Positions 1-52,955 of a stretch of 52,955 bases of DNA are shown here, in pieces. Each line of letters starts with the position of its first letter. Position 1 is the first letter of the stretch. The notes under the pieces were generated by a model. The model was not told the DNA's origin and ran no database searches. It saw only the letters and a program-made list of their open reading frames with translations. The stretch lies in assembly GCA_947473125.1 (NCBI GenBank), contig CANJDH010000021.1, forward strand, positions 1 to 52,955, read 5' to 3'. A program made the position numbers and the translations under genes. The DNA is from Burkholderiales bacterium (GTDB lineage: Bacteria; Pseudomonadota; Gammaproteobacteria; Burkholderiales; JAEUOS01).

Positions 1-1889
1 GCGGCAGCGCCGCCGCTGGCGCCCGGACGCAGCGGCGTGGGCGGCGCGGCGGCCGACCCTTCGACGCGCCAATTGACAACCTCGATGCGCTGGCCCTCAA
101 GATGCCCGCCAAAGCGCGCGGCATACGCAGCCTGGAAACTGGCTTCGATTTGCGCAAGACCCGCGGCCGCCAGGCGCGCCGGCAGCGCGGTTTCCACTTC
201 AAACCCCTGGCCGACATAGCGCATGTCGGCGGTGCGGCGAAACCGGATGTCACCGGCCGGAACGCCGGCTGACGCGAGTTCGGCGCGCAGCGCGTCTTCC
301 ATGCCGGCCACCAATGCCTCTATCGCGACCCAGTCGATCTGCGCCAACCGCGTGAAGCGGGTGCGTACCATGTCCACCTTCATCGGCGCCACCAGGAGGC
401 CGAAGGCCGAGAACACACCGGCGTTGGCTGGCACCAGCATCTCGGTGCAACCGGTGCGCCGCGCCACCTCACGCGCGTGGATCGGCCCGGCGCCGCCGAA
501 CGCGAGCAGCGTATAGCGGCGGATGTCGCGGCCGTTTTCCACTGCATGGATCTTGCCCGCAACCGCCATGTGCTCACACACGATGCGGTGGATGCCATTG
601 GCCGCCTCGATCACGCTCATGCCGAGCGGGTCCGCAACATGCGTCTTGATGGCCTGCTCGGCCAGTTCGGCGCGCAGGCGCACCGCGCCGCTCAGCGTGC
701 CGTCGGGGTCGAGGTAGCCCAGCAGCAGCGCCGCGTCGGTCACGGTGGGGCGTGTGCCGCCAAGGCCATAACAGGCCGGCCCCGGATTCGAGCCGGCGCT
801 ATGCGGGCCGACTTTGAGCAGGCCGGTGGCATCGACGTGGGCAATGCTGCCGCCGCCGGCGCCGATTTCGATCAGATCGACCGTCGGCAGGCGCACCGGC
901 AGGCCGCTGCCCTTCTTGAAGCGCTGCAGGCGCGCCGCCTCGAATTCAGTGGTGATGGATGGCTCGCCGTCCGAAACCAGGCAGGCCTTGGCCGTCGTGC
1001 CGCCCATGTCGAATGCGATCACATCGGGCAGTCCGGCGAGGCGTGCCGCGTGCGCCGCGCCCAAGGCGCCTGCAGCCGGGCCGGATTCGAGCATGCGAAT
1101 CGGCATGCGCTCGCCGAATTCGCGCGAGATCACGCCGCCGTTCGACTGCATGATGCGCAAGGTCGCGTTGATGCCGAGGGCTCGCAGGCCGTCTTCAATC
1201 TCGCCGAGGTAGCTGCCGACCATCGGCATCACATAGGCATTGAGCACGGTGGCGATGGTGCGCTCGTATTCGCGCATTTCACCCAACACTTCGGACGACA
1301 GTGACACCGCGATGTCCGGGGCAATCCGCGCGGCGATCGCCTTGACCCGTTGCTCGTGCGCCGGGTTGGTGAAGCTGTGCAGGAAGCACACCGCTATCGC
1401 GCGCACGCCGGCGGCTTGCAGCGTGCGCACCGCCTGCTCGATGTTAGCGTCGCTCGGCGCTTCGATCACGGCGCCCGATGCATCGACGCGCTCGTCCACT
1501 TCTACCCGCAGTTCGCGCGGAATCACCGGGTCCGGCCCCGGTGCGGTCAGGTCGTAAAGGTCGTAGCGCAGTTCACGCGCGATCTCGATCACGTCACGAA
1601 AGCCTGCCGTAGCGATCAGCCCGGTGCGCGCGCCCTTGCGCTCAATCACGAGGTTGGTGACGGCAGTGGTAGCGCCCGCAACCACGTCGTGCACCTGGCC
1701 CAGCGCGATGCCGTGCTCATGCAGGAGGCGCGTCAGCCCGGCGCAGATCGGCTTGACCACATGCGCCTGGTCGGTCAGCACCTTGGCGGTATAGACCCGG
1801 CCATCGCTGCCGAGCAGCACCAGGTCGGTGAAAGTGCCGCCAATGTCAAAGGCAAAACGGTAGCGAACGTCAGGATCGGTGGCGGCCAT
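1..1889 (-). CDS. Hydantoinase/oxoprolinase subunit A (HyuA-like), 3' end cut by window edge
   Basis: Reading the minus strand from the ATG at 1887-1889 gives 629 uninterrupted codons that run off the left edge without a stop. The N-terminus carries FDIGGTFTDLVLL at about residues 13-25, the phosphate-binding signature of the ASKHA-like hydantoinase A/oxoprolinase fold. A second glycine-rich motif, AFDMGGTTAKACLV, lies near residue 290, then GAGGGSIA and LLAFGGAGPIHA. These are the usual landmarks of HyuA, which hydrolyses cyclic amides such as N-methylhydantoin or 5-oxoproline at the expense of ATP, usually with a HyuB partner. HyuB would lie beyond the edge. HyuA starts 76 bp after the preA-like gene and is probably co-transcribed with it. 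The exact substrate cannot be read from the sequence. About 60 or more C-terminal residues appear to be missing. Confidence 0.9.
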   Translation of the reverse strand, partial: MAATDPDVRYRFAFDIGGTFTDLVLLGSDGRVYTAKVLTDQAHVVKPICAGLTRLLHEHGIALGQVHDVVAGATTAVTNLVIERKGARTGLIATAGFRDVIEIARELRYDLYDLTAPGPDPVIPRELRVEVDERVDASGAVIEAPSDANIEQAVRTLQAAGVRAIAVCFLHSFTNPAHEQRVKAIAARIAPDIAVSLSSEVLGEMREYERTIATVLNAYVMPMVGSYLGEIEDGLRALGINATLRIMQSNGGVISREFGERMPIRMLESGPAAGALGAAHAARLAGLPDVIAFDMGGTTAKACLVSDGEPSITTEFEAARLQRFKKGSGLPVRLPTVDLIEIGAGGGSIAHVDATGLLKVGPHSAGSNPGPACYGLGGTRPTVTDAALLLGYLDPDGTLSGAVRLRAELAEQAIKTHVADPLGMSVIEAANGIHRIVCEHMAVAGKIHAVENGRDIRRYTLLAFGGAGPIHAREVARRTGCTEMLVPANAGVFSAFGLLVAPMKVDMVRTRFTRLAQIDWVAIEALVAGMEDALRAELASAGVPAGDIRFRRTADMRYVGQGFEVETALPARLAAAGLAQIEASFQAAYAARFGGHLEGQRIEVVNWRVEGSAAAPPTPLRPGASGGAA

Positions 1890-1965
1890 TGCAGGTCAGT
1901 AGGGGATGGGACTCGGTGTGCGTGCAGTTGGAGGTGCGATGCAAGGCATGCGGCAGGATGTCGTC

Positions 1966-3282
1966 TCAGCCCTTGACCTTGGAGAGCTTGATGCCGCGGT
2001 CGAAACCTTTTTCGAATTTGCCTTTTTCGAATACATCCGGCGGGATCTGGAAAAACGGCTGTTCGGCGCGTCGTTCTTCGGTCGTCGTGAACATGCCGGT
2101 TGAATCGAACGGACAGGTCTGGGTGCACATTTCGCAGCCGATGCAATTGGCGTGGATCGTGTTGACGCCGTCCGGGCCTTGCGCGAGTGCGTCGTAGAAA
2201 CACGTCTGGATGCAGATGGTGCAGCTGGGATTTTTGCAGGTTGCAGTCGCAACTTCGCTGTGCATGCGCGGCTTTTTGAATTGCTCACCATAGTCCTTGA
2301 CCGAGTTGCGCGACGCAATGCCGGTCATGGAAGCCACGTCGGGGTAGCCATGGCTGTCCATGAACTCTTCGAGACCCTTGATGATGGTCGGCAGGTACTT
2401 GATGCCTTTGAGCATCAGGATCGAACCGACCTGCACCAGGGGAGCGCCGGTCATGATGAATTCGACCACGTCCTTGTGGTCGTAAATACCGTTCGAGCCG
2501 GTGACCGGCATGCCCAGTTCGGTGTAGATGCGATGCACCCAGCGCAAGGACAGCGGCTTGGCCCAGACGCCGCCAATACCGGCCGGGCCGCCAAGGCGCG
2601 GCATGCCGGTTTCGATGTCCACCGAGAATCCGGTGTAGCGGTTGGTCGCGGTGACGCCGGCGGCGCCCGCTTCTTTCACTGCGCGCGCCACATCGAGGAC
2701 GCGCGACTGGTCGGGCGTGAGCTTGATCACCACCGGGATCTTCACCGCCTCGCAGACGCGCGCCGTGACTTCGCGCGCCATCTCCGGGTCCTGCCCGATC
2801 ATCGAGCCGCCGTGTACGCCGGGCATCATCGCAGGGTGCGGGCAGCCGAAGTTGAGCTCGACCATCGGCAGGCCGCAGTCTTCGATGGTGCGGCAGATGT
2901 CGATCCAGCTTTGCACCGTCTTGCCGCCGGCGCTACCGATCAGACGCGCGTTATGGTCCTCGGCGTATTTGCGCGATTCGATCAGGTGCGGCACCCATTC
3001 CTTGAAGGCGGTACTCGAATACCCGGAACGGCTGTAGAACACGAAGTTCTTGTTGACCTTGCCCTTGATGAGCTCGTTCTTCTCGTTGAGGATCGCGTAC
3101 TTGGAGTTTTCAGTGAGACGCGCCATGTCCTCGATATCGGTGAGCGTCTTGACGATCATGCCGGCGGCGCCGGCATCGACGCATTCGCGCAGCACTTCCG
3201 GGCTGTTGGTGGTTTCGAGCGAGGCGATGATGACGGGGTGTTTGAATTTGACGCCGCAAAATTCAAGAGACAGGTCGGCCAT
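1966..3282 (-). CDS. PreA-like dihydropyrimidine dehydrogenase family protein (FMN plus two 4Fe-4S)
   Basis: This 438-residue protein has a dihydroorotate-dehydrogenase-type FMN barrel (about 1-335) followed by two ferredoxin motifs. The family reduces the 5,6 double bond of pyrimidines, with electrons delivered by a PreT-type subunit. NFGCPH at 144-149 aligns with the NLSCPH motif, so the catalytic cysteine (Cys147) is present. The following loop (150-163) differs from the usual GMGERGMG loop. TATNRYTG at 211-218 has Arg where pyrimidine-reducing enzymes have Thr (TATNTV). The first cluster has spacing C349-x4-C354-x2-C357-x3-C361 instead of C-x2-C-x2-C; the second is canonical (C380, C383, C386, C390). 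No PreT gene is visible. A MarR-type operator candidate lies 41 bp upstream. The family is certain; a non-uracil substrate is inferred. Confidence 0.88.
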   Translation of the reverse strand: MADLSLEFCGVKFKHPVIIASLETTNSPEVLRECVDAGAAGMIVKTLTDIEDMARLTENSKYAILNEKNELIKGKVNKNFVFYSRSGYSSTAFKEWVPHLIESRKYAEDHNARLIGSAGGKTVQSWIDICRTIEDCGLPMVELNFGCPHPAMMPGVHGGSMIGQDPEMAREVTARVCEAVKIPVVIKLTPDQSRVLDVARAVKEAGAAGVTATNRYTGFSVDIETGMPRLGGPAGIGGVWAKPLSLRWVHRIYTELGMPVTGSNGIYDHKDVVEFIMTGAPLVQVGSILMLKGIKYLPTIIKGLEEFMDSHGYPDVASMTGIASRNSVKDYGEQFKKPRMHSEVATATCKNPSCTICIQTCFYDALAQGPDGVNTIHANCIGCEMCTQTCPFDSTGMFTTTEERRAEQPFFQIPPDVFEKGKFEKGFDRGIKLSKVKG

Positions 3283-3323
3283 GGGGGGTCTCCGCAGGGT
3301 TCGGTTTGAGGGATGGGGTCGGG

Positions 3324-3343
3324 ATTATTGGTGTACGAACGAT
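3324..3343. promoter_or_regulatory. Candidate MarR operator before the preA-like gene
   Basis: The 20-mer ATTATTGGTGTACGAACGAT matches the box at 4065-4084 at 13 of 20 positions, including ATT-TT and ACGAAC-AT. Its arms (ATTATT / AACGAT) form an imperfect dyad. It lies 41 bp upstream of the preA-like start codon, where a promoter would be expected. Binding is inferred. Confidence 0.5.
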
Positions 3344-3398
3344 TGGGGCTGCGATTCAGGCTGCAACTGGGTCTGCAAAAGGTCAACAGTCAGCACGC

Positions 3399-4058
3399 CT
3401 AGGCAGCCTTCGATTTGGTGGATCCAGGTTTGCGGGGTGCGGCAGACGCCTTGCGCCCCACCGGGCGGTGCGCGCCGAGCGCCTTGCCGCCGGGGCGCAA
3501 CGAAGTGCGGCCGCTCTCGTTGTTGCCTTCAACCAGGCGCGACAGCAGGTCCATGAACAGGTTGCGCTCGGCTGGCGACAGGGGGCCGAGCAGGCGCTGC
3601 TGCGAATCCTGCATGTCCTGGTGATAGCGTTTCACAAAGTCGGCGCCGCGCGCGGTGGCGAGGCACAGGTTGCGCCGGCGATTCACCGGGTCGACCACGC
3701 GCGTAACCAGCTTGCGCGCTTCGAGGCGTTTGAAGATGCCGGCGACGTTGGCGCGATCGAGGCCCAGTTCCTCGCCGATCGTGAATTGGTCGATGCTCGG
3801 GCGGTTCACCAGGATGCTGAGCAGGCCGTACTGGATCGGCGTGACCTCGCCATCGGCGACATGGCCGAGAAACATCGCCACGTGGATCTGGTGCAGGCGC
3901 CGCACCAGGTAGCCCGGGCGATCCCAGATGGTGTGGCCGGGCGCTGGCCCGGCGCCACGATCTTCATCGGCTGCTGCGGATCTGCGCTCTCCGGAATTGC
4001 CCACGCTGCCCCTGTCCACATTCGCTCCCGTCTTGCGGACCGGCAGCGGCATCGCCAC
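3399..4058 (-). CDS. MarR-family transcriptional regulator
   Basis: The 219-residue protein has a MarR-type winged helix at about residues 70-150. The recognition region is FTIGEELGLDRANVAGIFKR and the wing contains VDPVNRRRN. MarR proteins are dimeric, usually ligand-relieved repressors of catabolic or efflux genes. Both ends are longer than in the compact family members: the first 45 residues are polar and the last 45 are basic and low in complexity (Arg, Lys, Ala, Pro). The gene reads toward the preA-like and hyuA genes and diverges from the ABM gene. A perfect dyad starts 6 bp upstream of its ATG, which suggests autoregulation. A second similar box lies before the preA-like gene. An in-frame ATG two codons in (4052) is an alternative start. 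Confidence 0.9.
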   Translation of the reverse strand: MAMPLPVRKTGANVDRGSVGNSGERRSAAADEDRGAGPAPGHTIWDRPGYLVRRLHQIHVAMFLGHVADGEVTPIQYGLLSILVNRPSIDQFTIGEELGLDRANVAGIFKRLEARKLVTRVVDPVNRRRNLCLATARGADFVKRYHQDMQDSQQRLLGPLSPAERNLFMDLLSRLVEGNNESGRTSLRPGGKALGAHRPVGRKASAAPRKPGSTKSKAA

Positions 4059-4064
4059 CGGTTA

Positions 4065-4084
4065 ATTGTTAGCACACGAACAAT
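4065..4084. promoter_or_regulatory. Candidate MarR operator in the marR/ABM divergent region
   Basis: ATTGTTAGCACACGAACAAT has perfect 6-bp arms (ATTGTT / AACAAT) with an 8-bp centre, a size typical of MarR-dimer sites. It lies immediately upstream of the marR start and about 120 bp before the ABM gene, so it could control both. The sequence resembles the box at 3324-3343. Function is inferred from symmetry, position and recurrence. Confidence 0.6.
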
Positions 4085-4204
4085 CATTGCATGCCGCGTC
4101 AAGCGGTGTCAAGATGTGGCGCATCGAAACTGCTGCGCTGGCGATTCCATGCACTGTTACGCTGCGACGCACCAAACCGGTTTACTCACCAGATGGAGGT
4201 CAGC

Positions 4205-4573
4205 ATGGCTCTCGTTCCCCTCGCCACGCAGGGCAATTTCCTGCACATCTACGACTTTCGCGTGCTGCCCGGCCGCGAGCAGGAATTCATCGAACTGTTC
4301 AACGAGTTCGATTATTCCGACGGCAACCCGATGCACAAGTCAAGCGCGCAGGTGAAGGATGGCGTGCTGTGTCGCGACACCGAGGACCCGAGCCGCTTTT
4401 TCCTGATCGCGGAATGGTCCGACATCGTCGAGCACGCGCGCATCCGCAAGATCCTCGCCGAGGACATCAAACCGGCCTTCGTCGGGCTCATCGAGGGCAG
4501 GCAGTTCGTCCCGAAATACGTGGAGATCGTATCGAGCACACCCGCGCACATCCTCGACAAGGCCACCGCGTAG
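4205..4573 (+). CDS. ABM-domain (antibiotic biosynthesis monooxygenase-like) protein
   Basis: This 122-residue protein has the size and pattern of a dimeric alpha/beta-barrel ABM domain. FLHIYDFRVLPGREQEFIEL opens the fold and RFFLIAEWSDIVEH is the central strand, with EGRQFVPKYVEIV near the end. ABM proteins include small cofactor-free oxygenases acting on quinols and polyketides, haem-degrading enzymes and isomerases, so the reaction cannot be specified. The ATG at 4205 is chosen because GATGGAGGTCAGC places a good ribosome-binding site just upstream; the earlier ATG at 4091 has none and its extension is not ABM-like. The gene diverges from marR and shares its operator region, so it may be part of the same regulon. 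It converges with the ABC binding-protein gene. Confidence 0.8.
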   Translation: MALVPLATQGNFLHIYDFRVLPGREQEFIELFNEFDYSDGNPMHKSSAQVKDGVLCRDTEDPSRFFLIAEWSDIVEHARIRKILAEDIKPAFVGLIEGRQFVPKYVEIVSSTPAHILDKATA

Positions 4574-4601
4574 GCGGCGCGGGCGCCGGGCGCCTGCCTA
4601 C
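4570..4601. terminator. Hairpin spanning the stop codons of two convergent genes
   Basis: GTAGGC at 4570-4575 pairs with GCCTAC at 4596-4601, and the stem continues with GGCGC/GGCGCC segments apart from one bulged base. Both TAG stops (ABM at 4571-4573, binding protein at 4598-4600 on the other strand) are in the outer arms. No T-run follows on either strand, so it is not a canonical intrinsic terminator, but it could act as a bidirectional terminator or 3'-end protector. Confidence 0.4.
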
Positions 4602-5680
4602 TTGAATGCGGAGCGCGGCTGCCCGCGAATTTCACCCAGTGGCGCGGTCACATTCATCTCCCTGAGGGCGCGCTTGAGCGGTTCGTCGTTGATGGCGTTC
4701 GCCGGCATGTCGGGCTTGTCGATCGCCTTGATCTTGTGCAGGAACACGTAGCCGCGCTTCATCAACTCCACCACGTCGGTGTCGAAGGTCATCTTGCCGA
4801 CGTAGTTCACCGGGTCGCCGCCGATGCGTGCCGGGTTTTCTTCGTAAAGCGCAGCCCAAGCCGTCTGCTCGCTGTAGCCGGTCAGCTCCTTGACCATGAT
4901 TTGCGCGGTTTCGCGCGGGTTCTTGATCATGAACTGCACCGCTTCGATTTCCGCCTTGATCCAGCCAGCGGCCGCCTCGGGGTTCTTCTGGATGAAGTCC
5001 TGGCGCATCAACGTGAAATCGGCGTCCGGCACGCCATAGGCGGCCCCGGTCGCGGCATAGCGCGCGTGGCCGGCTTCGACCTGGCGCCGCGCATGCGGCT
5101 CCCACATGATGGCGGCATCGAGTTTCTTGGCTTCAAAATTCGAGGCGATCACCTCGATCGGCGTGAACTGCAGCTCCGACGGCTTGAACACGCCCTTGTC
5201 GATGATCGCTTCGATGGACGCGTTGGCGCAAGTGCCGCGATGTACTGCGAAGGGCTTGCCCGACATCCATTTCATCGCTTCGGTGTTGTCCTTGAATTCG
5301 GGCGCGTCGCGGCGCACCAGGATCTTGGTGCAGTTCTGGCCTTTCGAATACATCGGTACCGATACCAGCCGGATGTCGCCGATCGAGCCCTTGGTGGTGG
5401 CCACCAATGACGGCATGTCGCCCATGGTGCCGATTTGCATGCGGTCGGCCAGCATCGCATTGACCATGGGCGGCCCGGTCAGGTGCGGCTCGAAGCGCAC
5501 CACGCTGCCCGGCGGCAGGTGCTTTTTCCACAACTCCTTGGCCTTGATGATGACACCGTTCCAGCCGCCGGTCCAATACGGGTGGTAGCCGTAGGTGATA
5601 TTGACCGGGTCGGCTGCCTGCGCCGCCCCGGCAGCTGCCAGCGCAAAGGCGGCGAGCAGGTTCAGAGGAATTCGTTTCAT
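4598..5680 (-). CDS. NitT/TauT-type ABC transporter substrate-binding protein
   Basis: A 360-residue periplasmic binding protein with a signal peptide (MKRIPLNLLAAFALAAAGAAQA). It resembles the SsuA/NrtA/ThiY group that captures sulfonates, nitrate or thiamine precursors. Landmarks are ITYGYHPYWTGGWN after the signal, the hinge-like LADRMQIGTMGDMPS near residue 80, and AIMWEPHARRQ near 195. Ligand residues cannot be assigned without a structure. It is the last gene of a five-gene importer operon, 46 bp after an ATPase gene. Placement of the binding protein at the distal end, with only one for two permease/ATPase pairs, suggests either a heteromeric importer or two importers sharing one binding protein. 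Confidence 0.85.
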   Translation of the reverse strand: MKRIPLNLLAAFALAAAGAAQAADPVNITYGYHPYWTGGWNGVIIKAKELWKKHLPPGSVVRFEPHLTGPPMVNAMLADRMQIGTMGDMPSLVATTKGSIGDIRLVSVPMYSKGQNCTKILVRRDAPEFKDNTEAMKWMSGKPFAVHRGTCANASIEAIIDKGVFKPSELQFTPIEVIASNFEAKKLDAAIMWEPHARRQVEAGHARYAATGAAYGVPDADFTLMRQDFIQKNPEAAAGWIKAEIEAVQFMIKNPRETAQIMVKELTGYSEQTAWAALYEENPARIGGDPVNYVGKMTFDTDVVELMKRGYVFLHKIKAIDKPDMPANAINDEPLKRALREMNVTAPLGEIRGQPRSAFK

Positions 5681-5726
5681 GCAGATGCTCCTTGAGGGGG
5701 TGATTCGAATGCGGCGATGGGCACGG

Positions 5727-6602
5727 TTAATCGGTGCTAACTGCGCCGTATTCGATCAGTGTCGCCATCGCGTCCTTCTTGATCTCGAGATAGCGCTCAC
5801 TGGTCATGCTGCCGATGGTGCGCGGGTGCGGCAAATCGACCTCCAGACCGCGCACGATGCGCCCGGGCGCCGTGCCCATGAAGACGATTCTATCAGCCAG
5901 AAAGATGGCCTCCTCGAGCTCGGTCGTGATGAACAGCGTGGTCAGCTGCGTCTCTTCAAACAACTGCACGTAATATTCCTGCATCAGTTCGCGCGTCATC
6001 ACGTCGAGGCCGCGAAACGGCTCGTCCAGGATCATCACTTTCGGACTGTTGATCAGGGCCTGCGCGAGTTCGGCGCGGCGCTTCATGCCGCCCGAGAGCT
6101 GGCTCGGGTAACGATCGCCAAAACCGACCAGCCCGAATTTTTGCAGCAGCGCTTCCGCCGCCTGACGTGCCTGCGCACGCGACATGTCGCCGCGCGCCAG
6201 CGGACCGAACATGACGTTCTCGACAATGCTCATCCACGGCCACAGCGCTGTTTCCTGAAACACCAGCATGCGGTCCGGGCCGGCTTGGGTAATCGGCATG
6301 CCGTCGATCGTAAGAGAGCCGGCGTCGGGCGCAAGATAACCCGCCAGCAGGTAGGCCAGGGTGGACTTGCCGCATCCCGACGGCCCCATCAGCACCGTGA
6401 GGCGGCCGGGCTCGACTTCGAAGCTGCAGTCGCGCAACACTTCGGCCGGCGCGCTGTCGCGCTGCGCGAAGCGCTTGCTTACCCCCTGCACGACCAGGTG
6501 CCCCTGGCGACGCCGCGGCGCAAGCGGCGATACCGGCACGGCTTGTTGCGCCGCCGTCGCATTTGACGCCAAGCCGGTTGTCGCGGATGTCTGCATCATC
6601 AT
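5727..6602 (-). CDS. ABC transporter ATP-binding protein (NitT/TauT type), first copy
   Basis: A 291-residue ATPase with Walker A GPSGCGKST, signature LSGGMKRRAELAQ and Walker B VMILDEPF. The D-loop region reads RGLDVMTRELMQ. It would energise import through the permease encoded just upstream. The start is set at the first of three consecutive ATG codons (6600-6602), one base after the permease stop at 6604, which suggests translational coupling; the longer reading to 6677 overlaps the permease gene and is not family-like. About 35 residues precede the nucleotide-binding domain, longer than in simple SsuB/TauB proteins. Its signature motif is more canonical than that of the partner ATPase at 7428-8264. 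Confidence 0.88.
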   Translation of the reverse strand: MMMQTSATTGLASNATAAQQAVPVSPLAPRRRQGHLVVQGVSKRFAQRDSAPAEVLRDCSFEVEPGRLTVLMGPSGCGKSTLAYLLAGYLAPDAGSLTIDGMPITQAGPDRMLVFQETALWPWMSIVENVMFGPLARGDMSRAQARQAAEALLQKFGLVGFGDRYPSQLSGGMKRRAELAQALINSPKVMILDEPFRGLDVMTRELMQEYYVQLFEETQLTTLFITTELEEAIFLADRIVFMGTAPGRIVRGLEVDLPHPRTIGSMTSERYLEIKKDAMATLIEYGAVSTD

Positions 6603-6603
6603 G

Positions 6604-7425
6604 TCAGGCACGCCAGGGCGTGAGCTTGTGCAACAGCCAGGAGACCAGCGCCGATGAGAGGTACCCTGCGAACCCAATGCTCACCATGCCGATGATCACC
6701 ACCGTCGAGGTATGGCTTACATAGCCTTCCCAGGTCAAGCGCCCCAGGCCGTTGTCGCCGGCGATCATCTCGGCGGCGATCACGACGTTCCAGGTGACGG
6801 CAATCCCGAGGGTCATGCCGACGCTGATCGCCGGCAACACCGACGGCAGCACGATGCGCCGGAAGATCATGGCCTCGCCAGCCCCGAGCGAACGTGCCAG
6901 CCACAGGTGCTCCTGCTTGATGGTGCGTACGCCGTCGTGCACATTGATCACAATGATGAAAAACGCGCCGATGAAGGTGATGAAAATGATCGACAGTTCG
7001 TGGGTCGGCCAGAACAGGATGGAAAGCGGCACCCAGGCGATGGGCGGAATCGGGCGCATCAATTCGAGCACCGGGAACATCAGCTCGCGCAAGCGCTCGC
7101 GGGTGCCGAGAAACAGCCCAAGGGGAATGCCCAGCAGCTGCGCTAGCACGAAGCCGGCGACCACGCGGCGGAAGCTCGCAAACCAGGATTCCCAGTAGGA
7201 CGCCTTGGAGGCATAGGTCGCCCAGAAGGCGGTCAGCGATTCAAGCGGCCCCGGCACCGCCGCGAACCCCAGCGCCTTGAAGCGCACCAGCAGTTCCCAG
7301 CCGAGGACAAAGGCGACCACCGCCAGCGCGCCGCGCCAGTTCACGCCGGTCAGGCGTGCCAGGCGGGAAAACCCACCAGGTGCGTTGCACGCCGTCACGG
7401 TCTGGCCTGCGGTTGCATCCGCCAT
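6604..7425 (-). CDS. ABC transporter permease (NitT/TauT type), first copy
   Basis: A 273-residue inner-membrane permease of the BPD_transp_1 superfamily. About six hydrophobic segments are visible, starting with GALAVVAFVLGWELLV near residue 30. The cytoplasmic EAA-like loop is recognisable as ARSLGAGEAMIFRRIVLPSVLPAI, the contact for the ATPase. MRPIPPIAWVPLSILFW is the conserved core of the SsuC/TauC group and is nearly identical in the second permease of this operon. It lies 2 bp after one ATPase gene and 1 bp before the other. The duplicated ATPase-permease arrangement suggests an ancestral tandem duplication, inferred from shared motifs. Confidence 0.88.
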   Translation of the reverse strand: MADATAGQTVTACNAPGGFSRLARLTGVNWRGALAVVAFVLGWELLVRFKALGFAAVPGPLESLTAFWATYASKASYWESWFASFRRVVAGFVLAQLLGIPLGLFLGTRERLRELMFPVLELMRPIPPIAWVPLSILFWPTHELSIIFITFIGAFFIIVINVHDGVRTIKQEHLWLARSLGAGEAMIFRRIVLPSVLPAISVGMTLGIAVTWNVVIAAEMIAGDNGLGRLTWEGYVSHTSTVVIIGMVSIGFAGYLSSALVSWLLHKLTPWRA

Positions 7426-7427
7426 GG

Positions 7428-8264
7428 CTACGCCAGCTCCCGTTCACCGCGCTCGAAGGCTTTCTGGGCTTCCTCGTGCACACCGGCGACGACCTGGCGC
7501 TTGAGCTCGAGATACTCATGCGACACCAGCATGTCCAGGGTGCGCGGCCGCGCCAGGTTGACCCGCAACATGGTCTTCATGCGTCCGGGCCGGGTGGTCA
7601 TCACATACACCGTATCGGCAAGGAACAGCGCCTCTTCAAGGTCGTGGGTGATGAACAATACCGTCTTCGGATACAGCGCGTGGATATCCAGCAGATGCCG
7701 GTGCATCGCCGACTTGGACACCGTATCCATGGCGCGAAACGGCTCGTCGAGCAGCAACACCTTCGGTTCGTTCATCAAGGCACGCACGATCTCGACGCGG
7801 CGTTGCATGCCCGACGATAGCTGGCCGGGATAGCGTTGCCCCGCCGTATCGAGGCCGCCACAGCGGCGCAGCATGTCGAGCGCCTTGGCGCGCGCGGCGT
7901 CCGCGCCGAGTACGCGCTGCCGGGTCGGGCCGTAGATGACGTTCTCAAGCACCGTCATCCACGGGAACAGGGCGCCATGCTGGAACACCACCACGCGCTG
8001 CGGTCCGGGCCGGGGTTCGGTGCCGGGGCTGGCAAGCGTCACGCCGTCGAGCAGGATCTCGCCGCTGGTGAGGCGGTCAAAACCGGCGATCGCATTGAGC
8101 AGCGTGCTCTTGCCGCAGCCGGAGGGCCCGACGATCGCCACGAATTCGCCGGCGCGAATCTCGGCGCTGCAATCCTCCAGCGCAACGACCGCGGCCCCCG
8201 CCGGGTCATAGATCTTGCCTGCCTGGCGGATCGACAGCGCGCCCTGGTGCAAGACGTCGTTCAC
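7428..8264 (-). CDS. ABC transporter ATP-binding protein (NitT/TauT type), second copy
   Basis: A 278-residue ATPase with Walker A GPSGCGKST, Walker B VLLLDEPF and switch FITHDLEEALFLAD. The signature reads LSSGMQRRVEIVRAL, with Ser replacing the second residue of LSGG. This substitution is tolerated in some importers but can mark the less active site of an ATPase heterodimer. The start ATG overlaps the stop of the upstream permease in an ATGA (8261-8264), so translation is probably coupled. It forms the second ATPase-permease pair of the operon. Whether the two ATPases work as a heterodimer or in separate importers is undecided from sequence. Confidence 0.87.
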   Translation of the reverse strand: MNDVLHQGALSIRQAGKIYDPAGAAVVALEDCSAEIRAGEFVAIVGPSGCGKSTLLNAIAGFDRLTSGEILLDGVTLASPGTEPRPGPQRVVVFQHGALFPWMTVLENVIYGPTRQRVLGADAARAKALDMLRRCGGLDTAGQRYPGQLSSGMQRRVEIVRALMNEPKVLLLDEPFRAMDTVSKSAMHRHLLDIHALYPKTVLFITHDLEEALFLADTVYVMTTRPGRMKTMLRVNLARPRTLDMLVSHEYLELKRQVVAGVHEEAQKAFERGERELA

Positions 8265-9064
8265 CGGTGCAGACCCATCGCGCCGCTGCGCCAGCGCATC
8301 AATCGATCACCCAACAGCCGGATCCCGGCACTCGACAGAAAGCCGAGGATGCCGAGCGTCACCATGGCGATCACGATAGTCGGGTACTGGATCAGGTTGT
8401 AAGCGTCCATGATCAGGAAGCCGAGGCCGTACTGGGCGGCGATCATCTCGCCTGCCGCGAGGGAGAACCATGCCGCCCCCATCGCGATTTGCAGCCCGGT
8501 AAAAATTTGCGGCAGCGCGCCCGGCACGATGATGTCGCGCAGCAGGTCGCGCCGGTTCGCGCCCAGGCAACGCGCCGCGCGCAGGTAATCCGGGTCGATC
8601 GCCTTGACTCCCACGAGGGTGTTGAGGGTGGTGGCGAAAAACGCCACCAGGAAGGTGACGTACACCACCGCCACCTCGGCAGCGGGCAACAGGAGGATGG
8701 CGAGCGGCACCCAGGCCAGTGGCGGAATCGGCCGCAGCAGCCCGATCAAGGCTGCTGCATAGTCGTGAAATGTGCTGCTCCAGCCCATCAGGATACCGGC
8801 CGGCACGCCCAGCGCCACCGCGAGGATGAACGCGGCAAAGGCGCGCAGGGTACTGGCGATGATGTGCTTGTAGTAGGCGCCGGTAAAGATCGAAATGCCG
8901 TAAGCCGGTTCCGGGGCGAACCATTCCTTGAGCACCGTGACCGGGTCGGGCAACCGCGCAAACGCCGCCAGCGGCAGCCATTTCACGCTCAGGTACCAGA
9001 GCGTAAAGGCGATCAGATAGCCGGCACCCATGCGCCACAGCTTGCGCGTTTGCAGCGGGGTCAT
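8261..9064 (-). CDS. ABC transporter permease (NitT/TauT type), second copy
   Basis: A 267-residue membrane protein. The start is placed at MTPLQTRKLWRMGAGYLIAF (ATG at 9062-9064), because the 59 residues readable upstream are Arg/His-rich, unlike any permease, and fall in the intergenic region after the DsrE-like gene. The core motif LLRPIPPLAWVPLAILLLP matches the first permease closely. The EAA-like loop is ARCLGANRRDLLRDIIVPGALPQI. About six membrane segments are visible. It is the first transporter gene of the operon, 44 bp after the DsrE-like gene, and overlaps the next ATPase gene by 4 bp. Confidence 0.87.
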   Translation of the reverse strand: MTPLQTRKLWRMGAGYLIAFTLWYLSVKWLPLAAFARLPDPVTVLKEWFAPEPAYGISIFTGAYYKHIIASTLRAFAAFILAVALGVPAGILMGWSSTFHDYAAALIGLLRPIPPLAWVPLAILLLPAAEVAVVYVTFLVAFFATTLNTLVGVKAIDPDYLRAARCLGANRRDLLRDIIVPGALPQIFTGLQIAMGAAWFSLAAGEMIAAQYGLGFLIMDAYNLIQYPTIVIAMVTLGILGFLSSAGIRLLGDRLMRWRSGAMGLHR

Positions 9065-9108
9065 CGCGTATCGGCAGCACTCTGCCCGCCGGGCGGCTCG
9101 AGAGTCAT

Positions 9109-9531
9109 TCAGGTGACCGGAATGTAGGCGTAGCCGCGATTTTGCAGGGCGATGCTGTTGACGAACACGTTCTCTTCGATTTCCATGAAGGGCATGATGC
9201 TGGCGCGCGGCACGTCGGAGCGCTGCATGGCGATCTCGCATACTTCAATACGTCCGCCGAGCGCGCTCAGATCGCGCAGCGTGGCGTGGATTTCGGGCAG
9301 ATTGGCAGCGTCATCGCCGGCAAACTTGGTGCCCTCGAAACTGCGCGCGCCAAACTTGGTGGCGGCACCGTGCAGCAGCACCACAAAGTCGGGGGCAATG
9401 CCCTCGGCATTGAAACTCCGTGCCGCATGCAGCATCAGCTTGGCGCGATCGTGAAAACGCCGCGCGTCGCCCGTCGTGAAATCCCACACCGCTTTGGCGC
9501 CGGTGAGTCCCTGACAATCCCTGATTGGCAT
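9109..9531 (-). CDS. DsrE-family protein heading the ABC importer operon
   Basis: A 140-residue protein with DsrE/DsrF-like order: an N-terminal strand (KAVWDFTTGDARRF), a helix with MLHAARSF, a second strand (PDFVVLLHGAATKF) and a late strand with IEVCEIAMQR. The single cysteine in the late strand sits where DsrE and TusD proteins carry their sulfur-accepting cysteine. DsrE-fold proteins shuttle persulfide sulfur, but many relatives have no known function. The ATG at 9529-9531 is chosen because GGGGAC lies at a usable distance and the upstream extension lacks the fold. It precedes the importer genes on the same strand. A sulfur-containing substrate is a possible but weak inference from this neighbourhood. 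Confidence 0.7.
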   Translation of the reverse strand: MPIRDCQGLTGAKAVWDFTTGDARRFHDRAKLMLHAARSFNAEGIAPDFVVLLHGAATKFGARSFEGTKFAGDDAANLPEIHATLRDLSALGGRIEVCEIAMQRSDVPRASIMPFMEIEENVFVNSIALQNRGYAYIPVT

Positions 9532-9753
9532 GCATCGTCCCCGCAAAACGGGCGCACCCGACGTGGCGTTCGCCGCGAAAAGGCGCAATTGTGCCTGATT
9601 CGCTGCCAACCCCCGCCCGCAAACAGTCCGCACGCTGGTGGGAGCCTGATCGAGATGTGCTCGCCAGTCGCCAATCAAGCCGGACATGGACCAGACTTGT
9701 CGCCGCACATCAGTGCAGACACCATCCGCCTAGTCCGATTGGAGGCGTCGCCG
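9532..9753. other. Intergenic region upstream of the importer operon
   Basis: This 222-bp gap separates the queG stop from the DsrE-like gene on the same strand and should contain the importer promoter. It holds a near-perfect palindrome at 9581-9596 and one degenerate match to the window's REP-like repeat (TGGTGGGAGC near 9635). No copy of the MarR box was found. Confidence 0.5.
9581..9596. promoter_or_regulatory. Palindrome upstream of the DsrE-like/ABC importer operon
   Basis: AGGCGCAATTGTGCCT is a 16-bp inverted repeat with one mismatched pair, centred about 57 bp before the DsrE-like start codon. Size and position fit a repressor or activator operator. No regulator can be named. Confidence 0.3.
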
Positions 9754-10899
9754 TCACTGAGCTCGGCGCACCTCCGACTGCGCCAACGCCCAATGCACGC
9801 TTTCGCGCACCTGCTCGGAGGCATCCCCGGCGCGGCCCTGCAAGGCTTGGTGGATGCGGGTCTTGACGGCATCCCCTTCGGAGTCCGCTCCTGGAGCGCC
9901 TCTCAGGGCATTGCCCAACGCAACCGCAATATTCGACAGCCACTTTTCATGACCGATCCTCAGAATCGCACTGCCCGCCATGCGAGTGTTGAATTGGTCC
10001 TGGCTCCACGCAAACAAGTCCACCAGCGCAATGTCGTCAAGACCATTGCGCACCGCGACGAAATCGGGCTCGGCAGCAGCCTGGGCAAACTTGTTCCACG
10101 GGCAGGCCAGCTGGCAATCATCGCAACCGTAGATGCGATTGCCAATCAAGGGCCGGAACTGTTCGGGTATCGCCTCCTTGAGTTCGATCGTGAGATACGA
10201 AATGCAGCGGCGCGCATCAAGCCTGTATGGACCAACGATGGCCCCGGTCGGGCAGGCATCGCGACAGGCGAAGCACTGGCCGCAGTGATCGCTCACGGGG
10301 AGATCCGGCGGCAGCGCCAGATCGGTATAAATCTCGCCGAGGAAGAAAAATGAGCCAGCGGAGCGGTCGAGCAGCAAAGTGTGCTTGCCGCGCCAACCCA
10401 AGCCGCTCTGCTCCGCCAGTGCGACCTCCATCACCGGCGCGGAATCGGTGAACGGCCGGTATTTGGCGCTGCCACCATATGCCTTGAGTTCCTGGTCGAT
10501 CCGCCCGGCCAGTTTTTGCAGCTTGTTGCGCACGACCTTGTGATAGTCGCGTCCGCGCGCATAGACCGACACATAGGCTTGTTGCGACACTGCAATGGTC
10601 CGCTCCAGTTCGGCTATCGGCGCGGAAAGATAGTTGATGCGCGCGGTGATCACCGAGAGCGTACCGGGCACGAGCGCCGCCGGTTGCGTGCGCTTACCAG
10701 TGCCGCCGCTGCTAGGCGGACCGTGCCGCGCCATATAATCCATGTTGCCGTGAAACCCCGCCTGCAACCAATCGGCCAAGCCCGCTTCAGCGCGTGCCAG
10801 ATCGACGCTTGCAACGCCGATGGCGTCAAAACCCAACGCGCGGCCATGCGCGGCAATGCGCTCCTTGAGTTCCGCCGCCTGAATGTCCGTTAATGTCAT
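9754..10899 (-). CDS. queG: Epoxyqueuosine reductase QueG
   Basis: A 381-residue enzyme that catalyses the last step of queuosine formation, reducing epoxyqueuosine at tRNA position 34 with cobalamin and two 4Fe-4S clusters. The ferredoxin motifs are visible as CGQCFACRDACPTGAI (about residue 203 onward) and CDDCQLACPWN (about 255 onward). The N-terminal half contains the family's GFDAIGVASVD, while RPFTDSAPVMEV lies near residue 146. The C-terminus carries a short HEAT-like helical tail. Its ATG overlaps the divergent tsaE start by 7 bp, so the two genes share a very compact divergent promoter region. Length and order match the family. Confidence 0.95.
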   Translation of the reverse strand: MTLTDIQAAELKERIAAHGRALGFDAIGVASVDLARAEAGLADWLQAGFHGNMDYMARHGPPSSGGTGKRTQPAALVPGTLSVITARINYLSAPIAELERTIAVSQQAYVSVYARGRDYHKVVRNKLQKLAGRIDQELKAYGGSAKYRPFTDSAPVMEVALAEQSGLGWRGKHTLLLDRSAGSFFFLGEIYTDLALPPDLPVSDHCGQCFACRDACPTGAIVGPYRLDARRCISYLTIELKEAIPEQFRPLIGNRIYGCDDCQLACPWNKFAQAAAEPDFVAVRNGLDDIALVDLFAWSQDQFNTRMAGSAILRIGHEKWLSNIAVALGNALRGAPGADSEGDAVKTRIHQALQGRAGDASEQVRESVHWALAQSEVRRAQ

Positions 10900-11393
10900 C
10901 TGACCATGATACGCAACTGCTGCTGCCTGACGAGGCCTCTACCCTCTCACTGGGTGCTGCGCTCGCAACCATTTTGCGTCCCGGGCTGGTGTTGCATCTG
11001 GTCGGGGAACTCGGTACAGGCAAGACCACCCTCACGCGTGGGTTGCTGCACGCGCTGGGACACGGCGGTCCGGTAAAAAGCCCGACCTACGCACTGGTTG
11101 AACTTTACGTAACTTCTGGGTATAGTGTCTATCACTTTGATTTTTATAGATTCAACAGCCCGCAGGAGTGGTACGATGCGGGTCTGGAAGAATACTTTGA
11201 CGGGGCTGCGGTCTGTATCGTCGAGTGGCCTGAAAAAGCCGGCGGGTTGAGTCCACCGCCGGATGTCGAGATCACGTTTCAGACTCACGGAGAAGCGCGG
11301 CAGGTTTCACTTGAAGGGAAAAGCGAGCGCGGCACATCATGCTTAAGCGAACTTCGCGTAGTGGCCCCGATACCCTTACCCCGCACGACATAG
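10893..11393 (+). CDS. tsaE: tRNA threonylcarbamoyladenosine biosynthesis ATPase TsaE
   Basis: A 166-residue cytoplasmic ATPase needed with TsaB, TsaC and TsaD for t6A at tRNA position 37. The P-loop is GELGTGKTTLTRGLL near residue 39, followed by SPTYALVE and HFDFYR, with EWPEKA near residue 109, all hallmarks of the family. The start overlaps queG's start on the other strand. The downstream amidase gene begins 55 bp inside the tsaE reading frame, in another frame, so the last 18 codons or so are shared. A tsaE followed by an N-acetylmuramoyl-L-alanine amidase is a widespread proteobacterial arrangement. Confidence 0.95.
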   Translation: MSSDHDTQLLLPDEASTLSLGAALATILRPGLVLHLVGELGTGKTTLTRGLLHALGHGGPVKSPTYALVELYVTSGYSVYHFDFYRFNSPQEWYDAGLEEYFDGAAVCIVEWPEKAGGLSPPPDVEITFQTHGEARQVSLEGKSERGTSCLSELRVVAPIPLPRTT

Positions 11394-12835
11394 CTTCGTG
11401 GGATGGCGAACCCGCCTCCTTCTCACACGCCCGACCCGGCCTCAAGCGCCGCGAGTTCCTCGCCAGTTCGGGAGCATTGCTGTTCGCCGCTTCTTCACCC
11501 CTGTTTGCGCAGAGTTCTTCGATCATCGCCGTACGCGTGTGGCCGGCCAAGGACTACACGCGCGTCACGCTGGAGCTTGAAGCACCGCTTAAATTCACCC
11601 ATCAGGTGATCCGCAACCCGGACCGCCTGGTCGTCGACATTGACGACCTCGAGTTGTCGAACAAGCTCAAGGATCTGGTTGCAAAAATCAACGCCAACGA
11701 CCCGTACATCGCGAGCGTGCGCGCCGGCCAGTTCAAGCCGCGCGTGGTGCGCCTGGTGTTCGACCTCAAGGCCGAAATCAACCCGCAGGTGTTCGCCCTC
11801 AAACCGGTTGGCGAGTACGGGCACCGCCTGGTGCTCGACCTGTACCCGGCGAACGCGCCCGACCCGCTGATGGCGCTGCTCGACAAGAAGGAAATCCCGG
11901 CTGACATGGTGCCGCGCGTCGACGACAAACAAGCGAAGGGCGACGTGCCGCGCACGGACCAAAAGCCGGAATTGAAAAGCGATACCGAACTCAAGAGCGC
12001 CGACGCGAGAAAAGGCGAGGCCAAACAGGACGACAGACAATCAGGGAGAATGGGCGAGCCGCGCGATACGAAGCCAGAGAACCGGCCCGTGGTTGCGCGG
12101 CTCGTAACCATCGCCCTGGACCCGGGGCACGGCGGCGAAGATCCCGGTGCAGTGGGTCGACGTGGCACCTACGAAAAGCATGTGACGCTTGCGGTGGCCC
12201 AGCGCCTGAAGGAAAAGATCGACGCCGAACCGAACATGCGCACCATGCTGACGCGTGATTCCGACTATTTCGTACCGTTGCATGTGCGCGTGCAAAAGGC
12301 ACGCCGCGTCCAGGCCGACCTGTTCGTGTCGATCCACGCCGACGCGTGGATCAAGCCGACGGCCAAGGGCTCGTCGGTATTCGCCTTGTCTGAAAAAGGG
12401 GCCACCTCGTCGGCAGCCGGCTGGCTCGCAAAAAAGGAAAACGATGCGGACCTGATCGGCGGGGTCAACCTGGGAACCCACGATCGCGACCTCGCCAAGG
12501 TGCTGCTTGACCTTTCGACCACGGCGCAAATCAACGATTCGTTGAAGCTCGGCCGCCAGGTTCTGGCGGAGCTCGGCAGCATCAATTCGTTGCACAAGGC
12601 TCATGTGGAGCAAGCCGGCTTTGCCGTCCTGAAGGCCCCGGATATTCCGTCCATCCTGATCGAGACCGCCTTCATCAGCAATCCGGACGAAGAAAAACGC
12701 CTCAACGACGAGACCTACCAGGAAAAGATGGCGAGCGCGATCCTCAAGGGGATCCGCGCCTATTTCTCGAAAAATCCGCCGCTCGCCAAGTCCAAGATGG
12801 CGTCGTTTGACGAGCCGGCGTTACGCCGCGAGTAG
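11339..12835 (+). CDS. N-acetylmuramoyl-L-alanine amidase with AMIN domain (AmiC-like)
   Basis: A 498-residue periplasmic enzyme that cleaves the amide between MurNAc and the stem peptide during cell separation. A twin-arginine signal (KRREFLASSGALLF) begins near residue 36, preceded by an unusually long 35-residue polar leader. The AMIN localisation domain follows at about 62-185. A charged Lys/Asp-rich linker extends to about 250. The zinc amidase_3 domain at 255-480 shows ALDPGHGGEDPGA, SIHADAW and IETAFISN, which supply metal ligands and the catalytic Glu. The gene overlaps tsaE by 55 bp and converges with the GNAT gene with a 15-bp overlap. AmiC orthology is likely, but regulators such as NlpD are not in the window. 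Confidence 0.92.
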   Translation: MLKRTSRSGPDTLTPHDIASWDGEPASFSHARPGLKRREFLASSGALLFAASSPLFAQSSSIIAVRVWPAKDYTRVTLELEAPLKFTHQVIRNPDRLVVDIDDLELSNKLKDLVAKINANDPYIASVRAGQFKPRVVRLVFDLKAEINPQVFALKPVGEYGHRLVLDLYPANAPDPLMALLDKKEIPADMVPRVDDKQAKGDVPRTDQKPELKSDTELKSADARKGEAKQDDRQSGRMGEPRDTKPENRPVVARLVTIALDPGHGGEDPGAVGRRGTYEKHVTLAVAQRLKEKIDAEPNMRTMLTRDSDYFVPLHVRVQKARRVQADLFVSIHADAWIKPTAKGSSVFALSEKGATSSAAGWLAKKENDADLIGGVNLGTHDRDLAKVLLDLSTTAQINDSLKLGRQVLAELGSINSLHKAHVEQAGFAVLKAPDIPSILIETAFISNPDEEKRLNDETYQEKMASAILKGIRAYFSKNPPLAKSKMASFDEPALRRE

Positions 12836-13417
12836 CGCGGCGCGTGCAGCGGACTGGGGCAAGCGCGTACCGCGTTCCACCTGGTCGAGCTGGTTCATCA
12901 AGGTCCAGTCGATCAGTGCGCACTGCTCCTCATAGAGCTCCTGGCCAACCGTGAAGGGCGTGGCCAAGGGCAGTTCCAGGTAGGCGTCGGCTTCGCCTGC
13001 CTCGGCAATGATGCGCATCCCGGCGCGCTGTGCGATATGCCGAATCGCGGCGTTTTCGCGCAGGCAATGCATGAACAATTCAGCGACACCGCTATTGCGT
13101 GCGTGCAGCATCGCGCGGTTGAACAAGCGCGACCCGACGCCGGTGCCGCGGGCGCCGGCCAAAACCGACAAGCCCACCTCGGCGGCGGCGCCCGGCCACA
13201 GCGCCAGATGCGCTACGCCATCGAGTTCAAGTGACGCACCGAACACACCAAACAGCGCGCCCTTGTCAAAATCGAGTTTGTCGCAATAAGCGCGAATTCC
13301 GCTATCGTCGAGCACGGTTCCGAAGCGAAGACGGCGGTCGTCGGCGTCCAACTGGGAAAAGTGCCGAAAAATCCGCTCGCGATCAGCACGCGTCAATTGA
13401 TGCACCAATGTAGACAT
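12821..13417 (-). CDS. GNAT-family N-acetyltransferase
   Basis: A 198-residue GNAT protein. The acetyl-CoA loop is visible as VLAGARGTGVGSRLFNRAM, matching the Q/RxxGxG/A motif, and HCLRENAAIRHIAQRAGMRI is the usual C-terminal substrate-side segment. The substrate (small molecule or protein) cannot be inferred. The ATG at 13415-13417 is preferred over the TTG two codons upstream because AAAGGA stands at a good distance. The last 15 bp overlap the convergent amidase gene. It diverges from kup. Confidence 0.85.
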   Translation of the reverse strand: MSTLVHQLTRADRERIFRHFSQLDADDRRLRFGTVLDDSGIRAYCDKLDFDKGALFGVFGASLELDGVAHLALWPGAAAEVGLSVLAGARGTGVGSRLFNRAMLHARNSGVAELFMHCLRENAAIRHIAQRAGMRIIAEAGEADAYLELPLATPFTVGQELYEEQCALIDWTLMNQLDQVERGTRLPQSAARAALLAA

Positions 13418-13699
13418 TTTCAAGTCCTTTCAAGACTTTAGCGTGTCCGGCGACCACCTTTTTGGGGCGGGTCCAAGACCACGTCAGGCCCCTGATTGCT
13501 GTATTGCAGCATACGCACCTTTAGATGGAGTGACAATTCTAAACCGGCATTTTGCTGCTTCGCAACAAAAGTTCAGGTTTCTTTGCCCTTATTAGTTGAC
13601 GCGTCGCAGCACGAGGCGTACAGTCCGCGCCACTTTGCACCGTTCCGTCGCATCCGTCTGTGCGCCAGCACGCTTGGCACACAGCACCAGAACTCCCCC
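13418..13699. other. GNAT/kup divergent intergenic region
   Basis: This 282-bp gap should hold promoters for the GNAT gene and kup. Only a 5-bp-arm dyad (TGCTG-TATTG-CAGCA, 13497-13511) stands out. I see no structured RNA or riboswitch. Confidence 0.4.
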
Positions 13700-15586
13700 A
13701 TGACGCCTGCCTCCGAGCAAGAACACCGCCCCTCCGCCACTGCACTCACCATCGCTGCGCTCGGCGTGGTGTTCGGTGACATCGGCACCAGTCCGCTGTA
13801 CGCACTCAAGGAGGGGATGAGCCCGGCGCACGGCATTCCGATTTCGCAGGCATCCGTATACGGCGTCCTGTCCTTGATCGTCTGGACCTTGACGCTGGTC
13901 GTCAGCTTCAAATATGCATTTCTGGTGATGCGCGCAGACAACCAGGGCGAAGGCGGCATGTTGTCGATCATGTCCCTTGCCAGCAAGGGACTGCCGGCCG
14001 ACTCCAAACGCCGCCTTGCGATCGTCTCCCTGTGCCTGGTCGGCGCTTCCCTGTTTTACGGCGACTCGGTCGTGACGCCGGCAATCTCGGTGATCTCTGC
14101 AGTGGAAGGCCTGGAAGTGATCTCGCCGGCTTTCGCGCACTATGTGCTGCCGATCGCGCTGGTCATCCTGTTCGTGCTGTTCCTTGCGCAAAAACTGGGG
14201 ACCGGGCGCGTCGGCAAGTTCTTCGGGCCGATTACCATCGTGTGGTTCCTGGCGCTTGCCATCGTCGGCATCTACCAGATCGCAAAGAACCCCGCCGTAC
14301 TGGCCGCGTTGAGCCCGACGTATGCATTGGGTTTCATCATCACTGACCCGGTCAAGAGTTTTGTGCTGCTCGGCTCGGTGTTTCTGGCGGTGACCGGCGT
14401 CGAAGCGCTGTATGCAGACATGGGACATTTCGGCCGTCCGCCCTTGCGCATGGGATGGTTTTTTGTGGTGTTTCCGGCGCTGGTACTCAATTACTTTGGC
14501 CAAGGCGCGCTGTTGCTGGCGGATCCGTCGGCCATCAAGAACCCGTTTTTCCTGGCGGTGCCGGAATGGGGTCGCATCCCGATGGTGATTCTCGCCACGA
14601 TCGCCACCGTGATTGCATCACAGGCGACCATCTCGGGGGCGTTCTCGCTGACGGCTCAGGCAATGAAACTGGGCTACTGCCCGCGGATGCGCGTGTACTA
14701 CACCTCGGCCACCGAAAAGGGCCAGGTGTACGTGCCGTTCATCAACTGGAGCGTGTTTGTACTGGTGGTGATCCTGGTGCTGGTGTTCAAGACGTCGAGC
14801 AATCTCGCCGCCGCGTATGGCATTGCGGTAGCGGGCACCATGGCGGTCACCTCCATCATGCTGGTGATCGTCGCCGTGCGCGTGTGGAAATGGAAACCGT
14901 ATGCATACGTACCGCTGATGGCGCTGCTGCTGGTAATCGACTCGGGATTCCTGTCGTCAAACCTGCTCAAGATTCCCGATGGCGGCTGGTTCCCCGCGCT
15001 GCTGGGCTTCATCATTTACCTGCTGCTGGTCACTTGGAAAACCGGGCGCCGCCTGGTAGCCATGCGGCTTGCCGAAGAGAGCCTGCCGCTGATACCGTTC
15101 ATCGAAAGCGTGGCACTGGCCCCGCCCCATCGCGTCATGGGTACGGCGGTATTCATGACGACTACCACCAACACCCTGCCGCATGCACTGCTGCATAACC
15201 TCAAACACAATCAGGTCCTGCACGAGCAGGTGATTCTGCTTACGATCAAGACCGAAGAAGTGCCGCGGGTGCCGGCCGATCAGCGCGTGGTGGTCGACCT
15301 CCTGGACGCCGGCTTTGTGCAGGTGATCGCCCATGTAGGGTATCAGGAAGACATTGACGTCGAAGGGTTGCTGCGCAGCTGCGTCATGAAGGGCATTGAA
15401 ATCGAACCGATGCTCACATCGTATTTCCTGTCGCGCGAGAACATCATCGCCACCAACTTGCCAGGCATGGCGCTGTGGCGCGAATACCTGTTTGTGTGGA
15501 TGTACAAGAACGGCGCGCGCGCTTCCGACTTTTTCCGCCTGCCGACGAACCGGGTGGTTGAACTGGGCAGCCAGGTTGAAATTTGA
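13700..15586 (+). CDS. kup: Low-affinity potassium uptake protein Kup
   Basis: A 628-residue inner-membrane K+/H+ symporter. The family signature GVVFGDIGTSPLYALKEG lies near the N-terminus, followed by about twelve hydrophobic segments up to residue 445. MRADNQGEGGMLSIMSLA and GDSVVTPAISVISAVEGLEV are also characteristic. The last 170 residues form the soluble cytoplasmic domain. The start at MTPASEQEHRPSA is chosen because it agrees with the family's length (about 620 to 630); the 68 residues readable upstream are not membrane-like. It is transcribed alone, divergently from the GNAT gene, with a strong terminator about 146 bp downstream. Confidence 0.95.
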   Translation: MTPASEQEHRPSATALTIAALGVVFGDIGTSPLYALKEGMSPAHGIPISQASVYGVLSLIVWTLTLVVSFKYAFLVMRADNQGEGGMLSIMSLASKGLPADSKRRLAIVSLCLVGASLFYGDSVVTPAISVISAVEGLEVISPAFAHYVLPIALVILFVLFLAQKLGTGRVGKFFGPITIVWFLALAIVGIYQIAKNPAVLAALSPTYALGFIITDPVKSFVLLGSVFLAVTGVEALYADMGHFGRPPLRMGWFFVVFPALVLNYFGQGALLLADPSAIKNPFFLAVPEWGRIPMVILATIATVIASQATISGAFSLTAQAMKLGYCPRMRVYYTSATEKGQVYVPFINWSVFVLVVILVLVFKTSSNLAAAYGIAVAGTMAVTSIMLVIVAVRVWKWKPYAYVPLMALLLVIDSGFLSSNLLKIPDGGWFPALLGFIIYLLLVTWKTGRRLVAMRLAEESLPLIPFIESVALAPPHRVMGTAVFMTTTTNTLPHALLHNLKHNQVLHEQVILLTIKTEEVPRVPADQRVVVDLLDAGFVQVIAHVGYQEDIDVEGLLRSCVMKGIEIEPMLTSYFLSRENIIATNLPGMALWREYLFVWMYKNGARASDFFRLPTNRVVELGSQVEI

Positions 15587-15731
15587 CAGGCGCGCCGTTC
15601 CGCCGCACAATCCGTCCATGAACCCCATGACCAGCCGACGCCGCCCCGACGTCCGCCTTTCCCGCCAAGGCAAGACGCGCGCGCGACGATGAGATAGCGG
15701 TCAGCCTGAACGGTTTCCCCGATTGCATCCG

Positions 15732-15758
15732 AAGCCGCGCCACCGAGCGCGGCTTTTT
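15732..15758 (+). terminator. Intrinsic terminator after kup
   Basis: Perfect 9-bp arms AAGCCGCGC (15732-15740) and GCGCGGCTT (15747-15755) enclose a 6-base loop and are followed by a T5 run. The position, between kup and the aminotransferase gene on the same strand, separates the two transcripts. Confidence 0.85.
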
Positions 15759-15802
15759 GTTTATGCCTTACCATTTCGTCATTCGCTCAAAGGAACAACG
15801 CC

Positions 15803-17014
15803 ATGAACTTCAAAGACTTCCCGGTCCAGGCACTGATGGACATCACCTCCCGGCCTGAACTCGTATTCGTCAAGGGTGCAGGCTCCTGGTTGTGGGACCA
15901 CAACGGCAAGAAATATCTCGACTTCGTGCAGGGCTGGGCGGTCAATTCGCTCGGTCATTCCCCCAAATGCATCGTCGAAGCACTGGTAGCCCAGGCACCG
16001 AAGCTGATCACGCCGAGCCCCGCGTTCTACAACGAGCCGTCGATCCGGCTGGCCAATTTGTTGACCGCCCATTCCTGCTTTGATCGCGTGTTCTTCACCA
16101 ACAGCGGCGCTGAAGCCAACGAAGGCGCCATCAAGCTGGCGCGCAAGTGGGGCAAGAAAAACAAGGGCGGCGCCTTCGAGATCATCACCACCATCAACAG
16201 TTTTCACGGCCGCACCATCGCCACCATGTCGGCCTCGGGAAAACCGGGCTGGGACGTGATGTTCGCGCCGCAGGTACCCGGCTTTCCGAAAGCGCAGTTC
16301 AACGACCTGGCCTCGGTCGAGGCGCTGGTCACCGACAAGACCGTGGCCGTGATGCTCGAACCGGTGCAGGGCGAAGGCGGCGTCAACTGCGCGACACCCG
16401 AATTCATGACCGGCTTGCGCGCCCTGTGCGACAAGCACAAGCTGCTGCTGATCTGTGATGAAGTGCAGACCGGGATGGGGCGCCTCGGCACCTTGTTCGG
16501 CTACCAGCATTACGGAGTGCAGCCCGACGTCATGACCCTCGGCAAAGGCATCGGCGGCGGCGTGCCGCTGGCGGCGCTGCTGGCGCGTGCCGAGGTCAGC
16601 GTGTTCGAGCACGGCGACCAGGGCGGCACCTACAATGGCAACCCATTGATGGCGGCGGTAGGAGTGGCCGTCATCGAAGAGATGATCAAGCCGGGATTTC
16701 TCGACCACGTCAAGGCGATGGGGACCTACCTGTCGGAGCAGCTGACCAAGGCATCGGGCGAACTTGGCCTGGGGGCGGAACGCGGCATCGGCCTGCTGCG
16801 CGCGCTCGAACTCGAGGACGACATCGGCGCCAAGGTCGTCAACTACGCGCGCGACAATCTGGCAACGGCGTCAGGATGGACCGGTACCGGACTGTTGCTC
16901 AATTCACCGCGTCCGGCACTGCTGCGTTTCATGCCCGCGCTGAACTTATCGAAAGCCGAGATCGACCTGATGATTGATGGTCTGCGCAAGACCATCGCAG
17001 GCGTGCGCACCTAG
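15803..17014 (+). CDS. Class III aminotransferase, acetylornithine transaminase-like (ArgD-like)
   Basis: A 403-residue PLP enzyme. [18 protein letters not shown] is the cofactor phosphate region, [14 protein letters not shown] supplies the Asp that contacts the pyridine nitrogen, and [16 protein letters not shown] contains the Schiff-base lysine. Length and motifs fit ArgD-type acetylornithine or succinylornithine aminotransferases in arginine synthesis, though GABA or beta-alanine transaminases share these features. AAAGGA precedes the ATG at a good distance. The gene is flanked by a terminator upstream and converges with prpE. No other arginine genes are nearby, so the specific substrate is not certain. 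Confidence 0.85.
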
Positions 17015-17108
17015 GGCGCACAGACAAATCCGGAGCTCATCTCCCCCAGGCGCGGAGGTTGTACGTGGTCGCACCGCAGCCGGGCGCACAGCCCTGGCGA
17101 GGGCGCGG

Positions 17109-19004
17109 CTAGACCGGATTGACCGCGTCCTTGACCTGCTGCAGGGCGCCCGGATCTTCGATGGTAGTCAAATCGCCAGGGTCACGCCCTTCGCAAATGG
17201 CCTGGATCGAGCGCCGCAACACCTTGCCCGAGCGTGTCTTCGGCAACAGGGTGACGAAGTGCACGCGGTAGGGCCGCGCGATCGCGCCGAGCTGCCCGTC
17301 AACCGTTTTCATCACTTCGCCTTCAAGCTTCCGACGCGCTTCGGGCGTCGCGATGTCCCTGGCGTCCTTGACCACCGCAAAGCCGATCGGCACCTGCCCC
17401 TTGAGTTGATCGGCGACCCCCACCACCGCCACTTCGGCAATTCCGGCGTGTGAGGAAATTGATTCTTCGATCTCGCGCGTACCAAGCCGATGGCCGGCAA
17501 CGTTGATCACGTCATCGGTACGCCCCAGAATGAAGAAGCATCCGTCCTCATCCTTGATGCCCCAATCGAAGGTCGAATAGACCTGCTTGCCCGGCACGCT
17601 GTCGAAATAGGTCTTGACGAAGCGCGCATCGTCGCCCCACACGGTGGTCATGCATCCCGGCGGCAACGGCGGCACGATGGCGACCACGCCCTTTTCATTG
17701 ACGCCGACTTCTTCGCCGGTGTTCTCGTGCAGCAGCTTGACGTTGTAGCCGTACATCGGCATGCCGGGGCTGCCGAATTTGCGCGGCCGGTCTTCAATGC
17801 CCATCGGATAAGTCAGTATCGGCCAGCCTGTTTCGGTCTGCCAGTAGTTGTCGACCACCGGGCGGCCAAGGCTGTCTGCAATCCAGCGCGAGGTCGGCTC
17901 GTCGAGCGGCTCGCCGGCCAGCCACAGGGTCTTGAGTGACGACAGGTCGTATTTCGCGAGATAGGCCGGGTCCTGCTTTTTGAGAACGCGGATCGCGGTC
18001 GGCGCCGAAAACATCACCGCCACCTTGTAGTCCTGCACGATCTTCCAGAGGATACCGGCGTCCGGGCGCACCGGCGTGCCTTCGTACATGATGGTCGCCA
18101 TGCCGGCGATCAACGGGCCGTAGACGATGTAGGAGTGGCCCACCACCCAGCCGATGTCGGAGGTCGAGAAATAGGTTTCGCCTGGATGGCCATCATAGAT
18201 GTGCTTCATCGAGGCGGCCAACGCCACCGCGTAGCCGCCGGTGTCACGCTGCACGCCCTTGGGCGTGCCGGTGGTGCCGCTGGTGTACAGAATGTAGGAC
18301 GGCTCGGAAGATTCGAGCCATTCAACCGGCACCTGCGCGTTCACGTGCTGCAATGCCAGCGTCGCCCAATCGACGTCGCGCCCGGCACTCATCGGCATGG
18401 CAGCCAGCTTGCGATCGAACATCAGTACCCTGGCCGGTTTGTTTTTTGACAAAGCGATCGCTTCGTCAAGCAGACCCTTGTAGGGCACCACCTTACCGGC
18501 GCGCGATCCCGCGTCCGCCGACACGATCACCCTGGGGCGAGCATCGTCAATGCGCGAAGCCAATGAATGCGAGGCGAAGCCGCCAAACACCACCGAGTGG
18601 ATCGCGCCGATGCGCGCGCACGCCAGCATCGCGAACGCAGCCTCGGGAATCATCGGCATGTAGATCAGGACCCGATCGCCCTTGCCCACGCCCAGCGCTT
18701 TGAGCATCGCCGCGGTACGGCTGACCTCGGCATGCAATTGCCGGAACGTGTAGGTCTCCTCGGTATCGGTTTCGGTGGAGATGAAAATCAGCGCCGGCTT
18801 GTCGGCCTGGGTCGGCAGCCAGCGATCGACGGCGTTGTGGCACAGGTTGGTGGTGCCGCCGACAAACCATTTCGCAAATGGCGGACGGGAGTAGTCGCAG
18901 ACCTGGGTGGGCTTGGCGTTCCAATCAATCAGTGCGGCCTGCTCCCCCCAGAATCCGTCACGGTCTGCCAACGAACGAGCATGGAAGGCGTCAAATCCGG
19001 GCAT
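17109..19004 (-). CDS. prpE: Propionyl-CoA synthetase PrpE
   Basis: A 631-residue adenylate-forming ligase that activates propionate to propionyl-CoA. YTSGTTGTPKGV near residue 237 is the ATP-binding loop, and RSGKVLRRSI near the C-terminus contains the catalytic lysine that is a typical acetylation target. The N-terminal GFWGEQAALIDWNAKPTQV and SRPPFAKWFVGG match PrpE more closely than acetyl-CoA synthetase. The ATG lies 2 bp after the stop of the response-regulator gene with GAGGAAT as its ribosome-binding site, so it is probably translationally coupled to it. No prpB, prpC or prpD genes are beside it. Confidence 0.92.
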   Translation of the reverse strand: MPGFDAFHARSLADRDGFWGEQAALIDWNAKPTQVCDYSRPPFAKWFVGGTTNLCHNAVDRWLPTQADKPALIFISTETDTEETYTFRQLHAEVSRTAAMLKALGVGKGDRVLIYMPMIPEAAFAMLACARIGAIHSVVFGGFASHSLASRIDDARPRVIVSADAGSRAGKVVPYKGLLDEAIALSKNKPARVLMFDRKLAAMPMSAGRDVDWATLALQHVNAQVPVEWLESSEPSYILYTSGTTGTPKGVQRDTGGYAVALAASMKHIYDGHPGETYFSTSDIGWVVGHSYIVYGPLIAGMATIMYEGTPVRPDAGILWKIVQDYKVAVMFSAPTAIRVLKKQDPAYLAKYDLSSLKTLWLAGEPLDEPTSRWIADSLGRPVVDNYWQTETGWPILTYPMGIEDRPRKFGSPGMPMYGYNVKLLHENTGEEVGVNEKGVVAIVPPLPPGCMTTVWGDDARFVKTYFDSVPGKQVYSTFDWGIKDEDGCFFILGRTDDVINVAGHRLGTREIEESISSHAGIAEVAVVGVADQLKGQVPIGFAVVKDARDIATPEARRKLEGEVMKTVDGQLGAIARPYRVHFVTLLPKTRSGKVLRRSIQAICEGRDPGDLTTIEDPGALQQVKDAVNPV

Positions 19005-19006
19005 GG

Positions 19007-20182
19007 CTATTCCTCGTTTTCCAGTTTTTTGGCTTTTTCAATCACGCGGTGCACGCGAATTTCGGCAGAGGTATTGACATTGTCCTCGAACACTTCGTCG
19101 CAAAAACGCACAAGCGGATAGATGCGGCGCGCGAGATCCGCCACAAACGGCTTGAGACGCTCGGCATGCCCGTCGGCGAGCATCGCCAGCGCATCGTCAA
19201 TCGAGGGAATGGCGCGCGCCGGTGCGATCGCAGGCCCGTTTGTGCCGCGCGCGACCACACGCCCGCCACCCGCCTCGCGGGCCTGCAGCATGCGCTGCAG
19301 CGCGATCACCATCAGGTCCGCAAAACTCTCCACCGATTCGGCAACGCTGTCGCAGGCGCCGATGCTGGCGCGAATTTTCAGGCTCTGCCCCTGCCACGAT
19401 ATCTTGGCGGCATCGATTTCCGCAACCAGGCGCTGCGCAAACGTGTCGGCGGCATCCGCAGTCGCAGACGGCGACATGATGCTGAATTCGGCAGGCCCGG
19501 TACGCGCGACGCAATCCTCGCGCCGCAGGCGAGAACTGATCAGCTTGGCAACCGCAGAAAGAATCTGGTCGGCAATCGGATCGCCGATGCGCTGCCGGCT
19601 GACTTCGAAATCATCGAGCCCGAGCCGCATCACGGCAATCGGTATCTTGTGACGGCGCGCATAGGAAAACATCGCCGAACCCTGTTTGACCATGTAGCCG
19701 ATGGTGAAGGTCTGGGTCGCGGGATCGGTTGTGGCCTGCTCGGCAAGCGCGACGCGGGTCGCGTCGAGCTCCTGTTTGGCCTGGGCAAGTTGGGTCAAGG
19801 CGTCGATGCGCGCCAGTATCTCGGCCGTGCCGATGCCCTTGGTGATGAAGTCGGTCGCGCCCAGATCCGATGCACGTTTGCGTTCGGTTTCTTCTTCGCT
19901 GCCGGAAATCATCATCACCGGGATGTCGCGGACGCGCGAAATCTTTGAAGCGCGGATGCGCTCAAGCAATTGATAGCCGTCGAGTTTGGGCATCGACAGG
20001 TCGGAGATCACCACTTTGACGCGCGGTTCGGCAAGCAGCGTGCTCCAGCCTTCTTCACCATCCACGGCTTCGCGTACTTCATAGGCACTCTGCACGTGCC
20101 TCGCAATCGAGGCGCGCACCATGCGAGAGTCGTCGATGATCAGCACAATCGGAAGTTTCGCCGGAACTGAAGTAGCGGCCAT
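19007..20182 (-). CDS. Response regulator with degenerate GGDEF domain
   Basis: A 391-residue protein with a receiver domain (about 10-130) and a GGDEF-like domain (about 155-300). The phospho-acceptor is Asp61 in ISDLSMPKLDG; the acidic pair (DD, residues 17-18) and a switch serine in MISGSEEE are present. The active-site motif is GPAEF (229-233) instead of GGDEF, so cyclase activity is unlikely. The inhibitory-site pattern RxxD (Arg220-Asp223) stands exactly five residues before it, the canonical spacing, so binding of c-di-GMP is possible. About 90 residues of helical tail follow. No histidine kinase is adjacent. It is co-transcribed with prpE, an odd partner. Confidence 0.85.
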   Translation of the reverse strand: MAATSVPAKLPIVLIIDDSRMVRASIARHVQSAYEVREAVDGEEGWSTLLAEPRVKVVISDLSMPKLDGYQLLERIRASKISRVRDIPVMMISGSEEETERKRASDLGATDFITKGIGTAEILARIDALTQLAQAKQELDATRVALAEQATTDPATQTFTIGYMVKQGSAMFSYARRHKIPIAVMRLGLDDFEVSRQRIGDPIADQILSAVAKLISSRLRREDCVARTGPAEFSIMSPSATADAADTFAQRLVAEIDAAKISWQGQSLKIRASIGACDSVAESVESFADLMVIALQRMLQAREAGGGRVVARGTNGPAIAPARAIPSIDDALAMLADGHAERLKPFVADLARRIYPLVRFCDEVFEDNVNTSAEIRVHRVIEKAKKLENEE

Positions 20183-20335
20183 AGTGATCCTGGATGCAAC
20201 AATAAAGGTGCGCCCTTACCAGACGCTGACAAGGGAGGGGACGCGTACGCATGCCAGCCTGTGCCGCACGATTATACGGCCCCCCCGGACACCGAAAACG
20301 ATCAAAAAGCAGCGCATTTGACGTACAGTTCGCCC

Positions 20336-20848
20336 ATGAAAGACTCCCTGCTGCGCCTGCTGGGTGCGCTGGCCGCCACCGCCTTTAGCCTCGCTCCAAT
20401 CGCTGCGTTGGCCCAGGGCACGCCAGGCACCGAAGCCCCGAGCGAATCGGCCACGGATCTTGGCGTGGCACGCGCCCTCGATGCCGTAATGGCCCGTGCC
20501 CTGAGCCTGCGTGGAACGCGCTATCGCGCCGGCGGGGCGTCGCCGGAAACCGGGTTTGACTGTTCCGGATTCGTTGGCTACCTGTATCGCGACATTCTTG
20601 GATTCCAGTTGCCACGCAGCGCACAGGAGATCTGGCGCTTCGGCAGAAAAGTCGAGCGCGAAGACCTGCGTCCCGGCGACCTGGTGTTCTACGACACGCT
20701 GCGACGCCCGTTCTCCCATGTCGGCATTTACCTTGGTGACAACCAGTTCGTGCATGCGCCGACGTCGGGCGGTTCGGTACGCGTGGTCAACATGAACGAA
20801 CGCTACTGGGCCGCACGCTGGAACGGTGCCAAACGGGTGGCCCCCTGA
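20336..20848 (+). CDS. NlpC/P60 family C40 peptidase, secreted
   Basis: A 170-residue protein with signal peptide MKDSLLRLLGALAATAFSLA and an NlpC/P60 domain from about residue 55. The catalytic Cys is in GFDCSGFVGYLYR, the His in SHVGIYLGDN, and the third polar residue is in VHAPTSGG. Such enzymes cut cell-wall stem peptides between D-Glu and diaminopimelate. The ATG at 20336 gives a proper signal peptide; the 25 codons readable upstream do not. The domain is compact with no SH3 or LysM module. A copy of the REP-like repeat begins at the stop codon. It diverges from the response regulator gene. Confidence 0.9.
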   Translation: MKDSLLRLLGALAATAFSLAPIAALAQGTPGTEAPSESATDLGVARALDAVMARALSLRGTRYRAGGASPETGFDCSGFVGYLYRDILGFQLPRSAQEIWRFGRKVEREDLRPGDLVFYDTLRRPFSHVGIYLGDNQFVHAPTSGGSVRVVNMNERYWAARWNGAKRVAP

Positions 20849-20876
20849 AACCCTTGGTGGGAGCGGATTTTAGGCC
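20847..20876 (+). repeat. REP-like repeat copy 1
   Basis: GAAACCCTTGGTGGGAGCGG, then ATTTTAGGCC, abuts the stop codon of the NlpC/P60 gene. It shares its first 19 bases almost exactly with copies at 41401 and 44235. The core GGTGGGAGCGGATTT resembles the GTGGGAGCGG half of Pseudomonas-type REP elements. Confidence 0.6.
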
Positions 20877-20909
20877 TTCCCTCGCCAGGATCCTTGCAGG
20901 ACAAGGCCC

Positions 20910-21878
20910 TCAGGGCTTGAGCACTTCGGGATTGGCAATATTCCTGGGTTGGCCTGCGGCAAAAGCCAGAATGTTGTCAAACGCGTCTCCGAAGTACAAC
21001 TCGTAATTGCCCTGCTCGACATAGCCGAGATGCGGCGTGCATACCGCATTGGGCAGGGCCAGCAGAGGGTGCGAGGCACCCAGCACCGGTTCGCTTTCGT
21101 ACACGTCAACTGCCGCAAAACCCGGCTTTCCGGCTTTGAGGGCATTGACTAGCGCGCCCGCTTCAATCAATTCGGCGCGGCTGGTGTTGACGATCAGGGC
21201 ATCGGCCTTCATGCGCGCGAGGTCATCGGCCCGCACCAGGCCACGCGTCTCGGCATTGAGGCGTACGTGCAAGGAGACGACGTCGCTCTCGGCGAAAAAA
21301 GCCTCACGCGAGGGAGCGGCCGCAAAACCGTCTGCCTTGGCCGCCGCGATTGAGCCATCGCGCCCCCACACCCAGACCTGCATGCCGAACGCCCTGCCGT
21401 AGCCCGCCACAATCTTGCCGATCTTGCCATAGCTCCACACGCCAAGGCGCCGCGCCTTGAGCTGGCGCCCGATGGTGTGCTGCCACAATCCGCTCTTGAG
21501 CCGCGCCACTTCCTGCGGAACGTGGCGCATCGCTGCCAGCACCAGCGCCCAGGTCAGTTCGGCGGTCGCGGTCGGGCCGCCGCTGCCTTCAGCCACGGCG
21601 ACGCCGCGCGCGGTGCAGTCGGCAAGCTTCAGGTGATTGGCCACCTTGCCGGTCTGGCTGATGATCTTCAGTGTCGGCAAGCGTTCCAGCAGAGCCGGCG
21701 TGATCACCGTGCGTTCGCGAATCAACACCAGCGCCTGCGCACCCGCAAAGCGGGCTGCCAGCGCGTCCACGCCCGTGACAGTGTCAGTAAAAATCGCCAC
21801 GTCGTGGCCCTTGAGCTTGGCGAACGCGTCGAGGTGGCGGACGCAGTCCTGATAGTCGTCTGGTATGACAATGCGCAT
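20910..21878 (-). CDS. D-isomer-specific 2-hydroxyacid dehydrogenase family protein
   Basis: A 322-residue NAD(P)-dependent oxidoreductase. The Rossmann motif is [20 protein letters not shown] near residue 146, with Ser-Tyr where many members have Gly-x. The catalytic trio can be read in [11 protein letters not shown] (Arg), DVYESEPV (Glu) and [10 protein letters not shown] (His). The family includes phosphoglycerate, glycerate and hydroxypyruvate enzymes, so the substrate is open. [12 protein letters not shown] precedes the cofactor domain as in SerA-like members. It diverges from dut with 82 bp between starts and converges with the NlpC/P60 gene. Confidence 0.85.
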
Positions 21879-21960
21879 CGGGGTCTCTTCGAAGTCAAAT
21901 GGCGAAATGCCGGATCGCTACAATCGCGGATCGCCATTCTATGCCTTGCCACCCACCGAC

Positions 21961-22410
21961 ATGAAATCACTCGACGTCAAGATCCTCGACGCACGCCTCA
22001 AGGACAATCTGCCCTCTTACGCCACGCCGGGCAGCGCCGGGCTTGACCTGCGCGCCTGTATCGATGCGACTCTCACGCTCGCGCCGGGCGAGACAAAAAT
22101 GATTCCCACGGGCCTCGCGATCCATGTATCCGACCCCGGCTATGCGGCGCTGGTGTTGCCGCGCTCAGGTCTCGGCTCAAAAAGCGGCATCGTGCTGGGC
22201 AACCTGGTCGGTTTGATCGATTCCGATTACCAGGGTCCGCTGATGTGTGCGTTGTGGAACCGCAGCGGCGTACCGTTCGAACTCAAGCCGATGGAGCGCA
22301 TCGCCCAGCTGATCATCGTGCCTGTGGCGCAGGTGGCGTTCAACGTCGTCGAGGAGTTCCCTGCCAGCAGCCGCGGTGCCGGCGGATTTGGGTCAACCGG
22401 CAGCACCTGA
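21961..22410 (+). CDS. dut: Deoxyuridine 5'-triphosphate nucleotidohydrolase
   Basis: A 149-residue trimeric dUTPase that converts dUTP to dUMP and pyrophosphate, keeping uracil out of DNA. All five motifs are visible: AGLDLRA, the [11 protein letters not shown] phosphate motif, [13 protein letters not shown] with the catalytic Asp, [12 protein letters not shown], and the C-terminal GGFGSTGST arm. The start at [13 protein letters not shown] gives the normal length; the 32-residue upstream extension in frame is not conserved-looking. A decayed TRAP permease fragment begins 13 bp downstream. Confidence 0.96.
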
Positions 22411-22422
22411 CGCAGGTCCTGT

Positions 22423-22606
22423 CACGGCATGATTTCCCTGCCGCTGGGCATGAACCTGTTTGTGGTGCAGGGCATTCGCCCTGACAAAGGTGGCGTCGAG
22501 GACGTGATCCGTGGCGCCTTTCCTTATGCGGATCATCATGATCCTGTTCACTTTCATCCTGATGGCGTTTCCGCAAATCGTCACCTGCTTGCCGGAAAAC
22601 ATGTAA
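22423..22606 (+). pseudogene. Frameshifted C-terminal remnant of a TRAP transporter large permease (DctM)
   Basis: From 22423 the frame reads HGMISLPLGMNLFVVQGIRP and continues to VEDVIRGAFP, which matches the last conserved loop of DctM-type permeases (GLITPPVGMNLFV...). After codon CCT near 22525 the similarity moves to the +1 frame, reading MRIIMILFTFILMAFPQIVT and ending CLPENM with TAA at 22604-22606, the typical DctM C-terminus. The rest of the gene (about 370 codons) is absent, replaced by dut. It is therefore a remnant with at least one frameshift, left by a deletion or rearrangement between dut and ntrC. No DctP or DctQ gene is nearby. It is not expected to be functional. Confidence 0.75.
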
Positions 22607-22652
22607 TGAGGCCGGCGCCCTTGGGGGCCAAGAGCACCGTGCAATCGCAAGC

Positions 22653-24056
22653 CTAGGCTTCGTCAATCTTCAATTCGGCAATCTTGCGGGTGATCGTATT
22701 GCGCCCCATGCCAAGCAGGGTCGAAGCCTCAATGCGCCGGCCGCCTGTCTGCTTGAGGGCGACCTTGATCAGTGCGGTCTCGAAGGCCCGCGTGAGATCA
22801 TCCCCAATGCCTGATTCACCTGCGGCTAGTCGTCGCGTGGCTTCACGCTCGAGCAATTCGATCCAGTCTCCGGTGGCGCTGCCAGGTGTGTCCGCCACGC
22901 TCCGGGTGTCGCGCAGGTCCGGTGGCAGGTCGGCTACTTCAATCGTTTGCGCCGGCGCCATGACGGTTAGCCAATGGCAGACATTTTCGAGCTGACGCAC
23001 GTTTCCCGGCCAGCTGAGCGTAGCGAGAAACTTAAGGGCGCTCTCGGAGATTCGCTTGGCCTCGACGTTGAGTTCGTGCGCGCTGTGTGTCAGGAAATGA
23101 CGCGTCAGCAGAGGGATATCCTCGCGCCGGTCCGACAAGGGCGGCAGGCGCAGGCGGATCACGTTAAGGCGATGGAACAGGTCTTCGCGAAACAGGCCCT
23201 CGGTGACGCGCTTTTCGAGGTTTTGGTGGGTAGCCGCGATCACCCGGACATTGGCCTTGATCGGCTGGTGGCCACCTACCCGGTAGAACTGCCCGTCCGA
23301 CAGGACGCGCAACAAGCGCGTCTGCAACTCCGACGGCATATCGCCGATTTCGTCCAGGAACAGCGTGCCGCCCTCGGCCTGTTCGAACCGCCCGCGGCGC
23401 ATGGTCTGCGCACCGGTAAATGCGCCGCGCTCGTGGCCGAACAACTCGGACTCAAGCAGATCCTTGGGGATGGCTGCCGTATTGATCGCCACGAAAGCCT
23501 TGGCTGCGCGCGGGCTATGCCGATGAAGGGCGCGTGCCACCAGTTCCTTGCCGCTGCCCGATTCACCATTGATCAGCACGGTGGCATGCGACTGCGCCAG
23601 CCGACCGATGGCCCGAAACACTTCCTGCATCGCCGGTGCGGCGCCAAGAATCTCGGGAGTCGCCTCCGGCACCGAAAGTGCCTCGGTTTCCCGCATCGAC
23701 TCCTCGACAGCACGGCGGATCAGCTCGATCGCATTGTCAACGTCAAACGGCTTGGGCAGGTATTCAAACGCCCCGCCCTGGAAGGCCGCGACCGCGCTCT
23801 CCAGATCCGAATACGCGGTCATGATGATCACTGGCAGCGCCGGATGTTTTTCCTTGATCGTCGATAGCAGCTCGAGTCCGGACGCGCCCGGCATGCGGAT
23901 ATCCGATACCAGCACCTGCGGCACGTCGGTCTTCAGCGCCGCCAGGGCCTCCTGGGCGGAAACGAACAGGCGGCAGGTGATGTTTTCCCGCGCGAGCGCC
24001 TTTTCCAGCACCCAGCGTATCGATTTGTCGTCGTCAACAACCCAGATTGGTTTCAT
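22653..24056 (-). CDS. ntrC: Nitrogen regulation protein NR(I), NtrC
   Basis: A 467-residue sigma-54 activator. The receiver domain (1-120) has the phospho-acceptor Asp52 in LVSDIRMPG and Lys in YLPKPFDV. The AAA+ domain (about 140-375) shows [15 protein letters not shown] (Walker A), the sigma-54 contact loop GAFTGA and [11 protein letters not shown] (Walker B). The C-terminal Fis-type helix-turn-helix ends in [20 protein letters not shown]. The start at [10 protein letters not shown] fits NtrC and has GAAAGAAG upstream; an ATG 33 bp earlier is possible. It follows ntrB by 36 bp. NtrC-like sites occur upstream of glnA in this window. Confidence 0.95.
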
Positions 24057-24092
24057 TGCTTCTTTCAGTGCACCACCGGAACGGGACATGCC

Positions 24093-25187
24093 CTATCCGA
24101 GTGGCAACAGGATCTTGAATACGGTCAATCCGGGCCGACTGTCACATTCGATCGCGCCGCGATGTTGCTGCACGAATGATTGCGCCAGGGTCAGCCCCAA
24201 GCCGCTTCCGCCTTCCCGCCCCGATACCAGCGGGTAGAAGATGCGCTCGCGAATCTCGTCGGGAATTCCCGGACCGTTGTCTATTACATGCAATTCCAGT
24301 GCCAACCGGTAGCGCTCCTTGTGCAAAGTCACTTGGCGGGCCGCGCGTGTCCTGAGTCGTATCTCAGGAAGGGGCGTACCGGCTTGAATCAGCGCCTGCG
24401 CCGCATTGCGCGCCACGTTCAGGACCACCTGGATCAGTTGTTCGAAATCCCCGCGAAGATCCGGTAGGGAAGTATCGTAGTCACGAATCAGGCGGATCTG
24501 GCCGGGAAATTCAGCCGCGAGCAGGCTGCGCACACGTTCGAGCACCTCGTGAATATTGACCGAGGCGATGCGCGGCGGACGGTGCGGCGTCAGCATGCGG
24601 TCCATCAAGGCCTGCAGCCGGTCCGATTCCTTGATGATGACCTGCGTATATTCCTTCAGACTAGGGTCGGGCAGTTCGTGCTCGAGCAATTGCGCCGCAC
24701 CGCGAATACCGCCGAGCGGATTCTTGATCTCGTGTGCCAGGTTGCGGATCAATTCGCGATTGGCTTCGGCCTGCTCCGCAATCCGCTCTTCGCGCGCCGC
24801 GCGCAGGCGCTGGTCAATCACCTGAAGTTCCAGCAGCAAGCGCACGGGGGGTTGATGCGCCGGGGTCACCACACATGCCACCAGAATCGGATCACGCCCC
24901 GGCGTCGACACTTCCATTTCAAGCGTTCGATGGCTCCATTCCTGCTCGACCACCTCCACCAGCATGCGATCGAGGGCAACGTTGGCCAGCAGCCTCGAAA
25001 TCGTGCGCTCCCTGAGGCTGCGCAGGCTCAGCTCAAACAGGTTTTCAGCCGCCGAGTTGGCGTGCACAATTTGAAACCCGCTGTCGACCAGCAATACCGC
25101 GGACGGCAACAGGTCGAGCCCTGCATACCCGCCGGAAACCGGTGTCTGCACCAGCCTGCGGGCGATCGCTTTTTTCCTTGCAACCAC
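24093..25187 (-). CDS. ntrB: Nitrogen regulation sensor kinase NR(II), NtrB
   Basis: A 364-residue soluble histidine kinase that phosphorylates or dephosphorylates NtrC under PII control. A PAS-like domain occupies about 25-130, the phospho-acceptor His is in RNLAHEIKNPLGGIRGAAQL, and the ATPase domain shows NVARNAAQAL (N box), DNGPGIPDEI (G1) and GGSGLGLTLA (G2). The start is read as GTG at 25185-25187, since no suitable ATG exists before the PAS domain. The upstream gene's terminator ends only 15 bp before this start codon, leaving no room for a separate promoter there. It is followed by ntrC. Confidence 0.94.
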   Translation of the reverse strand: MVARKKAIARRLVQTPVSGGYAGLDLLPSAVLLVDSGFQIVHANSAAENLFELSLRSLRERTISRLLANVALDRMLVEVVEQEWSHRTLEMEVSTPGRDPILVACVVTPAHQPPVRLLLELQVIDQRLRAAREERIAEQAEANRELIRNLAHEIKNPLGGIRGAAQLLEHELPDPSLKEYTQVIIKESDRLQALMDRMLTPHRPPRIASVNIHEVLERVRSLLAAEFPGQIRLIRDYDTSLPDLRGDFEQLIQVVLNVARNAAQALIQAGTPLPEIRLRTRAARQVTLHKERYRLALELHVIDNGPGIPDEIRERIFYPLVSGREGGSGLGLTLAQSFVQQHRGAIECDSRPGLTVFKILLPLG

Positions 25188-25202
25188 GTGTCAATTCCCA
25201 AT

Positions 25203-25226
25203 AAAAAAGCCGGCGCACACGCCGGC
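25203..25226 (-). terminator. Intrinsic terminator just upstream of ntrB
   Basis: On the minus strand GCCGGCG-TGTG-CGCCGGC (7-bp perfect stem) is followed by six Ts. It ends transcription of the DUF4124-like gene but is placed 15 bp before the ntrB start, so ntrBC expression would require read-through or a promoter further upstream. Confidence 0.8.
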
Positions 25227-25247
25227 CCGCGCGCCACGCCAGCGTAG

Positions 25248-25780
25248 CTAGTCCTTGAGGTTGGCCAGCTCGCGGCGCAGCGACTCTACGTTTGATTCAC
25301 TGCGCGCAACGTCCGCCTTGAGCTTCTCGCTGCGATCGAGGTACTTCTGATAATTCTTCTCGTCACCCTTGCGCTCGGGCTCGCCGCTGTTGAATTCCTT
25401 GCGCAACTCGGCGAGCTTTTTCTCTTCCGATGACAGCTCCTCCTGGAGGATGCGCCGGCGGTCGGTATCCCGCGCGCGCTGCGCGCCACCGTCGCTCTTG
25501 GCGCTGGCGCGCCCGGCCGGGGCTACGGCCCGCGGAAACGGCACGGAATTGACGGCATCGGTTTCAATCCGCTTGCATCCTTTCACATCACCGACATTGC
25601 CGTAGGTAATGTTGCCGTCGCGATCCACGCATTTGAACACGCCACCGTTGGCTTTGGCGGGTGCTTCCGCCTCGATGCGCTCGATTGGCTTATCTGCGGC
25701 GCGCTTCTTTGTCTGCGCCGACCCTGCACCGCCCCAAGCCAGCCCCGCCAAGGCCATTGCCACCACAAACTTTTTTTCAT
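25248..25780 (-). CDS. Secreted DUF4124-like coiled-coil protein with start-proximal frameshift
   Basis: The reading frame encodes a DUF4124-like segment, GGVFKCVDRDGNITYGNVGD, with a second Cys in VKGCKRIE. A charged helix (about the last 75 residues) with coiled-coil character follows, then the C-terminus ELANLKD. The best start, ATG at 25778-25780, has GGAGG eight bases upstream, but seven As follow it. Eight As would join it in frame to KKFVVAMALAGLAWGGAGSA, a convincing signal peptide; seven leave it out of frame. An in-frame ATG at 25757 would give a signal without its basic residues. Slippage on the A-tract, a mutation or a sequencing error could explain this. The gene lies between glnA and ntrB, where many betaproteobacteria have a similar small gene. 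Confidence 0.7.
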
Positions 25781-25861
25781 TGCGTACCTCCGGTGCTGCA
25801 CCGAATATCACTTTATAGCTTAACGCATTCCCTCAAACCCATGTTTACAAAAGAGAAAAAG

Positions 25862-25888
25862 AAAAGGCACGCCGTTGGCGTGCCTTTT
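25862..25888. terminator. Bidirectional terminator after glnA
   Basis: AAAAGGCACGCC (25862-25873) and GGCGTGCCTTTT (25877-25888) form a 12-bp stem with a 3-base loop and T-runs on both strands. It lies 17 bp past the glnA stop and upstream of the DUF4124-like gene. Confidence 0.85.
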
Positions 25889-25905
25889 CTAAAACCAAGC
25901 CGCAA

Positions 25906-27324
25906 TTACGACGAGTAGTACATGTCGTATTCGACCGGATGGGTGGTCATGCGGAAGCGCGTGACATCCTGCATCTTCAGTTCGATGTAGGCGTCGATCA
26001 TTTCGTTCGAGAACACACCGCCGCGGGTCAGGAAGTCGCGATCCTTGTCGAGTGCTTCGAGCGCCTGTTCGAGGCTCGAGCACACGGTCGGGATCTTTGC
26101 ATCCTCTTCCGGCGGCAGGTCATACAGGTTCTTGTCGGCCGGATCGCCAGGGTGAATCTTGTTCTGCACGCCGTCCAAGCCTGCCATCATCATCGCCGTG
26201 AAGCCGAGATACGGGTTCGTGAGCGGATCGGGGAAGCGCACTTCGATGCGGCGCGCCTTGTCCGACTGCACATATGGAATACGGATCGAGGCGGAGCGGT
26301 TGCGTGCCGAGTAGGCCAGCTTGACCGGCGCTTCAAATCCCGGTACCAGACGCTTGTACGAGTTCGTACCCGAATTGGTAATGGCGTTGAGCGCGCGTGC
26401 GTGCTTGATGATGCCGCCGATATAAAACAGGGCGAACTCGGACAGGCCGGCATAGCCGTTACCGGCAAACAGGTTTTTGCCGTCTTTCCAGATCGACTGG
26501 TGCACATGCATGCCGGAGCCATTGTCGCCAACGATCGGTTTGGGCATGAAGGTCGCGGTTTTGCCGTAGGCATGGGCCACGTTCTGCACCGTGTATTTCA
26601 GGATCTGCGACCAGTCGGCGCGCTGTACCAGCGAAGCGAATTTGGTGCCGATTTCGCACTGCCCTGCAGTTGCCACTTCATGGTGGTGCACCTCGACTTC
26701 AACCCCCTGCTGTTCGAGCAGGATGCACATTTCCGAGCGCATGTCTTGCAGCGTGTCCTGCGGCGGCACCGGGAAATAACCTCCCTTGACCGGCGAGCGA
26801 TGGCCCTGGTTGCCCTGGCCGTCGGCACGATTGTCACCGTCCCAAGCCGCCTCCACAGACCAGACCTTGCACGACGAACCGGACATGTCGACATTCCAGG
26901 CCACTGAATCAAACACGAAAAACTCGGGCTCCGGGCCAAAAAAGGCGTCGTCGCCGATTCCAGACGACTTGAGGTGCGCCATGCCGCGCTTGGCAAGCGA
27001 GCGCGGGTCGCGGTCATAGCCTTTGCCGGTCGACGGTTCGAGCACGTCGCAGGTCAGGATCAGCGTGTTCTCGTCCATGAACGGATCCAGGTGCGCACTG
27101 TCCGGATCGGGCATGAGCAGCATGTCCGAAGCCTCGATGCCCTTCCAGCCGGCAATCGAGGAGCCGTCAAACGCATGACCTTCAGTAAATTTGGATTCGT
27201 CAAACGCCTTGGCCGGCACGCTGACGTGCTGTTCCTTGCCTTTGGTATCGGTAAAGCGGAAATCAACGAACTTGACTTCGTTGTCTTTCGCCATTTTCAG
27301 CACGTCATTGGCAGTCATCGCCAT
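25906..27324 (-). CDS. glnA: Glutamine synthetase type I
   Basis: A 472-residue dodecameric enzyme that makes glutamine from glutamate, ammonia and ATP. Recognisable segments are FDGSSIAGW (52-60), [10 protein letters not shown] (130-139), [12 protein letters not shown] (266-277), NRSASIRIP (342-350) and the adenylylation site Tyr401 in [10 protein letters not shown], so it is of the adenylylated GSI-beta type. AGGAG precedes the ATG by 7 bases. The upstream region has a sigma-54-like promoter and NtrC-like sites; a strong hairpin terminator follows. The order glnA, small secreted protein, ntrB, ntrC is typical of betaproteobacteria. Confidence 0.97.
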
Positions 27325-27395
27325 TGCTAATCTCCTGGAAATTCAAATTAACCAAAAAAGGGTGTCGCAAGCCGACGCGACAGCGAACAACAAAA

Positions 27396-27412
27396 AGCAT
27401 CTTCCATGCCAC
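27396..27412 (-). promoter_or_regulatory. Sigma-54-type promoter of glnA
   Basis: On the minus strand TGGCATGGAAGATGCT has the invariant GG and GC separated by ten bases, close to TGGCAC-N5-TTGCW. It lies about 75 bp before the glnA ATG and downstream of NtrC-like sites. Two of the less conserved positions deviate. Confidence 0.6.
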
Positions 27413-27478
27413 GCCTTGCTGCATACTCATTTTCAACGGAGAATCGTGGCTTGGATCAAAAAGCAGCCGCGAATTGTG

Positions 27479-27493
27479 CCACAAGCATGGTGC
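27479..27493. promoter_or_regulatory. Weaker NtrC-like site upstream of glnA
   Basis: CCAC-AAGCATG-GTGC matches the GCAC-N7-GTGC core at seven of eight positions. It lies about 80 bp upstream of the sigma-54-like promoter and 63 bp (about six helical turns) from the stronger site. Confidence 0.45.
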
Positions 27494-27540
27494 ACTGGAC
27501 AGGCAATTTTCGCCCCTAATCAGTGCGTTTAGCACGCATT

Positions 27541-27557
27541 CGCACGAATTTGGTGCG
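27541..27557. promoter_or_regulatory. NtrC-like enhancer site upstream of glnA
   Basis: CGCACGAATTTGGTGCG closely matches the enteric NtrC consensus TGCAC-N7-GTGCA, with both GCAC and GTGC halves intact. It is about 145 bp upstream of the putative sigma-54 promoter, a normal enhancer distance. Confidence 0.65.
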
Positions 27558-27570
27558 CCCGTAATTATTC

Positions 27571-27596
27571 ATGGTGATCCGGATCGCGATCACCAT
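27571..27596. promoter_or_regulatory. Long perfect dyad in the glnA/rhlE intergenic region
   Basis: ATGGTGATC (27571-27579) and GATCACCAT (27588-27596) are perfect 9-bp arms around an 8-base centre. It has no T-run, so an operator is more likely than a terminator. No regulator can be named. Confidence 0.45.
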
Positions 27597-27849
27597 CGCC
27601 GGACGTGACCCCGTCCCGGCTCAGGCCAACCAACCAAGCGATTGAGCGCCTACGCTAATAATTGATGTTGGCCGCGAACATTTCTGAACCCTGCCATCTG
27701 GCCGCCACTTCGCCCCGAGGACGCAGCCGCGGTGGGTTTGGCACGAAGACCAAATATAGCTGGCACCAGCACTCCGTGGTCAAGGCGTACAATGGAGAAC
27801 TTCCACCTTGACCGCAGCCGGTTTCGATCCGGCATCCGTTGCCACCACA

Positions 27850-29238
27850 ATGTCGTTCGATTCCTTCGGGCTAGCGCCCGAGATCCTCAAGGCGATTGCC
27901 GAAGAGGGATACACCACCCCCACCCCGATTCAGGAGCAGGCGATCCCCATCGTCGTGCAAGGCGGCGACGTCATGGGGGCGGCGCAAACCGGCACCGGCA
28001 AAACCGCCGGCTTTACGCTGCCGATCCTGCAGCTATTGCGCCCGCTGCAGAACGCATCGCCTTCACCTGCGCGGCACCCGGTGCGCGCATTGATTCTGCT
28101 GCCAACGCGCGAGCTTGCGCTCCAGGTGTCAGAGGCAGTCGCAACCTACGGTAAGCACATGCAACTGCGCTCGACCTGCGTGTTTGGCGGTGTCGACATC
28201 AAGCCGCAACTGGTAGAGGTGCGCAAAGGAGTCGAAATCCTGATCGCAACGCCGGGGCGCCTGCTCGACCACATTGAGCAGAAAACCGTGAACCTCGGCC
28301 AGGTCCAGATCCTGGTACTCGACGAAGCGGACCGCATGCTCGACATGGGCTTCATGCCGGACATCAAGCGCATCATCGCGCTGCTGCCTGCGAAGCGCCA
28401 AAACTTGATGTTTTCAGCAACGTTTTCGGAAGAAATCAAGCGCCTTGCCGGCGGCATCCTGACCAAGCCGACCCTGATCGAAGTGGCGCGCCGCAACGCC
28501 ACCGTCGACAAGATCAAGCAGGTTGCCTATGCGGTGGCCTCCGACGAGAAGCGCGCGCTGCTGCAGCACCTGGTCGAGTCACGCAACATCAAGCAGGCAA
28601 TCATTTTTTCGAACACCAAACTGGGAACCGCGCGCCTGGCACGGCATCTGATACAGGCGGGCCTCAAAGCAGACGCGATCCACGGCGACAAATCCCAGGG
28701 CGAGCGCATCGCAGCGCTCGACAAGTTCAAGTCCGGCGAAATCGAGTTGCTGATTGCAACTGACGTAGCGGCTCGCGGCCTCGACATCCAGGAGATGCCG
28801 TGCGTCATCAATTACGACCTCCCACACGCACCGGAAGATTACGTGCACCGCATCGGCCGCACCGGGCGCGCAGGGGCCGAAGGCGATGCGATTTCGCTGT
28901 TCTCGCCAGAAGAAGAAAAATACCTGATCGACATCGAGAAGCTGATCAAGCAGAAGATCGAGCGCGCCGTGACACGGGGTTTCGAACCGGTTGCGTCGGA
29001 ACCGCATTTCCATGCCGGCAAGCATGAGCGCAGCCATGGCCGCTTCGATCGCGAATCCGGTTCACGGCATTCACGCAACATCAAGGTCGAAAAAGTGGAA
29101 AAAGTGGACCCGTGGTTCATGAAGCCCTACGAACCGGGAACCCCTTCTGCGGCAGGTGCCCAGCCGGCGACGCCGAGCAAGGCACCGATCAAAAAAGGCG
29201 GCATCGGCGCCCTTCTGGGCGGCCGCTCAAAGACCTGA
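27850..29238 (+). CDS. rhlE: DEAD-box ATP-dependent RNA helicase RhlE-like
   Basis: A 462-residue helicase with all core motifs: Q-motif TPTPIQEQAIP, motif I AQTGTGKT, DEAD in LVLDEADRMLDMG, SAT in LMFSATF, and HRIGRTGRAG. It unwinds RNA duplexes in ribosome assembly and RNA turnover. The last 90 residues are a charged, His/Arg/Ser-rich tail (HERSHGRFDRESGSRHSR), common in RhlE. The ATG at 27850 gives the usual N-terminus MSFDSFGLAPEIL; a TTG at 27808 with GGAG upstream is an alternative that would add 14 residues. The 3' end overlaps the convergent small membrane protein gene by 12 bp. Confidence 0.92.
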   Translation: MSFDSFGLAPEILKAIAEEGYTTPTPIQEQAIPIVVQGGDVMGAAQTGTGKTAGFTLPILQLLRPLQNASPSPARHPVRALILLPTRELALQVSEAVATYGKHMQLRSTCVFGGVDIKPQLVEVRKGVEILIATPGRLLDHIEQKTVNLGQVQILVLDEADRMLDMGFMPDIKRIIALLPAKRQNLMFSATFSEEIKRLAGGILTKPTLIEVARRNATVDKIKQVAYAVASDEKRALLQHLVESRNIKQAIIFSNTKLGTARLARHLIQAGLKADAIHGDKSQGERIAALDKFKSGEIELLIATDVAARGLDIQEMPCVINYDLPHAPEDYVHRIGRTGRAGAEGDAISLFSPEEEKYLIDIEKLIKQKIERAVTRGFEPVASEPHFHAGKHERSHGRFDRESGSRHSRNIKVEKVEKVDPWFMKPYEPGTPSAAGAQPATPSKAPIKKGGIGALLGGRSKT

Positions 29239-29763
29239 CGACGCAGTCCGGCGCCCGACTTCTTCGCCGAACTCCATCAATTCCCGGCGGCGCCCAAAGC
29301 GCGCCCGGTCCACGCTTTGACTCGCTGTGGACAATGTCAGGGTTGTCTCGCCAACCACTCCCGCACCGAGCTTGGCGGCGCCAAGCGCCATCAGCGGCAG
29401 CATCAACACCCACACCAGCGCCGGGCTGACATCAACGTAATGTCCGTAGGCCTCGGCGGTGGGCTGCTTTTCAGTCACGCGCTTTTCAATTGACAGGCCC
29501 ACGCCATTGGCCGCAGTTTCCATGCTCTTGTAGCCCGCTGCAAATCCGAATGCCAGCACGAAAAGCAACGCTCCCCACGCGACAGCAGCCGCATCGCGAC
29601 TGAAAGCGCAGCGCACCGATGTGAGCGCACGCAACGGGATACTTTCTTCGTAATCACGGGCCGCCAGCACTACGCGCTGATCGGTCAAGGTCGCAATGCC
29701 ACCCATTGACCCGATGCCAAATGGTGTTTCGGCAACCAGTTTTTCCTTGTCGGCCAGCTGCAT
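29227..29763 (-). CDS. Small membrane protein with PH-like N-terminal segment, function unknown
   Basis: A 178-residue protein I do not recognise. The start at MQLADKEKLVAETPFG is chosen because it abuts metY by 10 bp and avoids a long polar extension. The first 60 residues (GGIATLTDQRVVLAARDYEESIPLRAL) resemble the beta-strand pattern of bacterial PH-like domains. Two hydrophobic segments follow, at about 65-85 (VAWGALLFVLAFGFAAGY) and about 115-135 (LVWVLMLPLMALGAAKLGAG). The C-terminus is charged. It is the last gene in an apparent operon with metY and a CoA-binding protein. No enzymatic motif is visible. Confidence 0.65.
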   Translation of the reverse strand: MQLADKEKLVAETPFGIGSMGGIATLTDQRVVLAARDYEESIPLRALTSVRCAFSRDAAAVAWGALLFVLAFGFAAGYKSMETAANGVGLSIEKRVTEKQPTAEAYGHYVDVSPALVWVLMLPLMALGAAKLGAGVVGETTLTLSTASQSVDRARFGRRRELMEFGEEVGRRTASSGL

Positions 29764-29773
29764 CGGCTGCGTC

Positions 29774-31075
29774 CTAAGCGACTTGCGAGGCCGCCAAGGC
29801 CTGATCGAGATCCCAGAGGATGTCATCGACATTTTCGATCCCGACCGACAAGCGGATCATGTCCGGCGACACGCCGGCCTTCAATTGCTCGGCTTCCGAC
29901 AGCTGCCGATGGGTGGTCGACCCCGGGTGGATCACCAGCGTCTTTGCGTCGCCGATGTTGGCCAGGTGGCTCATGAACTGCGCCGCATCAATGAATTTCT
30001 CGCCGGCCACCTTGCCGCCCGCCGCCCCGGCCCGGACACCGAAGGTCATCACCGCCGACGCGCCTTTGGGCAGGTACTTCAGCCCCAGCGTATGGTACTT
30101 CCCCGAAGGCAGCCCCGGATAGCTGACCCATGACACCGCCGGATGGGCGTCGAGGAATTGCGCCACCTTCTGCGCATTGGCGACATGCCGGTCCATGCGC
30201 ACGTGCAGGGTTTCGCAACCCTGCAGCAACATCCACGCGTTGAACGGCGAGAGCGCCGCACCGAACGTGCGCAGCGTTTCCATGCGGCACTTCATCGTAA
30301 AACTGAAATCACCAAACGTCTCGTAGAAACGCACGCCGTGATAGCCGCGCGACGCCTCGGTCATGTGCGGAAAATTGCCGTTGTCCCAGGGAAACTTGCC
30401 AGACTCGACGATCACCCCCCCCATGCTCGTGCCGTGGCCGCCGATATACTTGGTGGCGGAGTGCACCACGATGTCGGCACCCCACTCGAACGGCCGGCAC
30501 AGGTAGGGCGAAGCCATCGTGTTGTCGATCATCAGCGGAATGCCCGCGTCGTGGGCAATGTTGGCGACCGCCTCGATGTCGAGCACGTTGATCAGTGGAT
30601 TACCCAGGGTCTCGGCATAAATCACTTTGGTATCGGCAGTCAGTGCGCGGCGAAAATTCTCCGGATCGTCGGGATCAACGAAGGTCGTGCGAATTCCGAG
30701 CTGGTCAAAGTTGACCGCAAACTGCGCGTAAGTACCCCCGTACAACGTGCTGGCCGCGACTAGATGATCGCCGCTTTTGAGCAGGGTCAGCAAGGCCGTC
30801 ATCTGTGCGGCCATCCCCGAAGCCACCGCCAATGCGGCACGCCCGCCCTCGAGCGCGGCGATCCGTTCCTCGAATACGGCAGTGGTCGGATTCGACAGCC
30901 GCGTATAGACATTGCCAAAGGTCTGCAGGTTGAACAGGCTCGCCGCATGCTCGGCCGAATCAAACACGTATGACGTGGTTTGATACAGCGGCACCGCCCG
31001 CGCGCCGGTGGCCGCATCCGGCACCTGCCCGGCATGCAGCGCCAGGGTTTCGAAAGCGAACTCGCGATCAGCCAT
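29774..31075 (-). CDS. metY: O-acetylhomoserine sulfhydrylase/aminocarboxypropyltransferase MetY
   Basis: A 433-residue PLP enzyme of the Cys/Met metabolism family. The cofactor lysine is in HSATKYIGGHGT, and YTRLSNPTTAVFEERIAALEGG and VASGMAAQMTAL are standard landmarks. The length and the insert KFPWDNGNFPHM fit the O-acetylhomoserine group, which makes homocysteine from sulfide. The start at MADREFAFETLALHAG is preferred to the upstream ATG eight codons earlier, which overlaps the preceding gene. It is 13 bp after a CoA-binding-protein gene, an association often seen in proteobacteria. Direct sulfhydrylation versus use of cysteine cannot be told from sequence alone. Confidence 0.92.
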   Translation of the reverse strand: MADREFAFETLALHAGQVPDAATGARAVPLYQTTSYVFDSAEHAASLFNLQTFGNVYTRLSNPTTAVFEERIAALEGGRAALAVASGMAAQMTALLTLLKSGDHLVAASTLYGGTYAQFAVNFDQLGIRTTFVDPDDPENFRRALTADTKVIYAETLGNPLINVLDIEAVANIAHDAGIPLMIDNTMASPYLCRPFEWGADIVVHSATKYIGGHGTSMGGVIVESGKFPWDNGNFPHMTEASRGYHGVRFYETFGDFSFTMKCRMETLRTFGAALSPFNAWMLLQGCETLHVRMDRHVANAQKVAQFLDAHPAVSWVSYPGLPSGKYHTLGLKYLPKGASAVMTFGVRAGAAGGKVAGEKFIDAAQFMSHLANIGDAKTLVIHPGSTTHRQLSEAEQLKAGVSPDMIRLSVGIENVDDILWDLDQALAASQVA

Positions 31076-31088
31076 GGAAACGCACGGG

Positions 31089-31559
31089 CTAGTTGGCAAT
31101 GTGTTTCGGCCGTTTCGCCGAAATCACCTTGGTGTTGACCCCGACCCAGCCGAGACCGCCAAACAGGCGGGCGTGCTCGATTTTCACGCAGCGGGCCATC
31201 ACGCTGTCGAGCCCCGCCCCGCGGACCAGCCCATCGGCCTCCTCATTTGCCACGCCCAATTGTTGCCACAGCACTTTCGCGCCGATCGCAATCGCCTCCC
31301 TGGCAATCGGCAGAATGTCTTCGGTCTTGCGAAAGCAGTCGACCATGTCCACGGGTTGGGGAATCTCGGCCAGCGACTTGTAGCACTTTTCGCCCAGGAT
31401 CTCGGGATATTTAGGATTGACCGGAATGATCCGGTAGCCGTGCTCCTGCATGTACTTGGCCGCAAAATAGCTGGGGCGAAACCAGTCTGCCGACAAGCCC
31501 ACCACCGCGATGGTGCGGCTTTGAGCCAGGATGCGGCGTAGCGTGGGTATGTCGCTCAT
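31089..31559 (-). CDS. CoA-binding protein (YccU-like)
   Basis: A 156-residue protein with a Rossmann-type CoA_binding_2 fold: TIAVVGLSADWFRPSYFAAKYM near the N-terminus, IIPVNPKYPEILGEKCYKSL, then KVLWQQLGVANEEA and the conserved CVKIEHARL near the end. Family members bind CoA or related nucleotides and no enzymatic role is settled. It is the first gene of a three-gene unit with metY and a small membrane protein. Confidence 0.85.
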   Translation of the reverse strand: MSDIPTLRRILAQSRTIAVVGLSADWFRPSYFAAKYMQEHGYRIIPVNPKYPEILGEKCYKSLAEIPQPVDMVDCFRKTEDILPIAREAIAIGAKVLWQQLGVANEEADGLVRGAGLDSVMARCVKIEHARLFGGLGWVGVNTKVISAKRPKHIAN

Positions 31560-31650
31560 GCGGTACCTGTTGTCGGCAGCGATATGCCAGAGGAGTCAAT
31601 GGATTCGAGTGTATCACCGGCGCAAACCGGCATCGCTCACATGCGCTGCC

Positions 31651-32508
31651 TCAAGCCAGCAGATGCCGTGCCGCGGCGTCCAGGGCGCGGGCTATCCCGT
31701 GCGGCGACAGATCAATTGCAGCCGCCCCGGTTTGTTTGGAAAGCTTTTCGCCGTGCGCATCGGCAACCACCGGCACATGCAGATAGTCCGCGCATGGGTA
31801 ACCCAGTTGCCGGCCCAAAAAAATCTGACGCGCCGTGGAATCGAGCAAATCTGCCCCGCGCACCACATGCGTCACGCCGGCATCCGCGTCATCGACCACC
31901 ACTGCCAGCTGATACGCCCATTGGCCGTCGGCACGCAACAGGACAAAATCCCCGCTGGCGCGCGCCAGGTGGCTCTGCACCGGCCCGCAGGCGCGATCCC
32001 GGAACGCGACTTGCGCGTTACCCACCGTGACGCGCCAGGCGCGCGGCATCCGTCCCGGGCGCAGGCCGTCGCGGCAGGTGCCGGGGTAAATGGTTTCGCG
32101 TCCACGCAGGGTCGCGTTCGCCACCGAGTCGGCAATCTCGCGCCGCGTACAGGCACAAGGGTAGATCAGGCCGGCCTGGCGCAACCGGGCAAAAGCGGCG
32201 CGATACGCATCGTGCCGGCGACTCTGGAATACCACCTCGCCGTCTGCCTCCAGGCCGCAAGCCCCGAGTGCCGCAAGGATCGCGTCCGCGGCTCCCGGCA
32301 CCGTGCGCGGCGAGTCCAGATCGTCGATGCGCACCAGCCAGTCGCCGCCATGGGCACGGGCATCGAGCCAGCTGGCCAGCGCCGCCACAAGCGAGCCCGC
32401 GTGCAGCGGTCCGGTCGGCGACGGCGCAAAGCGGCCGCGGTAGCGCCGCCCCGGCGTCGTGTCCGGAGGGTAGCGCCTAGCCCATTCGCCAATCAAGTCG
32501 TCTAACAT
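31651..32508 (-). CDS. gluQ: Glutamyl-Q tRNA(Asp) synthetase
   Basis: A 285-residue truncated glutamyl-tRNA synthetase paralogue that attaches glutamate to the queuosine at position 34 of tRNA(Asp). [20 protein letters not shown] carries the HIGH-like motif, and EKLSKQTGA is the KMSKS-like loop. The zinc ligands characteristic of the family are seen as CACTRREI and YPGTCRDG. The anticodon-binding domain of GluRS is absent, which sets it apart from gltX. It diverges from the DUF1499 gene. Its substrate modification depends on queG, which is also in this window. Confidence 0.95.
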
Positions 32509-32619
32509 GTACGGGTCAGTAAAAGGCGTTCATTCTAAAACCTGCGCGGCACCACCCTGCGCAACGTGGTCGCACAAGCCAGGGCTTGGGCGATTGTCCC
32601 CTCTGAAGGAGAATCGGGC

Positions 32620-33027
32620 ATGGGATTGTTTTCCGGCAAGCGGCCAAAGGGGCTGGGTGTGCATGAGGGTCGACTGCAAGCCTGTTCATGGAAACCCAAT
32701 TGTGTCAACAGCATGGCCGATGCAAGCGCGGATCCCGGACACTCGATCGCGCCCCTGGCCTTCGGCGCCAAGGCCGAAACGGCCTGGGCCGATCTGGCTG
32801 CACTGGTCAAGGGGCAGGAGCGGGTCAACGTGGTCAAGGAAGAATCGGGCTACCTGTATGCCGAATTCAGGAGTCGCGGCATGGGCTACGTTGATGACGT
32901 CGAATTCCTGCTCGACGCCAGCGCCGGCGTGATCCACATCCGGTCGGCGTCGCGGCTCGGCATACGTGACTTCGGCGTCAACCGGGCCCGGATCGAAGCG
33001 CTGCGCAGGCGGTTCGCAAAGGCTTGA
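32620..33027 (+). CDS. DUF1499 domain protein
   Basis: A 135-residue protein of the DUF1499 type. PKGLGVHEGRLQACSWKPNCVNS is the family's N-terminal signature with two cysteines, and YVDDVEFLLDASAGVIHIRSASRLGIRDFGVNRARIE is its C-terminal hallmark (only part quoted elsewhere). Function is unknown. The start at MGLFSGKRPKG has GAAGGAGAA nine bases upstream, which decides against the earlier ATG. It lies 33 bp before the diguanylate cyclase gene and may be co-transcribed. No signal peptide is evident. Confidence 0.8.
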   Translation: MGLFSGKRPKGLGVHEGRLQACSWKPNCVNSMADASADPGHSIAPLAFGAKAETAWADLAALVKGQERVNVVKEESGYLYAEFRSRGMGYVDDVEFLLDASAGVIHIRSASRLGIRDFGVNRARIEALRRRFAKA

Positions 33028-33060
33028 CGCAGGTTCGCAGACACACCTTTCGCCTCCCAG

Positions 33061-35370
33061 ATGAAGTCGAAGCCGACCACCGAGCTGAACCTGGCCCGCA
33101 TCGAGATGCTGCAGCGGCATCAGCCAGGTTCGCTCGTGCTCAATGCTGTCGCCACCGTCGTCGTCGGGCTGCTGGCACGGATTGACCACGACAACCCGTG
33201 GGTGATCGCGTGGGCGGGTGCGGGCCTGCTTGTGGCGGCGGGCCGCTGGGCGATGCTCTATTCGTTGCGGCGCGGCGAACGCGAGCCGGCGAGGCTGGCT
33301 GCCTGGGAACGCCTGTATGGATTCGGCACTTTGCTGCAAGGCCTGTTCTGGGCGTCCGCGTACGTGGTGTTGTTGCCGGCGCAGCTGTTGTTCACCATTT
33401 TTTTGTACATCCTGGGCGCCACCTATGCCTTCGTCGCCTCCGCCACGCTCAGCCTGAGTCTGGTCACTTTCCTGCCGGCGGTGGTGCCGGTGGTGATCGC
33501 CCAGGCCTGGAGCCTATGGCATCTGTTGGGGGACGAGCCTTTTGTGCCGCTGATGCTGGCCGGCTGCTACGTAACAGTCCTGTCGTCCGGGCTGGTGACC
33601 TTCCGCCGCACCGTACTGGCGGGGCTGCACAATACCGCCCAGCGGCAGGTCCTGCTGGCCGAGCAGGACCTGATCTACAACCACAATATGGCCGGCATGG
33701 CGTTCATCCGGAATGGCACCTACCAGCGAGTCAACCAGGCGCTCGCCGGCCTGCTGGGACGACAGCCCCACGAACTCGAAGGATCAGCCGTGTCGGCAAC
33801 CTTCCCCGATGACCACAACTGGCGGCGCGCCCATACCGCAATTGAGGCGGGTCTTGCCAGCGGTGATGCGGCGGTACGCGAATACGAATTTTCCGACGCG
33901 GACGGTGCGCGGCACTGGATCGGCCTGCAGGGAAAGCTGCTGGATCGAAGCCACCCTGAAAGCGGTGCGCTCTGGATCGCCACCGACATCACCGAGCGCA
34001 AACGGGCCGAAATGCAGCTCGCTGCCCGCGAGCAGGCCTATCGCAATCTCGCCGAGACCTACCGCACCCTGGTGGAAACCTCGCCGTCCCTAATATTTAC
34101 GTCCGATGCATCCGGGCGCATCACCTTTGCCAACGAACGCGGCGCGCTGCTGGTGCTGGGGCGTCCGGCCCACGAAGTGATCGGGCACTACCACTTTGAA
34201 TTTCTCAAGGCGCTCGACAAGGAGCGCGATACCCTTCAATTCGAACGCCTCATGCAAGGCGGCAGCATGCTCGACCATGTGTCGGAACTGGTCCGCCCGG
34301 ATGGCACGCATGCGGTGTTTTCAGTCAGTGGCGCCCCTGTCAGAGACGCGGAGGGCCGCGTGACCGGCACCACCGGAACCGTGATTGATGTCACCGAGCG
34401 CCACCAGCGTGCCACCGAACTCGAGCAGACCCGCAACCTCTTGCACAATGCGATCGAAAGCATCTCCGATGGTTTTGCCGTGTTTGATCGGGATGATCGC
34501 ATCGTGTTGTGCAACCAGCGCTTTGGCGCGCTGCAGTCTGCCGGGCTCACCCCCGGCGACCTGACCGGCACCGGCTTCGAGGAGATTCTGCGCCGGCGCC
34601 TCGCGCGCGGCGAGCCGATTCCAGCCGACTTTGTCGGCGATGCAGAGGCATGGATACGGGAACGCCTGCGCCGCCACCGTGCGGCCGACGGTCGTCCCTA
34701 CCTGTACGAAATGGCCGATGGAAGCTGGATCCAGTCAACCAAGCGGCGCACGCCCGACGGCGGGCTGGTCGCCATTTACAGCGACATCACCGAGCTCAAG
34801 CGCTCCGAAGACGCGATCCGCCAGTTGGCGCAACACGACGCCTTGACCGGGCTGCCCAACCGGCGTCTGCTGCACGACCGCCTCGCGCAGGCGTTGGGGC
34901 GCGCGCGCCGTGCAAGCGAAGTCGCCGCGGTGCTGTTGATCGACCTCGACGCTTTCAAACCGATCAACGATGAACACGGACACCGTGCCGGCGACGAAGT
35001 CCTGCGTATCGTCGGCAGCCGCCTCAAGGAGTGCGTGCGCGCCGTCGACACCGTATCGCGCTACGGCGGTGACGAATTCATCATCGTGCTCGATGGGCTG
35101 CAGAGCCGCGAAGGTACGGTAAGCGTGGCCGCCAAGATCATCGAAGCGGTCGCACAACCGATTCCCGCGTTGTGGATGAGCGCCCACGGCAAGGCGCCGC
35201 TCCAGCTGCGCATCGGCTGCAGCATCGGCATCAGCCTGTTTCCCGCAGACGGTGAAGAACCGGACCTGCTGATCCGCCGCGCGGACGATGCCATGTATCG
35301 TGCCAAACAGGTCGGGCGCGGCACCTACCACTTTCATGCCGATGCCGACACGAAGGGCCTCGCCCATTGA
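33061..35370 (+). CDS. Membrane PAS-PAS-PAS-GGDEF diguanylate cyclase
   Basis: A 769-residue sensor enzyme. The first 190 residues have about six hydrophobic segments. Three PAS-like sections follow, each ending with a PAS signature (WIATDITERKRA, TVIDVTERHQR, AIYSDITELKRS). The C-terminal domain (about 585-755) begins LAQHDALTGLPNRRLL and has an intact RYGGDEFIIVL active site. The product-inhibition pattern RAVD stands five residues before GGDEF. It makes c-di-GMP from two GTP; no EAL domain is present. The environmental signal is unknown. In this window it is the only intact cyclase, while a degenerate GGDEF protein is encoded at 19007-20182. Confidence 0.92.
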   Translation: MKSKPTTELNLARIEMLQRHQPGSLVLNAVATVVVGLLARIDHDNPWVIAWAGAGLLVAAGRWAMLYSLRRGEREPARLAAWERLYGFGTLLQGLFWASAYVVLLPAQLLFTIFLYILGATYAFVASATLSLSLVTFLPAVVPVVIAQAWSLWHLLGDEPFVPLMLAGCYVTVLSSGLVTFRRTVLAGLHNTAQRQVLLAEQDLIYNHNMAGMAFIRNGTYQRVNQALAGLLGRQPHELEGSAVSATFPDDHNWRRAHTAIEAGLASGDAAVREYEFSDADGARHWIGLQGKLLDRSHPESGALWIATDITERKRAEMQLAAREQAYRNLAETYRTLVETSPSLIFTSDASGRITFANERGALLVLGRPAHEVIGHYHFEFLKALDKERDTLQFERLMQGGSMLDHVSELVRPDGTHAVFSVSGAPVRDAEGRVTGTTGTVIDVTERHQRATELEQTRNLLHNAIESISDGFAVFDRDDRIVLCNQRFGALQSAGLTPGDLTGTGFEEILRRRLARGEPIPADFVGDAEAWIRERLRRHRAADGRPYLYEMADGSWIQSTKRRTPDGGLVAIYSDITELKRSEDAIRQLAQHDALTGLPNRRLLHDRLAQALGRARRASEVAAVLLIDLDAFKPINDEHGHRAGDEVLRIVGSRLKECVRAVDTVSRYGGDEFIIVLDGLQSREGTVSVAAKIIEAVAQPIPALWMSAHGKAPLQLRIGCSIGISLFPADGEEPDLLIRRADDAMYRAKQVGRGTYHFHADADTKGLAH

Positions 35371-35437
35371 GCTTTGTCCATGAACCCGGCCTGCACCGCT
35401 TGCCGCAGGCCCATCGCTTTGGCGCATTAGGCCGCGC

Positions 35438-37213
35438 ATGCTGATCCAGATCGCCATCTTCCTCGCCGCAGCGATCATCGCCGTGCCGCTGTCGCGCAGG
35501 CTCGGGCTGGGCGCGGTGCTCGGCTACCTGGCGGCAGGCATGCTGATCGGCCCCTGGGGCCTGCGTCTGATCGATGACGTCGAGGCAATCCTGCATATCT
35601 CCGAGTTCGGCGTGATCCTGATGCTGTTCATCGTCGGCCTGGAGTTGCAGCCGTCGCGCCTGTGGGTGTTGCGCCGCCAGGTATTCGGCCTCGGAGCGGC
35701 GCAAGTGCTGGTCACCGGGCTGGTGCTCGGCGGGGTGGTAGTGGCGCATGGCTGGAAATGGCAGGCAGCGCTGGTAGCCGGCCTCGGTCTGGCGATGTCT
35801 TCCACCGCCTTCGTGCTGCAAACCCTGGCCGAAAAGAAGCAACTCACCATGCGCCATGGCCGCGAGAGCTTTGCGATTTTGCTGTTCCAGGATCTGGCGG
35901 TCATCCCGCTGCTGGCGGCCCTGCCGTTCCTGGCCGCATCCATGGGAGTCGCCACGAATAGCGCCCACGGCAACGGCTGGCTGGACGCCGCCAAGGCGCT
36001 TGCAGTGATTGCCGCCCTGGTGTTTTCCAGCCGCTTCCTGTTGCGGCCGCTGTTCCGGATCGTCTCAACGTTCGGCGGGCGTGAAATTTTCACGGCGACC
36101 GCGTTGTTCCTGGTTGTCGGCGTCACCCTGCTCATGGAAATGGTCGGCCTGACCGCATCGCTCGGCGCATTTCTGGCCGGCATGCTCCTCGCCGACTCCG
36201 AATACCGGCACGAACTTGAGGCCGACATCGAACCCTTCAAAGGCCTGCTGATGGGCCTGTTTTTCATTGCCGTCGGCATGTCCGCCAACCTCGGGCTGCT
36301 GGCGACCAAACCGCTGGTCATCATCGGCATCGTCGGCGGCATGATGCTGATCAAATTCGCCGTGCTGTACGCCATCGGCCGCATCGTGCGCACCGAGCCG
36401 GCGAGCGCACGCAAGCTGGGGCTGGCCCTGGCGCAAGGCGGCGAATTTGCGTTCGTGCTGTTCGGCGTCGCGGCGGGCCTGCGCATTTTTCCGCAGGCGT
36501 CTGCCGATTTGCTGGTCGTCGCCGTCACGGTGTCGATGCTGCTCGCGCCCATGTTGTTCGTCCTCGAAGAAAAAGTGTTCGCGCCGCGCTTCGACAAGGC
36601 GCCGCCGCGCGCATTTGACACGATCGACAAAAAGGAAGGCCATGTCGTGGTGGCTGGTTACGGCCGGGTCGGCCAGATCGTCTCGCGCGTGCTGGCCCTC
36701 AAGAACGTGCCGTTCGTCGCCCTCGAGAAGGACGCCGGCCACGTCGATAGCGTGCGCAAATTCGGCGGCCAGCTGTATTTCGGCGACGCGGCGCGCCTTG
36801 AGCTGCTGCATTCGGCCCATGCCGGTGCAGCGCGACTGTTCGTCCTCGCCATCGATGATCCCGAAGACTCGGTCAAGTGCGCCGAGCTGGTACGGCACCA
36901 TTTCCCACACGTGCCGATCATTGCGCGGGCACGCAACCGCACCCATGCGCACCGGCTCATTGACCTGGGGATCACGCGCTTTTACCGCGAGACCTGGCAC
37001 ACCAGTCTTGAAATGGCGCACCAATCCTTGCTGCAATTAGGATTTGCGCCCTCCGACGTATCGATGACCATGGCGAAGTTTCGCGACCACGACCTCGAAC
37101 TCCTCAAACGCCAGCAAGCGGTCTACCAGGACGAAGCCAAACTGATCCAGACCTCGAAGGAGGCCAGCGAGGAACTGGCTACCCTGTTCGAGAGCGACCA
37201 GCAGGAGAAGTAA
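35438..37213 (+). CDS. Kef-type monovalent cation:proton antiporter (CPA2) with RCK domain
   Basis: A 591-residue membrane protein. About twelve membrane segments (1-385) open with IAIFLAAAIIAVPLSRRLGLG and include GLGLAMSSTAFVLQ and FQDLAVIPLLA, both CPA2 landmarks. A TrkA-N/RCK Rossmann domain follows at about 400-520, with VVVAGYGRVGQIVSRVLA binding a nucleotide. The C-terminal 60 residues are charged. KefB or KefC effluxes K+ under glutathione control; KefF/KefG-type partners are not present, so the exact subtype is open. It follows the cyclase gene by 67 bp and ends at a strong terminator. Confidence 0.9.
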   Translation: MLIQIAIFLAAAIIAVPLSRRLGLGAVLGYLAAGMLIGPWGLRLIDDVEAILHISEFGVILMLFIVGLELQPSRLWVLRRQVFGLGAAQVLVTGLVLGGVVVAHGWKWQAALVAGLGLAMSSTAFVLQTLAEKKQLTMRHGRESFAILLFQDLAVIPLLAALPFLAASMGVATNSAHGNGWLDAAKALAVIAALVFSSRFLLRPLFRIVSTFGGREIFTATALFLVVGVTLLMEMVGLTASLGAFLAGMLLADSEYRHELEADIEPFKGLLMGLFFIAVGMSANLGLLATKPLVIIGIVGGMMLIKFAVLYAIGRIVRTEPASARKLGLALAQGGEFAFVLFGVAAGLRIFPQASADLLVVAVTVSMLLAPMLFVLEEKVFAPRFDKAPPRAFDTIDKKEGHVVVAGYGRVGQIVSRVLALKNVPFVALEKDAGHVDSVRKFGGQLYFGDAARLELLHSAHAGAARLFVLAIDDPEDSVKCAELVRHHFPHVPIIARARNRTHAHRLIDLGITRFYRETWHTSLEMAHQSLLQLGFAPSDVSMTMAKFRDHDLELLKRQQAVYQDEAKLIQTSKEASEELATLFESDQQEK

Positions 37214-37215
37214 TT

Positions 37216-37255
37216 CCCCCAAGAGCCTCTCCAGGAGCGCTTCTTGGGGGCTTTT
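37216..37255 (+). terminator. Intrinsic terminator after the Kef-type antiporter gene
   Basis: CCCCCAAGA (37216-37224) pairs perfectly with TCTTGGGGG (37242-37250) and is followed by CTTTTC. It lies 3 bp past the antiporter stop. Confidence 0.8.
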
Positions 37256-37365
37256 CAAAGATAAAATAGTGGCAGCGCAATGTGCATTTTCCCTACCGCA
37301 CGCAACCTGATGCGGTTTCAGGCCGCGACGACATCGCCGTGCCTTTATCAGTCGGAGTCTTGATC

Positions 37366-38679
37366 ATGAATCGTCTGTTGAGCGTTGCCATCGGGTTGGC
37401 CACGCATCGGTCGAGGAAGGCATTGCAAACAGTGCAACATCAAGCACGCAGGCAACAGCCAGGCCGGCTCGCCAGACGGACCCGGATGCGGCTGGCGGCC
37501 GCTTCGCCGGCACGCACCCTGGCGCGTGCCGCACTGCTCTGGAGCGCCGCGTGCGCTGCGGCGCTGGCACAGGCTCCGACGCTTTCACCACAGGCGCTGG
37601 CCGGCCGCCAGGTGTTTTTCGACGTGCGGCTGTCGAACCCGCAAGGCACTTCGTGCGCGAGTTGCCACGATGCCCGGCAGGGTTGGGCCGGCAACAACCG
37701 ATCCAAGAGCGGCGTGGCCAACGGCAGTTCACCGGGCGCTTTCACCGGCCGCAACTCGCCCGGCCTTGCCTACGTGGGCTTCGTGCCGGCGTTTCACATC
37801 AAGAAGGAAAATGGCAAGGCCAAGGCGGCCGGTGGCCTGTTCTGGGACGGCCGCGCCAACACCCTCGAAGAACAGGCGCGCGGCCCGCTGTTTGCAAAAA
37901 ATGAAATGAACCTGGCCGATGAGCGCGAATTGGTGTTCAGGCTGCGCAGCGCTCCCTATGCCGCAGAACTGCGCGCCGCGTTTGCCCTCGCCGACACCGC
38001 CACCGACGCACAGTGGGCGCAGGCCGGGCTTTCCGCCCTCGGCGCGTTCCAGCGCTCACCCGAAGTCGCGCCGTTCTCCTCAAAATACGATGCGATGCTG
38101 CGCGGCGAGGCAAAGCTCTCGCCCGCCGAGGCGCGCGGCCTGCGCCTGTTTGCCGACACAAAAAAGGGCAACTGCATCGCCTGCCATGCGTTCACACCCA
38201 AGTCAAAGAACCCGGCCGACCATCTGTTTACCGATTTCACTTACGACAACCTCGGCCTGCCACGCAACCGGGCGATCGCCGCCACTGCCGACCCGAAGCA
38301 AGTCGACCTGGGGCTGTGCGGCCCGGCGCGCGACAAGCCCAGGGGCCTAGCCAACAACGTGTGCGGCGCGTTCAGGGTGCCGTCGCTGCGCAATGCGGCA
38401 CAGCGCCCGTTTTATTTTCACAACGGCTCGTGCACCGACCTGGCCGAAGTCGTGCGCTTTTACGTGGAGCGCGATACGCATCCCGAAAAATGGTATCCCA
38501 AAGATGCCAAAGGCAAGGTGGCGCTGTTCAACGATTTGCCCAAACAGTACCTGCGCAACGTCAACCGCGATGAAGTGCCCTACGACCGCAAGCGCGGCCA
38601 GAAGCCGCGCCTGGACGATGCCGACATCGCCGACGTGGTTGCCTTCATCAAGACCCTTGACGACGGATTCAAGCCGTAA
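37366..38679 (+). CDS. MauG/cytochrome c peroxidase-like dihaem protein
   Basis: A 437-residue periplasmic protein with two c-type haem motifs, CASCH and CIACH, arranged as in the CCP/MauG family that reduces hydrogen peroxide or makes high-valent iron for protein oxidation. LFWDGRANTLEEQARGPL and FRVPSLRNAAQRPFYFHNG are family markers. The start at MNRLLSVAIG has GGAG eight bases upstream, but the hydrophobic export segment only begins near residue 50; an ATG at 37483 gives a shorter, more normal signal peptide ending in CAAALAQ. It stands alone between a terminator and the convergent trhO, 3 bp from the trhO stop. Confidence 0.85.
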   Translation: MNRLLSVAIGLATHRSRKALQTVQHQARRQQPGRLARRTRMRLAAASPARTLARAALLWSAACAAALAQAPTLSPQALAGRQVFFDVRLSNPQGTSCASCHDARQGWAGNNRSKSGVANGSSPGAFTGRNSPGLAYVGFVPAFHIKKENGKAKAAGGLFWDGRANTLEEQARGPLFAKNEMNLADERELVFRLRSAPYAAELRAAFALADTATDAQWAQAGLSALGAFQRSPEVAPFSSKYDAMLRGEAKLSPAEARGLRLFADTKKGNCIACHAFTPKSKNPADHLFTDFTYDNLGLPRNRAIAATADPKQVDLGLCGPARDKPRGLANNVCGAFRVPSLRNAAQRPFYFHNGSCTDLAEVVRFYVERDTHPEKWYPKDAKGKVALFNDLPKQYLRNVNRDEVPYDRKRGQKPRLDDADIADVVAFIKTLDDGFKP

Positions 38680-38682
38680 GCT

Positions 38683-39510
38683 TCAGACCACGCACTGCGG
38701 ACAGCTCTTGCCAACCACGTAGTGTGGCGACCTGAGTTCTTCCGGCGCAACCACGGCCCGGCAGTTGAAGCATTCCGCATAACCGGCGGCCTCGAGTGCC
38801 GGGGTCAGGGCCACGCGCCTATCAAACACGAAGCAATCACCTTGATAATGGCTTCCACCAATGGTTTCAAAGTATTTCAGGATGCCGCCATCGAGCTGGA
38901 AGACATTGTCGAAGCCGCGCTCCTGCATGTACAGCACCGCCTTTTCGCAGCGGATGCCGCCGGTGCAGAAGGTGACAACGGTCTTGCCCCGGAGCATCGG
39001 CGCGAGCCTGTCAACCCGTTCCGGAAATTCCCCAAACGTGGTGATCTCCGGGTTGATTGCCCCCTCGAACGTACCAATGTCGATTTCAAAGGCGTTGCGC
39101 GTATCTACCATCACAACCTCGCGCCCGGCGTCGTCATGGCCGGCGTCGAGCCAGCGCTTGAGCTGCTGCGCCGCCACTGCCGGCGCGCGCCCGCCGATCG
39201 GCCGCACCTGCGGCTTTTTCATGGTGATGATCTCTTTCTTGAGCTTCACCAGCATGCGGTTGAACGGCTGCTCGCCGGACCAGCTTTCCTTGACCGCCAA
39301 ACCTGCGAAACGCGCATCTTCGCGCAAGCCGTCAAGCATGGCGTTGAGCGATTCGGGCAGACCGGCGAGAAACAGGTTGATGCCTTCCGGGGCGAGCAGC
39401 ACCGTGCCCTTGAGCCCTGCCGCACTACAGGCCGCGCGCAGGCGCTCGCGCAGGGCCAGCAGGTCGTCGAGCTCGACAAAGCGGTAGGCGGAAACATTGA
39501 GAAAGCGCAT
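38683..39510 (-). CDS. trhO: tRNA uridine(34) hydroxylase TrhO (rhodanese domain)
   Basis: A 275-residue protein (UPF0176) that hydroxylates U34 in some tRNAs. The N-terminal domain (RFLNVSAYRFVELDDL) is followed by a rhodanese domain with active-site Cys in VTFCTGGIRCEKA. VMVDTRNAFEIDIGTFEGAI is also typical. The C-terminus has CxxC pairs (CFNC, CPQC) that may bind zinc. The start is placed at MRFLNVSAYRFV; the 32 residues upstream overlap the divergent aldolase promoter region. It converges with the peroxidase gene and diverges from the class II aldolase gene with 61 bp between starts. Confidence 0.92.
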   Translation of the reverse strand: MRFLNVSAYRFVELDDLLALRERLRAACSAAGLKGTVLLAPEGINLFLAGLPESLNAMLDGLREDARFAGLAVKESWSGEQPFNRMLVKLKKEIITMKKPQVRPIGGRAPAVAAQQLKRWLDAGHDDAGREVVMVDTRNAFEIDIGTFEGAINPEITTFGEFPERVDRLAPMLRGKTVVTFCTGGIRCEKAVLYMQERGFDNVFQLDGGILKYFETIGGSHYQGDCFVFDRRVALTPALEAAGYAECFNCRAVVAPEELRSPHYVVGKSCPQCVV

Positions 39511-39571
39511 GCCCACGATTATAGAAGGGTGGATAATTCGACCCACCTTCCATTTGCCTGTGAGCACCAGC

Positions 39572-40417
39572 ATGACCCAGCCCGCCTTTCTCGCCGACAT
39601 CCGCAAGGGCTACCCCGAGCTCGACCCCGACAAGGATTACCCGCCGCTGCAACTGGCCTCGCTCAGGGGCAAGGTCAGCGCAGCCGAATGGGAGGCGCGC
39701 GTTGACTGCGCCTGCGCCTACCGGCTGGTAGCGCACTACGGCATGGACGACCTGATCTACAACCATATCTCGGCACGCATTCCCGGCACCGAGGAATACC
39801 TGCTCAATCCTTTCGGCCTGATGTACGAGGAAATCACTGCCTCCTCGCTGATCAAGGTCAACGTAGCGGGCAAGGTGTTGTGGGAGCCGGATTTTCCGGC
39901 GGGCCTGCCCTACCAGTTCAACCCCGCCGGCTTTGTGATCCACGGTGCGATCCACGAAGCCAAACCCGAGGTGGCGTGCATCATCCACACCCATTCACTG
40001 GCGAGCATGGCGATCTCCTCTCTGGAGAGCGGCGTGCTGCCGATGACGCAGACGTCGATGCGCTTCGACAAGATCGCCTATCACGACTACGAAGGCGTGG
40101 TGCTTGGCATGGAAGAACGCGACCGCATGCTGGGCAACATGGGCGACTGCGAAGTGCTGATGTTGCGCAACCACGGTGTGCTGGTGACCGGCAAAACGGT
40201 CGCGATGGCCTTTAACAACATTTATCGCATCGAACGTGCCTGCCGCTCGCAGCTGATGGCGATGGCGTGCAACAGCAAGCTGATTCTGCCGCCGCAGGAC
40301 GTGATCGAAAAAACCAACCACGCCTACCGGCCCGGCACACGTCGTCCCTATGGGGTGCTCGAGTGGCCGGCGATGCGCCGGCTGGCTGACCGACTCGACT
40401 CTTCGTACAAGCACTAG
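39572..40417 (+). CDS. Class II aldolase/adducin family protein
   Basis: A 281-residue protein of the fuculose-phosphate aldolase fold. Metal-ligand histidines can be read in IIHTHSLASMAI and LRNHGVLVTG; NHISARIPGTEEYLLNPFG and GFVIHGAIHEAKPEVACIIH are family landmarks. Members cleave or decarboxylate sugar phosphates and keto acids, and some lack aldolase activity. It heads a plus-strand catabolic run and is followed after 9 bp by a Bug-type binding-protein gene. The start at MTQPAFLADIRKGYPEL is chosen for the family length. Confidence 0.85.
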   Translation: MTQPAFLADIRKGYPELDPDKDYPPLQLASLRGKVSAAEWEARVDCACAYRLVAHYGMDDLIYNHISARIPGTEEYLLNPFGLMYEEITASSLIKVNVAGKVLWEPDFPAGLPYQFNPAGFVIHGAIHEAKPEVACIIHTHSLASMAISSLESGVLPMTQTSMRFDKIAYHDYEGVVLGMEERDRMLGNMGDCEVLMLRNHGVLVTGKTVAMAFNNIYRIERACRSQLMAMACNSKLILPPQDVIEKTNHAYRPGTRRPYGVLEWPAMRRLADRLDSSYKH

Positions 40418-40426
40418 GGCGGAGCC

Positions 40427-41392
40427 GTGCATCGTCTAGTGGCAGCCATCATACTGCTGGCAGGCTGGGCAAGCGCTAGCGCACAGGGCCAGTGGCCGGT
40501 GCGCGAAGTGAAGATCGTGATCGGCTTTTCCGCCGGCGGTACCACCGACATCATCACTCGCAGCCTGGCACCCGAGCTCACCAAACTGTGGGGCCAGGCC
40601 ATCGTGATCGAAAACCGCACCGGGGCAGGCGGCAACATCGGCGCTGATCTGGTCGCCAAGGCCAGGCCCGACGGCTACACTCTGTTCATGGGGTCAGTGG
40701 GACCGCTCGCGGTCAACGCCTCGCTGTACAAGGCGATGCCCTACGACAATCTCAAGGACCTGCAGCCGATCTCGCTGGTAGCCGACGTACCCAACATGCT
40801 GGTGTTCAATCCGCGCACTCTGCCGGCCGCCAATTTCAGGGAGTTCATGGGCCTGTTGAAGGCCAGCCCCGGTAAATACTTTTATGGCTCCACCGGCAGC
40901 GGCACCTCGTCGCACCTGTCGGGCGAGTTGCTGCAATTGCAGTCTGGCGTAGCGATCACCCACGTGCCCTACAAGGGCGCGGTGGCGCTCAACGACGTGC
41001 TGGCCGGCGAGTCGGTGCACTTCATGTTCGCGACGATTCCTTCTGCCATCCAGCATGTGCGCGCCGGCAAACTGCGCGCGATTGCCGTCACCAGCCTGAA
41101 ACGCTCGGCCAGCGTGCCCGATGTGCCGACCATCGCCGAATCGGGTATCCCTGGTTTTGATGCGTCCTCGTGGTTCGGCCTGGTCGGCCCGGCCGGCATG
41201 CCGCGCGACATCGCCAACAAGATCGCCGCCGACATCGCGCGCGTCTTGAAGCAACCCGAAATGCACGAGCGCTTCGTTGCGCAAGGGTCCGACCCGGTTG
41301 GCTCGACGCCGGAAGAGTTCGCCCAGTACATACGCAGTGAAACCGCAAAATGGGCGCGCCTGGTCAAGGCCTCGGGCGCCAAGGCCGAATAG
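40427..41392 (+). CDS. Bug-family (TctC) extracytoplasmic solute receptor, first copy
   Basis: A 321-residue periplasmic binding protein with a short signal (HRLVAAIILLAGWASASA) and GTG start (GGCGGAG upstream). VIGFSAGGTTDIITRSLAPEL and IVIENRTGAGGNIGADLVAK are the hallmark Bug segments; the carboxylate-binding loop near residue 35 precedes DIITR. Bug proteins bind carboxylates for the TctAB permease, but TctA and TctB genes are not present. It is translated almost directly after the aldolase-like gene. The MmgE/PrpD gene follows after a REP-like repeat. Confidence 0.9.
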   Translation: MHRLVAAIILLAGWASASAQGQWPVREVKIVIGFSAGGTTDIITRSLAPELTKLWGQAIVIENRTGAGGNIGADLVAKARPDGYTLFMGSVGPLAVNASLYKAMPYDNLKDLQPISLVADVPNMLVFNPRTLPAANFREFMGLLKASPGKYFYGSTGSGTSSHLSGELLQLQSGVAITHVPYKGAVALNDVLAGESVHFMFATIPSAIQHVRAGKLRAIAVTSLKRSASVPDVPTIAESGIPGFDASSWFGLVGPAGMPRDIANKIAADIARVLKQPEMHERFVAQGSDPVGSTPEEFAQYIRSETAKWARLVKASGAKAE

Positions 41393-41400
41393 CGCACTTC

Positions 41401-41430
41401 AAAACCCTTGGTGGGAGCGCCTCTCCGGCC
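41401..41430 (+). repeat. REP-like repeat copy 2
   Basis: AAAACCCTTGGTGGGAGCGC, then CTCTCCGGCC, lies 8 bp after the first Bug gene. It is nearly identical over 30 bases to the copy at 44235-44266 inside a coding region. Confidence 0.6.
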
Positions 41431-41471
41431 CATTCCTCTCTGAAAAACCTTGAAATCGAAAAGCCTTCATC

Positions 41472-42821
41472 ATGTACGTCGTCGAAACCTTCGCCCAGTG
41501 GGCTGTCGCCTACCGTCCGCAAGCCATCACCCCCGAGGTGGCGCACCACGCCAAGCGCGCCATCATCGACTGGACTGCCGCGCTCTACCCGGGTGCCGTG
41601 CTGGCGCCCGCCACGATGTTTGAGACCGCGCTCGCCGAAGAGATGGATCACGGCAAGGCACGCCTCGCACTCGGCCGCACGGCCACCACTCGCGCTGCCG
41701 CCTTCATCAACGGCAGCGCCGCACACACGGCGGAAGTCGACGACATCTTTCGCGACGGCATTTATCACCCGGGCGCACCGACCATCGCCGCCGCATTGGC
41801 GCTGGCGCAGACCGTCGGCGCAAGCGGCGCCGACTTGATGCGCGCGGTCATCGTCGGCTACGAGATCTCGACGCGCATCGGCGCAAGCATGGGCCGTGAG
41901 CATTACAAATACTTCCACAACACCGGCACCATCGGCTGCTTCGGCGCTGCCGCTGCTGCGGCCGAACTGCTCAAGCTCGATGCACACCAATTCGCCAACG
42001 CGCTCGCCACTGTCGCCACCTTCTCGGCCGCCTTGCAACAGGCGTTCCGCATGGATTCGCACTCCAAGCCGCTGCACGCTGGGCGTGCTGCCGAAGCCGG
42101 CGTTACCGCTGCGCTCGGCGCCCAACAAGGCCTGCAGGGTTCGCTGGACGTGCTTGAAGGCGACGCCGGCTACGGCAAGGCACTGCGCCACGGCAACACC
42201 GCGCCCGACTGGGCCGCTGCCGTCGCCACGCTGGGCCGCGACTTCCGCATCAACCGCATGACGTTCAAGAATCACGCCTGCTGCGGCCATTCGTTCGCGG
42301 CCATCGACGGCGCGCAGCATCTCTACAAGAAGCTCGGCGTCAGCCCCGAACAGATCAAGCGAATTCACCTCGGCGCCTACCGCGCCACGCTCGACGTCGC
42401 CGGCTACGATCAGCCCCACACCCCCGCCGAGGCACGCTTTTCGGTCAAGTACTGTGTCGCCACCGCACTCACCCATGGCAACGTACGTCTCGCGGCGTTC
42501 GAACCGGACCGTATCGAAAACTCGGCGACGCGCACGCTGATGGCGAAGATCGAGCTCACGCTCGACCCGGAACTCGACGCCGCGTTCCCGAAGCAGCGCG
42601 CCGCACGCGTGACCTTCGAGACCACCGACGGCCGCAGCGAAACCTGGCTGCAGCCGACACGCAAGGGCGACCCTGACGCGCCGCTCACCGACACCGACCT
42701 CGAAGACAAATTTCTCGAATTGGTGGTGCCGGTGCTGGGCGACGCGCGCAGCAAGGCGTTGCTCGCGCAGCTCTGGGCGCTGGAGCAGCAAGTCGACCTC
42801 GGCACCTTGTGCAGCCGATAA
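41472..42821 (+). CDS. MmgE/PrpD family protein
   Basis: A 449-residue protein of the MmgE/PrpD (2-methylcitrate dehydratase-like) superfamily. Landmarks are INGSAAHTAEVDDIFRDGIY near residue 77, PTIAAALALAQ, HNTGTIGCFGAAAAAAELL near 153 and KPLHAGRAAEAGV near 200, followed by NHACCGHSF. The superfamily includes dehydratases and the epimerase or isomerase-like proteins that act on citrate-like or itaconate-related acids. It lies between Bug and acyl-CoA synthetase genes, 2 bp before the latter. The true substrate is unknown. Confidence 0.87.
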   Translation: MYVVETFAQWAVAYRPQAITPEVAHHAKRAIIDWTAALYPGAVLAPATMFETALAEEMDHGKARLALGRTATTRAAAFINGSAAHTAEVDDIFRDGIYHPGAPTIAAALALAQTVGASGADLMRAVIVGYEISTRIGASMGREHYKYFHNTGTIGCFGAAAAAAELLKLDAHQFANALATVATFSAALQQAFRMDSHSKPLHAGRAAEAGVTAALGAQQGLQGSLDVLEGDAGYGKALRHGNTAPDWAAAVATLGRDFRINRMTFKNHACCGHSFAAIDGAQHLYKKLGVSPEQIKRIHLGAYRATLDVAGYDQPHTPAEARFSVKYCVATALTHGNVRLAAFEPDRIENSATRTLMAKIELTLDPELDAAFPKQRAARVTFETTDGRSETWLQPTRKGDPDAPLTDTDLEDKFLELVVPVLGDARSKALLAQLWALEQQVDLGTLCSR

Positions 42822-42823
42822 GC

Positions 42824-44935
42824 ATGGCGCCCGGCATCTCGCGCATTTCTCTTGGTCAGGCGCTGTTCGCGCCGCGCACCATTGCCCTGGTCGGCGCCTC
42901 CGGCGACATCACCAAGAACACCGCGCGCCCGCAGCGTTACCTCAAAAAGCACGGCTACACCGGTGCCATCGTGCCGATCAACCCGACGCGCACCGAGATC
43001 CTCGGAGAGCCGGCCTACCCAACCGTCGCTGCGGCCCAGGCTGCACTGGCCGCACGCGGCATTGCCCCGATCGAGCATGCCTATGTGATGGCGCCGGGCG
43101 ACGCGGTCGAGCGCGCCGTCGAAGACTGCGGTGCCTGCGGCATTCCGGTGGTGTCGATTTTCAGCGACGGTTTCTCCGAGGTCGGCTCGGAAGGGGCGGC
43201 GCGCCAGCAGCGCCTGGCCGCGCGCGCCCGTGCCCTCGGCGTGCGCCTGCTCGGGCCCAACAGCATGGGCGTGGTCGACATCCCCAATCACATCTCGATC
43301 ACCGTCAACGCGATTCTCGAAGCCGACGCATTGATCCCCGGCAGCACCAGCGTGGTCTCGCAAAGCGGCACCATGCTCGGCACCCTGATGTCGCGCGGCG
43401 CGGCACGCGGCATCGGCTTTGCCAAGCTGGTGTCGGTGGGCAACGAAGCCGACCTCGGCGTCGGCGAAATCGTCGACCTGCTGGTCGATGACCCGGACAC
43501 CCGCGTGATCACGCTGTTCCTCGAAACCGTGCGCGATGCTGAACGCCTTGCCGCCGCTGCGCGCCGCGCCCACGCCGCCGGCAAGCCGGTGGTGGCGTTC
43601 AAACTCGGCCGCTCGTCGCTCGGCGAAGCGCTCGCCAAGTCGCACACCGGCGCAATGGCCGGCACCGACGCGGCGGTAAACGCCTGGCTGCGCGACTGCG
43701 GCATCCTGCGCGTCGACATGCTCGAAACCCTGATCGAGATTGCGCCGCTGCTGGCGGGGCGCGCGCCGGTATCTGTGCAAAGAAAACCGCGCGTGGCGGT
43801 CGTCACCACGACGGGCGGCGGCGCCGCCAGCGTAGTCGATCGTCTTGGGGTACTGGGCATGGATGCCATGGCGCCCTCGCCGGCCTTGCAACAGGAACTG
43901 GCCGGGCACGGCGTGCGCGTTTCGGACTCACCGATTGTCGACCTCACCATGGCAAGCTCCGCGCAGCGCTACCGTGCCGTGCTCGCATCACTGCTGGCTT
44001 CGCCCGATTGCGATGCGGTGCTCGCCGTCGTTGGGTCGTCCGCGCAGTTTCATCCCGACTTCGCGGTGCAGCCAATCCTCGACACACCGTGGAGCCCCAA
44101 GCCGCTGGCGGCCTTCCTCACACCGCACGCCGAGCGCTCGCTGGCCCTCCTGGCCGACAAGGGCATTGCCGCGTTCCGCACACCAGAAGCCTGCGCCGAT
44201 GCGCTGGCGACCTTTTTTCAATGGACACCTCCCCGAAAACCCTTGGTGGAAGCGCCTATCGAGGCCATCATGCCGGAGAAGGGCGCCCCGCTTGACGAAG
44301 CGGCCGCCCTGCATTTGTTTTCTTCACTCGGTGTGCCGGTGGTGGCGTCGGCGATTGCGCTCGGGCCCGACTACGCGCACGACATTCCGTATCCGCTGGT
44401 GGTCAAGGTGCGCTCGGCAGATATCCCGCACAAGACCGAAGCGGGCGGTGTGCTGATCGGCATCGGCAGCCGCGTCGAGTTTCGCCAGCGCGTGCCGATG
44501 ATGCTGGCCGCGGTACGGCGCGCCCTGCCGCAGGCGCGCATCGACGGCGTGCTGGTGCAGCGCATGGAAGACGGACTCACCGAAGTGATCGTCGGCTACC
44601 GCCACGACCCGATGGTGGGGCCGGTGGTGATGGTCGGCATGGGCGGCATCCTCGCCGAGCTGTATCACGATATGGCGCTGCGCATGGCTCCGGTGAGCGC
44701 GGATGAGGCCACGGCGATGCTCGGCGAAGTGAAGGGATTGGCGGTGGTGCGCGGCTTTCGCAACCTGCCGCAGGGCGATCTGCACGCATTGGCCGAAACG
44801 ATCGCAGCGTTCTCGCGTCTGGCGCTGCTGCCCGGCCAGTCGGTTCTGGAGGCCGAGATCAACCCGATGATCATCAAGAGCGATGGCGTGGTGGCGGTCG
44901 ATGGCCTCATCATCCTGCGGGAGGGTGCACCGTGA
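42824..44935 (+). CDS. ADP-forming acyl-CoA synthetase (acetate-CoA ligase family)
   Basis: A 703-residue fusion of CoA-binding, succinyl-CoA-ligase-like and ATP-grasp modules. The CoA-binding domain opens TIALVGASGDITKN, the phospho-histidine is His274 in KSHTGAMAGTDAA, and the C-terminal ATP-grasp shows PHKTEAGGVLIGIG and VQRMEDGLTEVIVG. Such enzymes make acyl-CoA from acid, ATP and CoA, giving ADP. The start at MAPGISRIS is 2 bp after the MmgE/PrpD stop. A copy of the REP-like repeat (44235-44266) lies in frame in the linker between the ligase and ATP-grasp modules. The downstream Bug gene overlaps it by 4 bp (GTGA). Confidence 0.9.
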   Translation: MAPGISRISLGQALFAPRTIALVGASGDITKNTARPQRYLKKHGYTGAIVPINPTRTEILGEPAYPTVAAAQAALAARGIAPIEHAYVMAPGDAVERAVEDCGACGIPVVSIFSDGFSEVGSEGAARQQRLAARARALGVRLLGPNSMGVVDIPNHISITVNAILEADALIPGSTSVVSQSGTMLGTLMSRGAARGIGFAKLVSVGNEADLGVGEIVDLLVDDPDTRVITLFLETVRDAERLAAAARRAHAAGKPVVAFKLGRSSLGEALAKSHTGAMAGTDAAVNAWLRDCGILRVDMLETLIEIAPLLAGRAPVSVQRKPRVAVVTTTGGGAASVVDRLGVLGMDAMAPSPALQQELAGHGVRVSDSPIVDLTMASSAQRYRAVLASLLASPDCDAVLAVVGSSAQFHPDFAVQPILDTPWSPKPLAAFLTPHAERSLALLADKGIAAFRTPEACADALATFFQWTPPRKPLVEAPIEAIMPEKGAPLDEAAALHLFSSLGVPVVASAIALGPDYAHDIPYPLVVKVRSADIPHKTEAGGVLIGIGSRVEFRQRVPMMLAAVRRALPQARIDGVLVQRMEDGLTEVIVGYRHDPMVGPVVMVGMGGILAELYHDMALRMAPVSADEATAMLGEVKGLAVVRGFRNLPQGDLHALAETIAAFSRLALLPGQSVLEAEINPMIIKSDGVVAVDGLIILREGAP
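44235..44266 (+). repeat. REP-like repeat copy 3, inside the acyl-CoA synthetase gene
   Basis: GAAAACCCTTGGTGGAAGCG, then CCTATCGAGGCC, lies within the reading frame and encodes RKPLVEAPIEA, in the interdomain linker at about residues 471-481. It aligns with the copy at 41401-41430 with only three or so differences. Confidence 0.55.
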
Positions 44936-45900
44936 AACGATTCTTTGCGCTTCTGGGCGCGTTCTGTCTCGCCAGCAGCGCACTGGCGCAAACGCCCCCG
45001 GCGCCCTACCCCGCCAAACCGATTCGTCTGCTGGTCGGCTACGCCCCGGGCGGCGCCACCGACATCATCGCGCGCACCATCGCCGGCAAGCTGCAGGAAT
45101 CGCTTGGCCAGCCGGTGATTGTGGAGAACCGCGCTGGTGCCACCAGCAACATTGCGTCCGAGATGGTGGCCAAGAGCGCGCCGGACGGCTACACCCTGCT
45201 GCTCGGCACGATTGCCAACGCCACCAACATGACAGCGTACAAGACGCCGGGCTACGACACGCTGCGCGACTTTGCCTTCATCACCCAGACCATGAGCGCG
45301 CCCTCGGTGCTCGCCATGCACCCTTCAGTGCCGGCCAGGACGCTCAAGGAACTGATCGCGCTGGCCAAGGCGCAACCCGGCAAGCTGAGCTACGCTTCGA
45401 GCGGCACCGGTGGCTCGCCGCATCTCGCGGGCGAACTGCTCAGGCTGCGCGCCGGCATCGACCTGCTGCACGTGCCGTACAAAGGCGCGACGCCCGCCAT
45501 GACCGACCTGCTCGGCGGGCAGGTGACGATGAGCTTCCAGACTGCCTTGTCTGCCATCCCCCACTTGCAAAGCGGCAAACTCAACGTGATCGCCGTTGCA
45601 GCCCACCAGCGCATGAAGCAGTTGCCCAACGTGCCGACCATGGCCGAGGCAGGCCTGCCCGACTTCGAAGTATCGAGCTGGAACGGCCTGTTCGCGCCGG
45701 CAAAGACTCCACCCGAGATCCTTGCCAAACTGCACGCTGCCACAGTCAAGGCACTCGCCCTGCCGGATGTGCGCGAGAAGCTTGCCGCGCAGGGCGCCGA
45801 AGGCGTCGGCAACACACCGGACGAATTTCGCGCCTACGTGCGCAGCGAAATCGATAAATGGGCCAAGGTGATCCGCGCCTCCGGCATGGCCATCGAATAA
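44932..45900 (+). CDS. Bug-family (TctC) extracytoplasmic solute receptor, second copy
   Basis: A 322-residue binding protein with signal peptide MKRFFALLGAFCLASSALAQ. LLVGYAPGGATDIIARTIAGKL and VIVENRAGATSNIASEMVAK are the Bug hallmarks. The GTG start overlaps the synthetase stop in GTGA, so translation is coupled. It precedes the acyl-CoA dehydrogenase gene by 36 bp. Like its relatives here it has no TctAB partner in the window. Its pocket (ATDI) differs from the first (TTDI) and third (VSDI) copies, suggesting different ligands. Confidence 0.9.
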   Translation: MKRFFALLGAFCLASSALAQTPPAPYPAKPIRLLVGYAPGGATDIIARTIAGKLQESLGQPVIVENRAGATSNIASEMVAKSAPDGYTLLLGTIANATNMTAYKTPGYDTLRDFAFITQTMSAPSVLAMHPSVPARTLKELIALAKAQPGKLSYASSGTGGSPHLAGELLRLRAGIDLLHVPYKGATPAMTDLLGGQVTMSFQTALSAIPHLQSGKLNVIAVAAHQRMKQLPNVPTMAEAGLPDFEVSSWNGLFAPAKTPPEILAKLHAATVKALALPDVREKLAAQGAEGVGNTPDEFRAYVRSEIDKWAKVIRASGMAIE

Positions 45901-45936
45901 CCCAGCGCACAACACCTCATCAACCCAAAGATCATC

Positions 45937-47100
45937 ATGAATTTCCAGCTCACCGAAGACCAGCAAACCTTTCAGGATTCCGTCCGCAAATTCGCCGAGC
46001 GCCATCTGCTGGCCGACCGCCAGGCGCGCGCCCACGCGGTTGAATACCCCTGGGACGTCGCCAAGCTGATGGCGCAAAACGGGCTTCTCGGCATCACCAT
46101 CGCCGAGAAGGATGGCGGCCAGGGCGGCTCGTTGATGGACGCCGTACTCGCCATCGAGACCATCGCCTCGGTGTGCCCGCGCAGTGCCGACGTGGTGCAG
46201 GCCGGCAGCTTCGGGCCGATCCGCGTGTTTGCCGAATACAGCACGCCGATGCAGAAGGAGCGCTACCTTTCGAAAATCCTGCGCGGCGAAGCGGTAATCT
46301 CGGTCGGCATGAGCGAGCCCGAGGCCGGCTCGGCCGTGACCGACCTCACAACGAGTGCGACGCCGGATGCCATGCAACCAGGGGGCTACCGCATCAACGG
46401 CAGCAAGGTGTTCTCGACCCACGCGCCGTATGCCGACGTGTTGCTGGTCTACGTGCGCTTTGGCCCGGGGGTCGGCGGCATCGGCTCGGTGCTCATCGAC
46501 ACCAAGCAGGACGGCGTGCGCTTCGGCAAGCATTCGTCTTTCATGTCGGGCGAGGAATGGGCGCAGATCTATTTCGAAGATGTCTACGTGCCACCCGAGA
46601 TGGTGGTGTTGAAGGAGGGCGGCTTCAAGAAGCAGATCGCCGGCTTCAACGTCGAGCGCCTCGGCAACACCGCGCGCTCGCTGGCGCTGGGGCGCTACGC
46701 TTATGAAGAAGCGCGCCAGTGGGCGATGCAGCGCAAGCAATTCGGGCGCCTGTTGTGCGAATTCCAGGGCCTGCAATGGAAATTCACCGACATGAAGATG
46801 AAGCTCGATGCCGGGCAGCTGCTGTTGTATCGCGCTGCAAGCAACGCCGACAGCGGCTTTCCGTCACCGGACGAAACCTCGATTGCCAAGGCCTTTTGCA
46901 ATCAGGCCGGCTTTGATATTGCCAATGAATCGATCCAGGTCATGGGTGGCCTCGGCTACAGCCAGGAGTCGCTGGTCGAATACTGCATGCGCCGCTGCCG
47001 CGGCTGGATGATTGCCGGCGGCTCGATCGAGATCCTCAAGAACCGGATTGCCGAGGGTGTGTTCGAACGCAGCTTTTCGCAGCGCCCCGAACGCAAGTAA
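45937..47100 (+). CDS. Acyl-CoA dehydrogenase family protein
   Basis: A 387-residue FAD enzyme. MSEPEAGSAVTDLTT is the substrate/FAD segment, QVMGGLGYSQES lies near the C-terminus, and the middle domain has SKVFSTHAPYADVLLVYVRF. The arginine-rich AYEEARQWAMQRKQFGRLL matches the family helix. The usual catalytic Glu region reads GGLGYSQESLVEYCMRRCRG; which Glu serves as base cannot be fixed without alignment. It would oxidise an acyl-CoA made by the synthetase encoded two genes upstream. UbiD follows after 114 bp. Confidence 0.9.
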   Translation: MNFQLTEDQQTFQDSVRKFAERHLLADRQARAHAVEYPWDVAKLMAQNGLLGITIAEKDGGQGGSLMDAVLAIETIASVCPRSADVVQAGSFGPIRVFAEYSTPMQKERYLSKILRGEAVISVGMSEPEAGSAVTDLTTSATPDAMQPGGYRINGSKVFSTHAPYADVLLVYVRFGPGVGGIGSVLIDTKQDGVRFGKHSSFMSGEEWAQIYFEDVYVPPEMVVLKEGGFKKQIAGFNVERLGNTARSLALGRYAYEEARQWAMQRKQFGRLLCEFQGLQWKFTDMKMKLDAGQLLLYRAASNADSGFPSPDETSIAKAFCNQAGFDIANESIQVMGGLGYSQESLVEYCMRRCRGWMIAGGSIEILKNRIAEGVFERSFSQRPERK

Positions 47101-47214
47101 ACAGAAAAACCTTCATAAACCGCATTCCGTCGTTGCGGCCCACCCGATGCGGTTGACCGCCACCGGGAAAGCCACGATACTTGGCTCAGCCCTCTCCACC
47201 CTCTGCTTTCGCAC

Positions 47215-48555
47215 ATGAGCATCCACGACCTGCGCAGTTATATTGAAGCCATCCGCGAGGCCGGCGAGATTCACGAAATTCGCCGCGAGGTCGATCCGGT
47301 CCGGGAACTGGGGGCCGTGCTGAGCGCCTGTGAACGTGCCGGCAAAGGTGCCTTCTTTCACGCCGTCAAGGGGCATGAGGTGCCGGTGGTTGGCAGCCTG
47401 CTCAGCTCGCCGCGCCGTATCGCGCTGGCGCTAGGCTGTCCGGTCGAGGACATCGGCGCGCGCATGGCCGCCGCCACCGAGCAGCCGATTCCCTACCAGC
47501 CGCATGCCGGCGCCGCACCCTCGCAAGAGGTGGTGATTGACCACCCCGACCTCGGGCGCTGGCCGATTCCCACCCACTCCCCGCTCGACGCCGGCGCCTT
47601 CATCACGGCCGGCGTGGTGATCGCGCGCGATCCAGAAACCGGCCGCCACAATCTCTCCTACAACCGGATGCAGATTTTCGGCGCCGACCGCACCGGCATC
47701 AGCATGAACATCTGGCGCCACATCAAGGTGTTCTTCGACAAGATCGAGCCCAAGGGCCAAAACCTGCCGTTCTGCGTGGCAATCGGCCCCGATCCGGTGT
47801 TGATGATGGCTGCCGCGTTCCGCTACGACGGCGACGAATACGACATTGCCGGCTCGCTGCGCGGCGCGCCGGTGCCGGTGGTGCGTGCCCTGACCTGCGA
47901 CGTGATGGTGCCGGCGCATGCGGAGATCATCCTCGAAGGCGAGGTGCTCGCCGGTGAGCGGCAGATGGAAGGGCCGATGGCGGAATTCACCGGCCATTAC
48001 TCGGGCGCCGACCCCAAACACGTAGCACGCATCACGCGCATCACGCACCGCAAAAACCCGATCTTCCAGACCATGAACGGCGGCGGCTACGAACATGTGA
48101 GCGTCGGCAACATGATCACGCGCGAACCGCTGCTGGCGCGCTTCGTGCGCCATATCACGCCGCGGCTCAAGGCCGTGCATCTGCCGCCCTACGCGGCGGG
48201 GTTCACTGCCATCATCAGCCTCAATAATCCCGAGCCCGGCGAGGCGCGTAACGTGGCGCTGGCAGCGATGGCGGCGCACGTCAATTTCAAGACCATCATT
48301 GTCGTCAACAGCGACGTCGACATCTTTGACCCGGCCGATGTGATGTGGGCGATCGGCACGCGCGTGCGCTGGCACGAGGACGTAATCCCGATTCCTGGCA
48401 CCCACGGCAACGAGCTCGATCCGTCGTCCGATGCGCATGGCGTCGTGGCCAAGGTGATCATCGACGCGACCCTGCCGCCGGAACGGTTGGCGCGCTTCGT
48501 CAAGGTGGTGTATCCGCCGGTCGATCTGGAACAGTATCTGAAACCTGCGCCCTAA
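47215..48555 (+). CDS. UbiD-family prenyl-FMN-dependent (de)carboxylase
   Basis: A 446-residue enzyme of the UbiD family, which decarboxylates or carboxylates aromatic and alpha,beta-unsaturated acids with prenylated FMN. The catalytic triad appears intact: Arg151 in NLSYNRMQIFG, Glu252 and Glu257 in MEGPMAEFTGHYS, matching the EGPxxE spacing. GISMNIWRH and NPIFQTMNGGGYEH are other family segments. It needs UbiX-made cofactor; no ubiX is in the window. The length is somewhat shorter than E. coli UbiD (about 490). Lying between the acyl-CoA dehydrogenase and third Bug genes, it may supply a decarboxylation step in this catabolic locus. Confidence 0.9.
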   Translation: MSIHDLRSYIEAIREAGEIHEIRREVDPVRELGAVLSACERAGKGAFFHAVKGHEVPVVGSLLSSPRRIALALGCPVEDIGARMAAATEQPIPYQPHAGAAPSQEVVIDHPDLGRWPIPTHSPLDAGAFITAGVVIARDPETGRHNLSYNRMQIFGADRTGISMNIWRHIKVFFDKIEPKGQNLPFCVAIGPDPVLMMAAAFRYDGDEYDIAGSLRGAPVPVVRALTCDVMVPAHAEIILEGEVLAGERQMEGPMAEFTGHYSGADPKHVARITRITHRKNPIFQTMNGGGYEHVSVGNMITREPLLARFVRHITPRLKAVHLPPYAAGFTAIISLNNPEPGEARNVALAAMAAHVNFKTIIVVNSDVDIFDPADVMWAIGTRVRWHEDVIPIPGTHGNELDPSSDAHGVVAKVIIDATLPPERLARFVKVVYPPVDLEQYLKPAP

Positions 48556-48583
48556 GCGGGCGCATCACAGCGGAGCTTGTCGC

Positions 48584-49594
48584 ATGCGGTTATCGACATC
48601 AGGGTGGATCGGGTACGTGTTGGCGGCGGCGCACGCGCTGGTGTGGGCCATCGTGCCGGCTTGCGTTTGGGCGCAAGCACCCGAGCCGATTGGTGCCTAC
48701 CCGTCGCGCGCGGTGCGCCTGATCGTGCCGTACGCGGCCGGCGGCGTGTCGGACATCGTCGGCCGCGTGCTGGCACAAAAGATGTCCGAACTGCTCGGGC
48801 AGCCGATGGTCGTCGAGAACCGCACCGGCGCGGGCGGCATGGTGGGCACCGGTTCGGTGTCGAAGGCGCCTCCCGACGGATATACGATCGTGCTCTCTTC
48901 GCTGAGTGCCTATGCCATAGGGCCGCGGCTGGTCAAGACCGCCCCCTACGACCCGGTCAATGATTTCACCCCGATCGGCGGCGTTGCCCTCACGCCGACG
49001 ATTCTCACCGTCGGCAGCGAAACGCCGTTCCGCACCGTGCGCGACCTGGTCACCTACGCCAAGGCGAATCCGGGCAAGCTCAACTACGGCTCTTCGGGTA
49101 TCGGCAGCGTCGCGCACATTTCGGCCGAGCTGCTGCGCGCCGCGGCCGGCGTGGACCTGACGCACGTTCCCTACAAAAGTGCTGCGCTCTCCTACCCCGA
49201 CCTGATCTCGGGCAACCTGGCCATGGTGTTTGATGCCCTGCCCTCGGCGATTGTCCACGTGCGTACCGGCCGGGCACGCCCGGTCGCGATGATGTCGGAT
49301 CGCCGCTCTGCCTTGTTGCCCGACGTCCCCACCTTCGCCGAAGCGGGCTATCCCGGCGTAACCCTGCGCCTGTGGGTCGGCCTGCATGGACCGATCGGCC
49401 TGTCCGGTCCGATTGCGCAGAAACTCAATGACACGCTCGCCAAGGCATTGGCCGCACCCGATTTGCGCGAACGCTTTGCGGCAGTAGGTGCTGATCCCTT
49501 CCCGACAAGCACTCGCGAGTTTGCCGCGATGGTTCGCCAGGATGTCGAGACATTGGCGCGGACCATCGACGCCGCCGGCATCAAGCCGGAATAA
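48584..49594 (+). CDS. Bug-family (TctC) extracytoplasmic solute receptor, third copy
   Basis: A 336-residue binding protein with a signal segment IGYVLAAAHALVWAIVPACVWA. LIVPYAAGGVSDIVGRVLAQKM and VVENRTGAGGMVGTGSVSK are the Bug hallmarks. GGAG stands at a good distance before the ATG. It is the last plus-strand gene of the run, 28 bp after ubiD-like, and converges with the FAH-family gene 35 bp further on. No membrane permease genes accompany it. Confidence 0.9.
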   Translation: MRLSTSGWIGYVLAAAHALVWAIVPACVWAQAPEPIGAYPSRAVRLIVPYAAGGVSDIVGRVLAQKMSELLGQPMVVENRTGAGGMVGTGSVSKAPPDGYTIVLSSLSAYAIGPRLVKTAPYDPVNDFTPIGGVALTPTILTVGSETPFRTVRDLVTYAKANPGKLNYGSSGIGSVAHISAELLRAAAGVDLTHVPYKSAALSYPDLISGNLAMVFDALPSAIVHVRTGRARPVAMMSDRRSALLPDVPTFAEAGYPGVTLRLWVGLHGPIGLSGPIAQKLNDTLAKALAAPDLRERFAAVGADPFPTSTREFAAMVRQDVETLARTIDAAGIKPE

Positions 49595-49629
49595 TCAGGG
49601 CGCAGTGCATAACGCTGCGCCCTGTCGCA

Positions 49630-50661
49630 CTAGCTCAAGCTGAATCTGAGCTCGCCAAGCTTTTCAATCGTGGTGGTGAGCTTGTCGCCGGGCTTCAGCC
49701 AGACCTGCTTGTCCTTCGGATACCCCGAAATCACACCTTCCGGTGTACCGGTATAGATCAGGTCGCCCGGTTCCAGCGTCATCAGTTTTGACGTATAGCT
49801 GACAATCTGCGCGCAGTTGAACACCAGGTCGCTGGTATTGGACGACTGGCGCACCTCGCCGTTGACTGCGCACTCGATTTTGAGGTTGCCCGGGTCGACC
49901 ATGTCCGAGGTGACGATGTAGGGGCCGATCAGGCCGGAACCATCGAAAGTCTTGCCGATCATCCACTGGCTGCTGCGGCTTTGCAGGTCGCGCGCGGTGA
50001 AATCGTTGCCGGTGGCGTAGCCGAACACGTAGCTGAGCGCCTCGGCCTCGCTGACGTTTCTGGCGCGCTTGCCCATCACGATCACGAGCTCCGCTTCGTA
50101 ATCGAATTTCTCGGCAGGTACCGCGGAGACACGCACCGTACCGTTATGTGCATTGAGCGCGCTGTTGAACTTGTTGAACAGGATCGGCAGCTTCGGCAGC
50201 GGGTTGTTGGTCTCGCGCGCATGTTTGGCGTAGTTGAGGCCGACGCACAGGATCTTTTCCGGGTTGGTCACGCACGGGCCGAACTCGATTTTCGATTCCT
50301 CCAGAAACAGTCCATCCGCCTTGGAGTCGGCCGTCGCTTTTGCCACTAGTGCACCAAGGCCGCGGTCGCCGCCGGCGATCAGGTCGTCCATGGTAGTCGG
50401 GACGTTCGCCTTGTAACGTTTGGCTGCGCTGCCAACATCAAGAATGCCCTTGCCGGTCTTGACGCCCAGCGTGTACGCATCGCCACGCCGAAACGTGAGC
50501 AGCGTCATGCTGCGCGCCATGACCGGTGAAGCCGGCCGTGCGCCGCGCCCGGCCTTGGCTGCAAGCGCGGGCGTGCTCGCTCCGGCTGCTACACCGCCGG
50601 TCGCCACCGCAGCACCGAGCATGCCGCTCTTCTTGAAAAATCCCCTGCGACTGGTATTCAT
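49630..50661 (-). CDS. Fumarylacetoacetate hydrolase family protein with Tat signal
   Basis: A 343-residue protein with a clear twin-arginine signal, SRRGFFKKSGMLGAAVATGG, then an FAH-type domain. KILCVGLNYAKHARETNNP, FDYEAELVIVMGKRARN and GDLIYTGTPEGV are core segments with the metal-binding acidic residues. FAH-family enzymes hydrolyse or decarboxylate 3-oxo acids and act in the cytoplasm; a Tat signal suggests export to the periplasm, which is unusual. The ATG at 50659-50661 begins the signal exactly. It follows the SMP-30 gene by 62 bp and converges with the third Bug gene. Confidence 0.88.
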   Translation of the reverse strand: MNTSRRGFFKKSGMLGAAVATGGVAAGASTPALAAKAGRGARPASPVMARSMTLLTFRRGDAYTLGVKTGKGILDVGSAAKRYKANVPTTMDDLIAGGDRGLGALVAKATADSKADGLFLEESKIEFGPCVTNPEKILCVGLNYAKHARETNNPLPKLPILFNKFNSALNAHNGTVRVSAVPAEKFDYEAELVIVMGKRARNVSEAEALSYVFGYATGNDFTARDLQSRSSQWMIGKTFDGSGLIGPYIVTSDMVDPGNLKIECAVNGEVRQSSNTSDLVFNCAQIVSYTSKLMTLEPGDLIYTGTPEGVISGYPKDKQVWLKPGDKLTTTIEKLGELRFSLS

Positions 50662-50723
50662 GTTGTCTTCCTCCGTTGTTTTATTTTCCGGCGGGACGCC
50701 GGGCCCAACACCTTCCAGCAGCC

Positions 50724-51623
50724 TCAAATACCATTGACGCCGACGTATACCGAATAGAGCGACGTCGTCGCCGTGATGAACAGGCGGTTCCTGCGCAGGC
50801 CGCCGAAGCAGACGTTGGACACATGCTCGGGCACCAGGATCTTCCCCAGGCGCGTGCCGTCCGGTGCGAACACCTGGACACCATCGCCAGAGCTGCACCA
50901 GATGCGGCCGTCAGTGTCGAGCCGGAACCCGTCGGGAAAGCCCGGATTGATTTCGCAAAACACACGGCCCTTGGCAAGGCGTTGGCCATCGACCACGTCG
51001 AAGGCGCGAATATGGTGGTTGCCCTGCGGGTCATGCGTCACGCTGCTGTCGGCGATGTACAGCGTCTTCTCGTCAGGCGAAAACGCAATGCCGTTAGGGC
51101 GCACGAAATCGCCGGCCACGACGCTGAGCGCGCCGTCGAACGGATCGAGCCGGAAGACGTTGCAGGCGCCGATTTCGCTCTCCGCCTTATAGCCTTCGTA
51201 ATCGTTGAGGATGCCGTAGGACGGATCGGTGAACCAGACCGTGCCGTCGGATTTCACAACGACATCGTTCGGTGAGTTGAGGCGCCGGCCTTCGTAGCGA
51301 TCGGCGAGCACGGTGATGCTGCCATCGAGCTCGGTGCGCGTGACGCGGCGCGTGCCGTGTTCGCAGGTGACGAGGCGCCCCTGGCGATCACGCGTATTGC
51401 CGTTGGAAAAGTTGCAGGTGCCCGGGCCGCGAAACTCCCGCACACCGATGCCCTCGACCCATTGCAGCATGCGGTCGTTGGGCAGATCGGAAAACAGCAA
51501 GGTGCGGCTGTCGCCGAACCATACCGGGCCCTCGGCCCAGCGGCCGCCGCTCCAGAGCTTGTCGAGCGTGGCCGGCGGAATGACGATGTTGTTGAAGCGT
51601 GGATCGTAGGACTCGAACTGCAT
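50724..51623 (-). CDS. SMP-30/gluconolactonase-like protein
   Basis: A 299-residue beta-propeller of the SMP-30/gluconolaconase/LRE family. Landmarks are LWSGGRWAEGPVWFGDSRTL with the metal Glu near residue 32, NSPNDVVVKSDGTVWFTDPSYG with Asn/Asp, GIAFSPDEKTLYIADSS, and FPDGFRLDTDGRIWCSSGDG. It may hydrolyse a sugar or aromatic-derived lactone. No signal peptide is visible. It lies 14 bp after the monooxygenase-like gene and before the FAH-family gene on the same strand, so a lactone intermediate in that pathway is plausible. Confidence 0.87.
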   Translation of the reverse strand: MQFESYDPRFNNIVIPPATLDKLWSGGRWAEGPVWFGDSRTLLFSDLPNDRMLQWVEGIGVREFRGPGTCNFSNGNTRDRQGRLVTCEHGTRRVTRTELDGSITVLADRYEGRRLNSPNDVVVKSDGTVWFTDPSYGILNDYEGYKAESEIGACNVFRLDPFDGALSVVAGDFVRPNGIAFSPDEKTLYIADSSVTHDPQGNHHIRAFDVVDGQRLAKGRVFCEINPGFPDGFRLDTDGRIWCSSGDGVQVFAPDGTRLGKILVPEHVSNVCFGGLRRNRLFITATTSLYSVYVGVNGI

Positions 51624-51637
51624 GTGCTCGCCCCGCG

Positions 51638-52864
51638 TTACAGCAGCAGGCCGCCCTGCGGTTGCAGGCCCAGCGCGCTTTGGCCGTAGGCGGCGGCATG
51701 CACGTCCCAGGTCAGCGCAATGTGCGCCGACGCAGCGTGAATGTCGCGGAACTGGCGCTGCAGCGGCAGGTTCAGCGACAAGCCGCCGGCGCCGGCAGCC
51801 GGCATCAGCGTATCAATTGCGCGCACCGCCAGTTGGGTGGCGAACGCGACATTGCGCTTCCAGCGCAGCTTGGTCTCCATGCCGGGAAACTGGTCGCGTT
51901 CGACCCCGCCTTCAAGCTCGCGCCAGTCGCTGCGCAATACCTTTTCGGCAAATTCGATGCAGGCCGACGACTCGGCGATGCGCGCCTGCACCGAGCTCAG
52001 CTCGGCCACGCGCACGCCGGTGTAGGTGCCGGCGCGCTGGCGCATGTTGGCGGTGAATTGCTCAACCGCAGCTTTGGCGGCGCCGAGCGGCACGATCGAC
52101 AGCACATAGGCAAAGGCGGCGAAAGTGGGCATCTGGAACAGCTTGTTCGGGTACAATTTTGCGCCCGGCACGTTTTGCCCGGCGGCAAACACTTCGGCAG
52201 ACATGCTGCGATGCGCAGGGACAAACGCGTCCTTGATTTCCACATCGTGGCTGCCGGTGCCGGTAAGGCCGAAAGCGCTCCAGTTGTCGAGGCTTTTGAA
52301 GTCGGCCTGCGGCACCAGGAAGAAGCGCCGCTCCGGTGCGCCGCCGGCCTGCTCGGCCATGCCGCCGACCAGCATCCAGGTTGACGCATTGACACCGCTG
52401 GCAAACGGCCAGCGGCCGGCGAGGCGATAGCCGCCCTCCACCTGGGACGCCTTGCCGCAGGGAAACGCCAGGCCGGTTGCCGCCAGCGCGTAGGGGTCGT
52501 CGTTCCACATGTCCTCTTGCGCCTGCAGTTCGAACTGGCCGACGTTCCAGGCATGCGAGGCCAGATTCGACACCACCCAGGCCGTGGACGGGCAGCCCTT
52601 GCAAATTTCCAGCACCACGTCCATCAAGTCTCCGAGGCCCAGCTCGGAACCGCCAAAGCGCGCCGGCTGCATCATGCGCAACAGGCCCGCCTCGTGCAAG
52701 TCGGCGATGGTTTCTTCCGGAACCCGACGCAGCGCTTCGGCCTGCGCGGCACGCGCGGCAATTTTCGGCACCAGCGCGGCGGCGGCCTGGCGTGCCTCGT
52801 CGGCGGTCAAACGCTTCGCCGCGGCGGGTGCCGGGTTGCGAATCGGGATCGGTTTCGCGCTCAT
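51638..52864 (-). CDS. Acyl-CoA dehydrogenase-fold flavin monooxygenase (HsaA/HpaB-like group)
   Basis: A 408-residue flavoprotein. It has the acyl-CoA dehydrogenase fold but lacks the ACAD catalytic-base signature, and PARFGGSELGLGDLMDVVLEICKG, SNLASHAWNVGQF and GRWPFASGVNASTWMLVGG resemble the two-component aromatic monooxygenases (HsaA, 4-hydroxyphenylacetate group). GTGSHDVEIKDAFVPAHRS is the middle-domain loop. These enzymes use reduced flavin supplied by a separate reductase, not visible here. The ATG at 52862-52864 has GGAGG upstream; the earlier reading extends into non-coding sequence. It heads a minus-strand set with SMP-30 and FAH-family genes. Confidence 0.82.
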   Translation of the reverse strand: MSAKPIPIRNPAPAAAKRLTADEARQAAAALVPKIAARAAQAEALRRVPEETIADLHEAGLLRMMQPARFGGSELGLGDLMDVVLEICKGCPSTAWVVSNLASHAWNVGQFELQAQEDMWNDDPYALAATGLAFPCGKASQVEGGYRLAGRWPFASGVNASTWMLVGGMAEQAGGAPERRFFLVPQADFKSLDNWSAFGLTGTGSHDVEIKDAFVPAHRSMSAEVFAAGQNVPGAKLYPNKLFQMPTFAAFAYVLSIVPLGAAKAAVEQFTANMRQRAGTYTGVRVAELSSVQARIAESSACIEFAEKVLRSDWRELEGGVERDQFPGMETKLRWKRNVAFATQLAVRAIDTLMPAAGAGGLSLNLPLQRQFRDIHAASAHIALTWDVHAAAYGQSALGLQPQGGLLL

Positions 52865-52955
52865 CGCACTGCCTCCGTTATTTATCGTTTGAAAAGTGTA
52901 GCACCGTCGGCGCGCGCGGCGCTGCTTGGCGGGGCAGAGCTTGAGACACACAACC

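Follow-up and report, generated by a model that had tools for sequence, protein, structure and literature searches.

A lineage-specific repeat of about 40 bp that may have overwritten, and not lengthened, the linker of an acyl-CoA synthetase

How a copy of a dispersed repeat comes to lie within the open reading frame of an enzyme is the question raised by an acyl-CoA synthetase gene of a Burkholderiales bacterium (GenBank assembly GCA_947473125.1). The window, i.e. the whole stretch of DNA that was analysed, is 52,955 nucleotides long (contig CANJDH010000021.1). The gene (42809-44935, + strand) is of the NDP-forming acyl-CoA synthetase type, with CoA_binding_2, Succ_CoA_lig and ATP-grasp_5 domains; its frame is open for 708 codons, from GTG 42809 or the alternative start ATG 42824 to 44935. 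The repeat copy at 44236-44268 (+) is in frame and is translated as RKPLVEAPIEA, residues R476-A486 of an interdomain linker, between the domain matches (NCBIfam, Pfam) to the alpha part (TIGR02717), which ends at residue 472, and to ATP-grasp_5, which starts at residue 490. It agrees at 28 of 33 bases with the intergenic copy at 41401-41433 (+), which lies 8 bases past the stop codon of an ORF (40427-41392) that we take to encode a Bug-type receptor. On a weight matrix derived from 97 copies not placed in genes by a strict frame test, the synthetase copy scores 35.7 bits; a codon-usage model of the whole genome gives expectations of 0.0067 matches of at least 24 bits and 0.0004 of at least 30 bits, which in effect rules out chance. 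The first-pass annotation had described the segment as a copy of a dispersed REP-like repeat that sits inside an open reading frame and encodes an interdomain linker, and this description is confirmed. Local spread from 41401 was considered as its source and rejected: at 28/33, that copy and one in L064 on another contig are equally near to the synthetase copy.

The annotation had also proposed that RKPLVEAPIEA was added between the two modules. We compared the synthetase with orthologues drawn from 60 genomes. Measured from W to F, the linker has 33 residues here and 34, 33 and 32 in the three orthologues nearest to it (66, 65 and 60% local identity), all from genomes of the same family that lack the exact core of the repeat; the anchored net length differences are -1, 0 and +1. 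As the linkers of the closest orthologues are equally long, no residues were added to that of the synthetase, and the proposal fails on this point. The synthetase is also 4-6 residues shorter than three more distant orthologues (48-52% identity), which again speaks against addition; over six orthologues the median length change is -2.5, and linker length drifts. Orthologues with the same linker residues, which the annotation had named as evidence against itself, were found as regards length and not as regards the residues, which differ (WTAPRQPVAGDPAPAGAVLP in L038, WTPPRKPLVEAPIEAIMP here). There is no evidence that the repeat was domesticated as a linker, as had been suggested: no gained function was found, and the linker sequence varies among orthologues. 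In our judgement there is about an even chance that the repeat, which is lineage-specific and about 40 bp long, entered the synthetase linker by replacing an equal length of existing DNA and was not added to it. The replaced tract is probably 44228-44270 or thereabouts, as judged from the family-wide trough in silent-site identity described below.

In the genome as a whole (4,877,126 bases in 209 contigs; assembly 97.15% complete) 155 places lie within one mismatch of the 15-base core CCYTTGGTGGGAGCG, and the reversed core pattern has none. The exact core CCNTTGGTGGGAGCG occurs at 88 places and is absent from all 59 other genomes of the order, four of which belong to the same family. The consensus 19-mer gave three single matches in a collection of 84,980 species, from which the genome's own records were possibly left out, and the maximum weight-matrix score in 380 kb of relatives' DNA was 7.1 bits. 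The density is about one near-exact core per 31 kb; neisserial DNA uptake sequences are much denser. Contig C93 (L022-L025, L136) carries five exact cores in about 7 kb, far above the average. The unit is about 40 bp long, roughly GCCTGAAACC[C/G]TTGGTGGGAGCG[G/C]NTYTCAGGCC, with a conserved span from about -9 to +31 around the core in which AAACC.TTGGTGGGAGCG is strongest and the GCCTG and YTCAGGCC arms are weaker. Since copies were collected via the conserved core, part of its conservation stems from the collecting itself; this does not apply to A at -3 or T at +17, each conserved at 95%, and A at -2 and -1 was selected for in 21 places only.

The consensus arms GCCTGAAA and TTTCAGGC are complementary. 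A hairpin kept by pairing is nevertheless unsupported, as none of 13 arm pairs covaried beyond shuffles (z -1.8 to 1.5, 120 copies). A known RNA family is likewise unsupported, an Rfam search of five loci having given one sub-threshold match (E 0.46, 174 positions), which lies off the repeat. Between copies, linkage of the variable positions is weak (summed mutual information vs shuffles, z 5.5), the strongest pairs being mostly neighbours, and the highest pairwise identity among copies is 0.78, for a shuffle range of 0.70-0.81. The best partner agrees at 30-32 of 33 bases for 25 of 135 copies, compared with about 10 in shuffles, and such near-identical partners suggest that some copying has occurred. 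Of 111 copies, 6 have an inverted partner that is offset by 37-38 bp and scores at least 0 bits, and a few have a direct one, offset by 39-41 bp. Beside main-arm copies in L005, L063, L164 and L149 lies a second arm variant, AAACCGTTGGTGCAGGCGG or near it (GTACAGGCGG, GTGCAGGCCG), which is inverted in the first two loci and direct in the third. No strand bias by GC skew was found (mean -0.0036, se 0.0036, 131 copies).

There are at least 150 copies, and the figures for their location rest on 150 distinct hits of at least 18 bits among those listed. A simple gene caller places 105 of these outside genes and 45 inside, while the strict frame test places 28 inside, so the statement that REP-like elements seldom lie within genes holds poorly here. 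Copies outside genes adjoin gene 3' ends (median distances of 16 bp on one side and 21 bp on the other), and 32 intergenic copies lie between convergent genes vs 8 between divergent ones. The window has a further intergenic copy at 20847-20879 (+) and a second intragenic copy at 38836-38868 (-), which is in frame in a gene with UPF0176_N and Rhodanese domains (38683-39600, -) whose length is unchanged. This copy, which sits at a conserved FExxGGxHYxG motif, reads ETIGGSHYQGD, and its counterpart in L230 reads EEVGGAHYRGD. Two copies at predicted gene starts seem to be part of secretion signals: that at L078:1480-1550 (+), reading ALKPLVGATLAAISLCSGGFASA, precedes a periplasmic binding protein, and that at L139:987-1050 (+), reading HWKPLVGATLGMMVLAGC, is lipoprotein-like by eye.

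We compared the lengths of the host proteins with those of their orthologues. The 45 intragenic copies correspond to 41 hosts (four copies are the second arms of pairs); five further frames called by the strict test (L071, L002, L073, L067 and L111) were dropped as probably spurious. Orthologues came from four genomes of the same family, to which four more of the order were added for the first 20 hosts, using at most the best six per host for the length comparison and four for the site-resemblance test described below; 32 hosts could be aligned, and 9 lacked a usable pair of flanking anchors. Eighteen of the 32 were unchanged in length, seventeen of these by their median (0 or -0.5) and the synthetase by its closest three orthologues, although five of the 32 hosts (L088, L001, L029, L030 and L164) had a single orthologue and some orthologues were weak, e.g. 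36-42% in L153 and L152b. The unchanged hosts carry the Pfam domains UPF0176/rhodanese (in the window), IspD, Mur ligase, UreF, glycosyltransferase, fatty acid desaturase, LD-carboxypeptidase, gamma-glutamyltranspeptidase, TPP enzymes, MoCoBD and alpha/beta hydrolases. A conserved protein keeps its length by default, and zero change is informative only because the repeat sits there.

Eleven of the 32 hosts were longer, with medians of 4 to 15.5 residues, and include DNA polymerase I (L142) and a family-2 glycosyltransferase (L130, +14). Five of them (L029, L130, L142, L164 and L005) were longer by 12-15.5 residues, i.e. about one 40-bp unit, and paired copies were present in L029, L142 and L005 (inverted) and in L164 (direct). 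The inverted pair in DNA polymerase I, at about 995-1080 (+) of L142, lies between the 5'-3' and 3'-5' exonuclease domains, and at this place the protein exceeds four orthologues by 12-21 residues. The three remaining hosts had medians of +2, -2 and -11; L030, whose copy is at a gene end and which has one orthologue, is the sole host with a median below -2.5. In 9222 control windows from the same alignments 88% were unchanged, 4.8% were longer by 4 residues or more and 1.6% by 10 or more. Lengthening is thus rare in control windows, and the lengthened class is real too.

Constant length could result either from replacement of a block or from growth of the motif by point mutation, and silent sites separate the two: block replacement erases the ancestral silent bases throughout the block, whereas growth by point mutation changes motif positions only. 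We used 17 unchanged genes, including the synthetase and leaving out L152b, and only orthologues with zero length change. Silent-site identity was 0.45-0.54 outside the repeat and 0.15-0.39 from about -12 to +30, a trough about 40 bp wide over the repeat, where composition alone would give 0.30. The mean over -6 to +26 was 0.296, compared with 0.551 (sd 0.037) in random windows from these same 17 genes, none of 5000 being as low. At columns that the motif fixes weakly (<0.45 bits) identity was 0.19 (bootstrap 0.10-0.30) vs 0.52 in the flanks, from 83 third-position cells, which is few; controls with the reversed or column-shuffled motif, which are weaker matches (-7 to -19 bits), gave 0.49-0.60 at matching columns. 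Silent A+T was 0.37 in the element vs 0.21 in the flanks. Because weakly fixed columns lose identity too and the trough extends over the block, whole-block replacement is favoured by these alignments. One of the 17 genes, the LD-carboxypeptidase gene L128, showed no trough (0.36 vs 0.36), and its orthologues are already near the motif (-15 to +1 bits). The synthetase alone gave 0.20 vs 0.42, from 10 cells and one orthologue. Codon position 2 was equivocal, bases disfavoured by the motif matching orthologues at 0.783 vs 0.781 in the flanks; this agreement could reflect native bases that were kept or selection on the protein. No empty site was seen directly because the relatives are distant (flank silent identity about 0.5).

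In 18 genes, L152b included, the orthologous sites were more repeat-like than other in-phase positions (median percentiles 0.54-0.999, KS p 3.5e-8). The resemblance was at the amino-acid level, with an excess of 2.17 bits per codon (z 14.9), and was not detectable in synonymous choice in the same 18 genes (0.07 bits, z 0.9). A filter by protein tolerance would therefore fit better than pairing by DNA homology; homology-guided conversion was rejected, as without a synonymous-site excess there is no sign that DNA homology is needed. The synthetase site is not especially similar to the repeat in its orthologue (percentile 0.54, one orthologue), which is what one would expect of a linker that tolerates change.

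One-for-one replacement of about 40 bp seems to be the usual event, with insertion the minority. A wider reading, which we hold tentatively and at somewhat less than even confidence, is that overwriting is the main way in which this bacterial repeat spreads: about 40 bp of unrelated DNA, the codons of core enzymes included, would be overwritten base for base, and length would not change. The whole tract would be written in one step. The most likely route would be for a short single strand of the repeat to be taken in at a replication gap and then copied; this would give equal-length replacement, or addition when the strand loops out. Purifying selection would then keep only those copies with a tolerated translation, e.g. 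KPLVGA or ETVGGS, depending on the frame. This process, or else ordinary transposition, may in a minority of genes add a unit of about 12-16 residues. Two candidate enzymes were considered, and neither is supported. The genome has one Y1_Tnp gene (L175:1159-1866, -; NF047646 score 64 bits, below the cut-off of 80), whose 3,336-bp locus contains no repeat copy (best score -7.3 bits); counterparts occur in 13 of 20 relatives, including all four same-family genomes without the core, so that a link to this transposase is unsupported. Writing by a retroelement was set aside as no reverse transcriptase (RVT_1) was found in the genome; 3 of 14 controls were positive.

The main rival to replacement is that the motif grows in place by point mutation under drive or selection for a DNA signal, e.g. 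a DNA uptake sequence or a site for a chromosome-organising protein, with coding copies arising where the protein allows; we regard this as possible but doubtful. It would account for the lack of length change in most alignable hosts, for the weak linkage between variable positions (mostly neighbours) and a top identity within the shuffle range, for a core that is stronger than its flanks (in part built in by the way copies were collected) and for the missing hairpin covariation. Neisserial uptake sequences likewise lie in place in genes, although the paper that we cite for them argues for an origin by recombination (PMC2397512). However, ComEC (PF03772) had no match in this 97.15%-complete genome, whereas 10 of 14 control genomes were positive, which makes uptake sequences unlikely; the copies are sparse; the weakly fixed silent columns within the tract lost identity too; and the number of copies with a best partner at 30-32/33 exceeds that in shuffles. 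Chance resemblance of ordinary codons to the repeat would at most explain why the orthologous proteins at the 18 tested sites tend toward its translation, and is negligible given the expectation of 0.0004 matches of at least 30 bits per genome, the lack of the exact core in all 59 relatives and the AT-ending codons in the tract.

Insertion of a REP-like mobile element that added linker residues, as Rickettsia palindromic elements do and as the first-pass annotation had it, is unlikely for the synthetase copy. The 11 longer hosts, far more than the 4.8% of control windows would lead one to expect, and the gain of about one unit in five of them do point to insertion in those genes, although for L029 and L164 the lengthening rests on one orthologue each, and the position of intergenic copies near gene 3' ends and between convergent genes is as in REPs (PMC3733652). 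However, length was added neither in the synthetase, where the three closest orthologues contradict it, nor in 17 other hosts, and the unchanged hosts include conserved segments of the Mur ligase, TPP enzyme, UPF0176 and gamma-glutamyltranspeptidase genes. An insertion followed by compensating loss of neighbouring residues could restore length in variable linkers such as that of the synthetase (32-34 residues), but is very improbable: the median is 0 or -0.5 in 17 further hosts, many of them in gapless conserved segments, only L030 falls below -2.5, and copies of the same length lie in segments conserved across families (L145, L155).

The repeat is a REP-like family that lacks two of the REP features tested. 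According to a survey of REPs (PMC3733652), these adjoin gene 3' ends, favour convergent genes and are in some cases intragenic, DNA polymerase I being among the carriers, as it is here. The family resembles them further in its unit of 20-40 bp, high copy number, mostly extragenic location (105/150), some pairs and copies in ORFs (PMC3733652). Unlike in REPs, its complementary consensus arms do not covary, no RAYT-type gene flanked by repeats was found (the sole Y1 transposase gene has no adjoining copies) and 18 of 32 alignable hosts keep their length. By eye the consensus has no exact GTAG or CGTC tag, the core having GTGG, one base from GTAG. REPINs are described as REP doublets that form hairpins (PMC3116915), and this family too has inverted pairs, always 37-38 bp apart, but singlets dominate. 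Rickettsia palindromic elements, described in a review as insertions of about 150 bp that form translational fusions (PMC10969869), share with this family in-frame copies in unrelated protein genes (28/150 or 45/150 here); the difference is that lengthening is absent in the synthetase and that hosts divide into 18 unchanged, 11 longer and 3 other. Neisserial uptake sequences measure about 10 bases and are linked to natural transformation (PMC2397512), whereas this repeat is about 40 bp and its genome gave no ComEC. In the coding palindromes of Nematomorpha mitochondria (PMC6649704), as here, repeat sequence and protein function share the same codons; those are long perfect inverted repeats in mitochondrial genes and not a dispersed bacterial family.

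Mobile repeats in the REP, REPIN and Rickettsia palindromic element literature cited here are described as adding DNA, and the mode of entry into genes seen in this family is unusual and probably one of replacing. A limited search of the literature on overwriting repeats and gene conversion found no precedent, and replacement may already have been reported. If true, a repeat that replaces would give selfish sequence another way into proteins, free of the constraints of frameshift and length. Such a repeat could enter genes in which insertions are lethal, and would be missed by searches for alignment gaps. It would also serve as a warning that silent-site divergence over a short tract may stem from a repeat and not from relaxed selection.
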